This document shows positions 1-64,000 of a stretch of 64,000 bases of DNA, in pieces. Positions within the stretch are counted from its first letter, which is position 1. Every line of letters starts with the position of its first letter. The DNA lies in contig JANSYR010000001.1 of the NCBI GenBank assembly GCA_024742285.1, positions 62,001 to 126,000 on the forward strand, read 5' to 3'. Source of the DNA: a bacterium (GTDB lineage: Bacteria; Myxococcota_A; UBA9160; UBA4427). The notes under the pieces were generated by a model. The model saw only the letters and a program-made list of their open reading frames with translations, did not search any database and was not told where the DNA came from. Both the position numbers and the translations under genes were made by a program.

Positions 1-40
1 CCTTGATGACGAGATCGAATTCGGGAGTGGACATCTTCAT
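1..40 (-). CDS. Start of a gene cut by the window edge, possibly amidohydrolase
   Basis: Only the first codons are present, reading leftward: [13 protein letters not shown] from position 40. A second ATG at 34 gives [11 protein letters not shown] and sits about 7 bases after an AGAAGGAG ribosome site, so it is the better start. The motif FDLVIK followed by a glycine is the usual opening strand of D-aminoacylase or dihydroorotase-type metal-dependent amidohydrolases, but a dozen residues cannot prove that. The gene shares its strand with the CoA-transferase behind it, about 50 bases away, so the two may be cotranscribed. Confidence 0.4.
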
Positions 41-90
41 TCTCCTTCTGGATCGCGCCGAGGGCGCGAAGGTCGGTTCCGGGTCTTCGT

Positions 91-1275
91 TCAGCCGATC
101 GCTTCGGCGCTCCGCAGGGTCGCGATCGCGTCCCCGTCGAGACCGAGCTCGGCGGCGAGCACCTCGTTCGTATGCTCCCCGAGCGTGGGCGGGGGAACCA
201 TTTCGACGTCGTTCGCCGACATGCGCGGCGCCCAGCCGAAGAGGCGGACCTCGCCCTCGTCCGGGTGGGGCAGCGTCTTCACGAAGTCGCGCTCGACGAG
301 ATGCGGATCGGTGTACAGCTCCTGGGTGTCCATCGTCGCCGCGCAGGGCACCTCCGCCTCGCCGAGGATGCGCATGACGTCGTGCTTGCTCCGCTCGAGC
401 GTCCACTTCTCGATCTCGTCGTGGAGCTCCGGTGTCCGCTCGAAGCGCTTCATGAAGTCGTCGAACCGCTCGTCGGTGATCAGGTCCGGCCGATCGATCG
501 CCATGTAGAACCGGTCGATGTGCGTGTCCGTCACGGTCAGCACGAAGGCGTAGTCGTTCGGCCCGCCGCCCTTGCACGCATAGAGCCCCGACGGCGCGGC
601 GCCGACCTGCGATCCGTTCCGCGGGACCGGATTCCGGCCCCAGTTCCCGGTGTTCGCGAGGTGCGTACGCATGTAGTAGGTGATCGCCTCGTGCATCGAG
701 ATCTCGATCCGCTGCCCCTCGCCGGTCCGCAGCTTCTGGACGTAGGCCGCCAGGATCGACATGCCGAGCTGCATCCCGGTTCCCGAGTCTCCGACCGTCA
801 CACCGGGCAGGGTCGGCGGGCCGTCCGGAGCGCCGGTCATCGAGAAGGTCCCCGCCGCGGCCTGGGCGCACATGTCGTAGGACAGATACTTCGCGTACGG
901 GCCCTCGCTCCCGTATCCCTTGATCGAGGCGAAGATGACCGCGGGATGGACCGCCTTGAACTGGTCGTAACCGAGATCCATCCGTTCCATCACGCCCGGC
1001 GCGTAGTTCTCGATCACGACATCGAATCTGGGCACGAGGTCGAGGAGGACCTGTCGCCCCTCCGGCTTGCGGAGATTGAGCACGACGCTCCGCTTGTTCG
1101 CGTTCCAGTGCCAGAAGTAGGCCGAGGTCCCGGCGAGGTTGCGTCCGGGATCCCCGAAGCCCGGGGCCTCGACCTTCACGACGTCGGCACCCATCCAGGC
1201 GAGGGCCTGGGTACAGGAGGGACCCGCCTCGTACTGGCTCAGGTCCAGGATCCGCATTCCATCGAGTGCCGGCAT
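91..1275 (-). CDS. CaiB/BaiF family III CoA-transferase
   Basis: Protein of 394 residues, the normal length for family III CoA-transferases, which move CoA between carboxylic acids through an enzyme-bound aspartyl anhydride. The N-terminal half carries the Rossmann-like segment with [10 protein letters not shown] near residues 29-38, and the expected catalytic aspartate is D163 in VGDSGTG. The start at 1275 follows a GGAGGGAG ribosome site; the open frame continues upstream but only antisense to the next gene. It is divergent from a 2-hydroxyacyl-CoA lyase gene, the arrangement known for formyl-CoA:oxalate CoA-transferase and oxalyl-CoA decarboxylase, so it may charge a 2-hydroxy acid or oxalate with CoA. 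The substrate is inferred. A TAGAAT -10-like hexamer lies at 1364-1369 on this strand. Confidence 0.9.
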
Positions 1276-1464
1276 GTCGTGCTCCCTCCGTCTTCCTGGC
1301 GTTGCCGGCGCGGACGAGGCTCGAATCAGGGGAATCCGCGTCCCTTGTCCGCGCGTCGGGCCCATTCTAGCCTCGGGATTCCCCCCGCGGAGACCGGTTC
1401 TGCCGGCCCGCCCCGATTCCCGCGCGCCCGGCCCGGCCAGCGCGCGAACGGAAGGAGAGCGCCC

Positions 1465-3123
1465 ATGGCCACCATCGACGGCAATACCCTGATCGCCCGA
1501 AGCCTGAAGCGGCAGGGCGTCGAGCACATGTTCGGCATCGTCGGCTTCCCGGTCTTCGGGATCGCCGCCGCCGCCCAGCGCGAGGGCATCCAGTTCCTCG
1601 GCATGCGGAACGAACAGGCGGCGAGCTACGCCGCCGCCGCCGTCGGCTACTTCACCGGACGTCCGGGTGCCTGCCTGACGGTCTCCGGCCCGGGCGTGAT
1701 CCACGGCCTCGCGGGCATGGCGAACGCGCAGGAGAACTGTTGGCCGATGATCCTGCTCGGCGGGGCCTCGAACTCCTACCAGGAAGGACGCGGCGCGTTC
1801 CAGGAAGCACCGCAGGTCGAGCTGGCCCGCCCCTACGGCAAGTACTCCGCGCGCCCGGACCAGCCCGAACGCATCCCCTTCTACTGCGAGCAGGCGGTCC
1901 GAACCGCGATCAACGGCCGACCCGGCGCCGTCTACCTCGACTTCCCGGACGACATGCTCTCCGCCCAGGTCGAAGAGGACGCGGTCTCGATTCCGGCGGG
2001 CTGCCCCGATCCGCCGCGGACCCTGGCCCCGACCGCCGACGTCGAACGCGCGATCGACGTGCTCCGTAACGCGGAGCGCCCGCTCGTGATCATCGGCAAG
2101 GGCGCCGCCTACTCCCGCGCCGAAGAGGAGGTGCGCCAGTTCATCGAGACGACGAAGCTGCCCTTCCTCACGTCGCCGATGGGCAAGGGCGTCGTCGACG
2201 ACGAACACGAGCTTTCGGTGATGCCGGGTCGCGGCCTCGCCCTCGAGAACGCCGACGTCGTCGTTCTGCTCGGCGCGCGCCTCAACTGGATCATGCACTT
2301 CGGTCTGCCCCCGCGCTTCAACGAGAACGTGAAGACGATCCAGATCGACATCCACGGTGAGGAGATCGGTCGCAACGTTCCGGCCGAGGTCGGCCTCTGT
2401 GGCGACATCAAGGCCGTCGTTGGCCAGCTGAACACGGCCCTCGAAGCCGAGCCCTTCACCTACCCGAGCGACACGCCCTGGCGGAGCGCGCTGTCCGAGA
2501 AGGTCTCCGAGAACAAGACCTTCGTGCAGAACATGATGAACGACGACGCGGTCCCGATGGGGTACTACCGCGTCCTCCGCGAGATCCAGGACCAGGCGCC
2601 CCCCGGCACGATCATCCAGGCCGAGGGCGCGAACACGATGGACATCAGTCGTTCGGTGCTCATGCACAAGAATCCGCGCGAGCGGATCGACGCGGCGACC
2701 TTCGGGACGATGGGCGTGGGTCTCGCGCAGGCGATCGCGGCCCAGGTCGTCCACCCCGACCGCAAGGTGATCTGCGTCGAGGGCGACAGCGCCTTCGGCT
2801 TCTCCGGAATGGAGGTCGAGACGGCCTGCCGATATCGCCTGCCAATCGTCTTCGTGATCATCAACAACAACGGCATCGGCATGGGATTCGACCAGCTCCC
2901 GGAAGACCGCTTCCAGTCGCCGGCGATGGCCTACACGATCGAGGCCGGATACGAGAAGATGATCGAAGGCTTCGGCGGGAAGGGCTACTCGGTCCGCACG
3001 CCGGACGAGCTGTCGGCGTCGCTCAAGCAGGCGCTCGACGATTCGATGCCGTCGATCATCAACGTGCACATCGATCCGCAAGCCCGCGCCAAGCCGCAGA
3101 AGCACCCGTGGCTGACGGCCTGA
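1465..3123 (+). CDS. ThDP enzyme, 2-hydroxyacyl-CoA lyase / oxalyl-CoA decarboxylase family
   Basis: Protein of 552 residues with the three-domain layout of thiamine-diphosphate enzymes. The catalytic glutamate is E50 in [12 protein letters not shown]. The ThDP/Mg site begins with GDSAFGF near residue 440 and ends with INNNG near 469. The region [20 protein letters not shown] resembles human HACL1 more than Oxalobacter oxalyl-CoA decarboxylase as I remember them, so cleavage of a 2-hydroxyacyl-CoA to formyl-CoA plus an aldehyde or ketone is the favoured reaction, with oxalyl-CoA decarboxylation as the alternative. The ATG follows GAAGGAG. It is divergent from a CaiB-type CoA-transferase that could supply its substrate. 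Confidence 0.9.
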
Positions 3124-3137
3124 GCCGGAGCCGCCCC

Positions 3138-3524
3138 ATGCGAACCCGAATCCCCCTCCTGCTCCTCGCCTCCGCCTGGCTCTTCGCCTGCGCGGAGGCG
3201 GAGAGCCCGATCACGTCGATCGCACCGGAAGCCCTGCTCTCGGCGCCGCCCGCGGGCGCGCTGATCCTCGACGTCCGTCGCCCCGACGAGTACGCCACGA
3301 GCCACGTGCCAGGTGCGATCAACGTGCCGCACGACCAGGTCGAAGCGAGGATCGCCGAGCTCGGCGAGGACCGCGCTCGCACGATCGTCGTCTACTGCGA
3401 GAAAGGCCGGCGGGCCGGCCTGGCCGGTGACGTGCTGCTCGCGGCGGGCTTCTCCGACGTGCGACATCTCGAGGGCGACATGAGCGGCTGGCGCGAGGCG
3501 GGACGACCGACCGCGCAGCCTTGA
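3138..3524 (+). CDS. Rhodanese-domain lipoprotein
   Basis: Protein of 128 residues. The start at 3138 gives a lipoprotein signal peptide (MRTRIPLLLLASAW) ending in the lipobox LFAC; an earlier in-frame start at 3108 would bury the signal. The rest is one rhodanese fold with LDVRRPDEY and the active-site loop CEKGRR, whose cysteine would carry a persulfide. It should sit in the periplasm or on the outer membrane and handle sulfane sulfur, although many such proteins have no known substrate. It lies 14 bases behind the lyase gene and its stop is next to the start of another lipoprotein gene. Confidence 0.85.
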   Translation: MRTRIPLLLLASAWLFACAEAESPITSIAPEALLSAPPAGALILDVRRPDEYATSHVPGAINVPHDQVEARIAELGEDRARTIVVYCEKGRRAGLAGDVLLAAGFSDVRHLEGDMSGWREAGRPTAQP

Positions 3525-3529
3525 CCGGG

Positions 3530-4300
3530 ATGATCCGCTCGCTGCCGGGCTTCTCCGTCGCGTCGCCCCGCCGACGGGATCGGGAGGGCGCCGGATCCCG
3601 GTGCCCGACGATCCTCGTCTCGATCGCCGCCCTCGCCGCCGCCCTCGTGGCGGTCGCATGCGTTCCACCGCCCTTCGACCTGCAGCGGCCCGCAGTCGAT
3701 GAATGGAGCGGCGTCCAGGTCGCCGAGGGAACACGCGTCCGGGTCGTCACGCCCTTCGCGGACGAACGAACGCGCCCGCCCTGCCGACGCGACTCGGGCT
3801 TCTCGGCGAACATGGGCTCCCGCGCGCGGCCCCCGGCACGCATCCAGGTCGTCTGCTCCCGGGACATCGGGCGATGGCTCGCCGAGGACGTCGAGCGAGC
3901 GCTCGCGCGGGCGGGCTTCGCGGTCGTCGGCGAGGAGGTGTCCGGCGACGACGTGCTCGTCGTGCACGGCAACCTGCTGATGACCGAGATCGAGCCCCTC
4001 TGGCGGATTTTCTCGTCCCGCGTCGAGAGCGACTACCGCGTTCGCGTCGAGGTCCGTAGCGGCGCGGGGCTCGTCGCCCATCGCGACTTCCATCTGAAGT
4101 CCCAGGACACCCGGCTCTTCGCGATCGACTACGAAGGCGTCTTCGTCGAGACCCACCGGCGGACCGTCTCCGAGATCACCGAGGCCATCGCCGACCTCGC
4201 CAACGAACTCCGCGCGACCGGCGCGCTTCGCGGTGGCGGAGAAGATCGCGGCGCGCCGCACGCGTTCGCGGGACGCTCGACCGAGGGAGCGGCCCGATGA
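3530..4300 (+). CDS. Putative lipoprotein of unknown function
   Basis: Protein of 256 residues if started at the ATG at 3530; a TTG at 3521 overlapping the previous stop is the alternative. A hydrophobic stretch near residues 28-44 ends in a possible lipobox (VAVAC), preceded by an unusually long basic leader of about 25 residues, so the true start may lie further in. The mature part has alternating beta-strand and helix character like small outer-membrane lipoproteins of the YajG sort, but I do not recognise a specific family. It overlaps the next lipoprotein gene through ATGA, which suggests one translationally coupled unit of three exported proteins. Confidence 0.6.
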   Translation: MIRSLPGFSVASPRRRDREGAGSRCPTILVSIAALAAALVAVACVPPPFDLQRPAVDEWSGVQVAEGTRVRVVTPFADERTRPPCRRDSGFSANMGSRARPPARIQVVCSRDIGRWLAEDVERALARAGFAVVGEEVSGDDVLVVHGNLLMTEIEPLWRIFSSRVESDYRVRVEVRSGAGLVAHRDFHLKSQDTRLFAIDYEGVFVETHRRTVSEITEAIADLANELRATGALRGGGEDRGAPHAFAGRSTEGAAR

Positions 4301-4491
4301 CCCGTGTCCTTCTGATCCTCGTCAGCCTGACCCTTCTCGGCACCGGCTGCACGCGCAAGCACGTCGCGACGCCCGAAGAGGTCCGGCGGAACCACGACCG
4401 GGTCTGGACGATCGAATCCCTGCCCGCGTCGACGCCCACGCCGACCGAGGCGGACGAGCCCGACGAGATCCGCGACGGCTCCGACGCCTGA
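4297..4491 (+). CDS. Small lipoprotein of unknown function
   Basis: Protein of 64 residues with a clear type II signal peptide: MTRVLLILVSLTLLGTGC, lipobox LGTGC at residues 14-18. The mature peptide is only about 46 residues, polar and acidic at the end, with no domain I recognise. Its ATG overlaps the upstream stop as ATGA (4297-4300), typical of translational coupling. It ends 8 bases before the convergent P450 gene. Confidence 0.7.
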   Translation: MTRVLLILVSLTLLGTGCTRKHVATPEEVRRNHDRVWTIESLPASTPTPTEADEPDEIRDGSDA

Positions 4492-4499
4492 CCGGCGGC

Positions 4500-5723
4500 T
4501 CAGGAGGCCGGGCGTGCGACCAGCTTCGCGGGCAGTCGCGTCGGACCGTTCGCCCAGAAGACCGGGACCTTCTCCCAGGTGAAGCCGGGCTCGAGCGAGA
4601 TCGAGGAGAGCCGCTCGACCGCCACCTCGAGCACGATCCGACCCTCGAGGCGCGCCAGCGAGGCGCCGGGGCAGACGTGGGGCCCGCCGCCGAAGGCCGC
4701 GTGCCCCTTCGGCTTCGGCCGGTCGAGCCGGAACGCGGCGGGATCCTCGTAGAGCGACTCGTCCCGGTTGGCCGAAGCGACGCCGAAGAAGACGCGCTCG
4801 CCTTCGCGCATCGCATGGCCGCGAAAGACCGTGTCCCGCATGACCGTTCGCACGAGGTTGATGATCACGCTGTCGAGGCGGAGGCTCTCCTCGACGGCGT
4901 TGGGGATCCGCTCCGGGCGTTCGCGCAGGGTCTCGAGCAGCCCTTCGGTCGTCGCGAGGCGGTGCAGCAGGTTCGAGATCAGATGGCGCGTGGTCTCGTT
5001 GCCCGAGATCAGCAGGAAGACCAGCAGCGTGCGCAGCTCCACGTCGGACAGGCGATGTCCGTCGATCTCCGTCTGGAGGAGTCGCGTGGTGAAGTCCGGC
5101 GGCGGATCGGGATCCGCCTTCCGCTCGGCGATCATGGCGTCGACGTAGGCCGTGAACTCGGGGTGCGCGGCGGCGAGACCTTCCCCACGGTGATTGCGAT
5201 TGAAGCGCGGGTAGTCCCCCTGGACGACCTCGTCGGACCACGCTCCCCAGAGCGCGTGGTCCTCCGGCGGAGCGCCCAGCAGAACGGCGATCACCGAAGT
5301 CGGGACCGGCATCACGATCTCCTGGACGAGCTCGACGAGCTCGCCGCCCTCGGACTTCGCGATCGCCTCGTCGAAGAGGCGGTGCGTGAGATCGCGGGTG
5401 AAGTCCTCGACGCGCCCCAGTCGGTGTGCGGCGACGGCGGAGTTCACGATCCGCCGGACCTGACCGTGTCGCGGCTCCGGGATCTCCGAGATCAACATCT
5501 CTTCCGGCGGCACGACGACGCCCGGCTCGCGCATGCTCGCCCGGAAGACGTCGACTTCCTTCGTGGCGGCGATCAGGTCGTCCTGGCAGGCGATGAACCA
5601 GGCCCCGTCCCGGGTCTTCGAGATCGGCTGCTCGCGGCGCAGGCGCGCGTAGACGTCGAAGGGGATCCGGGTTCCGGTGTCCATCGGATCCCAGTCGAAG
5701 TCGAGGAGGGGTTCGGTCGCCAT
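4500..5723 (-). CDS. Cytochrome P450 (1 of 3)
   Basis: Soluble bacterial-type P450 of 407 residues. The I-helix oxygen-binding motif is SGNETT at 240-245, the ExxR pair is E279/R282 and the haem ligand is C351 in GGGPHVCPG. The start at 5723 (MATEPLLDF) has a GGGAG ribosome site; the frame stays open 147 bases further but that part has no ribosome site and no family resemblance. No ferredoxin or reductase gene lies beside it, so electron partners must be elsewhere. It is divergent from an SDR gene, and a TAGAAT -10-like hexamer lies on this strand at 5767-5772. The substrate is unknown. Confidence 0.93.
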   Translation of the reverse strand: MATEPLLDFDWDPMDTGTRIPFDVYARLRREQPISKTRDGAWFIACQDDLIAATKEVDVFRASMREPGVVVPPEEMLISEIPEPRHGQVRRIVNSAVAAHRLGRVEDFTRDLTHRLFDEAIAKSEGGELVELVQEIVMPVPTSVIAVLLGAPPEDHALWGAWSDEVVQGDYPRFNRNHRGEGLAAAHPEFTAYVDAMIAERKADPDPPPDFTTRLLQTEIDGHRLSDVELRTLLVFLLISGNETTRHLISNLLHRLATTEGLLETLRERPERIPNAVEESLRLDSVIINLVRTVMRDTVFRGHAMREGERVFFGVASANRDESLYEDPAAFRLDRPKPKGHAAFGGGPHVCPGASLARLEGRIVLEVAVERLSSISLEPGFTWEKVPVFWANGPTRLPAKLVARPAS

Positions 5724-5765
5724 CGTCGCGTCTCCCTTGGCCCGACCCACGAGATCGGGCCGCTC

Positions 5766-5826
5766 CATTCTACCCCCTCCGAAGCCGGCCGGGGCGGGCC
5801 CATCGCTGCCGCCAGTGAGTAGAATG
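5766..5826. promoter_or_regulatory. Divergent promoter region with mirrored -10 hexamers
   Basis: CATTCTAC at 5766-5773 and GTAGAATG at 5819-5826 form an 8-bp inverted repeat. Each arm contains TAGAAT on the strand of the gene it faces: the P450 gene on the left (leader about 37 bases) and the SDR gene on the right (leader about 50 bases). They are read here as two back-to-back -10 elements. Convincing -35 elements were not seen. Confidence 0.4.
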
Positions 5827-5881
5827 AAACGCGGAACGAGACGCACGGCGAGCGAGGCTTCGCGTGCCACCAGGAGGAAGC

Positions 5882-6679
5882 ATGGGCCGACTCGACGGAA
5901 AGACCGCGATCATCACGGGCAGCGCCCAGGGAACCGGCGAGGTCCTCGCCCACGTCTTCGCCGAGGAAGGCGCGAGCCTCGTCCTCGGGGACGTGCAGGA
6001 CGAACGCGGCGAATCCGTCGCCCGGGAGCTCGGGGGGCCTGCTCGATTCGTCCATCTCGACGTCTCCGACCCGGGTGACTGGTCGAAGGCGGTCGACACC
6101 GCGGTGGACGCCTTCGGCGGCGTCGACGTCCTCGTGAACAACGCAGCGATCCTCCTGCTCAAACCCTTCGACGAGATCAGCCCCGACGAGTTCCTGCGCA
6201 TCGTCCAGGTGAACCAGCTCGGGCCCTTCCTCGGGATGCAGGCCGTGTTCCCCGTCATGAAGGAGCACGATGGCGGATCGATCGTGAACATCGCCTCGAC
6301 CGACGGCATCAAGGGCATGAACGGCGTCGCCGCCTACGCCTCGAGCAAGTGGGCGGTACGCGGCCTGACGAAGTCCGCGGCGATCGAGCTCGGCCGATAC
6401 GCCATCCGCGTGAACGCGGTCTGTCCCGAAGCGGGGAACCCGAACATGAGCGCGCCCTTCTTCCCCGGGAGTCCGGACCTGACCGACGTACCCCACCAGA
6501 TGATGCAGAAGATCCTGAAGGATCCGAAGCCGGTGGTGCCGGGCAGTCGCCTGCGCGACGTCGCGAACATGGCCCTCTTCCTGGCGTCCGACGAGAGCCG
6601 ATCCTGTACCGGGGGCGATTTCGTCGTCGACGCGGGGCTCACGGTGGGCTGGTACCAGGAGGGCGTTCCCTCCGCCTGA
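5882..6679 (+). CDS. Short-chain dehydrogenase/reductase (1 of 3)
   Basis: Classical SDR of 265 residues. The NAD(P)-binding motif is ITGSAQGTGE at 11-20, NNAA is at 86-89, and the catalytic set is S139, Y152 and K156 (YASSK). An aspartate in GDVQD after the second beta strand suggests preference for NAD(H). The start follows AGGAGG at about 7 bases; an upstream in-frame start would lack a ribosome site. It is divergent from P450 1, so it may oxidise the alcohol that the P450 makes, but that link is inference. Confidence 0.92.
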   Translation: MGRLDGKTAIITGSAQGTGEVLAHVFAEEGASLVLGDVQDERGESVARELGGPARFVHLDVSDPGDWSKAVDTAVDAFGGVDVLVNNAAILLLKPFDEISPDEFLRIVQVNQLGPFLGMQAVFPVMKEHDGGSIVNIASTDGIKGMNGVAAYASSKWAVRGLTKSAAIELGRYAIRVNAVCPEAGNPNMSAPFFPGSPDLTDVPHQMMQKILKDPKPVVPGSRLRDVANMALFLASDESRSCTGGDFVVDAGLTVGWYQEGVPSA

Positions 6680-6823
6680 GCCCGGGACACGCCGTTCCCG
6701 GGTCCCCGGTTCCGCTCGATCTGGAGCTTTCCGCCGAGGTTCCCTCGCGAGAAACTCCGATTCGCTCTCCGCGCGCCCGTAGGGGCAAAGGCCCCGGTCG
6801 GGGCCGGCCGATACGCGGGGGAG

Positions 6824-8071
6824 ATGGCCAGGAAAACGAACTCCCTCTTCGACCAAACCCTCGATCGGTCGGTCTTCGTCGCGTTCTTCCTGGGCGCGGT
6901 CACCCCGCTCCTCGGCTTCGCGGTCGTGAGCGAACGGCTGATGCCCGCGCTCGAGAGTCGCGACGACCAGATTGCGCTCGCGAGCCTCGTCGTCACGACG
7001 GGCTTCCTCTCCCTCGGCGCCTTCCTCGCGCTCCGGCGGATCGTCGCCCGAACCCTCGCCGACATCACCGATCAGAATGACCGTCTCGAGTCGCTCCTCC
7101 TCGTCGCCCGCGAGCTGGCCGATGCTCCGCACGCACAGATCGTCGCGGAGACCGCCTCCGTCTGGGCCGCGCGCCTGACCGACGCCGACGCGAGCTGGAT
7201 GGTCACGCGCGAAGACTGGGACAAGCCCTTCACGGTCCTCGCCAGCCGTGGGGGAGACGCGGAAGCATGGCTCGAGGCCTGCGGCGACGAGTGGCGGGAG
7301 CTGGCGAGTCGGCACGTCGAAGCCGAGACCCCGATCCGCATCGACGGCGAGGGCAGCGACGCACCTTCGGTCGTCCTCGTCCCCGTCGCCCTCGAGACCG
7401 AACCCGGCGCCCATCTCGTGGTCGCACGCCGCGAACGGGCCTTCTCGCCGAATGAAGTCGACGCCGTAGCCACCCTCGCCGCCCAGACGGGCGTCGCCTG
7501 GACGAGCGCGGATCGCGGCGACAGCCAACGCAACTTCTTCAGCCACATGACCGATCTCGTGGTCGCCGCCCTCGACACCCACGTCCAGTACCGGTCGGGC
7601 CACTCGTCCCGGGTCTCGGCCCTGGCGAATCGGGTCGGTCGGGCGATGGGCGTGGAGGACGACGCGCTGCACGACCTCCACTTCGCGGCGCTGCTCCACG
7701 ACGTGGGCATGCTCCGCATTCCCCCCGCTCACCAACGCGATCCGAAGTTCTTTCGCAAGCACGCGACCGTCGGAGCCCGCATGCTCTCACGCATCCGCGT
7801 CTGGGAAGGCGCCGCGCCGATCGTCGGACAGCACCACGAGCGCCCGGACGGGACCGGCTACCCGGACGGATTGGTCGGGGACGACATCGTCCTCGGCGCG
7901 CGCATCCTCGCGGTGTGCGATGCCTGGGATGCGATGCGGACGGAGGACTACCACCGTCCGGCCATCTCGGAAGCCGAGGCCCTGGCCGAGCTCCGGGAGA
8001 ACGTGGGCGGCCAGTTCGACGGTGACGTCGTCGCGGCCCTCGAGGCGCTCGTCCGCGAGGGCGGGCTCTAG
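6824..8071 (+). CDS. Membrane-bound GAF-like / HD-GYP c-di-GMP phosphodiesterase
   Basis: Protein of 415 residues. Two membrane helices (about 16-36 and 51-71) are followed by a helical linker, a GAF-like sensor region (about 95-225) and an HD-GYP domain with the metal pair H292/D293, HH at 337-338 and the GYP signature in DGTGYPDG (345-347). HD-GYP domains hydrolyse cyclic di-GMP; the full motif suggests an active enzyme rather than a degenerate receptor. The start follows GGGGGAG. It stands alone in a 144-base gap after the SDR, and nothing nearby indicates what it senses. Confidence 0.9.
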   Translation: MARKTNSLFDQTLDRSVFVAFFLGAVTPLLGFAVVSERLMPALESRDDQIALASLVVTTGFLSLGAFLALRRIVARTLADITDQNDRLESLLLVARELADAPHAQIVAETASVWAARLTDADASWMVTREDWDKPFTVLASRGGDAEAWLEACGDEWRELASRHVEAETPIRIDGEGSDAPSVVLVPVALETEPGAHLVVARRERAFSPNEVDAVATLAAQTGVAWTSADRGDSQRNFFSHMTDLVVAALDTHVQYRSGHSSRVSALANRVGRAMGVEDDALHDLHFAALLHDVGMLRIPPAHQRDPKFFRKHATVGARMLSRIRVWEGAAPIVGQHHERPDGTGYPDGLVGDDIVLGARILAVCDAWDAMRTEDYHRPAISEAEALAELRENVGGQFDGDVVAALEALVREGGL

Positions 8072-8115
8072 GGGACCGCCGATCGGGCTATGCTGGTCGA
8101 CCCCACGAGGTCGCC

Positions 8116-8979
8116 ATGCACGTCACGCCCCTCGATGCACCCTTCGGTGCCCAGCTCCACCTCGAGACCGACGACGCGCTCGGTCCCGAAGAAGTCGACG
8201 TCCTGCGCCGCGCCTTCGCCGAGCACGGCTTTCTGCTCGTGCGCGAAGGCCCGATCGACGATGCGCGCCAGATCGAGCTCCTCGCCGCCCTCGGACGGGT
8301 CGAGCCGGACGAGAGCGGAGCGCCCATGCGCATGGAAGTCACGAACCAGCACGACGAGACGACGGCGCCCGAGGGCGAGCTCGTCTTCCACTGCGACTAC
8401 GCGTACGACCCGGCGCCGATCCCGGTGATCTCCCTCTACGGCGCCACGATCGACGGGGACGTCACGCCGACCTGCTTCGCGAGCGGGGCGAGCGTGCTCG
8501 ACCGCCTCGCGCCCGAGACCGTCGAGCGCCTGCGCGACCTGACCGCGGTCCACGCGTGCTTCCTCTATCGACACGACGCGCCGGACGCCCGCAGCGAGGA
8601 ACCGGATCCGCTGATCCCGCGCGGAGAGCCGGGCTGGGGTCCCGCCCACTACTGGCACCACCACGCGGCGATCCTCGAGAATGCGTTCGGAGTCGAGACG
8701 CTCTTCGTCTGCCTCCAACACACGGATCGCTTCGAGGGCCTCCCGCGCACGGTCTCCGACGGTCTGCTCGAGGAGCTCTTCGCCGCGCTCTACGCCCCGG
8801 ACGCGATCTACGAGCATCGCTGGCAGCCCCACGATCTCCTGATCTGGGACAACCTCACGATCCAGCACGCGCGGCCCGAACCGATCGACCGTCCACGCAC
8901 GCTCCGCCGCTATCACGTGTCCGAGACGGACCTGACCGCGGACTACGTCCGCGTCGCCCGCGAGCAGGGGATCATGTAG
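8116..8979 (+). CDS. TauD/TfdA-family Fe(II)/2-oxoglutarate dioxygenase (1 of 2)
   Basis: Protein of 287 residues, the normal TauD length. The iron ligands are visible as H92-x-D94 in FHCDYAYD and the distal histidine H251 in WDNLTIQHAR, followed by the 2-oxoglutarate arginine in TLRRYH. The family hydroxylates sulfonates, phenoxyacetates, acyl-CoAs and other acids; the substrate here cannot be read from sequence. A TATGCT hexamer lies 22 bases before the ATG and GAGG lies about 6 bases before it. The gene ends facing the epimerase gene. Confidence 0.9.
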   Translation: MHVTPLDAPFGAQLHLETDDALGPEEVDVLRRAFAEHGFLLVREGPIDDARQIELLAALGRVEPDESGAPMRMEVTNQHDETTAPEGELVFHCDYAYDPAPIPVISLYGATIDGDVTPTCFASGASVLDRLAPETVERLRDLTAVHACFLYRHDAPDARSEEPDPLIPRGEPGWGPAHYWHHHAAILENAFGVETLFVCLQHTDRFEGLPRTVSDGLLEELFAALYAPDAIYEHRWQPHDLLIWDNLTIQHARPEPIDRPRTLRRYHVSETDLTADYVRVAREQGIM

Positions 8980-8993
8980 CGGTCACCGGGCGC

Positions 8994-9911
8994 CTAGCCC
9001 TGGAGCGCGTCCGGGTGACGCTTCTCGAGGGCGCTCCGGACGCCGTCCTTCCAGTCGACCTTGCAGGGTCCGCCGAGCGCCTTCCGCCGCGTGTTGTCGA
9101 GGACCTTCATCCCCCAGGACGCGTCCGGTCCGGTCTCCATCTTCATCGTGAGCCCCGTCAGACTCTCGACGTAGGCGATGATCTCCTCGACGGCGACGAC
9201 CTGATCGCCGCCGAGATTCACGATCGGCGCCGGCACGTCCGCCTTCAGGATCAGGTTCTGGACCTGCTCGGCGATGTCGTCCTCGTGGATCGGCGAGCAG
9301 TAGCTGTCCCCGCCCTCCGCCCGGGTGTACGTCATCCCGTTCTTCATGAACTCGTAGATGATCATCGGCACGCCGCCGTGCCCCCGCGATCCATACGCCA
9401 CGTCGAGCCGCGTGATGATCGTCTTGAGGTTCAGGGCGCGAGCCTGGAACCGGACGACCGCCTCGCTCGCGAGCTTGCTCATCGCGTAGTGCGGCGAGTA
9501 GCTCGCGTAGCCGCCGAGCTCGTTGTCTTCGGTGATCGGCTCGCTGGAGCTCGCCGGAACCCGGTAGACCGACGAGGACGACATGTGCAGGAATGCCTTC
9601 ACGTCCTTGTACCGCTGCATGAGGAAGCCCGAGCCCTCGGCGTTCTGGGCCATCCCGATCTCCGGCGTCTTGGGATCGACGTTCGCGCCGCAGTGGATCA
9701 CGTAGTCGACGTCCGGCAGCCCCGCGAGGTCCGACTCGCCCATCGAGAAGAAGGCGGTCTTCACGCCGAGCGCTTCCAGCTCGTCCTTCGCCTGGGCATC
9801 CGAGAAGCGGGCGGCGGCCCAGACTTCGTTGTTCTCTGAGAGCTTCTCGGTCAGGGGGCGGGCGACCTGGCCGGTCGCTCCCGTGACGAGGATCCGCTGT
9901 CCGTCGAGCAT
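8994..9911 (-). CDS. NAD-dependent epimerase/dehydratase (extended SDR)
   Basis: Protein of 305 residues starting MLDGQRILVTGATGQVA, with the TGATGQVA nucleotide-binding loop, a later serine run (MSSSSVY) and the catalytic YAMSK. Its length and the VNLGGDQ segment match atypical or extended SDRs of the epimerase/dehydratase group. The start at 9911 has AAAGGAG about 9 bases upstream; the longer open frame upstream is antisense to the CoA-transferase leader. Substrate unknown. It is divergent from a CaiB-type gene with only 56 bases between the starts. Confidence 0.88.
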   Translation of the reverse strand: MLDGQRILVTGATGQVARPLTEKLSENNEVWAAARFSDAQAKDELEALGVKTAFFSMGESDLAGLPDVDYVIHCGANVDPKTPEIGMAQNAEGSGFLMQRYKDVKAFLHMSSSSVYRVPASSSEPITEDNELGGYASYSPHYAMSKLASEAVVRFQARALNLKTIITRLDVAYGSRGHGGVPMIIYEFMKNGMTYTRAEGGDSYCSPIHEDDIAEQVQNLILKADVPAPIVNLGGDQVVAVEEIIAYVESLTGLTMKMETGPDASWGMKVLDNTRRKALGGPCKVDWKDGVRSALEKRHPDALQG

Positions 9912-9952
9912 GGTGGGGGACTCCTTTCGATTCCGACGAAGCCTACCCGACG

Positions 9953-9958
9953 TATACT
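9953..9958 (+). promoter_or_regulatory. -10 element TATACT just before the start codon
   Basis: TATACT ends 9 bases before the ATG at 9968, and no Shine-Dalgarno sequence lies between. A transcript starting 6-7 bases after this hexamer would have almost no leader. Read as a candidate promoter for a leaderless mRNA. Confidence 0.4.
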
Positions 9959-9967
9959 CGAGCGCCC

Positions 9968-11146
9968 ATGGCGCCCGCCGACCCGCTCCCCCTCGCCGAC
10001 CTCCTCGTCCTCGACCTGACGATCGCACGCGCCGGCCCGACCGCCGTCCGCCAGCTCGCCGATTGGGGAGCGGACGTCGTCTTGATCGAACCGCCCGCAC
10101 CGGAGGACACGAGCGCCGGGCGCCACGGCCCCGACTTCCTGAACCTCAACCGCAACAAGCGGAGTCTCTCCCTCGATCTCAAGCGCGAAGCGGGTCGCGC
10201 CCTCCTCCACCGGCTCGTCGCACGGGCGGACGTGCTGGTCGAGAACATGCGACCGAACGTGAAGGAGAAGCTCGGGTTCGACTGGGAGACGGTCTCCGCG
10301 ATCAACCCGCGACTCGTGATGGGCTCGATCTCGGGCTTCGGTCAGGACGGCCCGTACGCCGAACGCGGCGGCGTCGACCAGATCGCCCAGGGCCTCGGCG
10401 GGCTGATGAGCGTGACGGGGCTGCCCGGACAGGGACCCGTGCGCGCAGGCGTCGCGATCTCCGACGTGACGGCGGGTCTCCAGCTCGCCGTCGGGATCCT
10501 GGTGGCGCTCCACGAGCGCGAACGAACGGGACGTGGACGCTACGTCCACACATCGCTGCTCGAGTCGATGATCGGGATGATGGACTTCCAGGCGGCCCGC
10601 TACACGGTCGCGAAGGACGTGCCGCCGCAGGCGGGGAACCACCATCCGACGATGGGACCGATGGGCATGTACGCCACCCGGGACGGCTACATGAACGTCG
10701 CCGCGCCCTGGGGTCGACTCTGGTCGGCGCTCTGCGACGTGATCGGACGCCCGGAGCTCGCCTCGGATCCCCGCTTCGCGCAGGCCGCCGATCGCGCCCG
10801 CAACCGCGACGCGCTCAACGAGGAGATCGATCGCGCGCTCGCGACGAAGACCACCCGGGAATGGGTCGACGCCATGAATGCCGTCGGGATCCCGTCGGGA
10901 CCGGTGAACGACCTGGCGGAGACCTTCGCGGACCCACAGGTCCGCCATCTCGCCGTCGCGACCCCGGTCACGCACCCCGTCGTGGGCGAGATCGAGATCC
11001 TGCGCAACGCCACCCATCTCGAGGGGGTCTCGAGCGACATCCGGCGCCCGGCGCCCGAGCCCGGCGAGCACACGGAAGAGATCCTCCGACAGTTCGGCCT
11101 CGAGGACGCCGAGATCGCTCGCCTGCGCGAGGACGGCGTGGTCTAG
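9968..11146 (+). CDS. CaiB/BaiF family III CoA-transferase (2)
   Basis: Protein of 392 residues. GADVVLIEPP at 34-43 and LNRNKRSLSLDL near 60-71 are family signatures, and the catalytic aspartate is D166 in AISDVTAG. Most characterised relatives move CoA from succinyl-CoA or an acyl-CoA to a carboxylic acid. The gene converges with a crotonase gene 9 bases away; together they would activate and then process an acyl-CoA, but the substrate is not evident. There is no ribosome site; a TATACT hexamer sits immediately upstream. Confidence 0.9.
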   Translation: MAPADPLPLADLLVLDLTIARAGPTAVRQLADWGADVVLIEPPAPEDTSAGRHGPDFLNLNRNKRSLSLDLKREAGRALLHRLVARADVLVENMRPNVKEKLGFDWETVSAINPRLVMGSISGFGQDGPYAERGGVDQIAQGLGGLMSVTGLPGQGPVRAGVAISDVTAGLQLAVGILVALHERERTGRGRYVHTSLLESMIGMMDFQAARYTVAKDVPPQAGNHHPTMGPMGMYATRDGYMNVAAPWGRLWSALCDVIGRPELASDPRFAQAADRARNRDALNEEIDRALATKTTREWVDAMNAVGIPSGPVNDLAETFADPQVRHLAVATPVTHPVVGEIEILRNATHLEGVSSDIRRPAPEPGEHTEEILRQFGLEDAEIARLREDGVV

Positions 11147-11155
11147 CGCGAACGT

Positions 11156-12040
11156 CTAGCCCTTCTTCGGTCGCTCGCCGTAGTCGGCATGCGGCGCGTC
11201 ACGCTCCTTGATCACCTGTCGGAAGCCCTTCTCCTCGAAGCTCTCGACCCAGCGGTAGGCCTCTTCCGTGTGGCGGGTCACGCCGTCGAAGAAGGTCCCG
11301 AGGAGCTGGCTCGTCCGGAGACCCATGTTCTCGAAGGCCTGATTGACGAGCAGCTTGTTCAGGGCGAGCTGGTTCGCCGGGATGTGCTCGAGCCGCCGCG
11401 CGTGCGCCTCGATCCGCTCCTCGATCTCGTCCCGCGGACAGACGTGGGAGACGAGCCCGATCCGGAGCGCGGTCGCCGCGTCGATCGCATCGCCGGAGAG
11501 CAGGAACTGCTTCGCGTGTTCGAGGCCCAGGCGATAGACCCACATCATCGTCGTGGGCGTGCCGTAGATCCGGGACGGCGCGTATCCGATGTGGGCGTCG
11601 TCGGCCATGTAGAGGAGGTCGCAACACAGGATCAGGTCGGTCGCGCCGCCGATCGCCCAGCCGTGAATCTGCCCGAGCACCGGCTTCGGCGACTCCCAGA
11701 TCTTCATGAAGCGCCGGACGTTGTTTCCCATGAACTGGTAGTCGCGGACGGGATCCCAGGCCCCCGCCCGGCGTTCCGGCCCCGGCGCATCGAAGGGACT
11801 CGACCAGCCGTCCTCGATGTCCGCCCCTTCGCCCGGGTTCAGGTCGTAGCCCCCGGTCAGCGTCGGCCCCGCTCCGCGCAGTACGATCGAGCGAACGGGC
11901 TTCGACGCGTTCGCGCGATCGATCCCGTCCGCGACGCCCTGGATGATCCCTTCGGTCAGGGTGTTCATCTTCTCGGGCCGGTTCAGGGTCACGATCGCGA
12001 CGCTCCCCTTCTCCTCGTAGAGCACGACGGGCTCACTCAT
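11156..12040 (-). CDS. Enoyl-CoA hydratase/isomerase superfamily protein with altered active site
   Basis: Crotonase-fold protein of 294 residues. VAIVTLNRPEKMN at 14-26 and an oxyanion-hole glycine in IHGWAIGGATD mark the family. At the two positions where classic hydratases have catalytic glutamates (GGGCE and QPE in rat mitochondrial ECH) this protein has D135 and S156, so simple 2-enoyl-CoA hydration is doubtful and another crotonase reaction (hydrolysis, isomerisation, C-C cleavage) is possible. An insertion around residues 66-100 is also unusual. The start follows GGAGGAG. It is divergent from TauD 2. Confidence 0.85.
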   Translation of the reverse strand: MSEPVVLYEEKGSVAIVTLNRPEKMNTLTEGIIQGVADGIDRANASKPVRSIVLRGAGPTLTGGYDLNPGEGADIEDGWSSPFDAPGPERRAGAWDPVRDYQFMGNNVRRFMKIWESPKPVLGQIHGWAIGGATDLILCCDLLYMADDAHIGYAPSRIYGTPTTMMWVYRLGLEHAKQFLLSGDAIDAATALRIGLVSHVCPRDEIEERIEAHARRLEHIPANQLALNKLLVNQAFENMGLRTSQLLGTFFDGVTRHTEEAYRWVESFEEKGFRQVIKERDAPHADYGERPKKG

Positions 12041-12079
12041 GGCGGTCTCCTCCGGTGGGTTGGCACGGTCGAGCCAGTG

Positions 12080-12085
12080 TAGACT
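12080..12085 (+). promoter_or_regulatory. -10 element TAGACT just before the start codon
   Basis: TAGACT ends 6 bases before the ATG at 12092, with no Shine-Dalgarno sequence between. Transcription starting at the usual distance would begin at or next to the start codon, so a leaderless message is likely. Confidence 0.4.
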
Positions 12086-12091
12086 CGGGCC

Positions 12092-12946
12092 ATGGACTCG
12101 TCGTCGAACCTACGTCCACTCCCCGAAGCCTTCGGGGTCGAGATCCTCGGCGCGAAGGCCGACCGCCTCGTCGAGCCCGACGCGGCGAAGGTCTGGCACG
12201 ACGCCCTGGCCGAGCAACAGCTCCTCGTCTTCCGGGATCTCTCGCTCTCCGCCGACCAGCAGGTCGCGCTGGCCGCGACCCTGGGCGAGCCGCTCGTCGA
12301 GAACCCTTCCGGCCGGCTCTACCAGTTCGTCTCGAACACCCGCGAAGACGGCATCCTCGGAGACGAGCGCTTCGCCCACCACTCCGATCACGCGTTCATG
12401 GACGAGCCCATCGACGTGATCTCCCTCTACGGACTCGAGGTCCCGGAAGCCGGCTCGTCGACTCGCTTCGTGAACACGATCACCGCGGCGCGCGCGCTTC
12501 CCGACGCGCTCCGTTCACGAGTGGAGGGGCGACGCGCGCGACACACGATCGATCCGGACGGACGCCACGAAGACGTCGCGGTTCGCGGTCCTCGACGGCC
12601 CGACGACGCGATCGGCGCCTGGCATCCGATCCTCTGGCAGGGCTCCCGCAGCCCCGACCCGGCCCTCTACGTGAGCGAACAACAGACCGATCTCGTCGAG
12701 GGGCTCGAGGAGCCGGAGAGCGCCGCCTTGATCGAGGCGCTCTTCGAGCACCTCTATCGCGGCCCGTTCACCTACGTCCACGCCTGGCGGGAGGGCGACC
12801 TCGTCGTCTGGGACAACCGCGCGCTCCAGCACGCGCGGGACGCGGTCCCCGTCGGCACGAGTCGGAACCTCCGCAGGGTCTCCGTCGGCGGGACGTCGGT
12901 GTTCGAGTACTTCCGGAACGTCGTCGGATGGACCGGCGACGAATGA
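12092..12946 (+). CDS. TauD/TfdA-family Fe(II)/2-oxoglutarate dioxygenase (2 of 2)
   Basis: Protein of 284 residues. The iron facial triad is H97-x-D99 in AHHSDHAF and H247 in RALQHARD; a C-terminal arginine region (SRNLRRVS) would bind 2-oxoglutarate. It shares overall layout with the TauD gene at 8.1 kb (DVISLYG, WDNxxxQHAR) but is clearly diverged, so this is not a recent duplication. Substrate unknown. It is divergent from the crotonase gene and converges with an aldehyde dehydrogenase gene 13 bases away. Confidence 0.9.
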   Translation: MDSSSNLRPLPEAFGVEILGAKADRLVEPDAAKVWHDALAEQQLLVFRDLSLSADQQVALAATLGEPLVENPSGRLYQFVSNTREDGILGDERFAHHSDHAFMDEPIDVISLYGLEVPEAGSSTRFVNTITAARALPDALRSRVEGRRARHTIDPDGRHEDVAVRGPRRPDDAIGAWHPILWQGSRSPDPALYVSEQQTDLVEGLEEPESAALIEALFEHLYRGPFTYVHAWREGDLVVWDNRALQHARDAVPVGTSRNLRRVSVGGTSVFEYFRNVVGWTGDE

Positions 12947-12959
12947 GCCCCGCGGCGCG

Positions 12960-14453
12960 CTAGGCGAGGTCGATCCAGGCCGTCTTCGTCTGCTGATAGC
13001 CGCGAAGACTCTCGAGCCCGGAATCGCGCCCGTAGCCCGAGTCCTTGAAGCCGCCGAAGGGCGCCGCCCAGTGGATCCGCCGGTAGGTATTCACCCAGAC
13101 GGCGCCCGCCTGCACGTCGCGCACGAAGCGGTGCGCGCGCTTCAGGTCGCGCGTCCACACGCCGCAGGCGAGGCCGTAGTCCGTATCGTTCGCGATCGCG
13201 AGGGCCTCGTCGTCGTCCTCGAAGGGGATCGCGCACGTGACAGGACCGAAGATCTCCTCTCGACAGACGCGCATGTCGTTCGTCGCGCCCCGGAACAGGG
13301 TCGGCGAGACGAAATAGCCGCCTTCCAGCTCGGAGGCGTCGTCGCGCCCCTCGAAGTTCTCGGGTCCGAAGCGGCCCCCGAAAGCGAGCTCCGCGCCCTC
13401 CTTCTGGCCGAGCTCGATGTACGACTTCACCTTCTCGTACTGTCGGTCGAAGGCGATCGGGCCCATCGCGGTGGCGTGATCGAGGGCGTTGCCGAGTCGC
13501 ACGTTCTCGGCGACGTGGGCCTCGATCCGGTCGATCAGCTCGTCGTAGATCGAGGCGTGGATCAGCAGCCGCGAGCCGGCGACGCAGGTCTGGCCGGCCC
13601 CGCCCGTGAACACCGAGTTCGTGCTCGCGCCCGGGACCGCGATCTCGAGATCCGCGTCCGCGAAGACGATGTTCGGCGACTTGCCGCCGAGCTCGAAGGC
13701 CAGCTGCTTGAGCGTCGGCGCGGCGCGCTCGCTGATCACGCGGGCAGTCTCCGTCGAGCCGGTCATCGCGATCTTGCGCACGTCCGGGTGGCGCACGAGG
13801 GCATCACCCACGACCTCCCCGCGCCCGGACACGACGTTCACGACGCCGGGCGGAAAGCCTGCCGCGTCGAAGCAGTCGGCGATCGTGAGGATCGAAGCGG
13901 CAGCCTGCTCCGCCGGCTTCAGCACGACCGTGTTCCCGGCGGCGAGGGCGGCGCCGACCTTCGCGGCGAGGATCGCGAGGGGGGAGTTCCAGGGGACGAT
14001 GATCCCGACGACGCCGAGCGGCTCGTGGCGGACGAAGTTGTGGGAGAGCGGGCTGATCTCGACGGTCGAGCCGTGGATCTTGTCCGCCTGGCCGCCCCAG
14101 TAGTTCATCATCTCGACGACCGAGGGCAGGTCGCCCGGGATCGCCTCGCGAATCGGCTTGCCGTTGTCGCGACACTCGATCGTCGCGAGCTCTTCCGCGT
14201 GCTTCGCGATCTCCACGGCGGCCGCGCGAAGGAGCGCCGCTCGCTGCATCGCGGCCATGTCGTGCCACGGGCCTCCGAAGGCCGCCTTCGCCGCGGCGAC
14301 CGCCGCGTCGACGTCGCTCGCGTCCCCGTCCGGAATCTCGATCCAGGGTTTGCCGACGGACGGATCGACGCTCGCCAGGTACGCGCCGCCAGCGGGGGCG
14401 ACGCGCGTCCCCGCGATCCAGTGGTCGATCCGATCGCCCGAGAGCAGCGTCAT
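12960..14453 (-). CDS. NAD(P)+-dependent aldehyde dehydrogenase
   Basis: Protein of 497 residues, the standard length. The active-site cysteine is C290 in GGAGQTC, the general base is E254 in FELGGKSPN and the oxyanion asparagine is N156 in PWNSP. It oxidises an aldehyde to the acid; the substrate is not determined by these motifs. The start at 14453 is preceded by AAGGAGG. It follows an amidohydrolase gene on the same strand with 29 bases between, so the two are likely cotranscribed. Confidence 0.93.
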   Translation of the reverse strand: MTLLSGDRIDHWIAGTRVAPAGGAYLASVDPSVGKPWIEIPDGDASDVDAAVAAAKAAFGGPWHDMAAMQRAALLRAAAVEIAKHAEELATIECRDNGKPIREAIPGDLPSVVEMMNYWGGQADKIHGSTVEISPLSHNFVRHEPLGVVGIIVPWNSPLAILAAKVGAALAAGNTVVLKPAEQAAASILTIADCFDAAGFPPGVVNVVSGRGEVVGDALVRHPDVRKIAMTGSTETARVISERAAPTLKQLAFELGGKSPNIVFADADLEIAVPGASTNSVFTGGAGQTCVAGSRLLIHASIYDELIDRIEAHVAENVRLGNALDHATAMGPIAFDRQYEKVKSYIELGQKEGAELAFGGRFGPENFEGRDDASELEGGYFVSPTLFRGATNDMRVCREEIFGPVTCAIPFEDDDEALAIANDTDYGLACGVWTRDLKRAHRFVRDVQAGAVWVNTYRRIHWAAPFGGFKDSGYGRDSGLESLRGYQQTKTAWIDLA

Positions 14454-14482
14454 CTCCCTGTCCTCCTTCCGCCCGTGCTCGC

Positions 14483-15607
14483 TCAGATCTCGAAGCCGTA
14501 GACCCGCGCCGCGTTGCCCGCCAGGACCGCGTGCTTGTCTTCTTCGGTCAGACCTCGCGTGAGCTTCGTGATGTGCTCCTTCGAGTCCGGCCAGAGCGTC
14601 ACGCTGTGCGGATAGTCGGTCGAGTACATCGTCGACCGGGCGAGCCCCGGGGAGCCGCCGCGGATCAGGTCGTAACCCACGTGATCGTCGAGGCTCGTCG
14701 TGAAGACGTTCTCGCCGACGAAGCTCGAGGGCGCGCAGTCGATCGTCGCCGGCGCCCACGCCTTCTGGGTCTCCCACTCCTGGTCCATCGTCTGGAGCCA
14801 GAACGGAATCCATCCGAAGTTCACCTCTGCGGCGACGACCTTGAGCGTCGGATGCCGCTGGAAGATCCCCGCGAAGATCATGTACGTGAGGGGACGGACC
14901 GCACAGAAGAAGCGGCTCGCGATTCCCGGCACGCTCACGTTCTGCTCGACGAGCTCGTCCCAGTCCTGGTCCGGCGGCGCACCGCCGAAGGTCCGGTGGA
15001 ACGAGAGCGGGATCCCGGCCTCGGCCGCGGCCTTCCACAGGGGCTCGTAGTAGCCGTCGTTGTAGGGGCGCTTCGGCATCCCGGGCAGGAAGCCCGCGCG
15101 CGATCCCTTGGCGACGCAGCGTTCGAGCTCGGCGATCGCGACGTCCATTCCATCGTCGACGGGCAGGAGACTGAAGCCGACGATCCGCTTCGGGTCCGCC
15201 GCGACGAACTCCTCCTGCATCCAGTCGTTGTAGGAGCGCATGCAGGCGATCCCCAGCTCCCGGTCCTCGGTCATGTAGGTGAAGATCGCCTGGTTCGGGT
15301 AGACCACGACGCCCCCGGTCACGCCGTCGAGCTCCATGTCGGCGAGATGGGCGGTGCCGTCGTAATTGCCCTTCAGGATCTCGTCCCAGGAGAGACCGTC
15401 GAGCTTGTAGTCGTCCTTCGAGCGACCGGCCATCGCCTCGATCCCGAAGGTGCGCTTCGGCGGCCCCCCGTCGAAGCTCCACCCGTGCCCTCCATCGGCG
15501 CCGGGCAGCATCTTCGGTGCGCGATCGCGCATCGAGGCCGGCACGCGGTCGAAGACGTGCGGCGGCTCGTTCACGTGGTTGTCGGCGGAGATGACGATCT
15601 GGCTCAT
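14483..15607 (-). CDS. Amidohydrolase_2-type metal-dependent hydrolase/decarboxylase
   Basis: Protein of 374 residues. It opens with the metal-site strand ISADNHVNEPP, has a histidine in SFHRTFGG and ends with the catalytic aspartate motif STDYPHSVTLWPDS followed by a NAARVYG helix, all typical of the ACMSD-related amidohydrolase_2 group. Members decarboxylate aromatic acids or hydrolyse C-C or C-N bonds. Position before an aldehyde dehydrogenase gene fits a degradation pathway that releases an aldehyde, but this is inference. Confidence 0.88.
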   Translation of the reverse strand: MSQIVISADNHVNEPPHVFDRVPASMRDRAPKMLPGADGGHGWSFDGGPPKRTFGIEAMAGRSKDDYKLDGLSWDEILKGNYDGTAHLADMELDGVTGGVVVYPNQAIFTYMTEDRELGIACMRSYNDWMQEEFVAADPKRIVGFSLLPVDDGMDVAIAELERCVAKGSRAGFLPGMPKRPYNDGYYEPLWKAAAEAGIPLSFHRTFGGAPPDQDWDELVEQNVSVPGIASRFFCAVRPLTYMIFAGIFQRHPTLKVVAAEVNFGWIPFWLQTMDQEWETQKAWAPATIDCAPSSFVGENVFTTSLDDHVGYDLIRGGSPGLARSTMYSTDYPHSVTLWPDSKEHITKLTRGLTEEDKHAVLAGNAARVYGFEI

Positions 15608-15710
15608 CGAGGGGACCTCAGTGGCAACACGATCCTGCGACTCTAATCCGGGCGCCGAGTCGTTTCACCCTCTCGTCGAACGCCCTGTCCGATCGCCCAC
15701 CGCACGTCCT

Positions 15711-15716
15711 AGACTC
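15711..15716 (+). promoter_or_regulatory. Candidate -10 hexamer TAGACT
   Basis: TAGACT lies 21 bases before the ATG of the zinc alcohol dehydrogenase, with the AGGAGG ribosome site in between. It matches the -10-like hexamers found before other genes here. No good -35 was seen. Confidence 0.3.
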
Positions 15717-15737
15717 GACCCCTCCAGGAGGTACGCC

Positions 15738-16838
15738 ATGCGCGCAGCGGTCATGTACGAGACCCATCGCCCCCTCGTCGTCGAGGACATCGACGTCGAG
15801 AGCCCTCGGGACGGCGAGGTCCTGGTCCGGATCGCGGCCTCGGGCGTCTGCCGCTCCGACCTCCACGCCCTCGAGGGCGAGAGCCCGGTCTCGCAACCAC
15901 CGATGGTGCTCGGACACGAGGGCGCCGGCGTCGTCGAGGAGGTGGGGCCCGGCGTGAACGGACTCGCGAAGGGCGATGCCGTCGTGATCGCGCTCTACGG
16001 CCCCTGTGGCACCTGCAACGAGTGCCGCGCCGGGGACATCACCAACTGCTGGAGCGAGACGCGCACCCACAACATGTACGGGCGCATGCCCGACGGGACG
16101 ACGCGCCTGTCGAAGGACGGGACGGCGATCGCGCCGATGTGCGGCTCGGGGTCCCTCGCCGAGTACGCGGTCGTGCGGGAAGCCCAGCTCGTGAAGATCG
16201 ACCCCGGGATCCCCCTCGACCTCGCCTGCCTCGCGGGCTGTGGCGTGACGACCGGGATCGGGGCCGCGCTCAACATCGCCCGGGTCCTCCCCGGTTCGAG
16301 CGCCCTCGTGATCGGCTGCGGCGGCGTCGGCCTGAACGTGATCCAGGGAACCGCGATCGCCGGCGCCGCCCGGATCATCGCCTGCGACACCCAGCGATCG
16401 AAGCTCGACCTCGCCGCGGATCTCGGCGCGACGGACTGCCTGCTGATCGAGCCCGCCGAGGACATTCCGGAACGCGTGAAGACCCTCGTCCCTGCCGGTG
16501 TCGACTACGCCTTCGAAGTCGTCGGCCACACGCCGCTCGTGACCCAGGCCTTCGATTCGACGCGAACGGGCGGAACGACCGTCATGGTCGGCGCACCGCC
16601 GCCCGGCACGCAGGTCACGATCGACAGTCGCGTCCTCTTCTCCGACCGCAAGCTCCTCGGCTGCATGGGCGGCGGCAACATCCCCGCCCGCGACATCCCG
16701 CGCATCATGCGCCACTACCAGCAGGGCACGCTCGACCTCGAGAAGCTCGTCGAGACGCGGATCCCCCTCGCCGAGGTCAACGACGCGTTCGAGGCCCTGC
16801 GGCGCGGCGAGACCGTTCGAACCGTCGTCGAGCCCTGA
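15738..16838 (+). CDS. Zinc-dependent alcohol dehydrogenase (MDR family)
   Basis: Protein of 366 residues. Catalytic zinc ligands appear as C38 and H60/E61 (GHEGAG), and the structural zinc has all four cysteines at C90, C93, C96 and C104 (CGTCNECRAGDITNC). The cofactor loop is VIGCGGVGLNV. This class III-like arrangement matches NAD-dependent alcohol or S-adduct dehydrogenases. AGGAGG precedes the start at 15738; earlier in-frame starts have no ribosome site. The permease gene begins 11 bases after its stop, so they form an operon and the permease may import the alcohol oxidised here. Confidence 0.92.
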   Translation: MRAAVMYETHRPLVVEDIDVESPRDGEVLVRIAASGVCRSDLHALEGESPVSQPPMVLGHEGAGVVEEVGPGVNGLAKGDAVVIALYGPCGTCNECRAGDITNCWSETRTHNMYGRMPDGTTRLSKDGTAIAPMCGSGSLAEYAVVREAQLVKIDPGIPLDLACLAGCGVTTGIGAALNIARVLPGSSALVIGCGGVGLNVIQGTAIAGAARIIACDTQRSKLDLAADLGATDCLLIEPAEDIPERVKTLVPAGVDYAFEVVGHTPLVTQAFDSTRTGGTTVMVGAPPPGTQVTIDSRVLFSDRKLLGCMGGGNIPARDIPRIMRHYQQGTLDLEKLVETRIPLAEVNDAFEALRRGETVRTVVEP

Positions 16839-16849
16839 AGAGGAAGCCC

Positions 16850-18307
16850 ATGCCCGAGCGAAGCGGCGTCACGTACCGGAGCGCCGACGAGGACTACTTC
16901 GAACAGCGCGGCCTGCGGCGTTTCGCCGGCGTCTGGTCGCTCTGGGCACTCGGCGTCGGCGCCGTCATCTCGGGGGACTTCTTCGGCTGGAACTACGGCC
17001 TGCTCTCGGGAGGATTCGGCGGCCTGCTGATCGCGACGGGGATCGTCGCGGTCATGTACGTCGGACTCTGCTTCTCGATCGCCGAGCTCTCCCCGGCCCT
17101 CCCCCACACGGGCGGCGCCTACTCGTTCGGTCGGACCGCCTTCGGTCCCTGGGGCGGCTTCCTGACCGGCCTCGCCGAGAGCATCGAGTACGTCCTCACC
17201 CCCGCGGTCATCGTCGTCGGGATCGGCGGCTACGTGGGCACGATCCTCGACACGGGACTCGGCCTCGCCGTTCCCGCCCCGCTCCTCTGGGCGATCTTCT
17301 ACGCGATCTTCGTCGGCGTGAACATCGCCGGCGTGGAGCTCACCTTCCGCGTCACCGTCGCGATCACGGCCCTCGCCCTCGCGGTCCTCGCGGTGTTCTG
17401 GATCGGCGCCCTGCCCCACTTCTCGTGGGAGGCCGCCCTCGCCGTCGAACCGTCGCCGGGCCACACGCGCTGGCTGCCGAACGGCTGGCAGGGCGTGACC
17501 GCCTGCCTGCCCTTCGCCGTCTGGTTCTATCTCGCGATCGAGCAGCTGCCGCTGGCCGCCGAGGAGAGCCACGACCCGAAGCGCGACATGCCGCGGGGAC
17601 TCCTCTGGGGCCTCGCGACCCTGATCGTCGCGTCCCTGCTGACCCTCTTCCTGAACGCGGGCATCGCCCCGGGCGCCGCCGTCGTCGGCGCCTCGGAAGA
17701 GCCGCTCTTCCTCGCCTTCCGCACGATCTTCGGCCCGGGCGCAGGCGCGACGGGCCTCGCCCTGGCCGCGGTCGCTGGCCTCGTCGCGAGCTTCCACGCG
17801 ATCATCTACGCGTACGGTCGCAACATCTACTCGCTCTCGCGCGCGGGCTACTTCCCGACCTGGATGTCGCGCACGCACCCGACCCGCAAGACGCCCCACG
17901 TCGCGCTCGTGGTCGGCGCGGTCTCGGGCTACGTGGTCGCGCTGCTGATCGAATACGGTCAGGCGTTCCTGGGCGACGTCCCCGTCGGCGGGGTGCTCCT
18001 CAACATGGCCGTCTTCGGGGCGGTGATCGCGTACCTGATGCAGATGGCGGCCTACCTGAAGATCAAGGGCCTCGAGGGGCTCGAGCGTCCGTACCTCAGC
18101 CCGCTGGGGCGCGCCGGAGCGATCGTCGCCGCCGCGATCGCTGCGCTGACCCTCGTGTTCCTCTTCGTGAACGAGGATTACCGGCCGGGGATCTACGGCG
18201 TGGCGGGCTGGTACGCGCTCTCGGTCGTCTACTTCGCCGTCTACGCCCGCCATCGCATGATCCTCTCGCCGGAAGAGGAGTTCGCGGAGCAGGCGGTCGG
18301 ACGCTAG
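16850..18307 (+). CDS. Amino acid/amine permease, APC superfamily (ethanolamine permease-like)
   Basis: Integral membrane protein of 485 residues with about 12 hydrophobic helices and a short acidic N-terminus. The opening RRFAGVWSLWALGVGAVISG and the G-rich helix 1 are typical of APC carriers; the pattern around DFFGWNYGL recalls ethanolamine permeases (EutP/EAT). Substrate is therefore likely an amine or amino acid, and the adjacent alcohol dehydrogenase gene is compatible with an amino alcohol. It is translated 11 bases after that gene from AGGAAG. Confidence 0.88.
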   Translation: MPERSGVTYRSADEDYFEQRGLRRFAGVWSLWALGVGAVISGDFFGWNYGLLSGGFGGLLIATGIVAVMYVGLCFSIAELSPALPHTGGAYSFGRTAFGPWGGFLTGLAESIEYVLTPAVIVVGIGGYVGTILDTGLGLAVPAPLLWAIFYAIFVGVNIAGVELTFRVTVAITALALAVLAVFWIGALPHFSWEAALAVEPSPGHTRWLPNGWQGVTACLPFAVWFYLAIEQLPLAAEESHDPKRDMPRGLLWGLATLIVASLLTLFLNAGIAPGAAVVGASEEPLFLAFRTIFGPGAGATGLALAAVAGLVASFHAIIYAYGRNIYSLSRAGYFPTWMSRTHPTRKTPHVALVVGAVSGYVVALLIEYGQAFLGDVPVGGVLLNMAVFGAVIAYLMQMAAYLKIKGLEGLERPYLSPLGRAGAIVAAAIAALTLVFLFVNEDYRPGIYGVAGWYALSVVYFAVYARHRMILSPEEEFAEQAVGR

Positions 18308-18404
18308 GCGCGCGACGCGCTCGCGCGACACAGTGCCGTGTTCGTCACGCATGCAGCGATCCGCCTCCACTTGTCGGCCGCGCGGTCTGCGCCATCGTTT
18401 CGGG

Positions 18405-19520
18405 ATGAAGACGACTCCCCTCCTCGCCCTCCTTCTCCTCCTCTTCCCGAGCGTCGCGTCCGCGCAGGCCAGTCCGCCCGACGAGGCCGCCCGGCTCGGC
18501 GCCGGAATGGGGGCCTTCGTCGCGACCCTCGACGAGGACCAGCGTGACTCGGCGCTCTACGCCTGGGAGGACGACGAGCGATTCGACCTTCGGCTCGCGC
18601 CCCTCGGACTCGAAGGGCTTCGCATCGACGAGATGAGCGACGCCCAGTGGGGCGAGCTCGAAGCGCTCCTCGGTCGCGTCCTCTCGCCGGAAGGGATCGA
18701 GACGATGAACACGATCCGCAGCCTCGAGAACGAGGTCAAGGAGATGGAGGGCGGAATCTTCGGCTTCCTGATGGATCGCATCCGGCGGGTCGGCCGCTAT
18801 TTCCTCGCCGTCTTCGGCGAGCCCGCCGCGGACGGGGTCTGGGGCTTCCGCTTCGACGGACACCATCTCTCGATGAACGTGACGGCCGTCCCCGGACGCC
18901 CGCTCTCCGCGACGCCGCTCTTCTTCGGCGGTCAGCCGCGGGAGGTCCCCGCTTCGATGGAACGGGCGGGGCTCCGCGTGCTCGATCTGGAGGAAGACCT
19001 CGCGGTCGCTTTCCTGAACGGCCTCTCCGACGCCGAACGGGGCAGGGCCCGGATCCCCTGGCAGGAGGGCAGCGCGATCAACCGCCCGATGTCGATCAGC
19101 GACGACGTCGACCTCGTCCTGCCGCCGGCGGCGGGACTCGCGCGCGACGCCGTCTCACCCGCATCCCGAGCTGCCTTCGACGCGCTCGTGGACGCGCTCC
19201 TGCGCCATTTCCAGCCCGGAATCGCGGCGCGCTATCGCGCGATGCTGCGCGGCGCGGACGGCCCCGTCACGATCCAGTACGCCTCCTTCGCCGACGACGA
19301 CGCCGTCCCCGTCGAGGCGGGGCGAGCGCTCTACTACAGGATCCAGGGCGGAGGCCTCTCGATCGAGTTCGACGACACCGCCGAAGCCGCCGATCACATC
19401 CACCTCGTGTACCGCCACCCGGAGAACGACTTCGGTCGCGACCTCCTCGGGGAACACCTCGCGAGCCAGCACGCGCTCGCACCCCGCGCTCCCGCAGCCT
19501 ACTCTCACCGCGACCCCTGA
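18405..19520 (+). CDS. Secreted DUF3500 protein
   Basis: Protein of 371 residues with a Sec signal peptide (MKTTPLLALLLLLFPSVASAQA, cut after about residue 20). WGFRFDGHHLSMNV, TPLFFGGQP and the end region HIHLVYRHPENDFG are the landmarks I associate with DUF3500, a family without an assigned reaction. The many conserved histidines suggest metal binding. It is followed after 14 bases by the Fe-S aldo/keto reductase gene, so the two probably work together at the outer face of the membrane. Confidence 0.8.
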   Translation: MKTTPLLALLLLLFPSVASAQASPPDEAARLGAGMGAFVATLDEDQRDSALYAWEDDERFDLRLAPLGLEGLRIDEMSDAQWGELEALLGRVLSPEGIETMNTIRSLENEVKEMEGGIFGFLMDRIRRVGRYFLAVFGEPAADGVWGFRFDGHHLSMNVTAVPGRPLSATPLFFGGQPREVPASMERAGLRVLDLEEDLAVAFLNGLSDAERGRARIPWQEGSAINRPMSISDDVDLVLPPAAGLARDAVSPASRAAFDALVDALLRHFQPGIAARYRAMLRGADGPVTIQYASFADDDAVPVEAGRALYYRIQGGGLSIEFDDTAEAADHIHLVYRHPENDFGRDLLGEHLASQHALAPRAPAAYSHRDP

Positions 19521-19534
19521 GTGGAGGGACCGGC

Positions 19535-21004
19535 ATGCGAATCGTGCTCTTCTCCTGGCTGCTGACGATCCTCTTCTCGATGCGCTTTCTCGGCGAGTTC
19601 CTGGGCCACCGCGTCGAGGGCCGCCTCACGACCGCGGGCGAGCTCGCGATGGTCGGGCTGGTCGTGGGCTCCATCGGAATCAGCCTGGCCCTCACGATCC
19701 GCGCGATCGGCGCCTCCGGCTCCACACCGAACGGGGGTGAACCCGCCGCCCCGAGCCGCCGCCGGTTCCTGGGCGCGGCCGCGGCCTCCGTCGCCGGCGT
19801 GGGGGCGAGCCTGGCCGCCGCCGTCTGGCCCAACCGCAAGTGGGGCAGCGTCACGGTCAAGAACATCTTCGCCGTCCGACCGGAGTACCGATCCGAGGTC
19901 CGCCGCGACGAGTGGGTGGGCTCGAAGGTCCAGGGCTATCGGCGGCTGGGCCGCACGAACGCGATGGTCTCGGACATCTCGCTGGGCTCCGGGTCGAGCA
20001 CCGGCGGTCGCCAGACCGTCGAGGTGACGCGCGAGGCGATCGAGCGCGGGATCAACTACTTCGACACCGCCCCCGACTACGCCGAGACCGGCTCCGAGCG
20101 ACGCTTCGGCGAGGCCATGAAGGGCTACCGCGACCGGATGTTCGTCGCGACCAAGTTCTGTCTGCCGACGGGGCACCTCGGTCCCGGCACCCCCGTCGAG
20201 GGCTACATGCGTGCGGTCGAAGGGAGCCTCGAACGGCTCCAGACCGACTACGTCGACCTCGTCCACGTCCATTCCTGCGACAGCGTCGAGCGGCTGATGG
20301 ACCCGAACGTCCACGAGGCCTTCGACCGCCTGAAGGAACAGGGCAAGGTCCGCTTCCTCGGCGTGTCGACCCATACGCCGAACCTCGAAACCGTCGCCGA
20401 CGCCGCCATCGACAGCGACCGCTTCGACGTGATGATGCTCGCCTATCACTTCGGCGCCTGGCCGCGGCTCGCGGACATCGTCGACCGGGCCGCCGCGAAG
20501 GACATCGGCATCGTCGCGATGAAGACGCTCCGCGGGTCGATGCACCATTTCCTCGACTGGACGCCGGACGAGCGCGACTCCTTCACCCAGGCTTCGTTCA
20601 AGTGGGTCCTCTCGAACCCGAGCGTGGCCTGCCTCGTGATCTCGCTCTGGGAGACCGGGCAGCTCGACGAGTTCCTCTACGCGTCGGGTCAGAGCCTGCG
20701 TCCCGGCGACACCGACGTCCTCGAACGCTACTCGGCACTCACGACCGAGAGCCACTGCCGCCCCCACTGCGGCATCTGCCTCGACACCTGCCCGGAGGGC
20801 CTCCCGATCCACGACGTGCTCCGACACCGCATGTACTTCGAGCACTTCGGCGCCCAGAAGGAAGGCATGCGACTCTACGGGGCCCTCGAGCGGAACGCGT
20901 CGGTCTGTGCGAGCTGCTCGGCGCCGTGCACGAACGCCTGCCCCGACGGTGTCGACATCCCCGGCCGGATGCGCGGCGCCCACGACCTGCTCTCGTCGAC
21001 TTGA
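19535..21004 (+). CDS. Membrane-anchored aldo/keto reductase with Fe-S cysteine clusters
   Basis: Protein of 489 residues. Two hydrophobic helices (about 3-22 and 36-58) come first, then a twin-arginine motif (SRRRFLG at 74-80) with a second hydrophobic stretch, then an aldo/keto reductase barrel (GINYFDTAPDY with the catalytic tyrosine, FVATKF). The C-terminus has two Cys groups, C-x4-C-x2-C-x3-C from 408 and C-x2-C-x3-C-x3-C from 458, like the 4Fe-4S sites of Fe-S AKRs. A Tat motif placed inside the protein after two helices is odd; an alternative start closer to it is possible but the upstream part has a ribosome site and helices. Confidence 0.85.
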   Translation: MRIVLFSWLLTILFSMRFLGEFLGHRVEGRLTTAGELAMVGLVVGSIGISLALTIRAIGASGSTPNGGEPAAPSRRRFLGAAAASVAGVGASLAAAVWPNRKWGSVTVKNIFAVRPEYRSEVRRDEWVGSKVQGYRRLGRTNAMVSDISLGSGSSTGGRQTVEVTREAIERGINYFDTAPDYAETGSERRFGEAMKGYRDRMFVATKFCLPTGHLGPGTPVEGYMRAVEGSLERLQTDYVDLVHVHSCDSVERLMDPNVHEAFDRLKEQGKVRFLGVSTHTPNLETVADAAIDSDRFDVMMLAYHFGAWPRLADIVDRAAAKDIGIVAMKTLRGSMHHFLDWTPDERDSFTQASFKWVLSNPSVACLVISLWETGQLDEFLYASGQSLRPGDTDVLERYSALTTESHCRPHCGICLDTCPEGLPIHDVLRHRMYFEHFGAQKEGMRLYGALERNASVCASCSAPCTNACPDGVDIPGRMRGAHDLLSST

Positions 21005-21030
21005 TCCGTTTCTCGTAGCGCCCCACGCCG

Positions 21031-22281
21031 ATGTCCGACTCCTTCGATGGAAAGCTCCTGTCTCGAATCGATCAGCTGAGGGGAGGCGTCCGCCTCGGGC
21101 TCCGGACCGCGCGGGCCTTCGGGCGCGTGATCGAGGACGAGATCGGAGATCGGCTCGGAAACGCGCTCCCGGCGACGCGGGAGGGGGTCGCGCGGCGCAG
21201 CGTGATGGACGACCTGCTCCAGAACCACACACCGGAAGGGCAGATGCCGATGCCGCGGCTCCGGAGCGTGAAGCTCCCCGGAGTCGACTTCGAGAGCAGC
21301 AACTGCGTGAACTTCCTGGTCGAGCTCGAGTTCGAGGGACGACGCGACGATCTCCCCGGGACCGCCTACGTGAAGATCCCCTGCGAAGAGACCTGGCCGC
21401 GCGTCTTCGCGAATACCCTCGGATACTGGTCCCTCGAGTGTCTCTTCTGCTCCCGGATCGCCCAGCACATCCCGATCCGGATCCCGAAGGTCTACGCCGT
21501 CGCCGAGCGCGGCTCCCGCTTCGTCCTCGTGATGGAGAACCTGCACGAGAGCCCGGGCGTCCAGATGTTCATCAACCGGGACATGGCAGCGGGGACCACC
21601 CCCGAACGCGCCGCCCGCGTCCTCGAGACCTTCGCCGAGCTGCACGCCCACTTCTGGGGCTGGGGGCGGACCCAGCGGGAGTCCCTGCTGCCGCGGGAGT
21701 TCGACACCTACCGCTCGCGACGCTCGAAGCGCGTGACGCCGATGCTCAACTACGCGGCCCTCGAACCGGCCCACCAGGCGGCGCCCGACCTCGTGACCGA
21801 GCGCCTCGTCGAGACGTGCAGGATCGCCGTCGATCGATGGGACGCGATCCTCGACGCATGGTTCCACGGACCCATGACGCTCTGCCATGGCGACAGCCAC
21901 CTCGGCAACTGCTTCGAGTACGAGGAGGACGGGCGGACGCGGGTCGGCATGATCGATTTCCAGGCGGTGCAGTGGAGCAAGGGCATGCGCGACGTGCAGT
22001 ACTTCCTGATCAACTCCCTCGAGCCGGACGTCCTCGCGGAGAACGAAGAGACCCTGATCCGAGGCTACTGCGACGCCCTCGCGACCCGCGGTGTCGACCT
22101 GCCCTACGCGGATGCCTTCGAGCAGTACCGAGCCTTCTCCTACCAGACCCTGATGGTCGGCGTCGTCCCGCTCGGACTCGCCGGACTCACCGAGCGGAAC
22201 GAAACCGTGCTCGCGGTGACGCGACGCTCCGCCGCCGCGGTCGAGCGGCTCGGCTTCCGGGAGTGGGTCGAGCAGCTCTAG
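21031..22281 (+). CDS. Aminoglycoside-phosphotransferase-like kinase
   Basis: Protein of 416 residues with a choline/APH kinase fold: the Brenner motif CHGDSHLGNCF holds the catalytic aspartate, and MIDFQ holds the metal-binding aspartate. An N-terminal AYVKIP lysine would bind ATP. Long versions like this are common in lipid- and steroid-degrading bacteria, often annotated as phosphotransferase family, and their substrates are unknown. Antibiotic resistance is not implied. It starts 26 bases after the aldo/keto reductase gene, though it converges with the third CoA-transferase gene. Confidence 0.85.
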   Translation: MSDSFDGKLLSRIDQLRGGVRLGLRTARAFGRVIEDEIGDRLGNALPATREGVARRSVMDDLLQNHTPEGQMPMPRLRSVKLPGVDFESSNCVNFLVELEFEGRRDDLPGTAYVKIPCEETWPRVFANTLGYWSLECLFCSRIAQHIPIRIPKVYAVAERGSRFVLVMENLHESPGVQMFINRDMAAGTTPERAARVLETFAELHAHFWGWGRTQRESLLPREFDTYRSRRSKRVTPMLNYAALEPAHQAAPDLVTERLVETCRIAVDRWDAILDAWFHGPMTLCHGDSHLGNCFEYEEDGRTRVGMIDFQAVQWSKGMRDVQYFLINSLEPDVLAENEETLIRGYCDALATRGVDLPYADAFEQYRAFSYQTLMVGVVPLGLAGLTERNETVLAVTRRSAAAVERLGFREWVEQL

Positions 22282-22296
22282 CGCCGGGACCCGCGA

Positions 22297-23457
22297 CTAC
22301 TCGCCGAGCCAGTCCCGGAAGACTTCGGCATCGTGCGCGCCGACCTCGGGGCCCACGTGCCGATGGCGCCCCGGTGTGTCCGACAGCTGCGGCGCCGGCG
22401 CGACGAATCGGAGCGGACCCATCCGCGGATCCTCGAGCGTCGTGACGCTCGATCTCGCGCGCACGTGGGGATCCTCGAGGATCGCGTCGAGGTCGTTCAC
22501 CGGGGCGACCGGAATCCGGATCCCGTGGAACGCCTCGAGGGCTTCGTCGCGGGACCGCTCCGCGATCCAGGCCGCGACGTGACCGTCGAGCTCGTCCGCC
22601 GCCGCGAGTCGCGCTTCGCTCGTCCCGAAGCGTTCGCGGTCCGCCGGACCGTCGCGCCCCAGGAGCGTGAGGATCCGGGCCACCTGCGCGTCGGTCGTCC
22701 CCGAGAGCGCGAGATAGTCGCCGTCCCGCGCCCGGTAGAGGTTGCGCGGCACGCCGCCGGCGACCCGACTGCCCATGCGCGCGGGCGGAGGGCCTTGGCC
22801 GTCCCAGGTGACGAGCGGGAGCGCGAGCAGCTGCAGGATCGGCTCGACCATCGTCACGTCGACGTGCTGTCCCCGACCGGTCCCGCCCGGTCGGTCCCGG
22901 GCGTAGAGCGCCATCATCGTGCCGATCACGCCGGACAGCCCCGAGAGCGTGTCTCCGAGCGGCAGCGACGGCACCATCGGCGGCCCCTCGGCTTCCCCGT
23001 TCAGGTGCGCGAAGCCGGAGAAGGCCTCCGCCAGGGTCCCGGCCCCCGCGCGATCCGCGTAGGGCCCCGTCCGTCCGTAGCAGGAGATGCTCGTCACCAC
23101 GAGCCGGGGATGGCGCGCCGACAGCGTCGCGTAGTCGCAACCCCAGCGCGTGAGCAGCTTCGTCGTCAGGTTCTCGACCAGGACGTCGGCTTCCGCCAGG
23201 AGGCGCTCGAAGCGCGCGCGATCCGCCGCGTCGTCGAGATCGAGGGCGATGCTGCGCTTGTTCCGCGCGACCAGCGCCCACTGCGGCGACGCTCCGTCCC
23301 TCGACACGCCGATCCGGCGGATCGGATCGCCCCCCGGTGGCTCGACCTTGACCACGTCCGCCCCGAAATCCGCGAGGGTGGCGGCGATCTGCGGGGCCGC
23401 GAAGAGATTCGTCAGATCGAGGACACGGACCCCCGACAGGGCCTGGGCTTCCGGCAT
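22297..23457 (-). CDS. CaiB/BaiF family III CoA-transferase (3)
   Basis: Protein of 386 residues with [12 protein letters not shown] near 33-44, VARNKRSIALDL near 62-75 and the likely catalytic aspartate in PLGDTLSG. It is clearly a different subgroup from the other two in this window. No ribosome site is visible before the ATG, but TAGTGT, a plausible -10 hexamer, ends about 8 bases upstream on this strand. It is divergent from the selenoprotein gene with 106 bases between, so the two could share control. Confidence 0.9.
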   Translation of the reverse strand: MPEAQALSGVRVLDLTNLFAAPQIAATLADFGADVVKVEPPGGDPIRRIGVSRDGASPQWALVARNKRSIALDLDDAADRARFERLLAEADVLVENLTTKLLTRWGCDYATLSARHPRLVVTSISCYGRTGPYADRAGAGTLAEAFSGFAHLNGEAEGPPMVPSLPLGDTLSGLSGVIGTMMALYARDRPGGTGRGQHVDVTMVEPILQLLALPLVTWDGQGPPPARMGSRVAGGVPRNLYRARDGDYLALSGTTDAQVARILTLLGRDGPADRERFGTSEARLAAADELDGHVAAWIAERSRDEALEAFHGIRIPVAPVNDLDAILEDPHVRARSSVTTLEDPRMGPLRFVAPAPQLSDTPGRHRHVGPEVGAHDAEVFRDWLGE

Positions 23458-23518
23458 GCGGCGACACTACCACCGGCGGGAGCCGGACGCCGGGTCGCGA
23501 GGACCGGCACGACTTCCT

Positions 23519-23524
23519 TACACT
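23519..23524 (+). promoter_or_regulatory. Candidate -10 hexamer TACACT for the selenoprotein operon
   Basis: TACACT at 23519-23524 would start a transcript near 23531, leaving a leader of about 33 bases that carries the AGGAG ribosome site. No convincing -35 hexamer precedes it. Confidence 0.35.
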
Positions 23525-23563
23525 CGGCGCTTCGATTCGAACGCTCGAAGCAGGAGACCCGAT

Positions 23564-24097
23564 ATGTCCCGCATCACGATCCTCGACCCCACCGCCCCGC
23601 CGCCCGACGTCGACGCCGACCCCGGCCCGACCCTGGGCGCCACGGCGTCCACCCGGTTCGGCATCCGCTACGACCTCACCTGGCGCTCCTTCGACTGGGT
23701 GCGCGACGAGTGGGCGTCGATGCTCGCCGACGAAGGCGGCGTCGTGACACAATGGTGTGCCGGCGACCGAACCGGGGAAGCCGCCGAAGCGACCCTCGGC
23801 GACCTGCGCGGCTTCGTCACGGATCGGGAGGTGCTGATCAGCGGCCTCGGAAATTGAGGGAGCTGTACCTCCTGGACGGTGCACGACGCGGTCGTCGCAC
23901 TGCAGGAGGGCAAGACGGCGGTCGCCGTCGTGACTTCCGAGTTCGAAGCCCTGGCGCACACGATGGCCGCGAACGCCGGTCGCTCTGGCCTTCGCGTTCA
24001 CGTCCTGCCCTATCCCCTCGACAGTCGCCCCGAGAAGGAGGTGCGTGAGATTGCAAGAGAGCACTATCGACCGCTCTTGCGGACCCTCGGGTTGTGA
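23564..24097 (+). CDS. UGSC-family selenoprotein (in-frame UGA at 23855-23857)
   Basis: Read straight through the UGA at 23855-23857, this frame gives 177 residues with Sec98 in GLGN-U-GSC-TSW. Ignoring the UGA leaves a 97-residue fragment, and no start codon with a ribosome site explains the second half. Both halves share one frame and the second half keeps family-like character (VAVVTSEFEALAHT, HVLPYPLDSRP), so this is recoding rather than a broken gene. The U-G-S-C motif is the one that names the UGSC (seleno)protein family, as I recall it; function unknown, and U-x-x-C suggests redox chemistry. A strong hairpin lies 11 bases after the UGA. AGGAG precedes the ATG. The partner gene overlaps its last 53 bases. 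Confidence 0.85.
23868..23909 (+). promoter_or_regulatory. Putative bacterial SECIS hairpin
   Basis: Lower stem: CCTCCTG (23868-23874) with CAGGAGG (23903-23909), 7 perfect pairs. After an asymmetric bulge the upper stem pairs GTGC (23879-23882) with GCAC (23897-23900) and ACGAC (23883-23887) with GTCGT (23891-23895), with C23896 bulged. The loop is GCG (23888-23890), 31-33 bases after the UGA. Loop distance, a G at the start of the loop and an upper stem of at least 4 pairs fit the bacterial SECIS rules as I know them. Confidence 0.7.
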
Positions 24098-25160
24098 GGT
24101 CAGCTGGCTGTCGAGCCAGCGCCTCGAGATCGACGCGGACCCGTCGGCCTTCGCGAAGCTCGCGACCGAAGCGGGCTGGGGAGACGGCCTGCCGCTGATC
24201 CCGCCGACCGAAGAGCGCGTGCGCGCCTTCGTCGCCGCCTCGGGCCGCTTTCCCGATCAGCTGCTGGGCGTCCTGCCGCCCCGGGACGGGCGCTGCACCG
24301 TCGAGAAGCTCGCGATCAACGCGGTCATGGCCGGCGCGCCGGCGGAGGCGATGCCGCTTCTCTGCACTGCGATCGAAGCCTGCGTCGACCCGGCCCTCGA
24401 CCTCTTCTCACTCAACACGACGACCAGCTCGGTCGTTCCGGGCGTCTTCGTGAACGGACCGATCCGTCACTCCCTCGAGCTGCCGATGGAAGCGGGGTGC
24501 TTCGGGGGCGTGCCGGGGACGGCGCCGGCGATCGGACGCGCGCTGCGCCTCACGATGCGCAACATCGGCGGCCAGAAGATCGGCGAGAACTCGAAGAGCG
24601 TCTTCGGACAGCCGGGACGGGTGACCGGGATCGTCGTCGCCGAGTGGGAGGAACGCTCTCCCTGGGCGCCCCTCGCCGAGCGCCGCGGGGTGACGGGCGA
24701 CGCGGTCACGGTCTACGGCTGCATCGGCACGATGGACATCGCCGACGTCGCCGCCGACACGGGCCGGACCCTCACCGAGCTCATCGGCAAGAGCCTCGCC
24801 TACCCGGGCACCAACGCCTACGTCAGTCACTGGGGTGCCGAGACGATGGTCTGCCTCGCCCCGCCGTGGGCCGACCTGATCGCCAAGGACTTCCCGACGA
24901 TCGAAGACACGCAGGAGGCGCTCTGGCACGCTGCGGCCCATCCCATCGACTTCTTTCCGGAGCCCCATCGGGCCTGGCTCGAGGAGCGGGGCCGCATCGA
25001 CGCGCAGGGGATCGCGCACCTGGTGGAGCGCCCCGACGAGATCCTCGTGATGGTCTGCGGCGGCCTCGGCAACCTGCATGCGTTGGGCCTGCACAACTTC
25101 GGCCCGACGCGCGCGGTCACGCGCGCGATCCGCGCCGAGGAAGACTCGAACGAGACCTAG
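24045..25160 (+). CDS. Conserved-looking partner of the UGSC selenoprotein, function unknown
   Basis: Protein of 371 residues from GTG at 24045, or 369 from TTG at 24051. AAGGAGG at 24035-24041 lies 3 bases before the GTG and 9 before the TTG, so TTG is well spaced. Either start overlaps the selenoprotein gene by about 50 bases in another frame, a sign of coupled translation. I do not recognise a named family. Visible landmarks are GWGDGLPLIPPTEERV, FSLNTTTSSVVPG, SVFGQPGRV and near the end VCGGLGNLHALGLHNFG. No signal peptide or membrane helix is seen, and there are several cysteines. Tight linkage suggests a complex or shared pathway with the selenoprotein. Confidence 0.8.
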   Translation: MRLQESTIDRSCGPSGCEVSWLSSQRLEIDADPSAFAKLATEAGWGDGLPLIPPTEERVRAFVAASGRFPDQLLGVLPPRDGRCTVEKLAINAVMAGAPAEAMPLLCTAIEACVDPALDLFSLNTTTSSVVPGVFVNGPIRHSLELPMEAGCFGGVPGTAPAIGRALRLTMRNIGGQKIGENSKSVFGQPGRVTGIVVAEWEERSPWAPLAERRGVTGDAVTVYGCIGTMDIADVAADTGRTLTELIGKSLAYPGTNAYVSHWGAETMVCLAPPWADLIAKDFPTIEDTQEALWHAAAHPIDFFPEPHRAWLEERGRIDAQGIAHLVERPDEILVMVCGGLGNLHALGLHNFGPTRAVTRAIRAEEDSNET

Positions 25161-25196
25161 CCGGCGCGATCCCGAGCAGGGCCCCGAAATCGCTCC

Positions 25197-26483
25197 TCAC
25201 GGGCGGTCGGCGCCTGACGCGTCGGTCCCGGACCGCTCCCGCCACTCCCGATCGACGATCAAGCGCGCGCCGCGCCGAAACGACAGGTAGGCCCACGCCC
25301 ACTGGAGTACGACGAAGAGACGATTCTTGAAGCCCACGAGGAAGTAGACGTGCACGAGGAGCCAGGCGATCCACGCCGGGAATCCCGCGAGCTCGAGCTT
25401 CCCGCGCTGGAGCACCGCCCGCTTGCGACCGATCGTCGCCATCTGCCCCTTGTCGACGTAGACGAACGCACGATCGTCGACTCGACCGGCCGCCATCCCG
25501 CGAATCCGCTTCGCGAGATAGGCGCCCTGCTGCATCGCGACCGGTGCGACGCCAGGGAGCGGCTCTCCTTCCCCGCCCTCGACGTGCGCCTGGTCGCCGG
25601 CCACGAACACTTCCGGACGATCCGGGAGCGAGAGATCCGGCCGGACGCGCACGCGCCCCTGCCGATCCAGCGCGCTCCGGAGCTGTTGGTTGAGCGGGCT
25701 CGCCGCGACGCCGGCGGCCCACAAGACCGTCCGCGCCTCCAGTCGCTCGTCACCGACCTCGACGCCCCGTTCGTCGACGGCGGTGACCAGGCTCTCCGCC
25801 CAGACCTGAACGCCGAGGCTCTCCAGGTCGCGAACCGCACGGCTCGACAGCCGCTCCGAGAACATCGGCAGGATCCGGGGGCCGGCTTCGATCAGGACGA
25901 CGCGGGCGAGCTTCGGATCGATCTCCCGGAAATCCCGGGACAACGTGAAGCGGCTCATCTCGCCGATCGCGCCGGCGAGCTCGACGCCCGTCGGCCCCCC
26001 GCCCACCACGGCGAACGTGAGCAGGGCGCGGCGAACGGCCGGATCCGACTCCTTCTCAGCCTCTTCGAAGGCGCGCAGGACCCGGCGTCGGATCTCGGTG
26101 GCCTGCGCCAGCGTCTTGAGACCGGGCGCATGGGGCTCCCAGTCGTCGCGGCCGAAATACGAGTGTCCCGCCCCGGCGGCCAGGACCAGCACGTCGTAGT
26201 CGAAGGACCCGCTCGCCGTCTCGATGCGGCGGGCATCGAGATCGATCCGCAGCACACGCTCCTGCCGGACCCGCACGTTCGGAGCGTGGGCGAGGAGCGA
26301 CCGGATGGGCGCAGCGATCTCGGCGGGACTCAGTCCGGCCATCGCGACCTGATAGAGCAGAGGCTGAAAGAGATGGTGGTTCCGCGCGTCGAAGAGCGTG
26401 ACTTCGACGTCGGGAGCACCTCCGAGATCGCGAGCGGCGCGCAAACCCGCGAATCCACCGCCGACGATGAGTACGCGTGTCAT
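25197..26483 (-). CDS. Type II NADH dehydrogenase (NDH-2 family)
   Basis: Protein of 428 residues. The first FAD site is VLIVGGGFAGLRAARDL at the N-terminus, the NAD(P)H site is VVGGGPTGVELAGAIGE, and PEVFVAGDQA holds the late FAD motif. The C-terminus has the hydrophobic and amphipathic segment (WIAWLLVHVYFLVGFKNR) that anchors NDH-2 to the membrane. It oxidises NADH and reduces quinone without pumping protons. It converges with the selenoprotein partner gene and is transcribed alone or with the gene behind it. Confidence 0.92.
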   Translation of the reverse strand: MTRVLIVGGGFAGLRAARDLGGAPDVEVTLFDARNHHLFQPLLYQVAMAGLSPAEIAAPIRSLLAHAPNVRVRQERVLRIDLDARRIETASGSFDYDVLVLAAGAGHSYFGRDDWEPHAPGLKTLAQATEIRRRVLRAFEEAEKESDPAVRRALLTFAVVGGGPTGVELAGAIGEMSRFTLSRDFREIDPKLARVVLIEAGPRILPMFSERLSSRAVRDLESLGVQVWAESLVTAVDERGVEVGDERLEARTVLWAAGVAASPLNQQLRSALDRQGRVRVRPDLSLPDRPEVFVAGDQAHVEGGEGEPLPGVAPVAMQQGAYLAKRIRGMAAGRVDDRAFVYVDKGQMATIGRKRAVLQRGKLELAGFPAWIAWLLVHVYFLVGFKNRLFVVLQWAWAYLSFRRGARLIVDREWRERSGTDASGADRP

Positions 26484-26520
26484 GCGGGTGGGAGAATACC
26501 GCGGATCAGAGGCGATCTCC

Positions 26521-27336
26521 TCAGGCCCGTCCGGTCGACCAGGCAGCGCGAGACGTGAGCGCCGCGCGCCGTGCGAACGCCGACAGAGGTCGCGCGCGCC
26601 AATCCGCGTTCAGCACTTCGACCACGACGGGCAGATCGGACGCGCGCGCCTCGACCTGCGCCGCCGCGCGGGCGAGATCGAACCCGCCCTCCCCCGGCAT
26701 CCGCCGCCGGTCCATCGTCGCGGGTCCGAACTCGCCTTCGCCGTAGGGAACGCCGTCCGAGAGCTGGACGTTCGCGAAGTGCTCGAGCGGCAGCGCCTCG
26801 AGGGCCTCCCACTCGACGCCCTCCGGGCGCAGGAAGAAATGCCACGTGTCGAGGGTGACGCCGACCCCCGCCACGCCGAGCGCCTCGGAGAAGGCCCGTG
26901 CGTCGGAAACCGAGCGGAGCTTCGTGCCCCGGCTGAACTCGAGCGCGAGCCGGGTTCCGACCCGGGCGAGCGCCTCCGCGACGCCCCGCGCGCGTTCGAC
27001 GATCGGCGCGTCGACGGGCTCGACCACGCGCGCATTGACGAACTCGGCGCCGAGCGCCTCCGACCAGCGCACGTGTTCTTCGAGCTCCGCAGCGGTCGCG
27101 TCGGGGGCTCCGATCGCGATCCCCGCGAGCTCCATGCACGCGAGTCCACGCGACTCGAGGCCCGCGCGAAGCGTCGCCAGCGCGACGCCTTCCTCCTCGA
27201 GCTTCCGCAGCCAGAAAACGTCCGGCGCGATCGCGTCGAAGCCGGCCTCCGCGGCGGCGTCGAGGTGGGCCTCCCACTGGGTGGGCAGGCCGTGGAGGGG
27301 CGAGTGGTTCAGCGTCGCGAGTCCGAAGCGGGGCAT
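26521..27336 (-). CDS. Sugar phosphate isomerase/epimerase-like TIM-barrel protein
   Basis: Protein of 271 residues of the xylose isomerase-like (AP endonuclease 2) barrel group. ATLNHSPLHG starts the barrel; metal-site residues are suggested by the glutamate in LALEFSRG, VTLDTWHFFLR (D and H), NVQLSDG and VVVEVLNA. Such proteins are hydroxypyruvate isomerases, inosose dehydratases or epimerases; this one cannot be placed more closely. It sits upstream of the NDH-2 gene on the same strand and is divergent from an MFS gene. Confidence 0.8.
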   Translation of the reverse strand: MPRFGLATLNHSPLHGLPTQWEAHLDAAAEAGFDAIAPDVFWLRKLEEEGVALATLRAGLESRGLACMELAGIAIGAPDATAAELEEHVRWSEALGAEFVNARVVEPVDAPIVERARGVAEALARVGTRLALEFSRGTKLRSVSDARAFSEALGVAGVGVTLDTWHFFLRPEGVEWEALEALPLEHFANVQLSDGVPYGEGEFGPATMDRRRMPGEGGFDLARAAAQVEARASDLPVVVEVLNADWRARPLSAFARRAALTSRAAWSTGRA

Positions 27337-27405
27337 CTCCCGAGGCTAGTTCCGTGTGGCCTGCAGCGGTAGCCCGCGGCGCGTCGTGATGTACCGTCGC
27401 TCGTC

Positions 27406-28662
27406 ATGCAGCAACCGCCGCCCGCGAAGGGCGCCGCGTACACCCTCGGTCTCCTCCTCGTCATCTACGTCGTGAATCACATCGACCGCCAGGTGATGTA
27501 CATCCTGGCGGAGTCGGTCAAGGCGGACCTCGACCTGACCGACGGACAGCTCGGATTCCTGATGGGCGGCGGCTTCGCGCTCTTCTACGCGTTCGCGGGC
27601 ATCCCGATCGCGCGACTCGCCGACCGCGGCCATCGCAGCAACCTGATCAGCCTCGCCCTCCTGATCTGGAGCGCGATGACCGTCGCGTCGGGGATGGCCA
27701 CCAACTTCCTCCAGCTCCTCGCCGCGCGGGTCGGCGTCGGCGTCGGCGAAGCCGGGTGCACGCCGCCGGCCCACTCGATCCTGTCGGACACGTACCCGCC
27801 CGAGCGCCGAGGGTTCGCGCTCTCGGTCTACGGGCTGGGCGTTCCGTTCGGGATCCTCTTCGGCTTCACCGCCGGCGGCTACCTGTCGGACGAGCTCGGT
27901 TGGCGAACCGCCTTCTTCGTCGTCGGGATTCCGGGCGTCGTCCTCGCGCTGCTCGCGAAGCTCACGCTCCGCGAGCCCGAGCGCGGACGCTTCGACGCGA
28001 ACGCCTCGAGCGAGCTCGAATCCGTCCGCGCGACGTTCGGGTTCATCGCGCGCCTCCCCTCGATGCGCCACGCCCTCGCCGGCTCCTCCCTGCAGACGCT
28101 CTTCCTCGCCGGCGCCGGCGCCTTCCACGCGTCCTTCCTCCAGCGCGTCCACGGGCTGACGGCGACCGAGGCGGGGGTCCGCCTGGGACTGGTCGCCGGG
28201 CTCGCCGGGGCCGTCTCGGTCTACGGCGCGGGCTGGCTGAGCCAGCGGCTCGCGCCCCGGGACGCGCGGTGGACCTGGTGGATCCCGGCGATCGGCTGCG
28301 TGCTCTCGCTGCCCTTCTCGGTGCTCGCCTACACGACGGAGACAGCGACGCTCGCGGTCGCGATGATCGCGGCGGCCACGTTCCTGAACCACGCCTACTC
28401 GGCGCTGACCCACGCGATCATGCAGAACCTCGTCCGGCCGCGGATGCGCGCGGTCATGTCGGCGCTCGCGCTCTTCGCGATGAACCTGGTCGGCTTCGGG
28501 CTCGGCCCGATTCTCGTCGGCGGGCTCTCCGACGCGTTCGGCGGTGGACCGGAGATCCGCTTTGCGCTCGTGGCCCTGGTCGTCTTCGTCGCGTGGGCCG
28601 CCGTGCACTACGTCCTGGGCGCGCGGACCTATCTCCGCGACCTCGACGCCAAGGACGCCTGA
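27406..28662 (+). CDS. MFS transporter, spinster-like
   Basis: Membrane protein of 418 residues with 12 predicted helices. The first helix region (VIYVVNHIDRQVMYIL) and the helix 2-3 loop GIPIARLADRGHR are typical of the spinster-like group of the major facilitator superfamily. Common roles are export or uptake of lipophilic or organic acid compounds; substrate unknown. There is no ribosome site before the ATG, and TACCGT, a possible -10, ends 9 bases upstream, so translation may be leaderless. Confidence 0.88.
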   Translation: MQQPPPAKGAAYTLGLLLVIYVVNHIDRQVMYILAESVKADLDLTDGQLGFLMGGGFALFYAFAGIPIARLADRGHRSNLISLALLIWSAMTVASGMATNFLQLLAARVGVGVGEAGCTPPAHSILSDTYPPERRGFALSVYGLGVPFGILFGFTAGGYLSDELGWRTAFFVVGIPGVVLALLAKLTLREPERGRFDANASSELESVRATFGFIARLPSMRHALAGSSLQTLFLAGAGAFHASFLQRVHGLTATEAGVRLGLVAGLAGAVSVYGAGWLSQRLAPRDARWTWWIPAIGCVLSLPFSVLAYTTETATLAVAMIAAATFLNHAYSALTHAIMQNLVRPRMRAVMSALALFAMNLVGFGLGPILVGGLSDAFGGGPEIRFALVALVVFVAWAAVHYVLGARTYLRDLDAKDA

Positions 28663-28668
28663 GCCGGA

Positions 28669-29067
28669 TCAGGCGGGGCCTGTCACCTGCACGTTCTCGG
28701 CGAGGTTGCCTTCGGGATCCGCGGTGAAGGCGACGCGGACGGGCGCGACGTCGGAATCGCGGATCCCCTCGCGCACCGTTCCGCCCGCCGCCTCGACGTC
28801 GGCGACGAGGGCATCCAGATCTTCGGCGACGAACCCGAGGATGATTCCACCGGGCGTCGGCGCCGGACGCTCCGGGTACTGCAGCAGCGTGAGCGAGCCG
28901 GGACCGTGGCCGGCGTCGACGCCGAGGAAGATCTCGTCGATGGATTCCCCGACGATCTCCGCACGGACGCGCCCGAACTCCTTCAGGCCGTACGCGCGTC
29001 GGTAGTAGGCGGACATGCCCTCGAGGTCGTGGACCACGAGCTTCGTGAGGGCGAGGGGCGTCGCCAT
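28669..29067 (-). CDS. VOC (glyoxalase/bleomycin resistance) family protein A
   Basis: Protein of 132 residues with two beta-alpha-beta-beta-beta units. LTKLVVHDLEGMSAYYRR opens the fold and DPEGNLAENVQ closes it. The first metal-ligand position reads VVHDLE, shifted from the usual LxHV, so metal binding is uncertain. Its ATG overlaps the stop of the P450 gene upstream by one base (TGATG), so the pair is translationally coupled and the VOC protein most likely acts on the P450 product or protects the cell from it. Confidence 0.85.
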   Translation of the reverse strand: MATPLALTKLVVHDLEGMSAYYRRAYGLKEFGRVRAEIVGESIDEIFLGVDAGHGPGSLTLLQYPERPAPTPGGIILGFVAEDLDALVADVEAAGGTVREGIRDSDVAPVRVAFTADPEGNLAENVQVTGPA

Positions 29068-30347
29068 CAGGCCGCGGGGCGGATCTTGTACCGGACCGGC
29101 AGCGTCTTCAGACCGGCGACGAAGCTCGCCGAGATGTGGGTCGGATCGCCGGCGGGCTCGATCTCCTCGACCCGATTCGCGATCTCGAGGAACAGCGCGC
29201 GGGACGAGAGCCGGGCGACGTGGGCACCGAGGCAGAAATGCTCTCCGGTTCCGAAGCCCAGGTGGCGATTCGGATGGCGCTCGATGTCGAACTCGAAGGG
29301 ACGGTCGAAGACCGCCTCGTCCCGGTTCGCCGAGGCGTAGTACATGATCAGGTCTTCGCCGGCCTTCATCTTGACGCCACCGACCTCGGCGTCTCGGAGC
29401 AGGCGACGCTTCATGTAGTTGACCGGGGAGGTCCAACGGACGACCTCCTCGACCGTCGACTTGCCCATCGCCTCGGTCGGATTCGCCTTCAGCTTGCGCA
29501 TCTGGTCCGGGTTCTCGAGCAGTGCCTGCATCCCGCCGGAGATCGCGTTGCGGGTCGTATCGTGTCCGGCGGTGAAGACGATCAGGTAGTACCCGAAGAG
29601 CTCGAGGGGCGGCAGCGGCTCACCGTTGGGCATCTTCGCGTTCGCGAGCATGCTCGCGAGATCGTCGGTCGGGTTCTCGCGGCGATCGGCGATGATCCGC
29701 GTGAAGAGCGCACCGAAGTCCGCGAAGAGCTGCTTGCTCGCCTCCTGCCGGTCCGCGGCCTCGCGCTGGAGGTCCGGATCGTCGGCGGCGAAGAGCTGCT
29801 GGGTCAGCTCGAGGAGGAGGTCTTCGTCCTCGGGCTCGATGCCCAGGATCGTCGCCAGGACGCGAAGCGGGTGGCGTTGCGAGATCTGCTCGACGAAGTC
29901 GCACTCGCCCTCTTCACCGAGCTTGTCGATCTGGGCGCGCGCGCAGTCGGCCACGATCTCGTCGAGACGATGGATCGAGCGCGGCGTGAAGAAGCCGCTC
30001 GCCACCTTGCGGTAGTCGCGGTGCTCCGGCGGGTCCATCTCGATGATCGTGCGCATCGGCGGGCGGTTCTCGGGCGCGTCCATCCGCTGCAGCGTCTGGA
30101 CCTTGTCCATCAGGAACGGGCCCTCGCTGTTGCTGAAGATGTCCGGCTTGCACGAGATGCTCATGATGTCCGCGTGCCGCGTGATCGCGTAGAAGGGCGG
30201 ATGCGTGTCCGTCTCGACGTAGTGGACGGGCGAGTGGGCGCGGAGCTGGGTCCAGACCTCGTGGGGCTGACCGGCGACGCCGTAGTTCGCGGGCGTGATC
30301 AGGTCGTGGGGATCGATGTCGAGCGTGGGAACGGGGGCGGACGCCAT
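29067..30347 (-). CDS. Cytochrome P450 (2 of 3)
   Basis: Protein of 426 residues. I-helix AGHDTT is at 260-265, ExxR is E301/R304, and the haem ligand is C372 in FGTGEHFCLGAH. The layout, including LGFGTGEHFCLG, recalls bacterial CYPs that act on steroids, terpenoids or alkanes, such as mycobacterial CYP125/142, but the substrate is not proven. The start at 30347 has AGGAG 8 bases upstream. An 18-bp palindrome lies 19 bases upstream of the start and should control this gene and VOC A. Confidence 0.93.
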   Translation of the reverse strand: MASAPVPTLDIDPHDLITPANYGVAGQPHEVWTQLRAHSPVHYVETDTHPPFYAITRHADIMSISCKPDIFSNSEGPFLMDKVQTLQRMDAPENRPPMRTIIEMDPPEHRDYRKVASGFFTPRSIHRLDEIVADCARAQIDKLGEEGECDFVEQISQRHPLRVLATILGIEPEDEDLLLELTQQLFAADDPDLQREAADRQEASKQLFADFGALFTRIIADRRENPTDDLASMLANAKMPNGEPLPPLELFGYYLIVFTAGHDTTRNAISGGMQALLENPDQMRKLKANPTEAMGKSTVEEVVRWTSPVNYMKRRLLRDAEVGGVKMKAGEDLIMYYASANRDEAVFDRPFEFDIERHPNRHLGFGTGEHFCLGAHVARLSSRALFLEIANRVEEIEPAGDPTHISASFVAGLKTLPVRYKIRPAA

Positions 30348-30365
30348 GTCGGGGACTCCTCGAGA

Positions 30366-30383
30366 GGTGAACGATCGTTCACC
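30366..30383. promoter_or_regulatory. Perfect 18-bp palindrome, probable TetR-type operator
   Basis: GGTGAACGATCGTTCACC is its own reverse complement. It lies between a TAGACT -10-like hexamer (minus strand, 30398-30403) and the AGGAG ribosome site of the P450 2 gene, where a bound repressor would block transcription. Sites of the form GAACGNNCGTTC are common for TetR-family repressors. No tetR gene is in this window. Confidence 0.6.
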
Positions 30384-30455
30384 CGGTAGACGCAACCAGT
30401 CTAGCTTCCGAAATCGGCCCCCGGCAGGCCCCGCCTGAGGGGGAACTGCACCGGA

Positions 30456-30890
30456 TCAAGGCTTCTGCTGCTTCAACTCGATCACGTTGCCGAAAGGATC
30501 GCGTCCGTAGACGCAGATCGAGCTGCCGACGTCGACGGGCGGACCGTTGAACTCGACGCCCGCCGCCTCGAGGCGCGCGTACTCGTCCTCGATTCCGGTC
30601 ACCCGCAGACAGAAGTGGGTGATCCCGTGGTCGCAGACCCGGAGGCCCGGATCCCGCACGTTCGGCGTGGGGGACACGTACTGGAAGATCTCGATCCGGG
30701 TGTCTCCGAGCCGGACCATCGCCACCTTCGAGGACGAGTCCCGGAGCCCCACCAGCTGGTCGACGCGCGCGGCACCACGGGGCCAGCCCGACTCGCTCTC
30801 GACCTCGAAGCCGAGCACGTTCGTGTAGAAATCGACCGCTTCGTCCAGGTCTGGGACCGAGATCGCGGTGTGGTCGATGGCGTGGATCAT
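30456..30890 (-). CDS. VOC (glyoxalase/dioxygenase) family protein B
   Basis: Protein of 144 residues. Metal ligands are well preserved: IDHTAISVPD (His in strand 1), ITHFCLRV (His) and VIELKQ (Glu at the end). A DPFGN turn is present. This pattern fits active metal-dependent VOC enzymes such as lactoylglutathione lyase or extradiol-type proteins, and differs from VOC A. It starts 13 bases after the P450 3 gene on the same strand and is therefore its operon partner. Confidence 0.88.
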   Translation of the reverse strand: MIHAIDHTAISVPDLDEAVDFYTNVLGFEVESESGWPRGAARVDQLVGLRDSSSKVAMVRLGDTRIEIFQYVSPTPNVRDPGLRVCDHGITHFCLRVTGIEDEYARLEAAGVEFNGPPVDVGSSICVYGRDPFGNVIELKQQKP

Positions 30891-30903
30891 CCGTCGCGGC
30901 GGC

Positions 30904-32124
30904 CTATCCGAACAGGACGGGCAGGCTGCGCGGCGACCGGAAGGCCCGGCCCGTGATGTGGACGTCCTCGGCTGCGGGGTCGAGTCGCAGGTTCGGCAGC
31001 CGGTCGAGGAGCGCGTCGAGGCAGACCTTCGTCTCCATCCGCGCGAGGTGCATGCCGAGGCAGCGGTGGGGGCCGAAAGCGAAGGACATGTGCTGGCGCG
31101 GTGGACGATGGATGTCGAACTCGTCCGCGCGATCCCAACGCGTCTCGTCGCGATTGGCGGCACCGATCAGGACATGGACGTACGAGCCGGCGGGGATCTC
31201 GGTTCCGGCGACCTCGGTGTCTTCGACGCAGAGGCGTCCGATCCCGGTCAACGGCACTTCCCAACGGAGCCCTTCTTCGATCGCCTGGATCATCAACCCT
31301 CGGTCGTCGGCGAGTGCCTGCCACTGCTCCGGCTTCGAGAGCAGCCCGAAGATCAGGTTGCTCGAGGAGCGGTAGGTCGTCTCGGCGCCGGCGGGAAGGA
31401 GCAGGCGCAGGAAGCCGAGCACGTGCTCGTTGTCGAGTTCCTGTCCGTCGAGCTCGCCGGTCGCGAGCACGCTGATCAGATCCTTGCCGGGGTTCGCGCG
31501 ACGCGCGTCGATGATCGGCGTGAGGTACTCACCGAGCTGCTGGGAGCCCTGGATCCCTCGCATCGGATCGAGGGCGACGCTGATCACGTCGACGGCGCGC
31601 GCGTGGAACCAGGGAAGATCCTCCTCGGGCAACCCCAGCATGCCCGCGATCACGTGGACCGGAAACGGAAAGGTCAGCTCGCGAACGAGGTCGGCGGAGC
31701 CGCGATCCACGAAGGCATCGACCAGTCCGTGGACGACCGGATGGACGAGCTCCTGCTCCCAGACCTCGAGGGCCTTCTTGCTGAAGGCCTGCTGGATGAG
31801 CCGCCGGTATCGTCCGTGCTCGGGTTCGTCCATCACGAGGATGTTGGGGCCCATTACGGCGCCCATCGATTCGCGATAGGCACCGGAGGAGAAGATCCGC
31901 CCGTCTCGAAGGATCTCGGACACGGCGTCGTAGCTCACGGCGATGAAGCTCTTCTTCTCCTCGCCGAGCATGGCGGCCATCGCGCCGCTCGGAGCCGTAT
32001 CCTCGATCACGCCGGCCTTCGCCCGCATCGCCGCGAACTCCGGATACGGGTCGCGGCATTCGTCCATGCCCATCGCCGTGTCGAAGGCCTCGAAGGGATC
32101 GACTTCCTCGGTCGTCGCGCTCAT
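30904..32124 (-). CDS. Cytochrome P450 (3 of 3)
   Basis: Protein of 406 residues. I-helix AGAETT at 245-250, ExxR at E284/R287 and haem cysteine C355 in FGPHRCLGMH. It differs enough from P450 2 that they are not a recent duplication. The ATG at 32124 is preceded by GGAGG at about 7 bases; the open frame upstream has no start signal. It is followed by VOC B, mirroring the P450 2-VOC A arrangement just downstream. A GST gene lies 196 bases upstream on the same strand. Confidence 0.93.
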   Translation of the reverse strand: MSATTEEVDPFEAFDTAMGMDECRDPYPEFAAMRAKAGVIEDTAPSGAMAAMLGEEKKSFIAVSYDAVSEILRDGRIFSSGAYRESMGAVMGPNILVMDEPEHGRYRRLIQQAFSKKALEVWEQELVHPVVHGLVDAFVDRGSADLVRELTFPFPVHVIAGMLGLPEEDLPWFHARAVDVISVALDPMRGIQGSQQLGEYLTPIIDARRANPGKDLISVLATGELDGQELDNEHVLGFLRLLLPAGAETTYRSSSNLIFGLLSKPEQWQALADDRGLMIQAIEEGLRWEVPLTGIGRLCVEDTEVAGTEIPAGSYVHVLIGAANRDETRWDRADEFDIHRPPRQHMSFAFGPHRCLGMHLARMETKVCLDALLDRLPNLRLDPAAEDVHITGRAFRSPRSLPVLFG

Positions 32125-32320
32125 GGCCGCGCCTCCTGGACGGGGCCACGTCGCAAGGCCCACCCCACGAGCGTGGCGAGCGCGGCCGCAGGCGTCAAGC
32201 ACCCTCCGAGGCACGGCGATCCGGGCCGCGGACTGCGCACCCCGTGGGAGGGTCGCGGGTGACACGAAAACGCGAGCGTCGCTTCGAACGCGGACCGACT
32301 CCGGTTCCGGATTCGTCTGC

Positions 32321-32995
32321 CTAGAGGAACGGCTCCGGCACCACCTGCTTGCAGATCGCCAGGCTCGGCTGGAACGACGGGCGCGCCATCATGCGCTCGT
32401 AGTGCGCGGCGAGGGAGGGCCAGCGCGCCGCGTCCAGATCGCCAGCCACGAGCGTCAGCTGCGTGAGGATGCAGGCCAGCGTGATGTCCGCGACCCCGAG
32501 CTGTTCGCCGACGAGGAACGCCTTGCCGTCGAGCTCTCCTTCCAGGTAGTCGAAGATCGGCGGCATCTGCTCGGCGAGGGTCTGCTTCGCGCGATCCAGA
32601 TCGGGGTCCTTCTTCTGGAACACGTTGAACATGATCGGCCGGAAGATCCCCATGCCGATCGGCGCGACCAACACGGTGTCCGCGTACTCCTCGTAGAAGA
32701 GCGCACGTCCGTACTCGTAGGGATCGGTCGGATAGAGCGGGACCTCGGGGTGCTTCCGCTCGAGGAACGCACAGATGGCCGACGAGTCCGGGATCGTGCC
32801 GGCGACGCCCTCCTTGCCGTAGTCGGTGTCGCGCAGGACCGGAATCCGCTTCGCCGGACTGATCTCGAGGAACCAGTCGGGCATGGGCAGGATGTTGACG
32901 GGCTCGAGCTCGAACTCGAGCCCCTTCTCGCGCAGCGTGACGTCGGCCTTGCGGACGAAGGGAGAGAGCGGGGCGCCGTACAGGATCAGACTCAT
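32321..32995 (-). CDS. Glutathione S-transferase
   Basis: Protein of 224 residues. The N-terminal thioredoxin-like domain has LYGAPLSPFVRKADVTL (a serine at the usual catalytic position in SPFV) and the glutathione-site cis-proline plus IPDSSAICAFLE (the SNAIL-type loop). The C-terminal helical domain includes FLVGEQLGVADIT. Likely role is conjugation or glutathione-dependent handling of an electrophile, in keeping with the neighbouring P450 genes. The start follows GGAGG. Confidence 0.9.
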   Translation of the reverse strand: MSLILYGAPLSPFVRKADVTLREKGLEFELEPVNILPMPDWFLEISPAKRIPVLRDTDYGKEGVAGTIPDSSAICAFLERKHPEVPLYPTDPYEYGRALFYEEYADTVLVAPIGMGIFRPIMFNVFQKKDPDLDRAKQTLAEQMPPIFDYLEGELDGKAFLVGEQLGVADITLACILTQLTLVAGDLDAARWPSLAAHYERMMARPSFQPSLAICKQVVPEPFL

Positions 32996-33154
32996 GATTC
33001 CTCCAGGAGCGGGCGGTTCCGTAGGGGGATAGCCTTTGCGACGCGCCCGAGCGAGCAGCGCTCCCAGACTCGAAGTCCCGCCCGGTCCCACCGCAATGCG
33101 CCACGATCCGCGGGTCCGATCGAAGCGTCTCCGGCCTCACCGGAAGGAGCCTCC

Positions 33155-34276
33155 ATGAATACCGACCTCGCCCGGGAGCTGGGTATCGAGTTCCCGATCT
33201 TCGCCTTCACCCACTGTCGTGACGTCGTCACCGCGGTCTCCAAGGCCGGCGGCCTGGGCGTCTTCGGCGTCGCCGCCCACTCCGCCGAGAACCTGCGGGC
33301 CGAGCTCGACTGGATCGAGAACGAGCTCCAGGGCAAGCCCTATGGCGTCGACCTGCTCCTCCCGACGAAGTACGCCGGAAGCGAGCGAGGCGGCTTCTCG
33401 CAGGACGAGCTCGACGAGCGGATCCCCGCCGACCACCGCGCCTTCCTCGACGATCTCCTCGAGAAGCACGAGGTTCCACCGCTCCAGGAGGACGCGAAGG
33501 TCGGGCGCGGGTTCCAGGTCGGCTTCGAGAGCCAGCGCGAAGTGATCGAGACGCTCTTCGAATACGACATCAAGCTGATCGCGAGTGCCCTCGGGCCGCC
33601 GCCCGCGTGGATGGTCGAGCAGGGCAAGGCGCGCGGCATCAAGGTCGCCGCGCTCGCCGGGACGGTCGAACACGCCCGGCGCCACGCCGAGGCCGGCGCC
33701 GACATCATCATCGCTCAGGGCTACGAAGCCGGTGGCCATACGGGCGAGATCGCGACGATGGTTCTCGTCCCCGAAGTCGTCGATGCCGTCGCGCCGGTTC
33801 CCGTCCTCGCCGCCGGCGGGATCGGATCCGGTCGCCAGATCACGGCGAGCCTCGCCCTCGGTGCCCAGGGCGTCTGGATCGGATCGCTGTGGCTGACGAC
33901 GGAAGAGGCCGAGACGTCGCCGGTCGTGAAGGAGAAATTCCTCGCGGCGGGGACGAGTGACACGATCCGGAGTCGGTCGCTCACCGGCAAGCCCGCACGG
34001 ATGCTGCGGAGCGCCTGGACCGAGGCGTGGGAGGACGAGTCGAATCCGGACCCGCTCCCGATGCCGCTCCAGCCGCGACTGATCCGGGAGGCACAGGCTC
34101 GCATCAAGCGGACGAGCCACAATCACGCGGGCAGTCAGCAGCTCGACAACTACTTCGTCGGGCAGATCGTCGGATCGATGAACCACGTCAAGTCGGTCCG
34201 CACGGTCATGGAGGAGCTCGCCATGGAATACGCGGACACGATGGAGCGTCTCGACGGCTGGGCCGGAACGGACTGA
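33155..34276 (+). CDS. Nitronate monooxygenase / 2-nitropropane dioxygenase-like FMN enzyme
   Basis: Protein of 373 residues with an FMN-binding TIM barrel. EAGGHTGEIAT holds the family histidine (H195), and PVLAAGGIGSGRQI with GAQGVWIGS forms the phosphate-binding region. Members oxidise alkyl nitronates, but many in this family reduce or oxidise other substrates, so the reaction is not certain. The start follows GGAAGGAG. It is divergent from the GST gene and followed by a GPH-type transporter gene 23 bases downstream. Confidence 0.88.
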   Translation: MNTDLARELGIEFPIFAFTHCRDVVTAVSKAGGLGVFGVAAHSAENLRAELDWIENELQGKPYGVDLLLPTKYAGSERGGFSQDELDERIPADHRAFLDDLLEKHEVPPLQEDAKVGRGFQVGFESQREVIETLFEYDIKLIASALGPPPAWMVEQGKARGIKVAALAGTVEHARRHAEAGADIIIAQGYEAGGHTGEIATMVLVPEVVDAVAPVPVLAAGGIGSGRQITASLALGAQGVWIGSLWLTTEEAETSPVVKEKFLAAGTSDTIRSRSLTGKPARMLRSAWTEAWEDESNPDPLPMPLQPRLIREAQARIKRTSHNHAGSQQLDNYFVGQIVGSMNHVKSVRTVMEELAMEYADTMERLDGWAGTD

Positions 34277-34299
34277 GGGCGCCGGAACACCCACACGCG

Positions 34300-35661
34300 A
34301 TGGACGCCCAGCGACTCCCGCTCTCCACGATCGTGCTCTACGGCTCCCCCGTCGGCGCCGTCTTTGCCGCGTCCTTCCTCGTCTCGACCTTCTTCCTGGT
34401 CTTCATGACCGACGTCCTGCGGATCGCGCCGGCCACCGCCGGCATGATCGTCCTGATCGGGCAGGTCTGGGACGCGATCAACGATCCGCCGATCGGCCAC
34501 CTCTCCGACCGGACCCGCTCGCGCTGGGGAAGGCGGCGTCCCTGGATGGCGGCCTCGGCGATCCCCCTCGCGGTCTGCACCGTGGCCGTCTGGCAGCCCC
34601 CGCGAAGCTTCGACCCGTCCCAGGTGGTCGTCTGGGTCCTGGTCTCGTTCCTTCTGCTGCGGACCTTCTACTCGACCTTTCGCGTGCCCCACCTCGCGCT
34701 CGGCGCCGAGCTCGGTCGCGGTTACCACGACCGGACGCGGGTCTTCGGCGGCTCCCAGTTCTTCGAGAACATGGGGCTCGTCGCCGCCGCGGTCGCCGTC
34801 GGACTGATCGAGAACGCAGAGGATCCACGGGCGCGCGCCGGCCAGGTCGCCGTCGCGCTCGGCTTCGCCGTCGTGGTCTTCGTCTTCGTCGCGACCGCCC
34901 GCCTGCGGGAGCGACCCGAATTCCAGGGCGGATCCTCGACCAGCGGCTTCGTCGCGTTCCGGGACGTGCTCCGCAATCCCCACGCGCGGATCCTGATCCT
35001 GATCTTCTTCCTCGACCAGGCGGGCCTCTCCATCCTGCTCGCGTCGATCCCCTACCTCTCGAACTGGGTCCTCGAGACCCCGGGCAACACGGCGATCTAC
35101 ATGGGCACGGCGGTGCTCGCGATGACCGCGTCGCTCCCCGTCGCCGTCGTCGCCGCGCGCCGCTTCGGCAAGCGCCGGGTCTGGGCGGTGTCGATGGTGG
35201 CCCGCGCGGTCACCCTCGCCTTCATCTTCTCGATCGAGAGCGGCAACACCGCGGTCGCGATCGCCTGGACGTTCCTGATCGGCTTCCTCGGCGGCTCGAG
35301 CTCGGTGATCGGACCGTCCCTCAAGGCCGACGTGATCGACTGGGACGAGGCCGAGAGCGGAGCGCGCCGGGAGGGCGCCTACTTCGCGACCTGGAACTTC
35401 GCGCAGAAGTCCGCGACGGCCCTGGCCGGTGGCTTGATCGGCGCGATCCTCGCCGCCGCGAGCTACGACCCGGGGCTCGCGGCCCAGAGCCAGGCGACAC
35501 GGGACTGGATCCGCTTCACCGCGGGGCTCGTTCCCTGTACCCTGAACGTGCTCGCCGTCGTCGCGCTGGGCCGGTTCCGCCTCGACGAAGCCGCCCACCG
35601 CCGGGCGATCGAACGCAACCGCCAGGGGAGCCGGCAGAACGGCGGCCAGGGCACCGACTAA
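34300..35661 (+). CDS. GPH-family (MelB-like) cation symporter
   Basis: Membrane protein of 453 residues with 12 helices. The loop GHLSDRTRSRWGRRRPWM between helices 2 and 3 is the signature of glycoside-pentoside-hexuronide:cation symporters. In bacteria of this type, GPH relatives are often found with lipid- or aromatic-degradation genes rather than sugar genes, so a sugar substrate should not be assumed. It lies between nitronate monooxygenase and a luciferase-like oxidoreductase on the same strand; spacing of 23 and 33 bases suggests one operon. Confidence 0.88.
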   Translation: MDAQRLPLSTIVLYGSPVGAVFAASFLVSTFFLVFMTDVLRIAPATAGMIVLIGQVWDAINDPPIGHLSDRTRSRWGRRRPWMAASAIPLAVCTVAVWQPPRSFDPSQVVVWVLVSFLLLRTFYSTFRVPHLALGAELGRGYHDRTRVFGGSQFFENMGLVAAAVAVGLIENAEDPRARAGQVAVALGFAVVVFVFVATARLRERPEFQGGSSTSGFVAFRDVLRNPHARILILIFFLDQAGLSILLASIPYLSNWVLETPGNTAIYMGTAVLAMTASLPVAVVAARRFGKRRVWAVSMVARAVTLAFIFSIESGNTAVAIAWTFLIGFLGGSSSVIGPSLKADVIDWDEAESGARREGAYFATWNFAQKSATALAGGLIGAILAAASYDPGLAAQSQATRDWIRFTAGLVPCTLNVLAVVALGRFRLDEAAHRRAIERNRQGSRQNGGQGTD

Positions 35662-35694
35662 CACACGACCGACGGCCTGACCGAGGAGAGCTCG

Positions 35695-36561
35695 ATGCGT
35701 TTCTGGCACGGGATGGGCTACACGCCGATCGAGGAGCTCGCCCCCCTCGCCCGCCACGCCGAGTCGCTCGGTTTCTGCGGCATGACCCTGGGCGATCACT
35801 GGGTGACGGCCGAAGTCCAGGAAGACCGCTACGAGATCGCGAAGGACGGCGTCACACCGTGGGAGGACCAGGTCCCCTGGCCGGACCCCTGGGTCCAGTT
35901 CGCGGCCCTCGCCGGAGAGACGACGACGCTCCGGTTCATGACCACGGTCTACATCCTCCCGCTCCGCGACGCCTTCACGGCCGCCAAGGCGATCTCGACC
36001 GCTTCCGTCGTGACGGGCGGGCGCGTGCATCTCGGCGTCGGCGTGGGCTGGCAGAAGCTCGAGTTCGGACTCTCGGGCCAGCCCTTCGACCGGCGTGGCC
36101 GACACGTCGACGAGCAGCTCGAGGTCCTCGAGAAGCTCTGGTCCGGCGAGATGGTCGAGCACGACGGCGAGTTCTACGCGTTTCCCCGCGTTCGGATGCA
36201 GCCTCCGCCGCCGTCGAGGATCCCGGTCTACATCGGCGGAACCTCTCCCGCCGCCTTCCGCCGCGCCGCCCGCCACGATGGCTGGGAGGGAGCGGTGTAT
36301 CCGTGGGACGAGATCGAGCGCTACGTCGCGGGCGCGAAGCAGGCGCGCCTCGACACGGCGGGCCACCTCGACGACTTCCGGATCATCGTCGGATGTACGG
36401 AGCCCACCCCCGAGCGAATGGCACAGCTTCGCGAGTGGGGCGTGACCGACTACCTGAAGCCGCCGTGGACGGACGGACTGAAGGCGACGGAGACGAGCCT
36501 CCGGTACAAGCTCGACGAGATGTCCGCTTTCGCCGAGACCTACTCGGTCGGCGCGAGCTAG
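35695..36561 (+). CDS. Luciferase-like (LLM) flavin/F420-dependent oxidoreductase (1 of 2)
   Basis: Protein of 288 residues. LGDHWVT near the N-terminus, VHLGVGVGWQKLEFG and RIPVYIGGTSP are hallmarks of bacterial luciferase-like monooxygenases and F420-dependent reductases; the compact length and GVGWQKLEF recall the F420-dependent branch. The cofactor (FMN or F420) cannot be decided from sequence. GAGGAG precedes the ATG. It is probably cotranscribed with the GPH symporter and with the BKACE gene 73 bases downstream. Confidence 0.88.
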   Translation: MRFWHGMGYTPIEELAPLARHAESLGFCGMTLGDHWVTAEVQEDRYEIAKDGVTPWEDQVPWPDPWVQFAALAGETTTLRFMTTVYILPLRDAFTAAKAISTASVVTGGRVHLGVGVGWQKLEFGLSGQPFDRRGRHVDEQLEVLEKLWSGEMVEHDGEFYAFPRVRMQPPPPSRIPVYIGGTSPAAFRRAARHDGWEGAVYPWDEIERYVAGAKQARLDTAGHLDDFRIIVGCTEPTPERMAQLREWGVTDYLKPPWTDGLKATETSLRYKLDEMSAFAETYSVGAS

Positions 36562-36634
36562 CGGCGACGGTCGATCCCTTTCGCGATCATCCCGACAGCC
36601 GCGCGATGACGCGAGGCCGAGCCGGAGCCCCGCC

Positions 36635-37543
36635 ATGCCCCCCGAAATGCCCAACGTGACCCCCGTCATCCTCGAAGCCGCGATCAACGGCGTGACGAGC
36701 CCCGAGCGGAACCCGAACGTGCCGCGCACGCCGGACGAGGTCGCCCGCGAGGCGATCGCGTGTCTCGACGCGGGCGCGTCGATCGTCCACAACCACACGG
36801 ACGATCCGATCTTCGACGGCGTGACCGCGTCCCACTCCGCCGATCCCTACATCGAGGCGTGGCGACAGATCCTCGAGGTCCACCCGGGCGCATTCCTCTA
36901 CCCGACCATGACCGGCGGCGGCCCGCACACGACGATCGAGCAGCGCTACGGCCATATCCCCGAGATCGCCGAAGCCGGCGCCCTCACCATGGGCATCGTC
37001 GACCCGGGCTCGGTCAACCTCGGTCGCTTCGAGCCCGACGGCGCACCCAGCGACGACGAGACGATCTACCTGAACAGCTACGCCGATACGCGGCACATGG
37101 TCGACACCTGCGTCGCCCTCGAGGTGCCGATCAGCTTCTCGATCTTCGACGGCAGCTTCATGCGCGCGGCCGTCGCGTACGTCCGCTCCGGGCGGATCCG
37201 GTTCGGGGGTCAGATCAAGATCTACTTCGGATCGGAGTACCTCCCGCTCGGCCTGCCCGCGACGCCCGCCGGTCTCGAGGCCTACCTCGACATCCTCGGC
37301 GACTGCCCGATGCCCTGGAGCGTCGCGATTCCGGGGGGCGACCTGCTCGCGACGCCGGTCGCCCGCCTCGCCCTCGAGCGCGGCGGCCACCTCCGGGTCG
37401 GGCTCGAGGACTACGCGGGGCCGGGGACGCCGACCAACCTCGAGCTCCTCGAGGCCGCGCGCAAGCTCTGCGACGAGGTCGGCCGGCCGATCGCATCGAT
37501 CGAGGACACGGCACGACTCCTGCGCGAGGGCGCCGGGGTCTGA
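36635..37543 (+). CDS. BKACE-family beta-keto acid cleavage enzyme (DUF849)
   Basis: Protein of 302 residues with a zinc-dependent TIM barrel. VILEAAINGV opens it (E14 as active-site acid), IVHNHTDD supplies two zinc histidines (H52 and H54), and RVGLEDYAG holds a later acidic ligand. The family cleaves a beta-keto acid with acetyl-CoA to give acetoacetate and a CoA ester, as in 3-keto-5-aminohexanoate breakdown. The exact keto acid depends on pocket residues that cannot be judged here. The 10-bp hairpin downstream may end its message. Confidence 0.9.
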   Translation: MPPEMPNVTPVILEAAINGVTSPERNPNVPRTPDEVAREAIACLDAGASIVHNHTDDPIFDGVTASHSADPYIEAWRQILEVHPGAFLYPTMTGGGPHTTIEQRYGHIPEIAEAGALTMGIVDPGSVNLGRFEPDGAPSDDETIYLNSYADTRHMVDTCVALEVPISFSIFDGSFMRAAVAYVRSGRIRFGGQIKIYFGSEYLPLGLPATPAGLEAYLDILGDCPMPWSVAIPGGDLLATPVARLALERGGHLRVGLEDYAGPGTPTNLELLEAARKLCDEVGRPIASIEDTARLLREGAGV

Positions 37544-37576
37544 ACCGGGCCCGGTGCGCGGATTCGCCGCCGCGAA

Positions 37577-37613
37577 CGACTCGAATCGTGGTACAAAAGC
37601 TACATTCGAGTCG
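37577..37613. repeat. 10-bp inverted repeat between BKACE and the SCPU-like gene
   Basis: CGACTCGAAT (37577-37586) and ATTCGAGTCG (37604-37613) are perfectly complementary, with a 17-base centre that can add GTA/TAC pairs. It could be a terminator hairpin (but no T run follows) or an operator in front of the SCPU-like gene, which begins 92 bases later. Confidence 0.4.
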
Positions 37614-37705
37614 ATTCGCGAGCGCACCGGCAATGGGTCTCAGTGGAAACCCGGAGCCGACCGATGGGGAGGAGACCCCGCCCCCCTGTGCGGAGTCCAA
37701 GATCG

Positions 37706-38266
37706 ATGACCGAGCCTTCGTTCCCGTGCGTTCCGACCCCCCGGCTGATCCGGGCGCTCGGCTTCCTCGCCGCTCTCGCCCTGCTCGTCCCGGCGGCGAC
37801 GCACGCCGCGACCGACGGCGCGCTCGGACTGAGCTCGGTCGGCTCGACGGAGGTCTCGATCGTCCGCGGCGAGACCGCGCAGGCGTCGGGTCTCGAGGAC
37901 ATCGTCCTCGCGCCCTGGACGGAAGGCGATACCGCCCCCCGCGGCACCGCCACCGCGTGCATCTACACGAGTACCGGCAGCTATCAGATCACCGCCTCGA
38001 GCAGCAACGGAGCCGGTGGGAATTTCCGGCTCAACTCGGGCACGGCGTTCATCAACTACCGCGTGCGCTGGAACGACGGCGTGAGTGGCCTGACGCTGCT
38101 CTCGAACGGCACCCCGGCGACGGGCTTCGTCGGCGACAGCACCAGTCTGAACTGCGGCGGCGCGAACCCCGCAACGATCCAGGTGAACATCCGGAACGCC
38201 GCGATCTCCGCCGCGCCGACCGGCGCGTACAGCGACACCCTGACGATCATGATCACCCCGCAGTAG
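37706..38266 (+). CDS. Secreted Csu/SCPU-type (spore coat U-like) protein
   Basis: Protein of 186 residues with a long signal peptide, hydrophobic core LIRALGFLAALALLVPAATHA, mature from about residue 36. The mature part is all beta: a cysteine in TATACIYTST, a second in SLNCGG, and the end motif GAYSDTLTIMITPQ. These are typical of the SCPU domain found in Csu-type chaperone-usher pilins and related secreted proteins. Usher and chaperone genes are absent here, so a pilus role is unproven. The ATG at 37706 was chosen because it opens the signal peptide; no good ribosome site is seen. Confidence 0.7.
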   Translation: MTEPSFPCVPTPRLIRALGFLAALALLVPAATHAATDGALGLSSVGSTEVSIVRGETAQASGLEDIVLAPWTEGDTAPRGTATACIYTSTGSYQITASSSNGAGGNFRLNSGTAFINYRVRWNDGVSGLTLLSNGTPATGFVGDSTSLNCGGANPATIQVNIRNAAISAAPTGAYSDTLTIMITPQ

Positions 38267-38670
38267 GCGGTCGATCGGGGACGCGAGAACCGCCCACGAA
38301 GCGAGGCCCCGGCACGTCCTTCGCTCGTCAGCCCGATTCCCCGGCAGATCGAGGCGAACCGTGCCGTCGGCGCCTCCGCCAGGCACCCGCCTGGCCAGAA
38401 GGGCGGAGCCTGCTCGGAGAGCGACATTTTGGGGCGCCGGGTCTCCGGACGAAGCGCGGCGCGCGTCCAGAGCAAGCTCCTGCAAGGTGATCACCCGATT
38501 TCGATCGGATCGCGTTCCCCGATGGGATAGCGCTCAAACCCACTTCACGTTCATTCTCGCGAACCCAGGTTCATTTATTGGGATTTTTTTCCCAATTTTG
38601 TCTAGATTCGGGCGATCGAATCAAGCTCGGCCCTCGGGCCGGCAACGGACAAGGAACAGGAGTGGGACTC
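38267..38670. other. 404-base non-coding stretch before the first DUF5666 gene
   Basis: No credible gene on either strand. It has paired segments CGGCACG/CGTGCCG (38310-38316, 38360-38366) and CTCCGCC/GGCGGAG (38374-38380, 38402-38408) around a small AGGC-ACCC-GCCT hairpin (38381-38392), a 10-bp palindrome GGTGATCACC (38486-38495), and a relatively AT-rich end with a hairpin. It may hold a structured leader and promoter for the lipoprotein gene. No known riboswitch core was recognised. Confidence 0.4.
38577..38596 (+). terminator. Hairpin ATTGGGA-T6-TCCCAAT followed by TTTT
   Basis: Seven perfect pairs (38577-38583 with 38590-38596), a T6 loop, then TTTG. The shape is that of a short intrinsic terminator, but the stem is weak and AT-rich. 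It lies 75 bases before the lipoprotein start, so it could also be part of its promoter or an attenuator. Confidence 0.3.
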
Positions 38671-40200
38671 ATGGGACGCTTTTTCCGACGAGCAATCACG
38701 GTCGTCGCCGTACTCACGATCGTCGCCCTGGTGGGCTGCGGCGGAGGGGGTGGCGGCGAGGACTCCGCAGGCACCGCCTCCGCGGTCACATCGACTTCCG
38801 AAGGCCCGATCGCGGGCTTCGGAAGCATCATCATGAACGGCGATCGCTGGGAGACGAGCGGCGCCGACGTGGACGTCGAAGGCATCCCCGGATCGCAATC
38901 CGATCTGGCCGTCGGCATGGTCGTCCGGATCGAGGGCTCGCGGTCGAACGGCCGCGCCCGCGCGCGACGCGTGATCTTCGCCCCTCGTCTGGTCGGGCCG
39001 ATCCGATCGATCGAGGAGCTCTCCCCCGACGCGCGCGCGCTCGAGATCCTCGGTCGACGCGCGATCGTCTCACGCGCTTCGACTCACTTCCGGAATACGA
39101 CCCTCGACGACCTCGAGGTCGACGACCTCGTCCTGGTGAGCGGCCTGGTCAACGAAGCGGACGAGCTCGAGGCAACCTTCCTGCGGGATCGCGGCGACGC
39201 GATCGTGGGCGAGAGCCGGGTGCGGACCTTCGGCACTGTCGAAGGCCTGTCCGGTGGCAGCTTCATGATCGGCACGAGCGAGATCCTCTTCGACGGCGAC
39301 ACCGAGCTCGAGGACCTCGGCGAGGATGGTCTCAGCGAAGGCGACGTCGTCCGCGTCCGCGGCGTCCTGCTCGCGAACGACGCCATCGACGCGTCCCACA
39401 TCAAGGGCCGCGAAGACGATGACGACGACGACATGGACGAGGTCGAGATCCAGGGCATCGTCTCGAACTACGTCTCGATCGCAGACTTCAAGGTCGGCGG
39501 CCGGCAGGTCGACGCGAGTGGTGCGCGGCTCATGCCGAACGACCCGACCCTGCTCCGCGACGGCGTGCTCGTCGAAGCCGAGGGACGTTGCCGTGAAGAC
39601 GGGGTCCTCGTCGCGACCAAGCTGAAGTTCCGGTCGCATCGCGTTCGCATCCACGCCGAGGTCGCCTTCGACGACGACATCGACCCGGTCGACCGTGAGC
39701 TCACGCTGCTCGGCATCCCGATCACCGTCGACGACGGCGCCCGGCTGCGCGATCGCCGCGATCGCATCGACGGCTTCGATCTCGAAGACGTCGGCGCCGG
39801 CGACTTCCTCGAGGTCCGCGGCATCGCGCGCCCCGACGGCAGCGTCATCGCGGCCCACGTCCACCGTGACAGGTCCGGCGACATCCGCCTCAAGGGGCCG
39901 GTGACGACCATCGACCGCGACGCCCACGAGATCGGAGTCCTCGGCATCGTCATCCCGACTTCGTCCCGCACGGAATTCGAGATGGAAGACGGCGCTCGGC
40001 TGAGTCGCGACGCGTTCTTCGACCGCGTCGAGGCCGGCTGGAAGGTCCACGTCCGCGACCGTGAGGACGGGGACGAGACGTCGATCGACGTGGCCGACTC
40101 GGTCGAGCTCGAAGCCCCGGAGCTCGAGGACGACGACGAGGACGAAGCGCCCGACCCCGACGACGAGGACGAGGACGACGACTCGTCGGACGACGACTGA
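38671..40200 (+). CDS. DUF5666 repeat lipoprotein A
   Basis: Protein of 509 residues. The start at 38671 gives a lipoprotein signal (MGRFFRRAITVVAVLTIVALVGC) with AGGAG upstream; a start at 38578 would bury it. The mature protein is a chain of small beta-barrel-like units in which GPIAGFGSIIMNG, DLAVGMVVRIEG and GPVTTIDRDAHEIGVLGI recur in varied form, as in DUF5666 proteins. The last 40 residues are almost all D and E, which may bind calcium or other cations. Function is unknown. Cell-surface or periplasmic outer-membrane placement is expected. Confidence 0.82.
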   Translation: MGRFFRRAITVVAVLTIVALVGCGGGGGGEDSAGTASAVTSTSEGPIAGFGSIIMNGDRWETSGADVDVEGIPGSQSDLAVGMVVRIEGSRSNGRARARRVIFAPRLVGPIRSIEELSPDARALEILGRRAIVSRASTHFRNTTLDDLEVDDLVLVSGLVNEADELEATFLRDRGDAIVGESRVRTFGTVEGLSGGSFMIGTSEILFDGDTELEDLGEDGLSEGDVVRVRGVLLANDAIDASHIKGREDDDDDDMDEVEIQGIVSNYVSIADFKVGGRQVDASGARLMPNDPTLLRDGVLVEAEGRCREDGVLVATKLKFRSHRVRIHAEVAFDDDIDPVDRELTLLGIPITVDDGARLRDRRDRIDGFDLEDVGAGDFLEVRGIARPDGSVIAAHVHRDRSGDIRLKGPVTTIDRDAHEIGVLGIVIPTSSRTEFEMEDGARLSRDAFFDRVEAGWKVHVRDREDGDETSIDVADSVELEAPELEDDDEDEAPDPDDEDEDDDSSDDD

Positions 40201-40367
40201 GTCCGAAGGGACGGAGACGAGGTGGCCGCAGCGAACGACGAAAGCGTCGGTCGCTGCGGTAGCCTCCGGCTCGGTCGCGGGGACGGGAGGCGACCGCCGG
40301 GTCGCCGCACCCGACCCGCGACGAGTCGAGCGATCGCGCCCCCTTCGAGAAACGGAGACGCCGCGCC

Positions 40368-41198
40368 TTGAGCGAGTCCACGACATCAGCCCTCGAGCGA
40401 GCGGTGATCGCGATGCTGCGACCGGTCGTTCGACTCGTGCTGAAGCGGGGCCTCGCCTACGGACGATTCGCCGAGCTGGTGAAGCGCGCCTACGTCGACG
40501 CCGCGGTCGAGGACTTCACCGTCCCGGATCGCAAGCTCTCCATCTCCCGCGTCGCCGTCCTGACCGGCCTGACGCGGAAGGAAGCGAGCCGACTGATGCA
40601 GACCGAGACGGAGAGACCGACCGAGATCACGCGGCGCCAGGTGAATCGCGCCGCCCGCGTCGTCTCCGCCTGGGTGACGGAGACGCCCTACCAGGATGCC
40701 GGCGGGCAGCCCGCGACGCTGCCCTTCGAATCCGATGACGACGCGAGCTTCTCGGCGCTCGTCGCCGCCCACGGCGGAGACGTCGGGCCCCGCGCGGTCC
40801 TCGACGAGCTCTTGCGAGTCGGCGCCGCGGAACGCCGAGACGACGGTCGGATCCGGCTCCTCGAGCGAGCCTACGTCCCCGCGACCGACGAGGACGCCAA
40901 GCTCGACATTCTCGGGACCGACGTCGCCGATCTCGTCGCCACGATCGACCACAATCTCGAGCCCGAGCGCCGCGCGCCGCACTTTCAGCGGAAGGTCGCC
41001 TACGACCACCTCCCTGCCGACTACCTGCCCGCGCTTCGCGCGCTGCTCGCCGAGCGCGGCCAGTCCCTGCTCGAAGAGCTCAACGCCGACATGCGCCAGC
41101 ACGACGCCGACATGACCGGAGAGCGTCCGCCCGCGGGTGAACGTCACCGAGCGATGGTCGGCATCTACTACTACGAGGAGCCCCTCGATGACGACTGA
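40368..41198 (+). CDS. DUF6502-type protein, putative DNA-binding regulator
   Basis: Protein of 276 residues from a TTG at 40368, with GGAG about 11 bases upstream; an internal ATG at codon 16 would cut into the conserved start (MLRPVVRLVLKRGLAYGRF). ISRVAVLTGLTRKEASRLM looks like a helix-turn-helix, and the N-terminal block is the one I associate with DUF6502. The rest is helical without a recognised domain. It sits between two DUF5666 lipoprotein genes and overlaps the second by 11 bases, so it may control their expression. Regulatory role is inference. Confidence 0.7.
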   Translation: MSESTTSALERAVIAMLRPVVRLVLKRGLAYGRFAELVKRAYVDAAVEDFTVPDRKLSISRVAVLTGLTRKEASRLMQTETERPTEITRRQVNRAARVVSAWVTETPYQDAGGQPATLPFESDDDASFSALVAAHGGDVGPRAVLDELLRVGAAERRDDGRIRLLERAYVPATDEDAKLDILGTDVADLVATIDHNLEPERRAPHFQRKVAYDHLPADYLPALRALLAERGQSLLEELNADMRQHDADMTGERPPAGERHRAMVGIYYYEEPLDDD

Positions 41199-42717
41199 GA
41201 CCTCGCCTCGTTTCAGCCTCGGAGACCGCCGCGGCGCGCGACGTGTTCGCAACCTCCTCGCAGCGCTCCTGCTACTGCCCGTGCTCTCGTGTACCGATGG
41301 CAGCGGCGGGTTCGCCGACAACGGCGGCATGAGCGGAACCGGGATCAGCGACGGCGAAATCACGGCCTTCGGGAGCATCTTCGTCGGCGCCGTGCGATGG
41401 ACGCTTCTCAGCGCCGCCGTCGAGCTCGACGGACAGAGCGCGACGGAGGCCGATCTGCGCCTCGGCATGGTCGTCCGCGTCGAGGGCGACTTCGACCCGG
41501 GCAACACCTCCGGGCGCGCGCTCCGCGTTCGCTACGACCCCGAGCTCGAGGGACCGATCGAAGCCCCCCCGATCGAAATCATTCCGGGCGTCGAGAAGAG
41601 CGTCTCGATCCTGGGCCGAACAGTGATCGTCGACGCCACGCGAACGGTATTCGCCGACGGCGCGGATTTTGCGACCCTCGCGACCGACGACGTGCTCGAG
41701 GTGAGCGGCCTCGCGAACGACGCAGGCACGATCCGCGCGACGCGTGTCCGACTTCGCGGCGTCTACCCGACCGTCGACGAAATCGACCTGCGGGACGAAG
41801 TCACGAATCTCGTCAAGAATCCAGATGGCAGCGGGATCTTCGATCTCGGCCCGATCACGGTCAGATACGCGACCGCCACGCCCTTCGACGACCTTACGCG
41901 CCCGGCGCTCCAGAACGGCGTCCGCGTCGCGGTCGAAGGCACGCTTCGACCGAGCGGAGACGAGGTCGACGCCACGCTCGTGGAACGCGCCGAGCGCGGC
42001 TTCGGCACGGCGGACCTGGCCCGCGCCGAAATCGAAGGCTTGGTCGTGAACTGCCCGACAGCACCCGACTTCTGCGTCCGCGGAGTTCCGGTCGATGCCT
42101 CCTCCGCGGTCTTCGAGCCGTCGGGCTTCGTTCCGATGCCCGGTGACCGCGTGGAAGTCGAGGGATCCGTCGTAGCGGGCGTGTTGATCGCCGACGAGGT
42201 CGAGGACGAGTCCGATGATCTGGCGGGCGCCCGGCTCGAAGGCGCCGTCTCGCGCATCGACGTCGGCTCGAACACGCTCACGCTCCTCGGCGTCACGGTC
42301 CGCGTCGACGGCAGCACTCGTCTTCGAGACGATTCGGATGCGGAGGACGAGTCGTTCACGTTCGCGGAGATCGCGGTCGACGACTATCTCACGGTCCGCG
42401 GCCACGAAGACGGCGGGGACGTGCGTGCTCGCCTCATCCGACGCGACGATGCGACGCCGGGTGCGGACGACGTCCGCCTCCAGGGACCGGTGACCGCGCT
42501 GGACCGGGTGACGCCGACGATCTCGGTCCTCGGCCAGCCGATCCCGCTCGACGCGGGCACGCTCTACTTCGACGCGCCGGGAACACCCCGAAGCGAGGAA
42601 GAGTTCTTCCGGACTCCGGGCGACGTGATGCTCGGCGACGTCATCGCGGTGGAAGACGTCGACGCCGTCTCCCTCTCCACGCTCTTGGAAGCCGACGAGG
42701 TCGAGATCGAGGACTGA
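41188..42717 (+). CDS. DUF5666 repeat lipoprotein B
   Basis: Protein of 509 residues, by coincidence or ancestry the same length as lipoprotein A. The start at 41188 lies inside the last codons of the DUF6502 gene behind GAGGAG. The signal has a basic leader, LLAALLLLPVL and lipobox LSC. Repeat units start with GEITAFGSIFVG and DLRLGMVVRVEG, matching the units of lipoprotein A, but the acidic tail is missing. Function unknown; export to the outer membrane is expected. Confidence 0.82.
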   Translation: MTTETSPRFSLGDRRGARRVRNLLAALLLLPVLSCTDGSGGFADNGGMSGTGISDGEITAFGSIFVGAVRWTLLSAAVELDGQSATEADLRLGMVVRVEGDFDPGNTSGRALRVRYDPELEGPIEAPPIEIIPGVEKSVSILGRTVIVDATRTVFADGADFATLATDDVLEVSGLANDAGTIRATRVRLRGVYPTVDEIDLRDEVTNLVKNPDGSGIFDLGPITVRYATATPFDDLTRPALQNGVRVAVEGTLRPSGDEVDATLVERAERGFGTADLARAEIEGLVVNCPTAPDFCVRGVPVDASSAVFEPSGFVPMPGDRVEVEGSVVAGVLIADEVEDESDDLAGARLEGAVSRIDVGSNTLTLLGVTVRVDGSTRLRDDSDAEDESFTFAEIAVDDYLTVRGHEDGGDVRARLIRRDDATPGADDVRLQGPVTALDRVTPTISVLGQPIPLDAGTLYFDAPGTPRSEEEFFRTPGDVMLGDVIAVEDVDAVSLSTLLEADEVEIED

Positions 42718-42721
42718 CGAG

Positions 42722-42743
42722 GCCCGCGAGAAAAAACGCGGGC
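42722..42743. terminator. Hairpin GCCCGCG/CGCGGGC between convergent genes
   Basis: Seven perfect GC-rich pairs (42722-42728 with 42737-42743) enclose an AGAAAAAA loop, 5 bases after the DUF5666 B stop. There is no T run after either arm, so it would be a factor-assisted or bidirectional terminator. Confidence 0.4.
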
Positions 42744-42768
42744 GACCAGCTCCTGGGAGCGCCTCGCG

Positions 42769-43062
42769 CTAGCCGATCCCGTTCACCAGGACCGCGAAGT
42801 GGTTCGACGTCGCGTCGAGTCGGACCTTCGCGAGCTTCTGGTACTCGCCCGAGTGATAGGCCTCCTTGGCCTCGTCCATCGAGTCGAAGGCGAGGACGAC
42901 GGTCTGGTGACCCGGCGCGCCCTCGAGCTTCTGACTGTCCCCGTCGAAAGCCACGAGCTTCGCCTTCTCCCCGATCTGCAGGACCGGTCCCGCCGCGGCG
43001 GAGTACTCGCCGTATTGCTCGGCGTTCTCGACGTTGTAGTTCACGATCAGATAGGCGGGCAT
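42769..43062 (-). CDS. DUF1330 family protein
   Basis: Protein of 97 residues with a ferredoxin-like alpha/beta fold. AYLIVNYNVENAEQYGEY at the start, and KLEGAPGHQTVVLAFDSMD and EAYHSGEYQKL further in, are family landmarks. Some DUF1330 members bind small molecules or act as minor metabolic enzymes, but the role of this one is unknown. It stands alone, converging with DUF5666 B and divergent from the RND operon. Confidence 0.85.
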   Translation of the reverse strand: MPAYLIVNYNVENAEQYGEYSAAAGPVLQIGEKAKLVAFDGDSQKLEGAPGHQTVVLAFDSMDEAKEAYHSGEYQKLAKVRLDATSNHFAVLVNGIG

Positions 43063-43270
43063 GGAAAATCCTCGGAGTTGGGAGAGAGGGGACCACCGCG
43101 AACGCGGGCCTCCGAGTCTAACTCGCCACGGAGCCCGCGCGACGGGCCGTCCTCCCCCCTTGCCCCTTCCCGGCAAGGCGAGCGCTACAGTAGGCGGCGC
43201 GCTCGTCCACGACCTCGTGATCCACCCCCGCGCCGGAACGACCCCCTCCGACTGCGCACCCCGTGACTGG

Positions 43271-44392
43271 ATGCCCCGACTCTCCCAACGATCCACGCCC
43301 ACGCTGGTCCTCGTCGCGGCCGCCCTGCTCGGCCTGCTCGCGATCTGGGGCTTCTATACGTCTGACGGCGCCGCCAAGGCCCGAGAGCGCGATGCACGCC
43401 TCGCCGCCGCCCAGGAGGGCGGACCGACAGAGCCCGCGCCCTCTCTCGAAGTCGAGACCGAGATCGCGCGGGCGATCCCGTCCGCCGAGATCGTCGAGCT
43501 CGTCGGACGCCTCGAACCCGTGCGTTCGACCTGGGTCTCCGCGGAGATCGCGGGACGGATCGTCTCGGTCCCGGCGACCGAGCACGCGCCGATCACGAAA
43601 GGCGCGGTCCTGGTCGAGCTGGACTCGGCGCTCCCGCGCGCGGAGCTGATCCGCGCGGAAGCGAGCCATCGCCTCGCGAAGGCCGAGCTCGAACGCCAGC
43701 AGCGACTCGGCAAGCGCTCCGTCGCGAGCGAGGCGGAGCTCGATTCCGCCATCGCGGAGGAGCGCCGAAGCTATGCGGCGCTGCTCGAGGCGCGGACCCG
43801 CCTCGCGCACACGCGGATCGCCGCGCCCTTCGACGGGCTCGTGAACGCGCTCGACCTCGATCCGGGGACCTATGTCCAACCGGGCTCGCGCATCGCGGAG
43901 GTCCTCGACCTCTCGGTCCTCGAAGTGACCGTCCTCGTCGGCGATCGACAGGTCGGCTCGCTCACACCGGGTGCGGACGCCCGGATCCGCGTCGACGTGC
44001 TCGGCGACGCGCCCTTCGAGGGTCGGATCGCCCGGGTCGCCGGTGCGCCCGTCGACGAGGGCAGCCGCTACCCCGTCGTCGTCGAGCTGGCGGTGCCCAA
44101 CGGCGACGAAGCGCGCCATCCGCGCCCCGGGATGGTCGCCCAGGTCCAGTTCGAGGTCGGACGCGCAGCCGCGATCCGCCTGCCGGCGCGGGCCGTCCTC
44201 GACGAGTTCGAGCTCCAGTACGTCTACGTCCTCGATGCGCAAGACCGCGCGACCCGCGTCCGCGTCTCGACACGGCCGGTTCCCTTCCGTCCGGATCGCG
44301 TCGAGATCACCGACGGGATCGAGGACGGTACCCGGGTCGTCGTGACCGCCGTCGACCAGCTGCGAACCGGCATGCGCGTACTCGTCCGATGA
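43271..44392 (+). CDS. RND efflux periplasmic adaptor (membrane fusion protein)
   Basis: Protein of 373 residues. An N-terminal anchor helix (LVLVAAALLGLLAIWGFY) is followed by a barrel-sandwich lipoyl half, a coiled-coil hairpin (residues about 125-180, EASHRLAKAELERQQRL), the second lipoyl half with RIAAPFDGLV, a beta-barrel and a C-terminal proximal domain. No ribosome site precedes the ATG at 43271, and the frame is open upstream, so the start may be a little earlier. The stop overlaps the pump gene as ATGA. It should link the inner-membrane pump to an outer-membrane channel encoded elsewhere. Confidence 0.9.
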   Translation: MPRLSQRSTPTLVLVAAALLGLLAIWGFYTSDGAAKARERDARLAAAQEGGPTEPAPSLEVETEIARAIPSAEIVELVGRLEPVRSTWVSAEIAGRIVSVPATEHAPITKGAVLVELDSALPRAELIRAEASHRLAKAELERQQRLGKRSVASEAELDSAIAEERRSYAALLEARTRLAHTRIAAPFDGLVNALDLDPGTYVQPGSRIAEVLDLSVLEVTVLVGDRQVGSLTPGADARIRVDVLGDAPFEGRIARVAGAPVDEGSRYPVVVELAVPNGDEARHPRPGMVAQVQFEVGRAAAIRLPARAVLDEFELQYVYVLDAQDRATRVRVSTRPVPFRPDRVEITDGIEDGTRVVVTAVDQLRTGMRVLVR

Positions 44393-47300
44393 CGCTCCCC
44401 GAGTTCAGCGTCCGCCAGACGGTCTTCGTCAACGTCCTGTTCTTCGTCTGCATGATCGGCGGCTGGAACGCACTCCAGCTGACCGAGGTCGAGTACTTCC
44501 ACGACGTGGTGCTCAACCAGGTCGTCGTCACGACCCAGTGGACCGGCGCCTCGGCGGACGAAGTGGAACGCCTCGTGACGGCGAAGCTCGAGGAAGAGCT
44601 GATCACGATCGGCGACGTCGAGGAGATGCGCTCGGCGTCCCAGTCGAACATCTCGATGATCAGCCTCGACATCGACGAGACCCTCGAGACCGTCGACTAC
44701 GAATCCGCCGTCAACGACATCCGCGGCGCGATCGACCAGGCGGAAGACCTGCCCCTCGACGCGGAGGAACCCAGCCTCCGGGAGATCATCTCCGCCGAGG
44801 TCTCGGACGTCGTCTTCATCGTCGTGAGCGACACGGGCGACGTCGGCGAGCTCGCCCTCCGCGACATCGCGCAGGAAGTCGAGTCCCGGGTCCGCGAGAT
44901 CCCCGGCGTCTCGAAGGTCGACATCCGCGGATTCCAGGAGCGGGAGGTCCGCGTCTTCGTCGACCGGGCCCGCGCCAACCTCCACGGGCTCACGATCGCC
45001 GACATCGCGGAGCGCGTCCGGCGCCAGAACCAGAACCTCCCAGCGGGCACGCTCCAGGACGAGTTCGGCGAGGCGACGGTCCGGGCGACGGGTGATTACC
45101 GATCCGTCGACGAGATCCTCGACACCGTCGTCCTCGAGGAGCCGGACGGGACCCTCGTCCGCGTCCGCGACGTCGGGCGCGTCGAGCGCGGCCTCGAGAA
45201 GGCGACCTTCGTCACGCGCTACCTCGGCCGCCCCGCGGTCGTCATCTCCGTCGCCAAGAAGGACAAGACCGACGTCCGCCACCTCGTCGGGCGCGTCGAC
45301 GCCTTCCTCGAGGAGTTCGACCCGCTCGTGCCGGATGGGATCGAGGTCAACACGACCATCGACAGCTCCGACTTCGTGACGCCCCGGATCGCCGTGCTGC
45401 TCGAGAACCTGGCGGCGGGCATGTTCCTCGTCGCGGCGCTCCTCTGGTTCACGATCGGGTTCCGGAACGCGATGCTCACGATCATCGCGATCCCCTTCTC
45501 GCTCCTGACGGCGATGATCTTCTTCCCGATCCTGGACATCAGCGTCAACTCGAACACGCTGATCGGAATGCTCCTGGTCTCGGGCATGCTCGTCGACGAC
45601 GCGATCATCGTCCTCGAGAACATCTACCGGAAGATCGAAGAGGGCATGGAGCTGAAGCAGGCGGTCCTCGTCGGCTCGAACGAAGTCCTCTGGCCCGTCG
45701 CGACGGCGGTCACGACGACGATCGCCGCCTTCGCCCCGCTCCTCCTCGTCGGCGGAACGGCCGGCAAGTTCGTCTCGGTCATGCCGAAGTGCGTGGTCGT
45801 CTGCCTGGTCGCCTCGCTCTTCGAGTGCCTCCTGATCCTGCCGGCCCACTATCTGGACTTCGGATCGCGCCAGAGCGCCCGGGCCAAGGCGGCCGCCGCC
45901 GGCCCCCGCACGCGCAGCGGCCTCGCCGGGACCTTGCTGGACTTCTTCGGGAAGGGTCGGATCGGCATGGAGAAGGGATTCGGCGCGCTCCGCGCCGGCT
46001 ACCTCGTCCTCCTCGCGCCGGTGATCCGCCACCGCTTCTCGTTCACGGTCCTGTTCATCGCCTTCCTGATGGTGACCGCCGCCGCGAGCACCCGCGTTCG
46101 GTTCGATCTCTTTCCCGGCGAGTTCGCGACCTTCAACATCAGCCTCGAATCGCCGCCGGACTACAGCCTCGAGCAGACCTCCGAAGTCACGCAGGGAATC
46201 GAAGCAGCGCTGCTCGGTCTTCCCGAGGAGGACATCCTCGACTTCAACACGATCGTCGGTCTCGCCGTCGACCTGAACTACGACCGGATCATCGCCCCGA
46301 ACCTGGCCATGACGACCGTCGCCATCCCGCAGACCGAGCGGAACCAGCTCCGACCGCAGGACGTGCTCGAACGCGTCCGCGAGACGATGCGCGCATTCGA
46401 GGCCGACCACCCGGAGGACGTCGTCACGCTCCGCGTCGAGTCTGAGCGATACGGACCGCCCGTCGGCCGCCCGGTCGAGGTCCGCATCCAGAGCGAGGAC
46501 TTCGCGGTCAACAAGAAGATCGCCGAGGAGATCAAGGCCTATCTCGCGACGATTCTCGGAGTCGACGGGATCGACGACAACCTGAAGGAAGGGCCGCGCG
46601 AGATCCGTCTCGAGATCGACGACGAGCGAGCCGCGCAGTTCGGCCTGACCTTCGAAGACCTCGCGCGAGCGCTCCGCGGCGCGAACGACGGCGTCGTCAG
46701 CTCGAGCTTCCGTTCGCCGACCGCCGTCGAGGACGACGACATCCGCGTCCTCCTCGAGCCGGGCCAACGCGACCGGCTGCTCGACCTCCTCGAGATCGAC
46801 GTCCGCGGAAGCGAGGGACAGCTCGTCCGCCTCTCCGACGTGGCGAGGCTCGAGGTCACCCGCGGCTACCTCGCCTACCGGCGCGTGGACGGCAAGCGCG
46901 CGGTCACGGTCTTCGCCGACGTGGACGACGATCTCGCGACGAGCATCTCGGTCAACCGGGATCTGGAGGCACGCTTCGCGGACATCCGCGAGCGCTTCCC
47001 GGCGGTCGATCTGATCTACGGCGGCGAGTACCAGGAGTCGAACGAGTCGATGCGCGAGACCCTCGCGGCCTTCCCGGTCGCGCTGCTCGCCATCTACATG
47101 CTCCTCGCGACCCTCTTCCGGAGCTACACGCAGCCCCTGATCGTGCTGACCTCCGTTCCGCTCGGCTTCGCCGGGATCATCTTCGGTGTGCTGATTCGCG
47201 ACTACAGCATCAGCTTCAACCTGCTCTACGCCGCGGTCGGACTCTCCGGTGTCGTCGTGAACGACTCCCTCGTGCTCGTCGACTTCATCAACCGCGCACG

Positions 47301-47625
47301 ACGCGACGGCATGCCGCTCCTCGAAGCGGTCGCCCAGGCGGGCGCGCAGCGGCTGCGGCCCGTGATCCTGACGACGATGACGACGGTCGTGGCGCTCCTG
47401 CCGATGGCCTTCGGCCTGCAGGGATCCTCCAAGAGCTACGGCCCCTTCGCGGCGGCGATCGCCTTCGGCCTCCTCTTCGCGATGGTCGGGACCCTCTTCG
47501 TGATCCCGCTCAGCTACGCGAGCTTCGCCTCCTTCGAGGAGCGCGCGAAGCGGGCCTTCGGACGAGCGCGGGATCTCGTCGTCAGCGCGCGCCCCGACCC
47601 GACCGGCCCGGGGTTCGGCTCCTGA
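44389..47625 (+). CDS. RND-family efflux pump permease
   Basis: Protein of 1078 residues with two repeats of one helix + large periplasmic loop + five helices, as in AcrB. The proton-relay aspartates are D403/D404 in GMLVDDAII. Helix 10 has VVVNDSLVLVDF. ATGA overlap with the adaptor gene shows coupled translation. Substrate class (drugs, metals or lipids) cannot be told; the DD pair fits the hydrophobic-compound group. Its stop overlaps a CTG that appears to begin the next gene, so a third transporter is probably in the operon. Confidence 0.92.
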   Translation: MTLPEFSVRQTVFVNVLFFVCMIGGWNALQLTEVEYFHDVVLNQVVVTTQWTGASADEVERLVTAKLEEELITIGDVEEMRSASQSNISMISLDIDETLETVDYESAVNDIRGAIDQAEDLPLDAEEPSLREIISAEVSDVVFIVVSDTGDVGELALRDIAQEVESRVREIPGVSKVDIRGFQEREVRVFVDRARANLHGLTIADIAERVRRQNQNLPAGTLQDEFGEATVRATGDYRSVDEILDTVVLEEPDGTLVRVRDVGRVERGLEKATFVTRYLGRPAVVISVAKKDKTDVRHLVGRVDAFLEEFDPLVPDGIEVNTTIDSSDFVTPRIAVLLENLAAGMFLVAALLWFTIGFRNAMLTIIAIPFSLLTAMIFFPILDISVNSNTLIGMLLVSGMLVDDAIIVLENIYRKIEEGMELKQAVLVGSNEVLWPVATAVTTTIAAFAPLLLVGGTAGKFVSVMPKCVVVCLVASLFECLLILPAHYLDFGSRQSARAKAAAAGPRTRSGLAGTLLDFFGKGRIGMEKGFGALRAGYLVLLAPVIRHRFSFTVLFIAFLMVTAAASTRVRFDLFPGEFATFNISLESPPDYSLEQTSEVTQGIEAALLGLPEEDILDFNTIVGLAVDLNYDRIIAPNLAMTTVAIPQTERNQLRPQDVLERVRETMRAFEADHPEDVVTLRVESERYGPPVGRPVEVRIQSEDFAVNKKIAEEIKAYLATILGVDGIDDNLKEGPREIRLEIDDERAAQFGLTFEDLARALRGANDGVVSSSFRSPTAVEDDDIRVLLEPGQRDRLLDLLEIDVRGSEGQLVRLSDVARLEVTRGYLAYRRVDGKRAVTVFADVDDDLATSISVNRDLEARFADIRERFPAVDLIYGGEYQESNESMRETLAAFPVALLAIYMLLATLFRSYTQPLIVLTSVPLGFAGIIFGVLIRDYSISFNLLYAAVGLSGVVVNDSLVLVDFINRARRDGMPLLEAVAQAGAQRLRPVILTTMTTVVALLPMAFGLQGSSKSYGPFAAAIAFGLLFAMVGTLFVIPLSYASFASFEERAKRAFGRARDLVVSARPDPTGPGFGS

Positions 47626-49310
47626 CGGGCCTCGATCTAGCGATCGTCGTCCTCTTCCTCGTCATCGCCCTCGGCTGGGGCGCCTGGCACGCCCGACGCG
47701 CTGGACGCTCGACGGAGGCCTTCTTCGCGGCCGACCGGACCCTCCCCTGGTGGCTCGCAGGGACGTCGATCGTCGCGACGACCTTCGCCGCCGACACCCC
47801 GCTCGCGATCGCGGGCCTCGTCGCGACCGGCGGAGTCGCGGGCAACTGGTTCTGGTGGGCGGACGTCCTCCCCGCGGTGATGGGGACCTTTCTCGTGAGC
47901 CACCTGTGGAAGCGAAGCGGCGTGCTGACCGACAACGAGCTGATCGAGCTCCGCTACGGCGGTCGCCCCGCCGCCGGCCTCCGTCTGTTCCGGGCGATCT
48001 ACTTCGGCGTGCTCCGCAACGCGATCGTGATGGGCTGGGTCAACCTGGCGATGGTCAAGGTCCTCACCCTCGCGCTCGGCCTCGACGAGACCGAGAGCCT
48101 CTGGCTCCTCTTCGGGCTCTTCCTCGTCACCGTCGCCTACACCCTGCTCGCGGGGCTGATCGGCGTCGTCTTCACCGACTTCCTCCAGTTCGGCCTCGCC
48201 CTCGCCGGCTCGATCCTCCTGGCCGTGATGGCGGTGGGCGATCGCGGCGGGCTCGGCGCGCTCCTCGAAGCGCTCGGCGATCGGCGCGATCTGCTCGCAG
48301 TCGTCCCCGCTCCGGCCGACCGCGAGGCGTTCTGGGCGTTCCTCGCCTTCGTGGCGATCAAGAGCTGGTCGAGCGGCAATACCGAAGGCAACGGCTACAT
48401 CGCCCAGCGCATCCTCGCGACCCGCAGCGAGCGCGACGCCCGGCTCGCCTCGCTCTGGTACGGCATCGCGCACTTCGCGATCCGTCCATGGCCCTGGATC
48501 GTCATCGGACTCGTCGCCGTCGTGCAGTACCCGGACCTGGCGGATCCCGAGGCGGGCTACGTGAAGGTCATGCTCGACACCCTGCCCGCCGGACTCCTCG
48601 GACTCCTCATGGCGGCGATGTTCGCGGCCTTCATGTCGACGATCGACACCCAGCTGAACTGGGGCGCCTCCTACCTGACCCACGATCTCTATGCGCGATT
48701 CCTCGACCCCGACGCCGACGAGGCCCGGCTCGTCCGGGTCGCCCGCGCGAGCGTCGTCCTCCTCGCCGCGATCGGGGCCCTCGCGACCCTCGGCATGGAC
48801 TCCGTCGCCGACGCGTGGAAGCTGCTCGCGACGATCACCGCCGGAACCGGCCTGATCCTCCTGCTGCGCTGGCTCTGGTGGCGGATCAACGCCTGGAGCG
48901 AGATCGCCGTCATGAGCGCGAGCCTCGTTTTCGCGAACGTCGTCGACGCCTTCACCGAGATCGCCTTCCCCTTCTCCCTCGTCGTCGTCGTCGCGCTCAC
49001 GCTTCCGGTGACCTTCGTCGTGACCTTCGCGACGCCACCGGAGGACGAAGCGGTGCTCGCGCGCTTCTACGAACGTGTCCGGCCGGCCGGCGCCTGGGAC
49101 CCCGTCGCCCGGAAGCTCGGTCTGCCGGCGAAGCCGCTCGGCTGGGGCCCCTGGATCGACGTGGCCGCGGCGACCGCAGGGATCTATGCGGCGATCGTCG
49201 CGGCGGGCGCAGTCCTCGTCGGGGACGCGGCGCGGGCCGGTGTCGCCCTCCTCGCGACCGTGCTCCTGCTCGGATTCGCCGTTCGGCGGGCCGAGGCGAC
49301 GCCGAACTGA
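47622..49310 (+). CDS. Sodium:solute symporter (SSS family), probable CTG start
   Basis: Membrane protein of about 562 residues with 13 helices. LDLAIVVLFLVIALGWG is the conserved first helix and FAADTPLAIAGLV the sodium-site helix. The only ATG/GTG starts in frame (around 47874) would delete these two helices. Upstream in frame there is no ATG, GTG or TTG, but CTG at 47622 overlaps the RND stop as CTGA, like an ATGA coupling, and gives the expected N-terminus. Sugars, amino acids or organic acids are typical substrates. A sequencing error in the start codon is the alternative. Confidence 0.8.
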   Translation: MTGLDLAIVVLFLVIALGWGAWHARRAGRSTEAFFAADRTLPWWLAGTSIVATTFAADTPLAIAGLVATGGVAGNWFWWADVLPAVMGTFLVSHLWKRSGVLTDNELIELRYGGRPAAGLRLFRAIYFGVLRNAIVMGWVNLAMVKVLTLALGLDETESLWLLFGLFLVTVAYTLLAGLIGVVFTDFLQFGLALAGSILLAVMAVGDRGGLGALLEALGDRRDLLAVVPAPADREAFWAFLAFVAIKSWSSGNTEGNGYIAQRILATRSERDARLASLWYGIAHFAIRPWPWIVIGLVAVVQYPDLADPEAGYVKVMLDTLPAGLLGLLMAAMFAAFMSTIDTQLNWGASYLTHDLYARFLDPDADEARLVRVARASVVLLAAIGALATLGMDSVADAWKLLATITAGTGLILLLRWLWWRINAWSEIAVMSASLVFANVVDAFTEIAFPFSLVVVVALTLPVTFVVTFATPPEDEAVLARFYERVRPAGAWDPVARKLGLPAKPLGWGPWIDVAAATAGIYAAIVAAGAVLVGDAARAGVALLATVLLLGFAVRRAEATPN

Positions 49311-49408
49311 GCGTCTCTCGCTCGGCCCCGCGCGGGCGGTTTCGATCCGGGCGCGTCGCCGACGGAGCCGCGCGATGCCGACCCTCGGCGACGTCGCGCG
49401 CGGCAACC

Positions 49409-49513
49409 GTGACGAGTCCCGGGGACCGCGGCGCGTTGGCGGACCGAAACGGCATCGCCGAGTACCTCCCCCGGTTCGACGACGAGGGCAACGCGATCGT
49501 CCCGATCGAGTAG
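49409..49513 (+). other. Possible very small gene or remnant (34 codons)
   Basis: From GTG at 49409 the frame gives 34 residues; TTG at 49437 gives 25. The part RNGIAEYLPRFDDEGNAIVP reads like real protein rather than a GC-rich shadow, and ends just before the convergent flavoenzyme gene. No ribosome site and no recognised family. It may be the surviving tail of a lost gene. Confidence 0.25.
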
Positions 49514-49519
49514 GCCGCG

Positions 49520-51529
49520 CTAGAGCGAGAGCACGACCTCGGCGGCGCTCTCCATCGCGCCTTCCACGAAGCGCAGCTCCTTCGCGTCGCCGATCATCCG
49601 GCCGACCACACCGAGGGGACGGAGCGCCGCCGCGAGGGTCGAGCCGGCCCGTGCGCCGCTCGCGACGAGGACGAGGTCGGCGGGGCTGACGCGCGCGGTG
49701 CCGCCCTGCGCCGTCCAGCGAAGCCCATCGGCGTCGATCCCCTCGACCCGCGCGCCTCCGTGGAGCACGACCCCCTCCTCGCGTGCGTCGTGCACGAAGC
49801 GCCAGCGCCCGACGAGTCCCATCGCCGAGGCGAAGACCTCCGTCGCTTCGATCACCTCGACCGACGCCCCGCGCCTCCGGGCCACGCGTGCCAGGGCGAG
49901 TCCCGCGCGATCGCCGCCCACGACCACGAAGTGTCGACCGGTCTCCTCGCCCTCTTCCGCGAGCCAGTCCCCGAGGTCGTCGATGCCCACCACGCGCGGA
50001 TCCACGCCGCCCCAGTCCGGCCGCGGCCACGTCGCCCCCGTCGCGAGGATCACCTCGTCGAAGCCGGCGTCGGCGATCTCGCTCGCTTCGACCCGCTCGC
50101 CGAGCCGCAGGTCGATCTCCCGGCGCGTCATCTCGCCCTCGAGCCACTCGAGCAGCGCCGCGTTCGACTCCGCGGTCTTCGCCGCGAGCGCGAAGCGACC
50201 GCCGAGGTGGTCGGCGGCCTCGACCAGACGGACCTCGTGGCCTCGCAGGGAAGCGAGGCGGGCCGCCTCCATTCCGGCGGGTCCACCGCCGACGACCAGC
50301 ACGCGCTTCGCGACCGCCGCCGGCTCGAGTCGGCGGGTGGATTCGAATCCCGTCATCGCGTTCACCGCGCACCGCACGTGCGAGCGCACGAAGATCTGGC
50401 TGATGCAGCGGTAGTGGTACATGCACGGTCGGACCGTCTCCGGCGCCCCCGCCGCCAGCTTGTTCGGCAGCTCCGGATCCGCGAGCAGCTTGCGTCCCAT
50501 CGCGACGAAGTCGGCCTGCCCATCGGCGAGGATGCGCTCCGCCTCGTCGGGCGCGATCTTGCCGACGGTGATGATCGGCATACCGACCCGCTTCTTGACG
50601 GCCGCGCCGAGCGAGACGAAGCGCCCCGGAAGATCGGTTGCGTGGGCCTCGGTGTATCCGATGGCCCGCGCCGGATCTGCGTAGAGACTGACGTGGGCGG
50701 CGTCGGCGCCCGCTGCCTCGGCGAGCTCGGCGACGCGACAGGCGTCTTCGAGGGTCTCGCCCTCGACGAAGACCTCGCCGCCGTTGATCCGGATCCACAC
50801 GGGATAGTCGCGGCCGACCCGCGCCCGGATCGCTTCCAGGATCTCGACGAGGAAGCGCGCTCGGTTCTCGACCGGGCCGCCATACTCGTCCTCGCGAAAG
50901 TTCGTGGTCGGCGAGAGGAAGTTGTCGATCAAGTAGCCGTGACCGGCGTGGAGCTCGCAGGCGTCGACGCCGACCTCGCGCGCCCGCACGACCGCCTCAG
51001 CATAGGCGGACACCATCCCGGCGATGTCGTCCCGGGTCATCTCGCGGAATTCGACGCGGCCGCCCTGGACCTGCGCCGGCGTCCCCATGTTCGCGATCTC
51101 GTCGGGGGTGAGCATGCCCATCAACGGATCGGTCTCCGGCGTCTTGCGGAGGAGCGAAGGAACGAGGAGCGGGCGCCCCGCGACGATGTCCTCGACCGCG
51201 TTCTTCCCGTTGTGCACGAGCTGCAGGGCGAGCTTGGCGCCGTGGGCGTGGACGCGGTCGGCCATGCGGCGCCAGCCGTCGAGGAAGGTCGCGTCGCCGA
51301 TCGCGCTCTGGCGCGGGGTGGAGAGGCCGTCCGGTGCGGTGACTCCGACCGACCCGACCAGCAGGAGCGCCGCACCTCCGCGTGCCCGCGCCTCGAAATA
51401 GTCGATCTGCTGATCGGTCACGTAGCCGCCGTCGGTCGCCTGGTTGTCCCCCATCGGGCACATCAGGATCCGGTTGCGGAGCTCGAGGGAGCCGATCCGA
51501 CCGGGAGCCAGGAGATGCGGGTGGGCCAT
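49520..51529 (-). CDS. Old yellow enzyme-FAD fusion oxidoreductase (2,4-dienoyl-CoA reductase type)
   Basis: Protein of 669 residues: FMN barrel (1-365), an Fe-S motif, then an FAD/NAD(P)H domain (VVGGGPAGMEAARL near 408). CELHAGHGYLIDNFLSP at 191-207 is the barrel active site. The Fe-S motif is C369-x2-H372-x2-C375-x11-C387: the spacing of trimethylamine dehydrogenase, but His in place of the second Cys. Related enzymes reduce dienoyl-CoAs, bile acids or other enones, or oxidise amines. It is upstream of nothing on its strand but the small remnant; the cupin gene precedes it by 34 bases. Confidence 0.9.
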   Translation of the reverse strand: MAHPHLLAPGRIGSLELRNRILMCPMGDNQATDGGYVTDQQIDYFEARARGGAALLLVGSVGVTAPDGLSTPRQSAIGDATFLDGWRRMADRVHAHGAKLALQLVHNGKNAVEDIVAGRPLLVPSLLRKTPETDPLMGMLTPDEIANMGTPAQVQGGRVEFREMTRDDIAGMVSAYAEAVVRAREVGVDACELHAGHGYLIDNFLSPTTNFREDEYGGPVENRARFLVEILEAIRARVGRDYPVWIRINGGEVFVEGETLEDACRVAELAEAAGADAAHVSLYADPARAIGYTEAHATDLPGRFVSLGAAVKKRVGMPIITVGKIAPDEAERILADGQADFVAMGRKLLADPELPNKLAAGAPETVRPCMYHYRCISQIFVRSHVRCAVNAMTGFESTRRLEPAAVAKRVLVVGGGPAGMEAARLASLRGHEVRLVEAADHLGGRFALAAKTAESNAALLEWLEGEMTRREIDLRLGERVEASEIADAGFDEVILATGATWPRPDWGGVDPRVVGIDDLGDWLAEEGEETGRHFVVVGGDRAGLALARVARRRGASVEVIEATEVFASAMGLVGRWRFVHDAREEGVVLHGGARVEGIDADGLRWTAQGGTARVSPADLVLVASGARAGSTLAAALRPLGVVGRMIGDAKELRFVEGAMESAAEVVLSL

Positions 51530-51563
51530 CGACGAGGTCTCCTTCGCGCGGGGTCGCGCGCTG

Positions 51564-51920
51564 CTAGGTGTCGGACGTCCCCACCTGCTTGAACTCCACG
51601 AGAATCGCGCGATACGGACGGTCTCCGGTATTGCGCGCGTCCTCGTAAGAACCCGCTTCCAGGACGCCCGCCGTGCGGTCCTCGAGCTCGACGGAGAGCG
51701 GATCGCTTCCGTGGATCATCGGAAAGCCCTCGACCGGCATCACGTCGAGGGGTGCGCCTTCGACCGTCACCAGCGCGTAGGGCAAGGCGTGATGGTGCGG
51801 CCCCGTCGTCTGACCGGGCTCGATCAGCTGGTCCCAGATCCGGACGCGCTCGTCCTCGTAGAGGACCTTCGTCGCGATCGGGCCGAGCGTCGCTTCCGCA
51901 GGTTCGGATCCATCCGCCAT
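51564..51920 (-). CDS. Small cupin-domain protein
   Basis: Protein of 118 residues. RIWDQLIEPGQTTGPHHHAL gives the first cupin motif with three histidines that could bind a metal; the second motif is weak (AGSYEDARNTGDRPYRAIL). Single-domain cupins of this size serve as sensors or accessory enzymes; nothing more specific can be said. It is probably cotranscribed with the flavoenzyme gene downstream. The ATG at 51920 was chosen because the cupin fold begins soon after; the ribosome site is poor. Confidence 0.75.
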   Translation of the reverse strand: MADGSEPAEATLGPIATKVLYEDERVRIWDQLIEPGQTTGPHHHALPYALVTVEGAPLDVMPVEGFPMIHGSDPLSVELEDRTAGVLEAGSYEDARNTGDRPYRAILVEFKQVGTSDT

Positions 51921-52192
51921 GGTCCGATCGATCCTATCACAGCACTTCGGAGGTGGACCGACGATTGCGCCCTCCCGCGGATCGCGCGACTTCATCGTCC
52001 GGCGGGGCCGAAACCGTGAACGGTCGGTCTCGTTGACCGAACGGATCGTGAATGACAGCACTCGTTTCGGCGTGTCCCGACCGAGCCGACGAGACAGGTG
52101 CATTCTTCGGTCCACCTCGCAGGAGTTTCGGGGTGGAGGTCGCCCCCGTTCGTTCGGCTAACGTGGAAAGCCCGCTTCCAGGGAGGCCGCCC

Positions 52193-53458
52193 ATGTCCCC
52201 GCTCGACCACAACGCCATCGTCTATCAGCCGAAGCCCCGCCCGGACTGGGCCCGTGAGTTCATCGACATCGGCCACCGCATCGACGCCCGCAGCGTCGTC
52301 CCCCTCGACGAAGCCTCCCTGCTCCGGGCCGCCTGCGAGAACACCGGCCTCGAGGATTTCGGCGACGACGATTGGGTCGAGCCCTTCCGGCTGCTCCTCT
52401 CGGATCTCGAGGAGACCGCGAACCTCCACTTCTTCGGTCGCGTGATGACGCGATCGGATCTCCTGATCCACCTCGAAGGACGGCTCCGGGTGGTCGACTG
52501 GCTGAAGCGACATCCGGAGGTCGAGCAGGAGGTGATCGAAGCCCCGGTCTTCATCGTGGGCCTCCCCCGCTCCGGAACCACGATCATGCAGGAGATCCTC
52601 GGTGCGGATCCGAACGCGCGCGCCGTCCGGATGTGGGAAGCGAAGTTTCCCGTCCCGCCGCCGGCTCCGAACGATCCCCCTCCCGATCCGCGAATCGCGC
52701 AGGCCCAGGACGTGGTCGGCCTGCAGGACCGGATCACGCCGGAGTGGGCGACGATGCACAAGGTGGGCGCCGAGCTGCCCGTCGAGTGCATCGAGTGGAC
52801 CTACTCGTCCTTCGTGTCCTACGCGTTCTCGGCCTCGTTCTACGTCCCGAACTACACGAAGTACGTGGCGAGCAACGACCACCGCTCCGCCTTCGCCTGG
52901 CACAAGAAGATCCTGCAGCTCCTGCAGTCCACCGGCCGGCCCGGGCACTGGCTCCTCAAGGGCCCGACGCACCTCCCGGTTCTGCCCGCCCTCTTCGAGG
53001 CCTATCCCGACGCGAAGCTCGCGCTCATGCTGCGCGACCCGGTGAAGTCCGCCGCGTCGGTCGTCGACGTGTCCGGCGTGCTCTACTACATGCGGAGTGA
53101 CGACACTTCCCTCGGCAAGGGCTTCGGCAAGTCGATCGACGGCAAGGAGACCTACCAGACCCTCCAGGACATGATCGAGTGGATGGAGGACGGCACGATC
53201 CCGAAGGACCGGGTCTTCCCGATCGACTACCTCGCGTTCTTCGCCGACCCGGACGCTGCGCTCGAGAAGCTCTACGGCGAGCTCGCGCTCCCGCTGCCGC
53301 CGGAATCGAAGCGGGCGATGGTCGACTACGTGGCGAACAAGCCCAAGGACAAGTTCGGCAAGCACGACTACGAGATGGGCGATCCCGAGACGATCGCCGC
53401 GGCCCGCGCGGCGTTCCGACCCTTCCAGGAATACTTCGGCGTCGCGAGCGAGGTCTAG
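52193..53458 (+). CDS. Sulfotransferase family protein
   Basis: Protein of 421 residues. The PAPS-binding loop FIVGLPRSGTT is at 120-130, and LLKGPTHLPVLPAL and LMLRDPVKSAASV (3'-phosphate arginine and serine) follow, as in the bacterial sulfotransferase_3 group. These enzymes transfer sulfate to lipids, sterols or small alcohols; the acceptor is unknown. The start follows GGGAGG. Its end faces the SulP transporter gene, 19 bases away; SulP here is probably for bicarbonate (next to carbonic anhydrase), so a sulfate-supply link should not be assumed. Confidence 0.88.
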   Translation: MSPLDHNAIVYQPKPRPDWAREFIDIGHRIDARSVVPLDEASLLRAACENTGLEDFGDDDWVEPFRLLLSDLEETANLHFFGRVMTRSDLLIHLEGRLRVVDWLKRHPEVEQEVIEAPVFIVGLPRSGTTIMQEILGADPNARAVRMWEAKFPVPPPAPNDPPPDPRIAQAQDVVGLQDRITPEWATMHKVGAELPVECIEWTYSSFVSYAFSASFYVPNYTKYVASNDHRSAFAWHKKILQLLQSTGRPGHWLLKGPTHLPVLPALFEAYPDAKLALMLRDPVKSAASVVDVSGVLYYMRSDDTSLGKGFGKSIDGKETYQTLQDMIEWMEDGTIPKDRVFPIDYLAFFADPDAALEKLYGELALPLPPESKRAMVDYVANKPKDKFGKHDYEMGDPETIAAARAAFRPFQEYFGVASEV

Positions 53459-53477
53459 GCGCCGTCGGCAGAGGCGG

Positions 53478-55037
53478 TCAGGCCGCCCTCACTGGGCTCT
53501 CGCCTTTTGGGCTCGGGTGGAGCCCCCGGTTGCCGAAGCGCGCCTGCAGGCCTTCCCAGTCCATCATGAGCTCGCCGCCCATCGCCTCGTGCTGCTTCTG
53601 CCAGTTGATCAGCAGGTCGAGGCAGGCGTGGTCGATGTAATCGAGGCCGTGCAGGTGGACGTGGAGCTTCATGTCGTTCGGAAGCTCCTCGAGCGTTCCG
53701 GCGAGCTTCGGGAGCGAGACGACGGTCGCGGAGCCGGAGAGCCACATGTCGTGGTGGGAGCCGTCCGGAGCCGCCTCGATCTTCACGTCGAGGTTCGCCA
53801 TGTCGTAGAGGATCCGCGCGAGCGAGAGCGCGATGCCGGCGACGACGCCGGTCAGGAGATCCACGGCGACGATCCCGATCACGGTCGCGGCGTAGATCCC
53901 GACCTCCTGGCGGCCGAGCTTCGCGATGCCCTGGAGCGCCACGATGTTGACCAGCTTGTAGCCGGTGAAGACGAGGACCGCGGCGAGGACCGAGGTCGGG
54001 ATCTCGCGCAGCACGAAGGGCATGCCCACGCAGAAGAGCAGGAGCCAGCCGCCGTGGAGGATCGCCGAAGCGCGGGTCTTGCCGCCGGCTTCGACGTTGG
54101 CGGAGCTTCGGACGATGACGCCGGTCATGGGCAGCGCGCCGAGCGCACCGCAGATCATGTTGCCGACGCCCTGTGCCGCGAGCTCCCTGTCGAACTTCGC
54201 GCGCGGGCCCGTGTGCATCTTGTCGACGGCGGTGGCGCAGAGCAGCGTCTCCGCGCTCGCGATGAACGCCATGGCGAAGCCGGAGCCGAGCACGCCCCAA
54301 CCGAGCGCGGTCAGCGATTCGACCGGCGGGACCGCGATCGCGTCGAGCATGCTCTCCGGAACGTTCACGCGCAGCAGCTCGAGGTCCAGAAACGAAGCGA
54401 CGAGCGTGGCGCCGATCACCGCGGCGAGCGGCGGCGGCACCGACTTCAGCTTGCCCGGCACGACGAACTTCCAGGACACCAGGATCGCGAGGGTGAACAG
54501 GCCGATCATCGCCGCGTGGAAGTGCACGGAGTCCTCGGTCGGCGTGTAGCCCTTGATGATCGCTTCCGGGATCGCGAGCAGGTTGGCGAGACCACTCCCG
54601 CGAGGCGCGTCGTCCACCATCACGTGGAACTGGCTCGCGAAGATGAGGATCCCGATTCCGGCGAGCATGCCGTGGATCACCGCGGGAGAGACGGCGCGGA
54701 ACCAGCGACCGAAGCCGATCAGGCCCGCGACGATCTGCACGCCGCCGGCGACGAGGACGATCCAGCCGAGCGCGCCGTAGCCGTGGGTCTGGATCAGCTC
54801 CCAGACGATCACCGAGAGGCCGGCGGCGGGGCCGCTCACCTGAAGCGGGGCGCCGGCGATGAAGCCGACGACGAGTCCACCCACGATGCCCGTCACGAGA
54901 CCGGCGGCGGGCGGCGCACCGGAGGCGATCGCGATGCCCATGCAGAGCGGAAGCGCCACCAGGAAGACGACCACCGAGGCGAGCAGATCGCTCCGGAGGA
55001 TGGTTCGGAAGTCGATCGCGGAGGACTCGTTGGACAT
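53478..55037 (-). CDS. SulP-family anion transporter with STAS domain (bicarbonate likely)
   Basis: Protein of 519 residues. About 12-14 helices with SGAPPAAGLVTGIVGG and GPAAGLSVIV near the N-terminus, then a cytoplasmic STAS domain (about 420-505, HLHGLDYIDHACLDLL). The carbonic anhydrase gene immediately upstream on the same strand points to bicarbonate rather than sulfate, as in the BicA and SulP-CA groups. It would bring in or export HCO3- for carboxylations or pH balance. Divergent LysR gene behind the pair suggests common control. Confidence 0.88.
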   Translation of the reverse strand: MSNESSAIDFRTILRSDLLASVVVFLVALPLCMGIAIASGAPPAAGLVTGIVGGLVVGFIAGAPLQVSGPAAGLSVIVWELIQTHGYGALGWIVLVAGGVQIVAGLIGFGRWFRAVSPAVIHGMLAGIGILIFASQFHVMVDDAPRGSGLANLLAIPEAIIKGYTPTEDSVHFHAAMIGLFTLAILVSWKFVVPGKLKSVPPPLAAVIGATLVASFLDLELLRVNVPESMLDAIAVPPVESLTALGWGVLGSGFAMAFIASAETLLCATAVDKMHTGPRAKFDRELAAQGVGNMICGALGALPMTGVIVRSSANVEAGGKTRASAILHGGWLLLFCVGMPFVLREIPTSVLAAVLVFTGYKLVNIVALQGIAKLGRQEVGIYAATVIGIVAVDLLTGVVAGIALSLARILYDMANLDVKIEAAPDGSHHDMWLSGSATVVSLPKLAGTLEELPNDMKLHVHLHGLDYIDHACLDLLINWQKQHEAMGGELMMDWEGLQARFGNRGLHPSPKGESPVRAA

Positions 55038-55100
55038 GGGCTCCCTCTCTTCTCTCTATCTCTTCGCTCGCGCTCGCGGGTCAGCGGCCGTGAGGGCGGT

Positions 55101-55700
55101 TCAGATCTTGGAGAAGTTCCCGTTCTCGTCGCAGGCGTAGACGTCGCCGCGCTCGAAGTCGTAGACCCAGCCGTGCAGCCGGAGCGTGCCCGCCTCCAGC
55201 CCCCTGGCGACGCTGGGATGGCCGCGGAGATGATCGAGCTGCTGGCAGACGTTGGCCGCGACGAGCTTCGTCAGGTCGTCGTCGAAGCCACTCACATGCT
55301 CCCGACGGTCGAGGCTTGCGGTCGAGGTCTCGATCCACGCCTTCACCGAGGGCAGACCGTCGGCTGAGCCGGGCTGACCGAGGGCCGCCATCGCACCGCA
55401 GTGGGTATGTCCGCAGACGACGATGTCCGGGATGCCGAGGGCCTCGATGCCGTACTCGATGGTCGCGGCTTCCGCGGAGGGGGCGGCACTGTGGGGCGCG
55501 ACGAGGTTGCCGGCGTTCCGCACGACGAAGACCTCACCGGGATCGGTCTGGGTGACCATCGAGGGATCGATCCGGGAATCCGAGCAGGTCACCAGCAGGA
55601 TCTTCGGCTGCTGTCCGCCGCCCAGCGCCTCGAACGCCTCGCGGCGGTCGGGAAAGACGCTCGTCCGAAAACGCTCGATGCCCTCGAGAATGGACTCCAT
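55101..55700 (-). CDS. Beta-class carbonic anhydrase
   Basis: Protein of 199 residues. Zinc ligands are C39 (TCSDSR), H98 and C101 (CGHTHCGA), with the catalytic D41/R43 pair. It interconverts CO2 and bicarbonate in the cytoplasm. AAGGAG precedes the ATG at about 12 bases. Its gene is followed after 63 bases by the SulP gene, so the enzyme should work with that transporter, converting imported bicarbonate or supplying it. Confidence 0.95.
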   Translation of the reverse strand: MESILEGIERFRTSVFPDRREAFEALGGGQQPKILLVTCSDSRIDPSMVTQTDPGEVFVVRNAGNLVAPHSAAPSAEAATIEYGIEALGIPDIVVCGHTHCGAMAALGQPGSADGLPSVKAWIETSTASLDRREHVSGFDDDLTKLVAANVCQQLDHLRGHPSVARGLEAGTLRLHGWVYDFERGDVYACDENGNFSKI

Positions 55701-55928
55701 ACGACTCGACCTCTCCTTCGCTCGTTAGCGTCCGAGCGTTCCAGGAACCATCGTCCGGATTCTGGATTAGACAATATGAAAATTCACAAGATTCGATTCG
55801 CTAATCCCTAACCAAGAGTAGAATACACCGTAAGCATCTGATTTCTCGGACTTTTCTCTCTTTCGTAAGAGATTGACGAATTTTGCGAATTCAGATTAGA
55901 TTATCGTGAACCGATCGATCAACCCTGC
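55701..55928. promoter_or_regulatory. AT-rich divergent control region between CA-SulP and the LysR gene
   Basis: Its middle and right parts are strikingly AT-rich compared with the rest of the window. For the LysR gene, TTGACG (55873-55878) and TAGATT (55897-55902) with an 18-base spacer form a good sigma-70 promoter. Possible binding sites: GGATTAG (55764-55770) facing CTAATCC (55801-55807), and the dyad TCTCTT-N4-AAGAGA (55857-55872). LysR regulators often control the divergent neighbour from such a gap. Confidence 0.55.
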
Positions 55929-56870
55929 ATGGCACTCGACTGGCTGAACTTCCACCACCTCCTCTACTTCCGGGCCGTCGCCCGCGAGGGGGGTGTCGTC
56001 CGTGCGGCGAAGCGTCTCAACGTGAGCCCGCCGACGGTCTCCTCCCAGCTGAAGCAGCTCGAGGAGCAGATGGGGGGCCAGCTCTTCGTCCGGACCGGAC
56101 GCAGCCTGGTCCTGACCGACCTCGGCCACGTCGTCCTCCGCTACGCCGACGGCGTCTTCGAGCTGGGCGAGGAGCTGAAGACCGCCGTGCGGACCGGCGA
56201 GGACGCGCACGCCTCTCGCTTCACGGTCGGCCTCTCGATGTCGGTGCCGAAGCTGATCGCCCACCGACTCCTCGAACCGGCGCTCGAGAGCGAGGTCCCG
56301 ATCGAGCTCGTCTGCATCGAGGGCGAGCCCGAGCAGCTGATCGCGAAGCTCGCCACCCACTCGATCGATCTCGTCCTCACCGACGCCCCACGCGGCGCCG
56401 ACGTCGCCGTCCGGGCCTTCGATCACCTGCTCGGTGAGTGCGGCGTCACCTTCTTCGCGACGAAGGCGCTCGCAGCACGCTTCCAGCCTGGCTTCCCCAT
56501 GAGCCTCGACGGCGCCCCGATGCTCTTTCCGACGCCGATCGCCGCGCTCCGCACCGCCCTCGAGCACTGGTTCCAGGATCTCGGAATCCGGCCACGCAGC
56601 GTCGCCGCCTTCGACGACTCGGCCCTCATGAAGGTCTTCGGCGCCACGGGCCTCGGCGTCTTCGCCGCCCCGAGCACGATCGAAGACGAGATCGTCGAGC
56701 AGTACGGTGTCGAGGTGATCGGACGGACGGACGACGTCCGCGAGCGCTTCTACGGCGTCTCCGTCGAGCGCCGCCTCCAGCATCCCGCGATCGTCGCGAT
56801 CTCGGAGAATGCCCGCGGTCGCCTCTTCACCGCCCCCCCCGATGAGGAAGGTCAGAGCGCGGCGAGCTGA
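55929..56870 (+). CDS. LysR-family transcriptional regulator, NhaR-like
   Basis: Protein of 313 residues. The N-terminal winged helix (LNFHHLLYFRAVAREGGVV, then SPPTVSSQLKQLEEQMG) is close in pattern to NhaR, the sodium/pH-responsive activator of nhaA. The effector domain spans about 95-295. Divergent position from SulP and carbonic anhydrase suggests it senses sodium, pH or bicarbonate status and controls them; that is inference. A strong promoter precedes it, but no ribosome site is visible. Its end overlaps the convergent DUF1214-like gene by 19 bases. Confidence 0.9.
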   Translation: MALDWLNFHHLLYFRAVAREGGVVRAAKRLNVSPPTVSSQLKQLEEQMGGQLFVRTGRSLVLTDLGHVVLRYADGVFELGEELKTAVRTGEDAHASRFTVGLSMSVPKLIAHRLLEPALESEVPIELVCIEGEPEQLIAKLATHSIDLVLTDAPRGADVAVRAFDHLLGECGVTFFATKALAARFQPGFPMSLDGAPMLFPTPIAALRTALEHWFQDLGIRPRSVAAFDDSALMKVFGATGLGVFAAPSTIEDEIVEQYGVEVIGRTDDVRERFYGVSVERRLQHPAIVAISENARGRLFTAPPDEEGQSAAS

Positions 56871-57961
56871 TCGAAGGCGACCCGCCGAACGGTCGGCGCG
56901 GGATCGTGCGACGCCTCGAGGAAGCGCAGCGTCCAGACGCCGCGATCATGGCCTGCCGTATCGAGCCAGTTCGTTTCGGCGATCCCGGGATTCCGGTGGG
57001 CGATCAGGATCCGGACCGAGCCATCGGAGCGAAGACACGCCGTTCGGTCGTTCACGTGGATGTTCCAGTACCGGTAGTCGAAGGAAGCGCCCCAGTAGTC
57101 GCAGAGCGCGAGCCCCCAGTAGCGGCACGCCGGCGGCTCGAAGTCGACGACCAGCGCCTCGTCGGGACCGACCTCCCACCAGCCGCTCCGGTAGAACTGA
57201 TCGGGAATCCCCAGCGTCGACGCAGCCTGCTCCCTGTCGCCCTCCTGGAAGACGTTCGGCTCGGGGACCCAGGCGTCGACGATGTCGAAGAAGGTCTTCG
57301 CACTCCCGCGCATGAAACGGATCGACCGACGGAAGGCGTTCACCACGAAGTCCGCGGAGAGCGGCGGCGGGGCGTCGTCGGCGAGGCACTCGATGTGGAG
57401 CACGGCCCGCTCCTCTTCCGACTTGCGCGTGAAGGTCTCCCGGACCATCAGGGTCGTCGCGTCTTCTTCGAGGGGAATCCAGTTTCCGGGCTTCTCTTCC
57501 TTCGAGAGGACGACCTCGAAGCGACCGTCGACCCCGACCTCGAGGTCCTCGATCTTCACGAAGGCGACCGTGCGTCGTCCACCGTCACGCCCGAGCGATC
57601 CGCCATAGACCGCGAAGCTCATGGTGTGCGCGTCTCCGATCCGCCCCCACACTCGATAATCGTGGTTGCCGTTGATGTAGGCGTTCGTGTGATGGTTGTC
57701 GGGATTGTCCCAGCCGCTCTTCTGGACCTCGCACAGGCTCGGGAAGAAGACCGGGAGCCTCGGGTCGCCGGCCTCCATGATGTGTTCGAGACCGAAGCGG
57801 ACCATGCGCGCGAGGTAGCGGTGGCCTTCGGCCAGATCGAGCGGGCCCTTCGGCGCGAGCTCCCGGAAGAGGTCCTGCCCGCCGGCCTTGATGCCTTCGC
57901 AGTAGTCGGCCCAGGCGTCACCGGAGGCGAGGTACTCGTCGGGGTCGCGGCTCATGTCCAT
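56852..57961 (-). CDS. DUF1214-like protein of unknown function
   Basis: Protein of 369 residues, or 367 from the second ATG. GAGGAG is best spaced for 57961. No signal peptide or helices. The C-terminal region (VNDRTACLRSDGSVRILIAH, then GVWTLRFLEA) recalls DUF1214, and the N-terminal region has a DUF1254-like flavour, a combination of unknown activity found near degradation genes in Actinobacteria and Deltaproteobacteria. It is divergent from the luciferase-like gene and converges with the NhaR-like gene. Confidence 0.7.
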   Translation of the reverse strand: MDMSRDPDEYLASGDAWADYCEGIKAGGQDLFRELAPKGPLDLAEGHRYLARMVRFGLEHIMEAGDPRLPVFFPSLCEVQKSGWDNPDNHHTNAYINGNHDYRVWGRIGDAHTMSFAVYGGSLGRDGGRRTVAFVKIEDLEVGVDGRFEVVLSKEEKPGNWIPLEEDATTLMVRETFTRKSEEERAVLHIECLADDAPPPLSADFVVNAFRRSIRFMRGSAKTFFDIVDAWVPEPNVFQEGDREQAASTLGIPDQFYRSGWWEVGPDEALVVDFEPPACRYWGLALCDYWGASFDYRYWNIHVNDRTACLRSDGSVRILIAHRNPGIAETNWLDTAGHDRGVWTLRFLEASHDPAPTVRRVAFDQLAAL

Positions 57962-58080
57962 CGGGCGCTCCTCGTTCGCGAACGGAATCGATCGCGCGAG
58001 TCGATGATGACACCCGGGCGGAACCCATGCCCGATCCCGACCCGCTACCGTCGAGACTCGAACGGAGGATCCGCAGACCG

Positions 58081-59085
58081 ATGGAATTCGTGATCAGCTA
58101 CGACCTGCGCGCCCCGGCTTTCGGAACGCCCGCGCGCGAGATCTATGCCGCCACCCTCGACCAGTGCGAATGGGCGGACGCGCTCGGCTTCGACGCCGTC
58201 GGACTCGGCGAGCACCACGCCTCGGAGGACGGATATCTGCCGTCGCCGATTCCCATGGCCGGCGCGATCGGCGGCCGCACGAAGCGCATACTCGTCCGAC
58301 CGAACGTCCTGCTCGCGCCGCTCTACGAGCCGGTGAAGCTCGCCGAGGATCTCGCCGTCCTCCAGTACATCTGCGACGGACGACTCGAAGTGGTGATCGG
58401 CGCCGGCTACGTCCCGTACGAGTTCCAGATGTTCGGCAAGCGGCGGGAGGATCGAAAGGCGCTCTACGTGAACGCCTTCGAAGTCCTCAAGAAGGCGTGG
58501 AGCGGCGAGACCTTCGACTACGAGGGGCGGAGCGTCACGGTCCGTCCGGTCCCGGACCCGCCGCCGCGTCTCCTGCTCGGCGGAACGCACAAGGCCGTCG
58601 CGAAGCGCGCCGCGAAGATCGCCGATGGCTTCTATCCGCCGGCGGGGGAGAACTGGGACGTCTATCGGGAGGCCTGCCTCGAGCTCGGCAAGCCCGACCC
58701 CGGGGCTTCCTTCAAGGCCCTCGGCCCCATCTACACCCACGTGACCGAAGACCCGGACGGCGACTGGGCGAAGATCGCCCCCCACGCGAAGCACGTCGTC
58801 GAGTCCTACGCGAAATGGACCGTCGAGGCCTATGGACGCGCCGCCGGCCCCTTCGCGGGGGGCGTCGACATCGACGACCTGAAGGCGAGCGGGAGCTACC
58901 TCTGCCTCCGACCGGAGGAGGCCGTCGAGATGATCGAAGGGCTCGGCCGCGACCGGACCTTCATCCTGACCCCGCTCCTCGGGGGCCTCGATCCGGAGCT
59001 GTCGTGGTCGGGTCTGCGTCTGTTCGAGGACCGGGTATGGCCCCACGTGAAACACCTGCAGGATGGAACGAATCGCGGCGATTGA
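58081..59085 (+). CDS. Luciferase-like (LLM) flavin-dependent oxidoreductase (2 of 2)
   Basis: Protein of 334 residues. VGLGEHHASEDGY near residues 40-52, GRLEVVIGAGYVPYEFQMFG, and RLLLGGTHKAVAKRAAK are luciferase-like monooxygenase landmarks; this one looks closer to FMN-dependent members (EHH) than the 35.7-kb gene. GGAGG is 10 bases before the ATG. It starts a same-strand run with SDR 2, a hydrolase, DinB, SDR 3 and a quinone oxidoreductase, probably one catabolic operon or two. Confidence 0.88.
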   Translation: MEFVISYDLRAPAFGTPAREIYAATLDQCEWADALGFDAVGLGEHHASEDGYLPSPIPMAGAIGGRTKRILVRPNVLLAPLYEPVKLAEDLAVLQYICDGRLEVVIGAGYVPYEFQMFGKRREDRKALYVNAFEVLKKAWSGETFDYEGRSVTVRPVPDPPPRLLLGGTHKAVAKRAAKIADGFYPPAGENWDVYREACLELGKPDPGASFKALGPIYTHVTEDPDGDWAKIAPHAKHVVESYAKWTVEAYGRAAGPFAGGVDIDDLKASGSYLCLRPEEAVEMIEGLGRDRTFILTPLLGGLDPELSWSGLRLFEDRVWPHVKHLQDGTNRGD

Positions 59086-59113
59086 TCGGGATCTGAACCG
59101 AGGAGGACTCAGG

Positions 59114-59857
59114 ATGTTCGACCTGACCGGCAAGGTCGCGCTCGTGACGGGCGCGGGCCAACACGTCGGCCGCGGGATCGCCGAAGCGCTCGCGGCCCAG
59201 GGAGCCGCCGTGGCTGTGAACGACATCGTGCCCGACCGCGCGGAAGAGGCCGCCGAGGCGATCCGGGCGACCGGTGCCCGGGCAATCGCCGCGCCGGCGG
59301 ACGCCACGGATCGCACCGCCGTGGACGAGATGGTCGCGAGGGTGGCGGCGGAACTCGGCCCCGTCGACATCCTCGTGTCGAACGCGGGGAACTCCGGGGC
59401 CCGACCGGCCCGGCCCGCGAAGCTCGTCGACATGGATCCGAGCGACTGGAGCCAATACGTCGACATCAACTTCTACGCCGTGCTGAACGGAATCCACGCC
59501 GTGCTGCCAGGGATGATCGATCGCGGCGGGGGCCGGATCATCACGATCTCTTCCGACGCCGGCCGCCAGGGCATCAACATGGGCATGTCGATCTACAGCG
59601 GCGGCAAGGCCGGCGCCCTCGGCTTCCAGCGCTCGCTCGCGTGTGAAGTCGGCAAGCACCGGGTGACCGTCAACGCGGTCTCCCTCGGCATGATTCCCGG
59701 CGACTGGGACCCCGGGCCGCCGAAGGGGATCCCGATCGGACGCTACGGCCAGCCCTCTGACGTCGGCCCCGCGGTCGTCTATCTCGCTTCCGACGAAGCG
59801 AGCTGGGTCACCGGCCAGATCCTGTCGGTGAATGGCGGCGTCTACCGGAACGTCTGA
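59114..59857 (+). CDS. Short-chain dehydrogenase/reductase (2 of 3)
   Basis: Classical SDR of 247 residues. VTGAGQHVGRG is the cofactor loop, SNAG (89-92) replaces NNAG, and the catalytic residues are S147, Y161 and K165 (YSGGK). The acidic residue in VNDIVP suggests NAD(H). An upstream start at 59063 would overlap the luciferase-like gene, and the ATG at 59114 has GAGGA at about 7 bases, so it was chosen. Spacing of 28 bases to the gene before it indicates an operon. Confidence 0.92.
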   Translation: MFDLTGKVALVTGAGQHVGRGIAEALAAQGAAVAVNDIVPDRAEEAAEAIRATGARAIAAPADATDRTAVDEMVARVAAELGPVDILVSNAGNSGARPARPAKLVDMDPSDWSQYVDINFYAVLNGIHAVLPGMIDRGGGRIITISSDAGRQGINMGMSIYSGGKAGALGFQRSLACEVGKHRVTVNAVSLGMIPGDWDPGPPKGIPIGRYGQPSDVGPAVVYLASDEASWVTGQILSVNGGVYRNV

Positions 59858-59900
59858 ACCGCAGCTGATCCCGAAACGGTTGAACGGGCGCGGCTCTCGC

Positions 59901-59974
59901 GCCCACGGAGAAATGCATGACCGATGCTCTCGTCCTCGCCCACGGAGAATCCCATGACTGATGCTCTCGTCCTC
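59901..59974 (+). repeat. Tandem 37-bp duplication of a gene start
   Basis: Two adjacent 37-base copies (59901-59937 and 59938-59974, 33 of 37 bases the same), each with GCCCACGGAG, an ATGAC start and GATGCTCTCGTCCTC. The second copy is the real 5' end of the hydrolase gene; the first is followed directly by it. Confidence 0.85.
59917..59961 (+). CDS. Upstream 14-residue leader ORF made by the duplication
   Basis: The duplicated start encodes MTDALVLAHGESHD and stops at 59961, inside the true gene, whose ATG is at 59954. Ribosomes that start here would read the first ten residues of the hydrolase and stop 8 bases past its start, so they could couple to or interfere with it. Whether it is translated is unknown. 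Confidence 0.45.
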   Translation: MTDALVLAHGESHD

Positions 59975-60637
59975 GCCCACGGCGCCTTCCACGGTCCCTG
60001 GTGCTGGCAACCGACGATCGAACGGGTCGAGGCGCGCGGCGTGCACTGCGTCGCGGTCGACCTCAACCGCGGGGGACTCGAAGCGGATCGCGACGCGCTC
60101 CAGGAGGCCGTCGACGCGCTCCGGGAGTCGGGCCATCGCGTCCACGCGATCGGGCACTCGCTCGGCTGCTGCTCCGTCGCGGCGCTCGATCCGTCGACCC
60201 TCGCGACAGCGATGCTTCTCGCCGGCCCCGTCGCGAACCACCCCGATCTCCCGCACGACCGGGAATTGATCACCGACGGCTTCATCGAGAACCTGAAGCC
60301 CCAGGACGACGGGCGCGCGATCCTGCCCCGCGACTTCGCCCGCGCCGCGTTCTACCACCGCTGCACGGAAGACGAGGCCGAAGCCGCCCTGGACCAGCTC
60401 CGCCCGACCTTCGTCTACGGAACACAGCCTGCCGATCCGCCCTTCTGGGAGCAGCTCCCGGTCACCTACATCGCCTGCTCCGACGACCGGGCGGTCCGCT
60501 TCGCCTACCAGGAGGCGGTCGCGAAGCGCCTCCCCCATTCGACGATCCTCGACTTCGATCACTCGCCGATGCTCGGCCACGCCGAGGCGCTCTCCCAGGC
60601 GATCTTCGAGGCCATCGCGCAGACGAGCGCGAGCTAG
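59954..60637 (+). CDS. Alpha/beta hydrolase
   Basis: Protein of 227 residues. LVLAHGAFHGPWCW carries the oxyanion-hole HG, the nucleophile elbow is GHSLGCC with the serine as nucleophile, the acid is probably D182 in ACSDDRAV and the histidine H208 in FDHSPML. This short layout is like plant esterase or salicylate-binding (SABP2-like) hydrolases. Its natural ester or hydrolase substrate is unknown. GGAGAA is 5-6 bases before the ATG. The first nine codons are duplicated immediately upstream. Confidence 0.88.
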   Translation: MTDALVLAHGAFHGPWCWQPTIERVEARGVHCVAVDLNRGGLEADRDALQEAVDALRESGHRVHAIGHSLGCCSVAALDPSTLATAMLLAGPVANHPDLPHDRELITDGFIENLKPQDDGRAILPRDFARAAFYHRCTEDEAEAALDQLRPTFVYGTQPADPPFWEQLPVTYIACSDDRAVRFAYQEAVAKRLPHSTILDFDHSPMLGHAEALSQAIFEAIAQTSAS

Positions 60638-60691
60638 GCCCGAAACGCCGATCTGCTACACCTCCGCCGCGCCCGCCGCCGGAGGTGTCCC

Positions 60692-61273
60692 ATGTCCACC
60701 CGTCCCGCCGCGCCCTCGTCGCTCTCGCCGCATCAACGCCATTTCGTTCGCCTGGCCCAATACAACACCTGGTTCAACGGTGAGCTCTTCGGACACGCGT
60801 CGAGCCTCGGCGAGACCGAACGCAAGCGCGATCGAGGCGCGTTCTTCGGCTCGATCCACGACACCCTCGACCACGTCCTGCTCTGCGACCGGAGCTGGCT
60901 CGGACGGGTGCGGAAGTCATCGCTCCGCTTCTCCTCCCTCGAGGACGCGGACCTCGTCGAGAACCTCACGGATCTGCGCGCGGGCGTGACCCAGGACTGG
61001 GACGAGCTGGTCGAGTTCCGCCGCGAGACCGATATCGTCCTCGAGCGCTTCGTCGACAAACTCACGCCCGATCTGCTCGCCTCCGATCTGGAGTACCGAA
61101 ACAGCAAGGGCATTCCGTTCGCGCAGCCCCTCTGGCACGTCGTCGCCCACGTCTTCAACCACGGCACCCACCACCGCGGCCAGGTCACGACCCTCCTCAT
61201 GCAGGCGGGCGTCGATCCGGGCCCGACCGACTTCCTGATCACCGCCATGATGCCCTTCCCCGGCGCCGACTGA
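60692..61273 (+). CDS. DinB-family protein
   Basis: Protein of 193 residues with a four-helix bundle. Metal-binding histidines are expected in IHDTLDHVLLCD, and in HVFNHGTHHRGQV near the end, the typical DinB/YfiT pattern. Members use metals for thiol-dependent transfers or hydrolysis (mycothiol or bacillithiol-type), but this one has no known partner thiol. GGAGG precedes the ATG. It lies in the same-strand catabolic run with 54 bases to the hydrolase gene. Confidence 0.88.
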   Translation: MSTRPAAPSSLSPHQRHFVRLAQYNTWFNGELFGHASSLGETERKRDRGAFFGSIHDTLDHVLLCDRSWLGRVRKSSLRFSSLEDADLVENLTDLRAGVTQDWDELVEFRRETDIVLERFVDKLTPDLLASDLEYRNSKGIPFAQPLWHVVAHVFNHGTHHRGQVTTLLMQAGVDPGPTDFLITAMMPFPGAD

Positions 61274-61356
61274 GCGGGAATCCGCACCTTGAGGGAGCCA
61301 CCACGAGCCGACTACCCTCGCTCCTCCACGACGCGAACGAAGCGGGAGGGAAGGCG

Positions 61357-62142
61357 ATGGGAAGCCTCGAAGGAAAGGTGGCCTGGGTAAGCGGCGGCAG
61401 CGGCGGAATCGGCTCTGCGACACTGCGCCGGTTCGTCCAGGAAGGCGCGGCGGTCGTCTGCTCCGACATCAACGACGAAGGCGGCGAGAAGCTCGTGGCC
61501 GAGCTGCAGAGTTCCGGCGGACGCGCGATCTACTCCCGCTGCGACGTGGCGAACCTGGACGAGGTGAAGGCCAGCGTCGACCTCGCCGTCTCCGAGTTCG
61601 GTCGGATCGACGTGCTCTTCAACAACGCCGCGACGAGCACGGGCGGCTACGTGGCCGATCTCGATCCCGAAGGCTGGGACCACAGCCTCCGGGTCATGCT
61701 CACGGCGGCGATGTACGGCATGAAGGCCGCGATTCCGCACATGATCCGGCAGGGGGGCGGTTCGATCGTCTCGACGAGCTCGATCTACGGCCTCGTCTCG
61801 AACGCCGGCAACGCGCCCTACTCGACCGCGAAGGCGGGCCTCATCAACCTGACGCGAACCGCCGCGCTGGAATACGGCCGCAAGGGGATCCGCGCGAACT
61901 GCATCTGTCCGGGAGCGGTCGAGACGCCGATGCTCGACGCGGTCGTCGGGATCGGCCTCAAGAGCCGCGAGGCGATCGCGGACATGCATGCCCTCGGCCG
62001 CACGATCCAGCCGGAAGAGGTCGCGAACCTCGTGCTCTTCCTGGCGAGCGACGAGTCCTCGGCCATCACCGGCCAGGCGATCCCGGTCGATGGCGGCCTG
62101 CTGGCCGGCTGTGACCTCACCGGCATCCCGCCCCTCCAGTAG
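61357..62142 (+). CDS. Short-chain dehydrogenase/reductase (3 of 3)
   Basis: Classical SDR of 261 residues. VSGGSGGIGSA is the cofactor loop, CSDIND holds the acidic NAD(H) determinant, FNNAA is at 88-92, and S142, Y155 and K159 form the catalytic set. GGGAGGGAAGGCG precedes the ATG at 61357. It is followed after 14 bases by the quinone oxidoreductase gene, so both may act on the same enone or alcohol. Substrate unknown. Confidence 0.92.
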   Translation: MGSLEGKVAWVSGGSGGIGSATLRRFVQEGAAVVCSDINDEGGEKLVAELQSSGGRAIYSRCDVANLDEVKASVDLAVSEFGRIDVLFNNAATSTGGYVADLDPEGWDHSLRVMLTAAMYGMKAAIPHMIRQGGGSIVSTSSIYGLVSNAGNAPYSTAKAGLINLTRTAALEYGRKGIRANCICPGAVETPMLDAVVGIGLKSREAIADMHALGRTIQPEEVANLVLFLASDESSAITGQAIPVDGGLLAGCDLTGIPPLQ

Positions 62143-62156
62143 GAGACCCGCAGACC

Positions 62157-63233
62157 ATGCCCGAATCGAACACGCTTCCCGAGTCCATGCGCGCCTGGCG
62201 CGTCCACGAGTGGGGCGACAACCCGAGCGAGGCTCTCCAGCTCGACACCGTCCCGCTCCCGGAGCCGCAGCCGGGCGAGGTCATGGTGCGCGTCGAGGGC
62301 CTTGCCCTGAACCTGAACGACCTGGAGCGGATCAACGGCGAGAACATGATGGTCCGGCCGGAGCTCCCCTGTACGCCCGGCATGGAAGTGATGGGAACGA
62401 TCGCCGCGTGCGGCGAAGGCGTTCCGGAAGACCAGCTCGGACGACGCGTCGTCGCGACCACCCGTCAGGCGACGGGCGGCTTCGCCGAGTACGCCTGCGG
62501 TCCCGCGACCGCGGCCTTCGACATGCCGGAGGACATCGCTTTCCCCGATGCGGCCGCGCTCTATTTCCCCTTCCACCTCGCCTGGCTCGGACTCGTCGAC
62601 CGGGCGGAGCTCGCGGCCGGGGAGAGCGTGCTGATCCACGCAGCCGCCGGCGGCGCCGGCTCCGCCGCGGTCCAGCTCGCCAAGAGCCTGGGCGCGACGG
62701 TCTTCGCGACCTGCGGCGGACCGGAGAAGGTGAAGCTCGTCGAAGGGCTCGGTGCGGACGTGGTCATCGACTACGAGAGCGAGGACTTCAAGTCGATCGT
62801 CCTCGAGAAGACCGCGAACCGCGGCGTCGACGTCGTGTTCGACGGCGTCGGGGAAGCCGTGATGGACGCGTCGATGGCCTGCACGGCGTACAACGGCCGA
62901 TACCTCATGATGGGCTTCGCGTCGGACAAGAAGTACGTCGACGAGAAGTTCATCGTCCCGCGTAAGGTCTCCGCCGGAAACTTCCGACTCTGCGGCGTGC
63001 TGCTCTCCTACGCGAACCCGGTCATGGCGGGCGTCATGAAGCAGGCGACGGGCTGGAACTTCGCACCGGACTCCCTGGGTGCTGCGATCACCGCGGGTGT
63101 GGTCGAGAAGGTTCGTTCGGGCGACGTCAAGCCGGTGATCGGCGAGGTCGTCGAGTTCGAAGGCTTGCCCGACGCGATGACGCGGATGCGGGATCGCGGG
63201 ACGACGGGCCGCGTGGTCGTTCGCGTCGGCTGA
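62157..63233 (+). CDS. NADPH:quinone oxidoreductase-type MDR enzyme (zinc-free)
   Basis: Protein of 358 residues of the medium-chain dehydrogenase family. It lacks the zinc cysteines of alcohol dehydrogenases. VLIHAAAGGAGSAAVQLAK is the NADPH-binding motif of the quinone oxidoreductase and enoyl reductase branch. It probably reduces a quinone or an enone, perhaps the product of SDR 3. It ends a run of six catabolic genes, followed by a possible terminator hairpin. Confidence 0.9.
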   Translation: MPESNTLPESMRAWRVHEWGDNPSEALQLDTVPLPEPQPGEVMVRVEGLALNLNDLERINGENMMVRPELPCTPGMEVMGTIAACGEGVPEDQLGRRVVATTRQATGGFAEYACGPATAAFDMPEDIAFPDAAALYFPFHLAWLGLVDRAELAAGESVLIHAAAGGAGSAAVQLAKSLGATVFATCGGPEKVKLVEGLGADVVIDYESEDFKSIVLEKTANRGVDVVFDGVGEAVMDASMACTAYNGRYLMMGFASDKKYVDEKFIVPRKVSAGNFRLCGVLLSYANPVMAGVMKQATGWNFAPDSLGAAITAGVVEKVRSGDVKPVIGEVVEFEGLPDAMTRMRDRGTTGRVVVRVG

Positions 63234-63240
63234 GCGCGGA

Positions 63241-63260
63241 TCCTCGACGGTCTTCGAGGA
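63241..63260. terminator. Hairpin TCCTCGA/TCGAGGA between convergent genes
   Basis: Seven perfect pairs around a 6-base loop, 8 bases after the quinone oxidoreductase stop and before the end of the convergent EthD-like gene. No T run follows, so it may be a weak bidirectional terminator. Confidence 0.35.
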
Positions 63261-63310
63261 CCTGCCGGTCGCGCCGTCGATCCTGATTTCCCGGGCGGCG
63301 CGAGCGGCGG

Positions 63311-63991
63311 CTAACGCCAGCGGAACTCGCTGAAGCCGCCGCTGATCGCGCCGGCGAACTCGTAGAAGGTCGGCGTGTGTTCGATCATCTTCTTCGTGAC
63401 CGCGGGATCGCCGAAGTACCGCGTGTCGTCGACGAAGACCTCGAGCGAAGGGAAGCGCTCGATCACGATCCCGAGGTAGCGCGGCGCGTCGGGCGTGAGC
63501 GGCCGGGTGATCGCGTTCCGGATGTAGGAGTCGCGCTCCGGATGGAGATCGAAGGAGATCTCGGAGTGGACCGCCCACTCCCGGTAGAAGTCGTCGAGGG
63601 CGACGGCCTCGGGCTTGTCGTTGATCGTCCACTGCGAGACGCCGGGAACGCGCGCTCCCCCATCGAGATCGTGGGGACACGGATCCATCGTCGACTCGGT
63701 CACGAGATAGCCCCAGAGCGTCTCGCCGTGCTTCGCGAGCGCCTCTTCGATCTCACTGCGCCGATCGACGGTCGGCAGCCAGCACTCGAAGATCGCCGCC
63801 ACCCGACCGAACTCCCCCATCAGTCGCGCCGGACATCGGTCCGCGATCGCGTCGAACTCGTCCGGCAGCAGGAGCGCCATCCGCTCGCCGCCGACGCCGC
63901 GCGCCGCAGGAACGACGTCCGCCGCGAGTCGGTCGAATCGTCCTTCGATTGCGTCCGTGGCCCCGACCAGGACGTAGATCAACTTCTCCAT
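63311..63991 (-). CDS. EthD-like dimeric alpha/beta-barrel protein
   Basis: Protein of 226 residues, probably two ferredoxin-like domains: one starting KLIYVLVG, the second with RYLGIVIERFPSLEVFVDD and FYEFAGAISGGFSEFRW at the end, which recall EthD and other dimeric alpha/beta-barrel proteins. EthD proteins accompany oxidative degradation but their catalytic role is unclear. Start at 63991 has GGAGGA at about 4 bases, close to the right edge of the window. Family placement is tentative. Confidence 0.6.
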   Translation of the reverse strand: MEKLIYVLVGATDAIEGRFDRLAADVVPAARGVGGERMALLLPDEFDAIADRCPARLMGEFGRVAAIFECWLPTVDRRSEIEEALAKHGETLWGYLVTESTMDPCPHDLDGGARVPGVSQWTINDKPEAVALDDFYREWAVHSEISFDLHPERDSYIRNAITRPLTPDAPRYLGIVIERFPSLEVFVDDTRYFGDPAVTKKMIEHTPTFYEFAGAISGGFSEFRWR

Positions 63992-64000
63992 GCTTCCTCC

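Follow-up and report, generated by a model that had tools for sequence, protein, structure and literature searches.

A divergent UGSC-family selenoprotein gene and its constant partner gene: probable subunits of a GrdB/PrdB-like two-part reductase

The window, by which we mean the whole 64,000-nucleotide stretch of bacterial DNA that was analysed, is part of contig C1, in a genome assembly of 6.5 Mb that is 95% complete. Comparative sequence evidence identifies positions 23564-24097 of the window as a genuine selenocysteine (Sec) gene in which the UGA at codon 98 is decoded as Sec. We believe that this gene probably encodes the small catalytic Sec subunit of a two-part reductase resembling GrdB/PrdB, with the larger protein encoded next to it as its constant partner. 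This partner gene, which was absent from the initial annotation of the sequence, is more informative than the Sec reading alone.

The UGSC reading frame and its conservation

The features that define the gene are as follows.

23564..24097, + strand: UGSC-family selenoprotein gene, 177 aa with Sec98
23552..23556, + strand: Shine-Dalgarno-like AGGAG, 7 nt 5' of the ATG at 23564, as read from the sequence
23855..23857, + strand: in-frame TGA (Sec98) that opens the U-G-S-C motif (23855-23866) and aligns with TGA codons where homologues have Sec and with Cys codons where they have Cys

The initial annotation had described an AGGAG site, an ATG at 23564, a TGA at codon 98, 79 codons beyond it and the residues GLGN-U-GSC-TSW, all of which we find as read: the frame continues past codon 98 for 79 further sense codons, ending at the TGA at 24095-24097, and residues 94-104 are GLGN-U-GSCTSW. 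Its account of what automatic gene callers would produce holds in part. The shadow ORF at 23879-24097 exists, but the expected 97-residue fragment is not the only product upstream, as the frame is open there and a caller is also offered a 235-codon ORF from the GTG at 23150 to the TGA at 23855. Overlapping shadow ORFs of 500-600 codons occur in the ORF list of the window. Shadow ORFs of such length in GC-rich DNA make an open frame by itself weak evidence for the UGSC gene, and the case against a chance frame rests on homology, namely a Pfam match that crosses the TGA, the conserved TGA column, dN/dS, and Cys homologues of the same length.

Regarding family membership, Pfam model PF24696 (UGSC) matches residues 5-175 of the 177, across the TGA, with E = 5e-27 and 95.5 bits against a cut-off of 25, which confirms the family assignment of the initial annotation. 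The NCBIfam UGSC equivalog NF041046 scores 62.2 bits, below its cut-off of 125. By these profile scores the window copy lies inside the Pfam family and outside the NCBIfam equivalog. It has in common with the UGSC family the full-length Pfam match, the U-G-S-C motif, the length and the interchange of Sec and Cys; it differs in its sequence (about 19-27% identity to other UGSC subfamilies), in having the partner gene downstream rather than upstream, and in having no fdhF-type SECIS. Position 98 (Cys or Sec), G99 and C101 are invariant and S100 is at least 90% conserved in alignments of 19 and 41 sequences. The UGSC family is already known from metagenome surveys and a Pfam model, and the window copy is a divergent new member of it. 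The 2008 Global Ocean Sampling survey lists UGSC among the most abundant selenoprotein families (PMC2398784). Scanning of viral contigs recovered no UGSC relatives, an Rfam scan around the gene gave no match, and searching the PDB by sequence, with profiles of UGSC or of the partner, returned nothing credible.

When 84,980 species genomes were scanned for a pattern with an obligatory Cys codon, 62 relatives were recovered. Nearly full-length CGSC orthologues of the window copy account for 25 of these, at roughly 40-54% identity, in Phytohabitans, Oryzicola, Sphingobium, Rhizorhabdus, Tropicimonas, Frankia, Nocardia and others. Their length equals that of the read-through protein, and so the CGSC homologues that the initial annotation had proposed to look for do exist and do not end at the equivalent of residue 97. 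In a tree of 111 sequences the window subfamily separates as a distinct clade with good support, made up of 8 Sec and 24 Cys rows, and the tree as a whole requires 7 changes between the Sec and Cys labels, at least 3 of which are forced by well supported branches.

The Sec machinery that the initial annotation had expected elsewhere in the genome is present. We detected a tRNA-Sec with anticodon UCA (67.8 bits, above the Rfam cut-off) together with SelA (458 bits), SelB (283.9 bits) and SelD (259 bits), each over its curated cut-off. SelA is found in 75 of the 80 genomes of the order, so its presence does not discriminate within the order. The SelD sequence (L168, G000:C16:123873-124790) lies in a 791-residue open frame, which suggests an N-terminal oxidoreductase-domain fusion as in Ndh-SelD.

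The genome has five UGSC genes, the window copy and four paralogues, each with exactly one in-frame TGA. Of the 80 genomes of the order, 61 have UGSC genes. A single TGA is again the rule in their full-length copies, with very few departures; the clear ones are two copies of one genome (G062), which have Cys codons instead. In the copies that were inspected individually the TGA falls at the aligned column of the motif, and within the window subfamily it is kept in all 8 Sec orthologues compared. Among eight subfamily sequences dN/dS past the TGA is 0.025-0.23, with constraint stronger there than upstream of the TGA, and codons 99-105, which lie between the TGA and the start of the shadow ORF, are likewise conserved.

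A constant partner gene

The gene directly after the UGSC gene encodes a protein for which we obtained no Pfam or NCBIfam match.

24045..25160, + strand: constant partner protein, ~370 aa

Translation may begin at the GTG at 24045 or, more likely, at the TTG at 24051, which has AAGGAGG at 24035-24041; the two genes overlap by about 50 nt. Within the order the partner lies no more than 1 kb from 109 of 120 UGSC hits and always on the same strand, upstream in 92 cases and downstream, as in the window, in 17. Several of the 11 exceptions are partial UGSC hits. The 62 Cys-type loci come from Pseudomonadota, Actinomycetota, Bacillota, Haloarchaea and an Archaeoglobi MAG. Nearly all of them have the partner next to the UGSC gene or joined to it; at one (L097) it is about 3 kb off on the opposite strand. 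UGSC and partner form one polypeptide in a single open frame at 17 Cys-type loci.

A natural fusion with a Sec UGA is present on plasmid p2-T1 of Acidovorax sp. T1 (NZ_CP021650.1, L172 6419-7960), where one frame comprises the UGSC domain with its TGA at codon 97 and then most of the partner. The plasmid record annotates a hypothetical-protein stub of only 96 residues up to the UGA and nothing beyond, which bears out the view that genes of this type are mis-annotated; annotation loses both halves of such a gene. Plasmid p2-T1 is a conjugative IncP plasmid, and its fusion gene has a perfect 8-bp hairpin in the fdhF register with a GU loop. Other sequence, possibly a mobile element, appears to have taken the place of the 3' end of its partner portion.

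The 2008 survey reports a fusion of UGSC with a conserved domain of uncharacterised function termed Unknown_1 (PMC2398784, Fig. S1A). According to that source few organisms have Unknown_1, whereas the partner described here is nearly universal beside UGSC genes; Unknown_1 may well be the partner protein. Based on the conserved adjacency and the fusions, we strongly infer that UGSC and its partner make up a two-component enzyme.

Probable kinship with GrdB/PrdB and the proposed mechanism

Two-part organization is also a property of GrdB/PrdB, in which the Sec subunit works together with another subunit (PMC13188914). When a profile of 60 UGSC sequences was compared by hhalign with GrdB/PrdB-like selenoproteins of the same order, the match had a probability of 95 (E = 3e-8) over an aligned region of only about 60 columns and placed Sec on Sec, while 19 unrelated control families all gave probabilities below 3. 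One UGSC homologue (L146) also matched the GrdB model TIGR01917 across the motif, with E of 0.03. In the glycine, sarcosine, betaine and D-proline reductases (PF07355) Sec is similarly placed in a like domain, with a UxxC motif and, in the profile alignment, similar downstream blocks. Canonical UGSC proteins, canonical paralogues included, read UGSCTSC, which has the UxxCxxC spacing of GrdB (UGTCTRC in L149). The window subfamily reads UGSCTSW, with a Trp in place of the third Cys, and so departs from this spacing.

The likeness has limits beyond its length of about 60 columns. PF07355 (GRDB) is not among the families matched, up to an E of 10, by 19 UGSC members, and in the profile comparison that was made the partner had no homology to GrdB. 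Because PF07355 does not recognise UGSC proteins, we class the UGSC Sec domain as a remote relative of the GrdB/PrdB Sec domain, apparently at the superfamily level, and not as a member of GrdB.

The order also has a second selenoprotein family, short and GrdB/PrdB-like, which in the genome of the window has a UPVC motif (VPVUPVCHQSVG; L171, G000:C15:135500-137500, match at C15:136325-136675 on the - strand). Of the 18 short GrdB-like loci that were read in the order, 17 have an in-frame TGA with a UPxC motif just past the PF07355 match.

We propose that Sec98 and Cys101 constitute the active site, that the partner is the substrate-binding part, and that the chemistry would be reductive in the manner of GrdB/PrdB. 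In this scheme a small substrate, carboxylic or CoA-activated, would be bound and activated by the partner and then attacked by the Sec selenolate at a carbon-heteroatom (or oxidised) centre. Cys101 would resolve the resulting adduct to Se-S, which would be recycled by a dithiol system of the thioredoxin type. In the predicted structure described below, Sec98 and Cys101, three residues on, appear able to form a selenenyl-sulfide.

Genomic neighbourhood and the question of non-reductive chemistry

The genes around the locus are as follows.

22297..23457, - strand: class III CoA-transferase (PF02515), divergent neighbour; recurs near subfamily UGSC pairs and in haloarchaea
25197-26483, - strand: FAD/NAD(P) disulfide-oxidoreductase-type gene
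29070-30395 and 30907-32265, - strand: two cytochrome P450 genes
14486-15607, - strand: amidohydrolase gene

A class III CoA-transferase lies near 22 of the 34 loci of the window subfamily, loci that are related to each other so that the 22 are not independent events, and is found near UGSC genes in haloarchaea as well. The genome of the window has 55 CoA-transferase III genes; one nearby copy is thus unsurprising and the association alone is weak. Recurrence in the 22 loci and in haloarchaea nevertheless argues for an association that is real though loose. Around UGSC pairs we also observed genes for acyl-CoA ligase, SDR and enoyl-CoA hydratase, and carboxylate transporters, and at other loci tripartite tricarboxylate transporter and isocitrate lyase/PEP mutase genes. 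Plasmid 3 of Variovorax sp. SRS16 has a thioredoxin-reductase-like gene annotated as trxB (L173 4101-5048) a few genes upstream of a partner and UGSC pair of the Cys type; the strain comes from linuron-contaminated soil. Collectively these neighbours point to small carboxylates or their CoA esters without fixing one substrate.

In related genomes, too, cytochrome P450 and amidohydrolase genes are repeatedly found close to UGSC pairs. Genes for aconitase X and DUF126 adjoin partner-domain genes in two unrelated bacteria, on plasmid pSPTER of Sporomusa termitida (L175), where the gene is a UGSC-partner fusion, and on pVEu of Vibrio europaeus (L176), where it encodes 561 aa and has no UGSC Pfam hit. 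These neighbours may hint at the substrate; the aconitase X/DUF126 family is known to include dehydratases of the cis-3-hydroxyproline type.

CoA-transferases, lyases and mutases are not dedicated reductases, and they could fit an enzyme that uses Sec as nucleophile or ligand to act on CoA esters, amino acids or hydroxy acids in the manner of a racemase, isomerase or transferase. Some enzymes of that sort likewise have a Rossmann-like domain with an active Cys, and Cys versions of UGSC are widespread and evidently functional, which leaves a redox cycle through Se unproven. The second Cys at +3, however, is nearly invariant in both Sec and Cys forms, as is typical of a resolving thiol, and the similarity to the Sec region of GrdB likewise speaks against a non-reductive enzyme. 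On balance we regard non-reductive chemistry as unlikely and favor the two-part reductase.

Predicted fold

AlphaFold2 modelled the window protein with a mean pLDDT of 94.8 as five strands alternating with helices, with Sec98 placed between strand 90-96 and helix 99-114. The best structural matches of this model are Rossmann- or flavodoxin-like proteins and alpha/beta proteins of the nucleotide-binding type, at Z of 9-11. A natural UGSC-partner fusion was also modelled with high confidence (pLDDT 93.4, pTM 0.93), and in a Foldseek search with the 560-residue fusion model the listed matches were all taken up by the UGSC domain.

A thioredoxin-like fold, and with it a role as a redox protein of that kind, was proposed for UGSC in 2008 (PMC2398784). 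As put forward in that source the proposal agrees with the UxxC motif and with the general redox role of Sec. The predicted structure does not suggest it: the model consists of beta-alpha units with a Rossmann-like core of five strands and has matches of the flavodoxin and nucleotide-binding type. No thioredoxin-type entries were among the listed structural matches, an absence that by itself excludes nothing. Furthermore, a constant partner of ~360 residues would be unusual for a small thioredoxin-like protein, and the profile kinship is with GrdB. We therefore consider a thioredoxin-like UGSC protein quite improbable. The Rossmann-like fold is itself widespread and says nothing of UGSC function.

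Returning to the GrdB/PrdB-like reductase, a broader claim would be that UGSC and its unmodelled partner represent a previously unrecognised class of two-component selenoenzyme. Such a class would have a GrdB/PrdB-like Sec domain outside the Stickland fermenters (haloarchaea included, in Cys form), would have diversified within one genome into five or more paralogous pairs that act on different carboxylates or CoA-linked substrates, and would use, in the window subfamily, a SECIS geometry unlike that of fdhF. We offer this as a plausible conjecture while leaning somewhat against it in its full extent. Further work would be well spent on the partner, the fusions, the GrdB link and the unusual SECIS. 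Together with Cys versions in culturable strains (Sphingobium, Frankia, Natrinema), the first three would turn an "unknown redox protein" into a two-subunit enzyme open to expression and assay.

The selenocysteine insertion signal

Three positions after the UGA are relevant to Sec insertion.

23869..23887, + strand: fdhF-register SECIS position (+12..+30 after the UGA), decayed; intact in other UGSC subfamilies
23879..23898, + strand: candidate alternative insertion hairpin (+22..+41), 8 bp with one 5' bulge and loop +31..+33
23864-23883, + strand: second candidate hairpin (+7..+26), 6 bp

Among 38 Sec copies of other UGSC subfamilies 94% of the pair cells of the +12..+30 hairpin are paired. 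Compensatory changes are seen from C-G to G-C at +18/+24 and among U-A, A-U, G-U and C-G at +16/+26, and GU stands at loop positions +20/+21 in 92% of the copies. E. coli fdhF, whose sequence was verified in 5,368 E. coli genomes, also has GU at +20/+21. These positions correspond to G23 and U24 of the fdhF SECIS, which PMC8659212 names among the key positions of its apical loop. Cys homologues show 62-70% pairing and 0-6% GU in this register. The window subfamily, at 68% pairing and 0% GU, resembles the Cys genes, and the window copy has mismatches at +12/+30, +15/+27 and +18/+24 and a loop without GU. The window copy could not be fitted to the fdhF register.

This degraded hairpin would suit a true stop at the TGA, which would yield a 97-residue protein and an unrelated short ORF or mark a decaying pseudogene, but we give that reading almost no credence, as it is ruled out by retention of the TGA in 8 of 8 orthologues and by purifying selection past it, where changes are mostly synonymous, codons 99-105 are conserved and Cys homologues run straight through.

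The +22..+41 hairpin is a tentative lead as the insertion signal of the window copy. Among 7 distinct Sec sequences of the subfamily 95% of its pairs are kept, versus 46% among the 25 Cys orthologues; the hairpin was chosen from a scan of many geometries in these seven related sequences, and protein differences too lower the pairing of the Cys set. The +7..+26 hairpin is 90% kept in subfamily Sec members versus 39-47% in Cys relatives.

Variants of the motif occur in the same order, UGGC in one locus (L038) and UGAC in a second copy in another (L052) that is cut at the contig end. A further UGSC homologue (G057:C28:16826-17242) has two TGA codons and one TAG in frame and is probably a decaying copy.

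Follow-up and report, generated by a model that had tools for sequence, protein, structure and literature searches.

The described enzymes closest to the locus analysed here are two-protein reductases that carry selenocysteine (Sec). In D-proline reductase, composed of PrdB and PrdA, PrdA carries a pyruvoyl group. PrdB has been described as a homologue of GrdB (PMC13188914), which with GrdE makes up glycine, sarcosine and betaine reductase. Glycine reductase and D-proline reductase both cleave a C–N bond; the former uses thioredoxin, and for the latter a review argues against its use (PMC10298544). For fluoroacetate, cleavage of the C–F bond by a GrdB/GrdE-like pair has been proposed (PMC10838667).

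The UGSC selenoproteins have ranked among the commonest environmental selenoproteins since the counts of 2008, without a function, and a 2026 review places them among the families with largely uncharacterised functions. The 2008 paper reports fusion of UGSC to a conserved domain termed 'Unknown_1' alongside several other domain fusions, with a thioredoxin (Trx)-like fold assumed for the family (PMC2398784). 'Unknown_1' is likely, though unproven, to be the partner family described below. The sequence-only reading of the locus had proposed that a selenoprotein and an unknown protein form an undescribed two-protein enzyme system. The pair as a unit is supported below; the word 'undescribed' has to be qualified, since the fusion was mentioned in 2008, and enzyme activity has not been shown. 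In the literature searched, we found neither the obligate pairing, the GrdB homology, the thioredoxin-domain fusion nor the 1:1 expansion of UGSC and partner.

Selenoprotein and partner genes

The window, the whole stretch of 64,000 nucleotides that was analysed, contains a UGSC-family selenoprotein gene at positions 23564–24097 of the forward strand, which encodes 177 residues including Sec98 when TGA is translated as U and ends with the stop TGA at 24095–24097. The product matches Pfam family PF24696 with 95.5 bits (cut-off 25) and NCBIfam model NF041046 with 62.2 bits, under the equivalog cut-off of 125, a divergent member by NCBI's narrower model; NCBI annotation may miss this window-type branch or end it at the UGA. 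The protein meets the U/C-G-x-C motif with Sec from an in-frame UGA. The Sec codon, codon 98 and the U of U-G-S-C, is the TGA at 23855–23857 (forward strand), and the codon of the proposed resolving cysteine C101 of U-x-x-C, invariant across the UGSC alignment, lies at 23864–23866 (forward strand). Assignment of Sec rests on the alignment, in which this column is Cys or Sec in 73 of 73 UGSC proteins (Cys in orthologues L016–L022), and on the decoding machinery of the genome, which has a tRNA-Sec with anticodon TCA and a SelB above the curated cut-off. Each of the genome's five UGSC genes has one in-frame TGA. No SECIS-like hairpin more stable than shuffled sequences was found after the window UGA (z = 0).

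The partner gene occupies 24045–25160 of the forward strand (371 residues from GTG 24045); its conservation marks it as a real gene rather than an open reading frame that arose by chance. As the sequence-only reading had stated, it starts inside the selenoprotein gene: the frames overlap by 53 nt if translation begins at GTG 24045 or by 47 nt if it begins at the alternative, in-frame TTG 24051. The AAGGAGG that the same reading had placed ahead of the partner is present at 24035–24041 (forward strand), within the selenoprotein gene, and is probably the partner's ribosome binding site, but its spacing to the GTG is short. Because it lies only 3 nt from the GTG and 9 nt from the TTG, the start codon is undecided, and either may be the true one. 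The window contains eight AAGGAGG sequences against 5.8 expected. The N-terminus around 'R-CGPeGC-idWL' is kept in the aligned orthologues L012, L013 and L016, so the start must fall near it. Overlap of the two genes is confined to a few members of the families; the usual gap is tens of bases.

Pairing of the two families

All five UGSC proteins of the window genome have an adjacent partner, five in total. A sixth partner 'copy' (C6:30828), suggested by a tblastn match, lay in a frame without the family motifs and was not recovered by the profile; it was set aside as spurious. Partner relatives were found in at least 576 stretches of GTDB genomes, the top match being 69% identical over its whole length, in Betaproteobacteria, Chloroflexota/SAR202, Actinomycetota, Rokubacteria, Poribacteria, a haloarchaeon and others. 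Among the best 80 of these stretches, from many phyla, a UGSC gene stands beside the partner in 74, in either gene order. Three of the six unpaired loci (L026, L048 and L066) stop at a contig edge, and the genomes of the other three (L036, L060 and L065) carry UGSC elsewhere. In 17 pairs of these 80 loci the two proteins are fused in a single reading frame with UGSC at the N-terminus; one natural fusion (L055) was modelled as one confident unit (pTM 0.94).

The same association holds within the class of the window genome, where 67 of 90 genomes have UGSC, 69 have the partner and 67 have both (Fisher p = 1.5e-18); in the two genomes with the partner only, the matches begin at a contig end. A same-strand adjacent partner was found at 127 of 140 UGSC places in these 90 genomes (median gap 69 bp), with the partner first in 106 cases and UGSC first in 23. 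On plasmids, where partner homologues share 27 to 36% identity with the window partner, 12 of 12 inspected loci have an adjacent or fused UGSC-like domain, and the partner is annotated there by NCBI as 'hypothetical protein'. Copy numbers of partner and UGSC are near 1:1 in 18 genomes from many phyla (6/6, 1/1, 7/7, 9/8, 34/31 and so on). For nine UGSC paralogues of one metagenome-assembled genome (MAG), the distance matrix correlates with that of their partners (r = 0.935, Mantel p = 2e-4). For the five pairs of the window genome, all of them 19–44% identical, the correlation was not significant (Mantel test, r = 0.21).

Since the two families are paired, fused and kept at near 1:1 copy number, and since their distances track each other, we infer that they are subunits of one machine. 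This upholds the proposal of a selenoprotein and an unknown protein encoded as one unit, with the activity itself inferred. The sequence-only reading had also named what would overturn it, namely a partner widespread without a UGSC or CGSC neighbour. That is not what is found, with the partner present in 67 of 67 class genomes that have UGSC; homologues of the two, known from hundreds of bacteria and from some archaea, are nearly always found together and often fused, and among the 80 outside loci the exceptions are contig edges or unlinked copies in the same genome.

Several arrangements depart from the common one. UGSC and partner are both kept in an unlinked state in G079, G080, G086, G049, G103 (the genome of L060) and others; G103 has one of each, far apart on a single chromosome. 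At L067:5986–9026, one UGSC gene is followed by three consecutive partner-family genes. A genome labelled as a Chitinophaga pinensis bin (G107, the genome of L081) has 31 UGSC proteins, 34 partners and a clear tRNA-Sec (75.5 bits); its taxon label may be wrong. In fusions on plasmids of Sporomusa termitida (L114:5284–7008) and Vibrio europaeus (L115:4326–6011), MGTS replaces U/C-G-x-C, and both adjoin aconitase X and DUF126 genes. Judged by their motif, these fusions are a catalytically changed branch, and because the fusion is retained, some copies would have to act without the Sec/Cys motif.

Sequence and fold of the partner

An AlphaFold2 model of the partner is confident (mean pLDDT 92.6, pTM 0.92). 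In an alignment of 72 partner sequences, the near-invariant N-terminal signature is WGDGLPLIPPT (24177–24209, forward strand), with D47 and G48 invariant and L49, P50, P53, P54 and T55 conserved in at least 90%. Further invariant or near-invariant positions are N92, M95-A-G97, T126/T127, G138, G164-R165, E200, E202, W207 and G339-G340. The conserved polar residues suggest, in the absence of any demonstrated activity, that the partner may be an enzyme.

The family could not be placed, in agreement with the sequence-only reading: neither the window protein nor any of the 72 members had a significant match in Pfam or NCBIfam, a sequence search of the PDB gave no relative, and neither Foldseek nor VIA-align gave a clear structural match to the model. 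This absence does not show that the fold is new. The GGLGNLHALG string at 25059–25088 (forward strand) is real and represents the C-terminal motif of the partner family itself (GGxGx(x)H[AS]); its resemblance to GLGN-U-GSC of the selenoprotein, raised earlier as a possible shared binding site, was rejected as chance by comparison of the partner and UGSC profiles (probability 0.2%, E = 0.33).

In fold, the partner weakly resembles class-I fumarase and cyclic-amide hydrolases (Toblerone-like; Foldseek E about 1e-3, TM about 0.2, VIA Z 4.2), which raises the question of whether it is a stand-alone enzyme, for instance a hydratase or hydrolase of one of these types, with UGSC serving only to keep its cysteine or cluster reduced. 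The many invariant polar residues would suit such an enzyme, as would the fact that members whose UGSC domain is degenerate still have the partner. The structural match is, however, not strong enough to rely on, the cysteine of the MAGC motif common in the family is alanine in the window copy, and for UGSC, as a mere maintenance factor, being kept near 1:1 would be unusual. We consider a stand-alone partner unlikely.

Kinship of the UGSC domain with GrdB

Profile comparison with hhalign aligned UGSC to the C-terminus of GrdB-like proteins (E = 8.7e-8, probability 94.4) with the Sec and Cys columns ungapped, and 13 decoys of the GrdB profile scored E = 0.039 or worse. Conversely, the C-terminus of a genuine GrdB matches PF24696 above its cut-off (E = 4.6e-7), and a second falls just below it (23.6 of 25 bits, E = 6e-5). 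By these profile matches, UGSC and the C-terminal domain that carries Sec in GrdB of glycine reductase are homologues. The Pfam GRDB match stops immediately ahead of Sec, at model position 347, a possible reason why the kinship was not obvious. A second, shorter family of GrdB/PrdB-like selenoproteins with a V-U-PxC motif (L095–L112; in the window's own genome C15:136325, L112:5050–5709) occurs in the same class; its members were found with the GRDB Pfam model, whose match again ends just before Sec.

In the fused model, the UGSC part is a flavodoxin-like alpha/beta domain whose best match (8s7v_H, Z 11.1) is one among many alpha/beta folds, so that only the fold class can safely be read from the prediction. 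The Trx fold suggested in 2008 was not borne out by this model, which matches flavodoxin-like folds instead.

The kinship makes it conceivable that the window pair is a true but diverged GrdB/GrdE or PrdB/PrdA enzyme, as UGSC and the GrdB C-terminus are homologous and glycine reductase has a thioredoxin link too. Against this, UGSC has no GrdB N-terminal region: PF07355 gave no match to the window protein at E up to 10 and is not among the listed families of 73 UGSC members. Searches of the window protein against NCBIfam at E up to 10 returned NF041046 and one unrelated weak model only, and not PrdB. None of the 72 partners matched the GrdE/PrdA Pfam family at E up to 1, or any other family, and separate GrdB-like proteins exist in the same class. 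A diverged Grd or Prd enzyme is therefore very improbable.

Thioredoxin domains and redox genes

Many partner copies are extended at the N-terminus by a domain that contains a CPTC motif. It was present in 20 of 20 class copies sampled, which had been chosen for long open reading frames, together with a VPT-type loop (VPS in one copy and VPA in another), and it also occurs in a gammaproteobacterial partner (L078). The domain of L137 matches Redoxin (Redoxin/AhpC-TSA) with 54.8 bits against a cut-off of 26.6; two others tested matched Thioredoxin below its cut-off, and one of these matched TraF above cut-off. From the CxxC, the cis-Pro loop and the Pfam match, the extension of the class partners is assigned to the thioredoxin fold. 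The window partner lacks it.

Separate thioredoxin genes accompany other pairs. The order is trxB–trxA–partner–UGSC on an Arthrobacter plasmid and partner–UGSC–trxB in a Roseovarius plasmid locus, and a trxB gene is found in the vicinity in Variovorax. Of the 12 plasmid loci, no more than 3 have trxB next to the pair or close by. As a universal neighbour trxB was rejected: the 80 genome loci gave a single trxB, about 5 kb off, and the association is limited to a subset.

Genomic neighbours and expansion in a Chloroflexota genome

Divergent from the window pair lies a class-III (CaiB/BaiF) CoA-transferase gene (22297–23457, reverse strand; PF02515, E = 3e-114), and close homologues lie near the pair in the related loci L012, L013 and L020. 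Enoyl-CoA hydratases occur near some pairs. TctC carboxylate-binding proteins make up 25 of 132 nearest neighbours and 18 of 288 genes farther away (p = 2e-4). From these neighbours, we infer that the substrates are small, probably carboxylic, compounds from which a polar group is removed reductively; no substrate has been shown.

A Chloroflexota MAG of 5.0 Mb (JACPQD01, G095; loci L024, L036, L046, L058, L071 and L162–L181) has at least 150 UGSC domains (the best 150 of 208 candidates), 146 of them with an in-frame TGA, and at least 150 partners. One contig of 350 kb contains 20 UGSC copies and another of 359 kb contains 18, and SBP_bac_5 receptors and an enoyl-CoA hydratase are found among the pairs. 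In 20 regions of four contigs, each of the 62 UGSC domains has a single TGA, which falls at the motif, and none of the 62 lacks a partner. The copies are not assembly duplicates, since the median identity to the nearest paralogue is 66%. Published record holders have 57–63 selenoproteins, with a maximum of 63 (PMC13188914). With at least 146 UGSC genes containing an in-frame UGA, JACPQD01 would exceed twice the largest published bacterial selenoproteome, and this is relevant to the question of why selenium is used so heavily by microbes in the environment. Caution is needed, as this is a MAG in which no tRNA-Sec was found, the best candidate being a tRNA-Ser; the assembly may be incomplete.

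Copy number and neighbours also bear on a role in oxidant defence or repair, in which UGSC would use its Sec and thioredoxin to reduce peroxides, disulfides or sulfoxides, and the partner would be a docking or scaffold protein. The U-x-x-C motif, the thioredoxin-like fusions and the treatment of UGSC as a Trx-fold redox protein by earlier authors (PMC2398784) all point that way. The flavodoxin-like models and the homology to GrdB do not, and substrate-specific catabolism better fits both the at least 150 diverged paralogues in one genome and the placement of pairs with uptake and CoA genes. Oxidant defence is accordingly improbable in our judgement.

Proposed enzyme

We favour, with somewhat better than even confidence, the reading that UGSC and its partner form one GrdB-like, thioredoxin-fed Sec/Cys reductase, whose chemistry and substrate are inferred. 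Beneath it lie computed results: obligate pairing, fusion, co-divergence, homology to the GrdB domain, Sec decoding capacity and thioredoxin-domain fusion. The two proteins would be two subunits of one enzyme, a complex that is inferred for the unfused window pair. UGSC would contribute a small flavodoxin-like domain with the Sec/Cys at a helix N-terminus as nucleophile, which may attack a substrate bound to the partner at an activated carbon or heteroatom, as is thought for GrdB and PrdB. The cysteine three residues on (C101) could then resolve the adduct, leaving an Se–S bond. The attack and the Se intermediate, its resolution by C101 and the reductive direction are inferences, as is re-reduction by the thioredoxin system, whose electrons would arrive through the fused CPTC domain in many copies and through separate TrxA/TrxB in others. 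Paralogous pairs would each take a different substrate of the inferred class through dedicated uptake systems, and the substrates would then enter CoA-ester catabolism.

Several observations count against this model: trxB is found in only a subset of loci, some pairs are unlinked, and the two MGTS fusions lack the Sec/Cys motif. In addition, the partner is not a recognisable GrdE or PrdA by sequence, so that its substrate-activating chemistry, which in those proteins relies on a pyruvoyl group derived from a cleaved cysteine, is not predicted by homology. More tentative, and a claim to which we give slightly less than even weight, is the wider proposal that the pair represents an unrecognised and very large class of Se-dependent, thioredoxin-fed reductases, combining a GrdB-type Sec domain with a subunit of new fold and expanded in some groundwater Chloroflexota to at least 150 substrate-specific copies, which would be by far the largest selenoproteome known. 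With its links to an obligate partner, to thioredoxin and to the GrdB catalytic domain, the orphan UGSC family becomes an enzyme class open to testing, and the cultured bacteria Roseovarius and Arthrobacter have plasmid-borne Cys versions that are directly testable.

Comparison with known systems

By Pfam, the upstream window protein belongs to the UGSC family (PF24696, NF041046; the GOS 'UGSC-containing' family). Glycine, sarcosine and betaine reductase shares with the pair a homologous Sec domain, in which U-x-x-C is followed by E-x-x-G-I-P-T, and an organisation as a two-protein, substrate-specific unit with a thioredoxin link and substrate-specific paralogues. It differs in that UGSC lacks the GrdB N-terminal region and that profile searches show no relation between the partner and GrdE; moreover, haloarchaea and numerous environmental phyla also have UGSC and partner. 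D-proline reductase likewise combines a small Sec subunit (PrdB) with a larger partner (PrdA), whereas the window UGSC has no NCBIfam PrdB match and its partner belongs to no PrdA-like family. The fluoroacetate reductase FarB/FarE provides a precedent for GrdB-type proteins with a proposed action on a C–X bond other than that of glycine, with a dedicated transporter (PMC10838667); in contrast to UGSC and partner, FarB and FarE are full-length relatives of GrdB and GrdE, from anaerobic Synergistota.

Follow-up and report, generated by a model that had tools for sequence, protein, structure and literature searches.

DUF6502 is best read as a dedicated DNA-binding autoregulator of an operon encoding exported OB-fold-repeat proteins, and, judging from sequence comparison, it is likely that the A-D-B operon in the window (the whole 64-kb stretch of DNA analyzed here) is autoregulated by its DUF6502 protein D through binding to the palindrome at its front, most likely as a repressor. 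The computed basis of this reading is the recurring order of the genes, a palindrome confined to DUF6502 loci in the genome, and the match between spacer length and DUF6502 clade.

All three genes lie on the plus strand. A (38671–40200) and B (41188–42717) encode lipobox-like, putatively exported proteins (LVGC in A and VLSC in B, read by eye) with six DUF5666 repeats each, and D (40368–41198) encodes DUF6502, a predicted DNA-binding regulator according to Pfam, AlphaFold2 and fold comparison. In the Pfam search, DUF5666 matched six stretches of A (E = 1.2e-37, 128.5 bits) and six of B (E = 6.8e-41, 138.8 bits; curated cut-off 27 bits), and DUF6502 (PF20112) matched residues 8–271 of D (E = 1e-59, 202 bits, cut-off 27 bits), by which positions 3–263 of the 268 profile positions were covered. 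D has a TTG start and 276 aa, and A and B have 509 aa each, counted from their ATG starts. D runs into the beginning of B by 11 nt (ATGACGACTGA, 41188–41198, plus strand), which suggests translational coupling; overlaps of 4 or 11 nt were found again at other loci. The original prediction, that two DUF5666 proteins of 509 residues flank a DUF6502 gene and that B overlaps it, was confirmed. Their equal length looks like a coincidence without special meaning, because the open frames of related six-repeat proteins span approximately 490 to 540 aa (a few are longer, with over-long starts).

The AlphaFold2 model of D (mean pLDDT 90.3) contains a predicted helix-turn-helix (HTH; residues 59–78, 40542–40601, plus strand) and a predicted winged helix (residues 128–164, 40749–40859, plus strand), and HTH and winged-helix proteins make up most of its partial fold matches. 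Neither D nor B gave a match when searched by sequence against the PDB. The best Foldseek match of D was HetR, the cyanobacterial heterocyst regulator (E = 5.7e-3, prob 0.89, low TM-score), whose superposition on D gave Z of 6.3–6.8 with a whole-chain rmsd of 10–11 Å. HetR binds a GGG...CCC palindrome and needs GGG-N5-CCC, as stated in passages of PMC4192349, whereas the DUF6502 sites read GGG-N7-CCC in the common type and GGG-N8-CCC in the window type. D did not match the Pfam HetR family, and D as a member of that family was rejected because the published HetR site is spaced differently and the two proteins superpose poorly. Residues 86–168 of D also matched IclR-family winged helices (Z 5.9–6.2 over 60–65 residues, rmsd 2.4–3.3), but this likeness ends at the winged helix and other winged helices score equally high. 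D fits the whole DUF6502 model, a Pfam family itself without an assigned function, and no paper naming DUF6502 was found in the library searched. D carries a net charge of −11 overall, which speaks against a DNA binder, though the segment 50–80 including the HTH carries +3.

A candidate operator, ATTGGGATTTTTTTCCCAAT (38577–38596, no strand assigned), with the core TGGGA-N6-TCCCA at 38579–38594, precedes the start codon of A by 92 nt. It is the single match of TGGGAN{3,9}TCCCA in the window, where 0.28 were expected. Over the 6.5-Mb genome, AT-centred TGGGAN{4,6}TCCCA occurred only at the window site and once at the other DUF6502 locus; the exact AT-rich N6 form occurred once, as the window site, and the N5 form with an AT centre and at most one mismatch occurred three times, always at the C18 DUF6502 locus. 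By sequence, D fits the pattern of a one-component HTH autoregulator, having an operator-like site that is regulator-specific and fronts its own operon. The idea that the DUF6502 gene is a regulator agrees with the predicted HTH and winged helix together with this cognate-looking palindrome, and the proposed self-contained character of the system fits the restriction of AT-centred sites to the two DUF6502 loci of the genome.

The palindrome recurs upstream of DUF6502 operons and is new, in that the 15 papers listed, out of 1,212 matching its letters, were all unrelated. Allowing one mismatch, 66 of the 80 named loci have TGGGA-N5-TCCCA in the 500 nt preceding DUF6502, with 102 sites in 39,841 nt of upstream sequence versus 31 in 799,172 nt outside it; scrambling the half-sites in four ways gave 0/80 loci, and other spacers 0–3/80. 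No site was detected at one mismatch in 13/80 named loci, several of which are from Nitrosomonas. All exact upstream sites in the named loci (54/54) have spacer 5, and the window-type loci hold 21 exact N6 sites spread over 14 of 20 loci, N5 being seen among them at L165 only, which also holds a common-type DUF6502. In the DUF6502 tree, the window-type proteins group in a single clade (100/99); of its 20 members, 16 have N6, 4 have no site and none has N5, so that in these sequences the spacer shift tracks the DUF6502 phylogeny. At least two upstream sites were present in 34 loci, and where an unusual lipoprotein gene lies downstream (four loci), a second site precedes that gene by 71–95 nt.

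By eye, a possible A-D-B promoter can be placed at 38578–38608 on the plus strand, with a −35-like TTGGGA inside the palindrome (38578–38583) and a −10-like TAGATT (38603–38608); a simple sigma-70 scan of the region upstream of A gave no promoter. In 44 of 66 N5 loci a −10-like hexamer lies 19–25 nt after the site start, in many of them at 23 nt after the palindrome start, versus 4–16/66 in six control windows. This placement hints at repression in the N5 loci, but just 5 of 19 N6 loci have a −10 hexamer at that spacing.

The neighbourhood itself recurs far beyond chance. A DUF5666 gene follows DUF6502 in 17/19 and 17/18 cases in two phylum samples, so that the absence of recurrent adjacency, which the original prediction had named as refuting, was not observed, and an exported protein with a GxGGTG motif adjoins DUF6502 in 75 of 78 loci with room among the 80 named loci. 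The system of DUF6502 and exported partner ranges from Pseudomonas, Azospirillum and Nitrosomonas to Myxococcota; by sequence, many unrelated bacteria share this combination of switch, palindrome and type of exported partner. No DUF6502 relatives were found in the viral contigs searched. B is the constant partner (18/18 window-type loci with room) and the upstream copy A is optional (7/20 window-type loci). Bracketing by two lipoproteins therefore did not hold as a rule, and the strict A-D-B bracket was rejected as the defining unit because A is missing from 13/20 loci. A single clade (100/100) unites the A proteins of the window, G152 and G156, but the joining of the G093 and G145 copies to it lacks support, and a strong single-origin claim for A was dropped for this reason.

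In the model of B (pLDDT 80.5) the six DUF5666 repeats are predicted to form six small OB-fold barrels, and among the 50 matches listed for this model OB-fold proteins dominate (Z 8.6–9.9 over 67–76 residues). PriB, SSB and the AsnRS anticodon-binding domain share the OB fold with the predicted barrels; unlike these nucleic-acid binders, A and B have export-type starts and a strongly acidic composition, which makes it unlikely that they bind nucleic acids. The common fold tells nothing about their ligand. DUF5666 (PF18914) is a Pfam family without an assigned function for which an OB-type barrel is predicted, and in the excerpts of the literature it figures just in tables, lists or passing mentions. 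DUF6502 partners elsewhere mostly have three to five DUF5666 repeats with GGTG repeats ahead and a low-complexity tail. B carries GMSGTG (41326–41343, plus strand), the local form of the partner-wide GxGGTG motif in a conserved column block, and the motif is absent from A; a literature search for GIGGTG returned an unrelated match only. At the motif, each of the four Gly and four Thr codons is used, which suggests selection at the protein level; the idea that D targets GGTG-coding DNA was set aside on account of this variable codon use.

An outer-membrane barrel gene also adjoins DUF6502 in 48/80 named loci. It has its own operator in 5/30 oppositely oriented and 0/24 same-strand copies and, an own operator being so rare, the evidence for co-control of the barrel is its neighbourhood. 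No barrel relative matched in the window or in L141–L156, and the barrel as part of the window-type system was rejected on this ground; the relative in the window genome, at C9, has no DUF6502, DUF5666 or GGTG gene nearby.

The palindrome could instead be the operator of another regulator, with DUF6502 as a passenger or a chaperone-like partner of the exported protein, which would fit the 24/80 named loci that keep DUF6502 without a detected downstream DUF5666 partner. We give this a low probability, since the spacer length changes along with the DUF6502 clade, in one genome carrying both subfamilies a pair of N5 sites accompanies one of them and N6 the other, the sites in the window genome are confined to its two DUF6502 loci, D carries predicted HTH and winged-helix segments, and L051, L059 and L112, the three loci in which a GGTG partner is missing altogether, also have no palindrome at one mismatch. 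Very unlikely is an intrinsic terminator or RNA hairpin in place of a DNA operator: a terminator scan flags the window palindrome (7 pairs, 3 of them G-C, T-rich sequence after), and several N6 loci have an ATG start codon right next to the palindrome; however, each subfamily keeps to one spacer length, 5 or 6, a constancy that an RNA hairpin does not need, many sites have no T-run behind them and a −10 hexamer instead, and the last two sites are 53–72 nt apart in 22 of the 34 multi-site loci. The distal site of such pairs might be an activator position, but in the N5 loci (44/66) the proximal site coincides in part with the predicted −35 element and spacer, and in several N6 loci the palindrome touches a start codon; activation by D is possible though rather doubtful, and the DUF6502 autoregulator probably acts as a repressor.

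Concerning the exported proteins, the original prediction tentatively assigned binding of divalent cations to the acidic tail. The tail (40078–40197, plus strand, the final 40 codons of A) is indeed present on A only, with D/E at 24/40 residues versus 14/40 at the end of B. A and B as calcium- or metal-binding surface proteins, with the tail as the binding part, would agree with their net charges (−60 and −49, respectively), with acidic runs in A proteins and with the D/H-rich tails of Nitrosomonas partners. This is nevertheless unlikely, because the type of partner tail varies by lineage (RPE/PEK repeats, DRDH, acidic or none) and B lacks one, which argues against a conserved binding role of the tail; nor does it define the system, a long acidic tail being found in the A proteins of 3/7 loci. 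It is improbable, in our estimate, that DUF6502 is a widespread regulator family, distantly related to HetR in fold, that controls an unrecognised envelope or extracellular system of GGTG/OB-repeat proteins plus barrel, with the spacing shifted by 1 bp at the window-type split.

In the preferred mechanism, autoregulation by D, the A, D and B genes would be transcribed together as one operon, and D, a predicted cytoplasmic and probably dimeric DNA-binding protein, would itself recognise TGGGA-N6-TCCCA before its own operon (N5 in the other DUF6502 subfamily), most likely repressing A-D-B. A and B would be exported, lipid-anchored and presumably located at the cell surface, each with six OB-fold-like DUF5666 barrels; translation of B would be coupled to D, and A would be an optional extra copy at the operon front.

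DUF6502 and DUF5666 would thereby gain a shared context, with a defined candidate DNA target for the one and a predicted fold under its control for the other. The one-base spacer difference between the subfamilies would offer a natural case of a regulator and its operator spacing changing together, and the operator and the GGTG motif may serve as a search handle for the remaining parts of the exported system.

The genes A (38671-40200, + strand) and B (41188-42717, + strand) each encode a putatively exported protein of 509 residues with six DUF5666 stretches, in agreement with the original prediction of equal length and like repeats, and between them lies D (40368-41198, + strand), which encodes a full-length DUF6502 protein. 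The predicted overlap of B with the DUF6502 gene was confirmed (11 nt common to D and B), as was the restriction of the long acidic tail to A, where 24 of the last 40 residues are D or E vs 14 of 40 in B. A is separated from D by 167 nt and from the preceding gene by 404 nt. Since the only terminator-like match in 38250-43000 in a terminator scan of the window was the palindrome described below, A, D and B can be co-transcribed as one unit. Immediately 5′ of A lies a gene for a 207-aa protein (37643-38266, + strand) with a spore coat protein U match below the Pfam cut-off (E = 5.6e-4), and 3′ of the operon lies an RND efflux pair (43061-47625, + strand; periplasmic adaptor 43061-44392, pump 44389-47625), with a DUF1330 gene on the opposite strand in between.

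The neighbourhood of DUF6502 and DUF5666 genes, predicted to recur, did so in two phylum samples. In the window's phylum (140 genomes, 12 with DUF6502, 19 genes), a same-strand downstream DUF5666 match with E up to 0.001 was found by Pfam for 16 of 19 DUF6502 genes, and a custom profile added G050:C48 to give 17/19; the exceptions were G079, where DUF6502 is at the contig end, and G129, in whose neighbourhood no partner was found. In the second phylum, that of a Pseudomonas locus (299 genomes, 15 with DUF6502, 18 genes), 16 genes adjoined DUF5666 by Pfam and the custom profile added one (17/18). DUF5666 was present in 10/12 genomes with DUF6502 vs 4/128 without it in the window's phylum, and in 14/15 vs 10/284 in the second. 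The single further DUF6502 gene of the window genome, on contig C18, is also followed by a DUF5666 gene, and in each of the four annotated plasmid loci that were inspected (Azospirillum, two Rhizobium, Methylocystis) a DUF5666 gene comes after DUF6502, the two overlapping by 4 nt.

The partner was surveyed in the best 80 of 562 DUF6502 loci from a genome scan, using a DUF5666 profile that had been built up from the repeats in the window. DUF5666 was immediately downstream of DUF6502 in 56 of these 80, and all 56 carried a GxGGTG-type motif (the pattern also admits GISGTG and GMSGTG); 14 had a motif protein without DUF5666, 8 had neither and 2 had no room. Among control open frames of the same loci the motif occurred in 8/599; five of these frames encode a divergent GIGGTG lipoprotein just 5′ of DUF6502, each in a different 'neither' locus, and another encodes a second DUF5666 protein. 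Counting downstream motif proteins and these five lipoproteins together, an exported GGTG protein adjoins DUF6502 in 75 of the 78 loci with room (best 80 of 562); none was found beside DUF6502 in L051, L059 and L112. The divergent lipoprotein-like gene, on the opposite strand to DUF6502 and with the usual downstream partner missing, was seen in L046, L048, L049, L100 and L109; in L100 an apparent sensor histidine kinase gene (by eye) replaces the partner 22 nt past the DUF6502 stop. Tandem DUF5666 proteins 3′ of a DUF6502 gene in L057 (6816-8282 and 8352-9785) are, judged by their grouping together in the tree (100/99), a separate duplication. The third recurrent gene encodes a conserved Phenol_MetA_deg-like outer-membrane beta-barrel (e.g. 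L077:8403-9155, L060:3939-4739, L045:8079-8888), two of four examples exceeding the Pfam cut-off. It was present in 54 of the best 80 of 562 loci and adjoined the GGTG/DUF5666 partner in 48 (22 same strand, 26 convergent), and had no match in the window or in loci L141-L156 of the subfamily containing D.

This subfamily (window-type; the window, 16 loci from its family and three from the second phylum) showed part of the predicted arrangement of DUF6502 between two DUF5666 proteins: B comes after DUF6502 in 18/18 loci with room, but A is upstream in only 7/20 (the window, L141, L142, L143, L144, L163 and L164), two of the seven being from the second phylum. A ends in a long acidic run in the window, L144 and L163, is less acidic there in L143 and L142, and has only a short end in L141 and L164. 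L163 also has a second, shortened DUF6502-like frame of 131 aa (6445-6840) between DUF6502 and B.

A palindrome, TGGGA-N-TCCCA, was first spotted by eye and then tested by pattern scans. With spacers of 3-9 nt, the DUF6502 upstream regions (31,942 nt) contained 54 exact sites, spread over 33 of the best 80 of 562 loci, and the 807,071 nt elsewhere in those 80 loci contained 27; the spacer was 5 (N5) in 54/54 upstream sites. A relaxed scan (one mismatch, AT-rich centre, within 500 nt upstream of DUF6502) detected sites in 66 of the same best 80 loci, at 102 in 39,841 nt upstream vs 31 in 799,172 nt elsewhere; four scrambled half-sites gave 0/80 loci, and spacers of 3, 4, 6 and 7 gave 0, 1, 1 and 3 of 80. 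Window-type loci had 21 exact sites with a spacer of 6 (N6) across 14/20, and N5 in L165 only, whose additional common-type DUF6502 has an N5 pair upstream. In a tree built from 55 DUF6502 sequences, all 20 of window type formed a single clade (support 100/99) with 16 N6, 4 without site and no N5, while the other 35 comprised 31 N5, 2 N4/N5 ties and 2 without site; L167, with N5, lies on a long branch next to the window-type clade. The whole window genome contains seven TGGGAN{4,6}TCCCA sites, two of them AT-centred: the window site (38579-38594, N6; C1:100579) and a site at the DUF6502 locus of C18. With one mismatch allowed, the N5 AT form has three sites in the genome, all at C18. The AT-centred form alone is specific, because the pattern-reversed control gave 7 loose vs 0 strict sites.

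In N5 loci a TATAAT-like hexamer starts 19-25 nt past the palindrome start in 44/66, vs 4-16/66 in six control windows; the palindrome would therefore cover the -35 and spacer, consistent with repression. N6 loci did not reproduce this pattern (5/19), and their palindrome is often immediately 5′ of an ATG; that of the window lies 92 nt 5′ of A, with TAGATT behind it (by eye). A second site 71-95 nt 5′ of a separate exported lipoprotein in L046, L048, L049 and L109 suggests that this protein is under the same control as the DUF6502 operon. Near the second DUF6502 pair of the window genome (L036, C18), two palindromes 30 nt apart (7887-7931) start 94 and 64 nt 5′ of an exported 162-aa protein of unassigned kind (7981-8469), possibly a further regulon member. 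In Pseudomonas loci L099, L114 and L119 a palindrome precedes a gene 5′ of DUF6502 for an exported protein that is glycine-rich in part, its frame some 235-305 aa long; L114 has such a palindrome-preceded protein downstream as well, at about +3447 counted from where the DUF6502 match begins.

The AlphaFold2 model of D (mean pLDDT 90.3) has an HTH at residues 59-78 and a winged helix at 128-164. In VIA matches (Z up to 7.0), residues 31-84 aligned mostly with sigma-factor and TetR-like HTHs, and residues 85-168 mostly with IclR-like and other winged helices. The model of B (pLDDT 80.5) shows six small beta barrels, with OB-fold matches that include PriB and SSB (Z 8.6-9.9). The top Foldseek match of D, and the nearest known regulator by fold, was DNA-bound HetR (E = 5.7e-3, not significant), which likewise uses a GGG...CCC palindrome, but with a different spacing (PMC4192349), so the likeness is a lead only. 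The proposed recognition of the TGGGA-N-TCCCA palindrome by DUF6502 is well supported, and DUF6502 is likely to act as a repressor.
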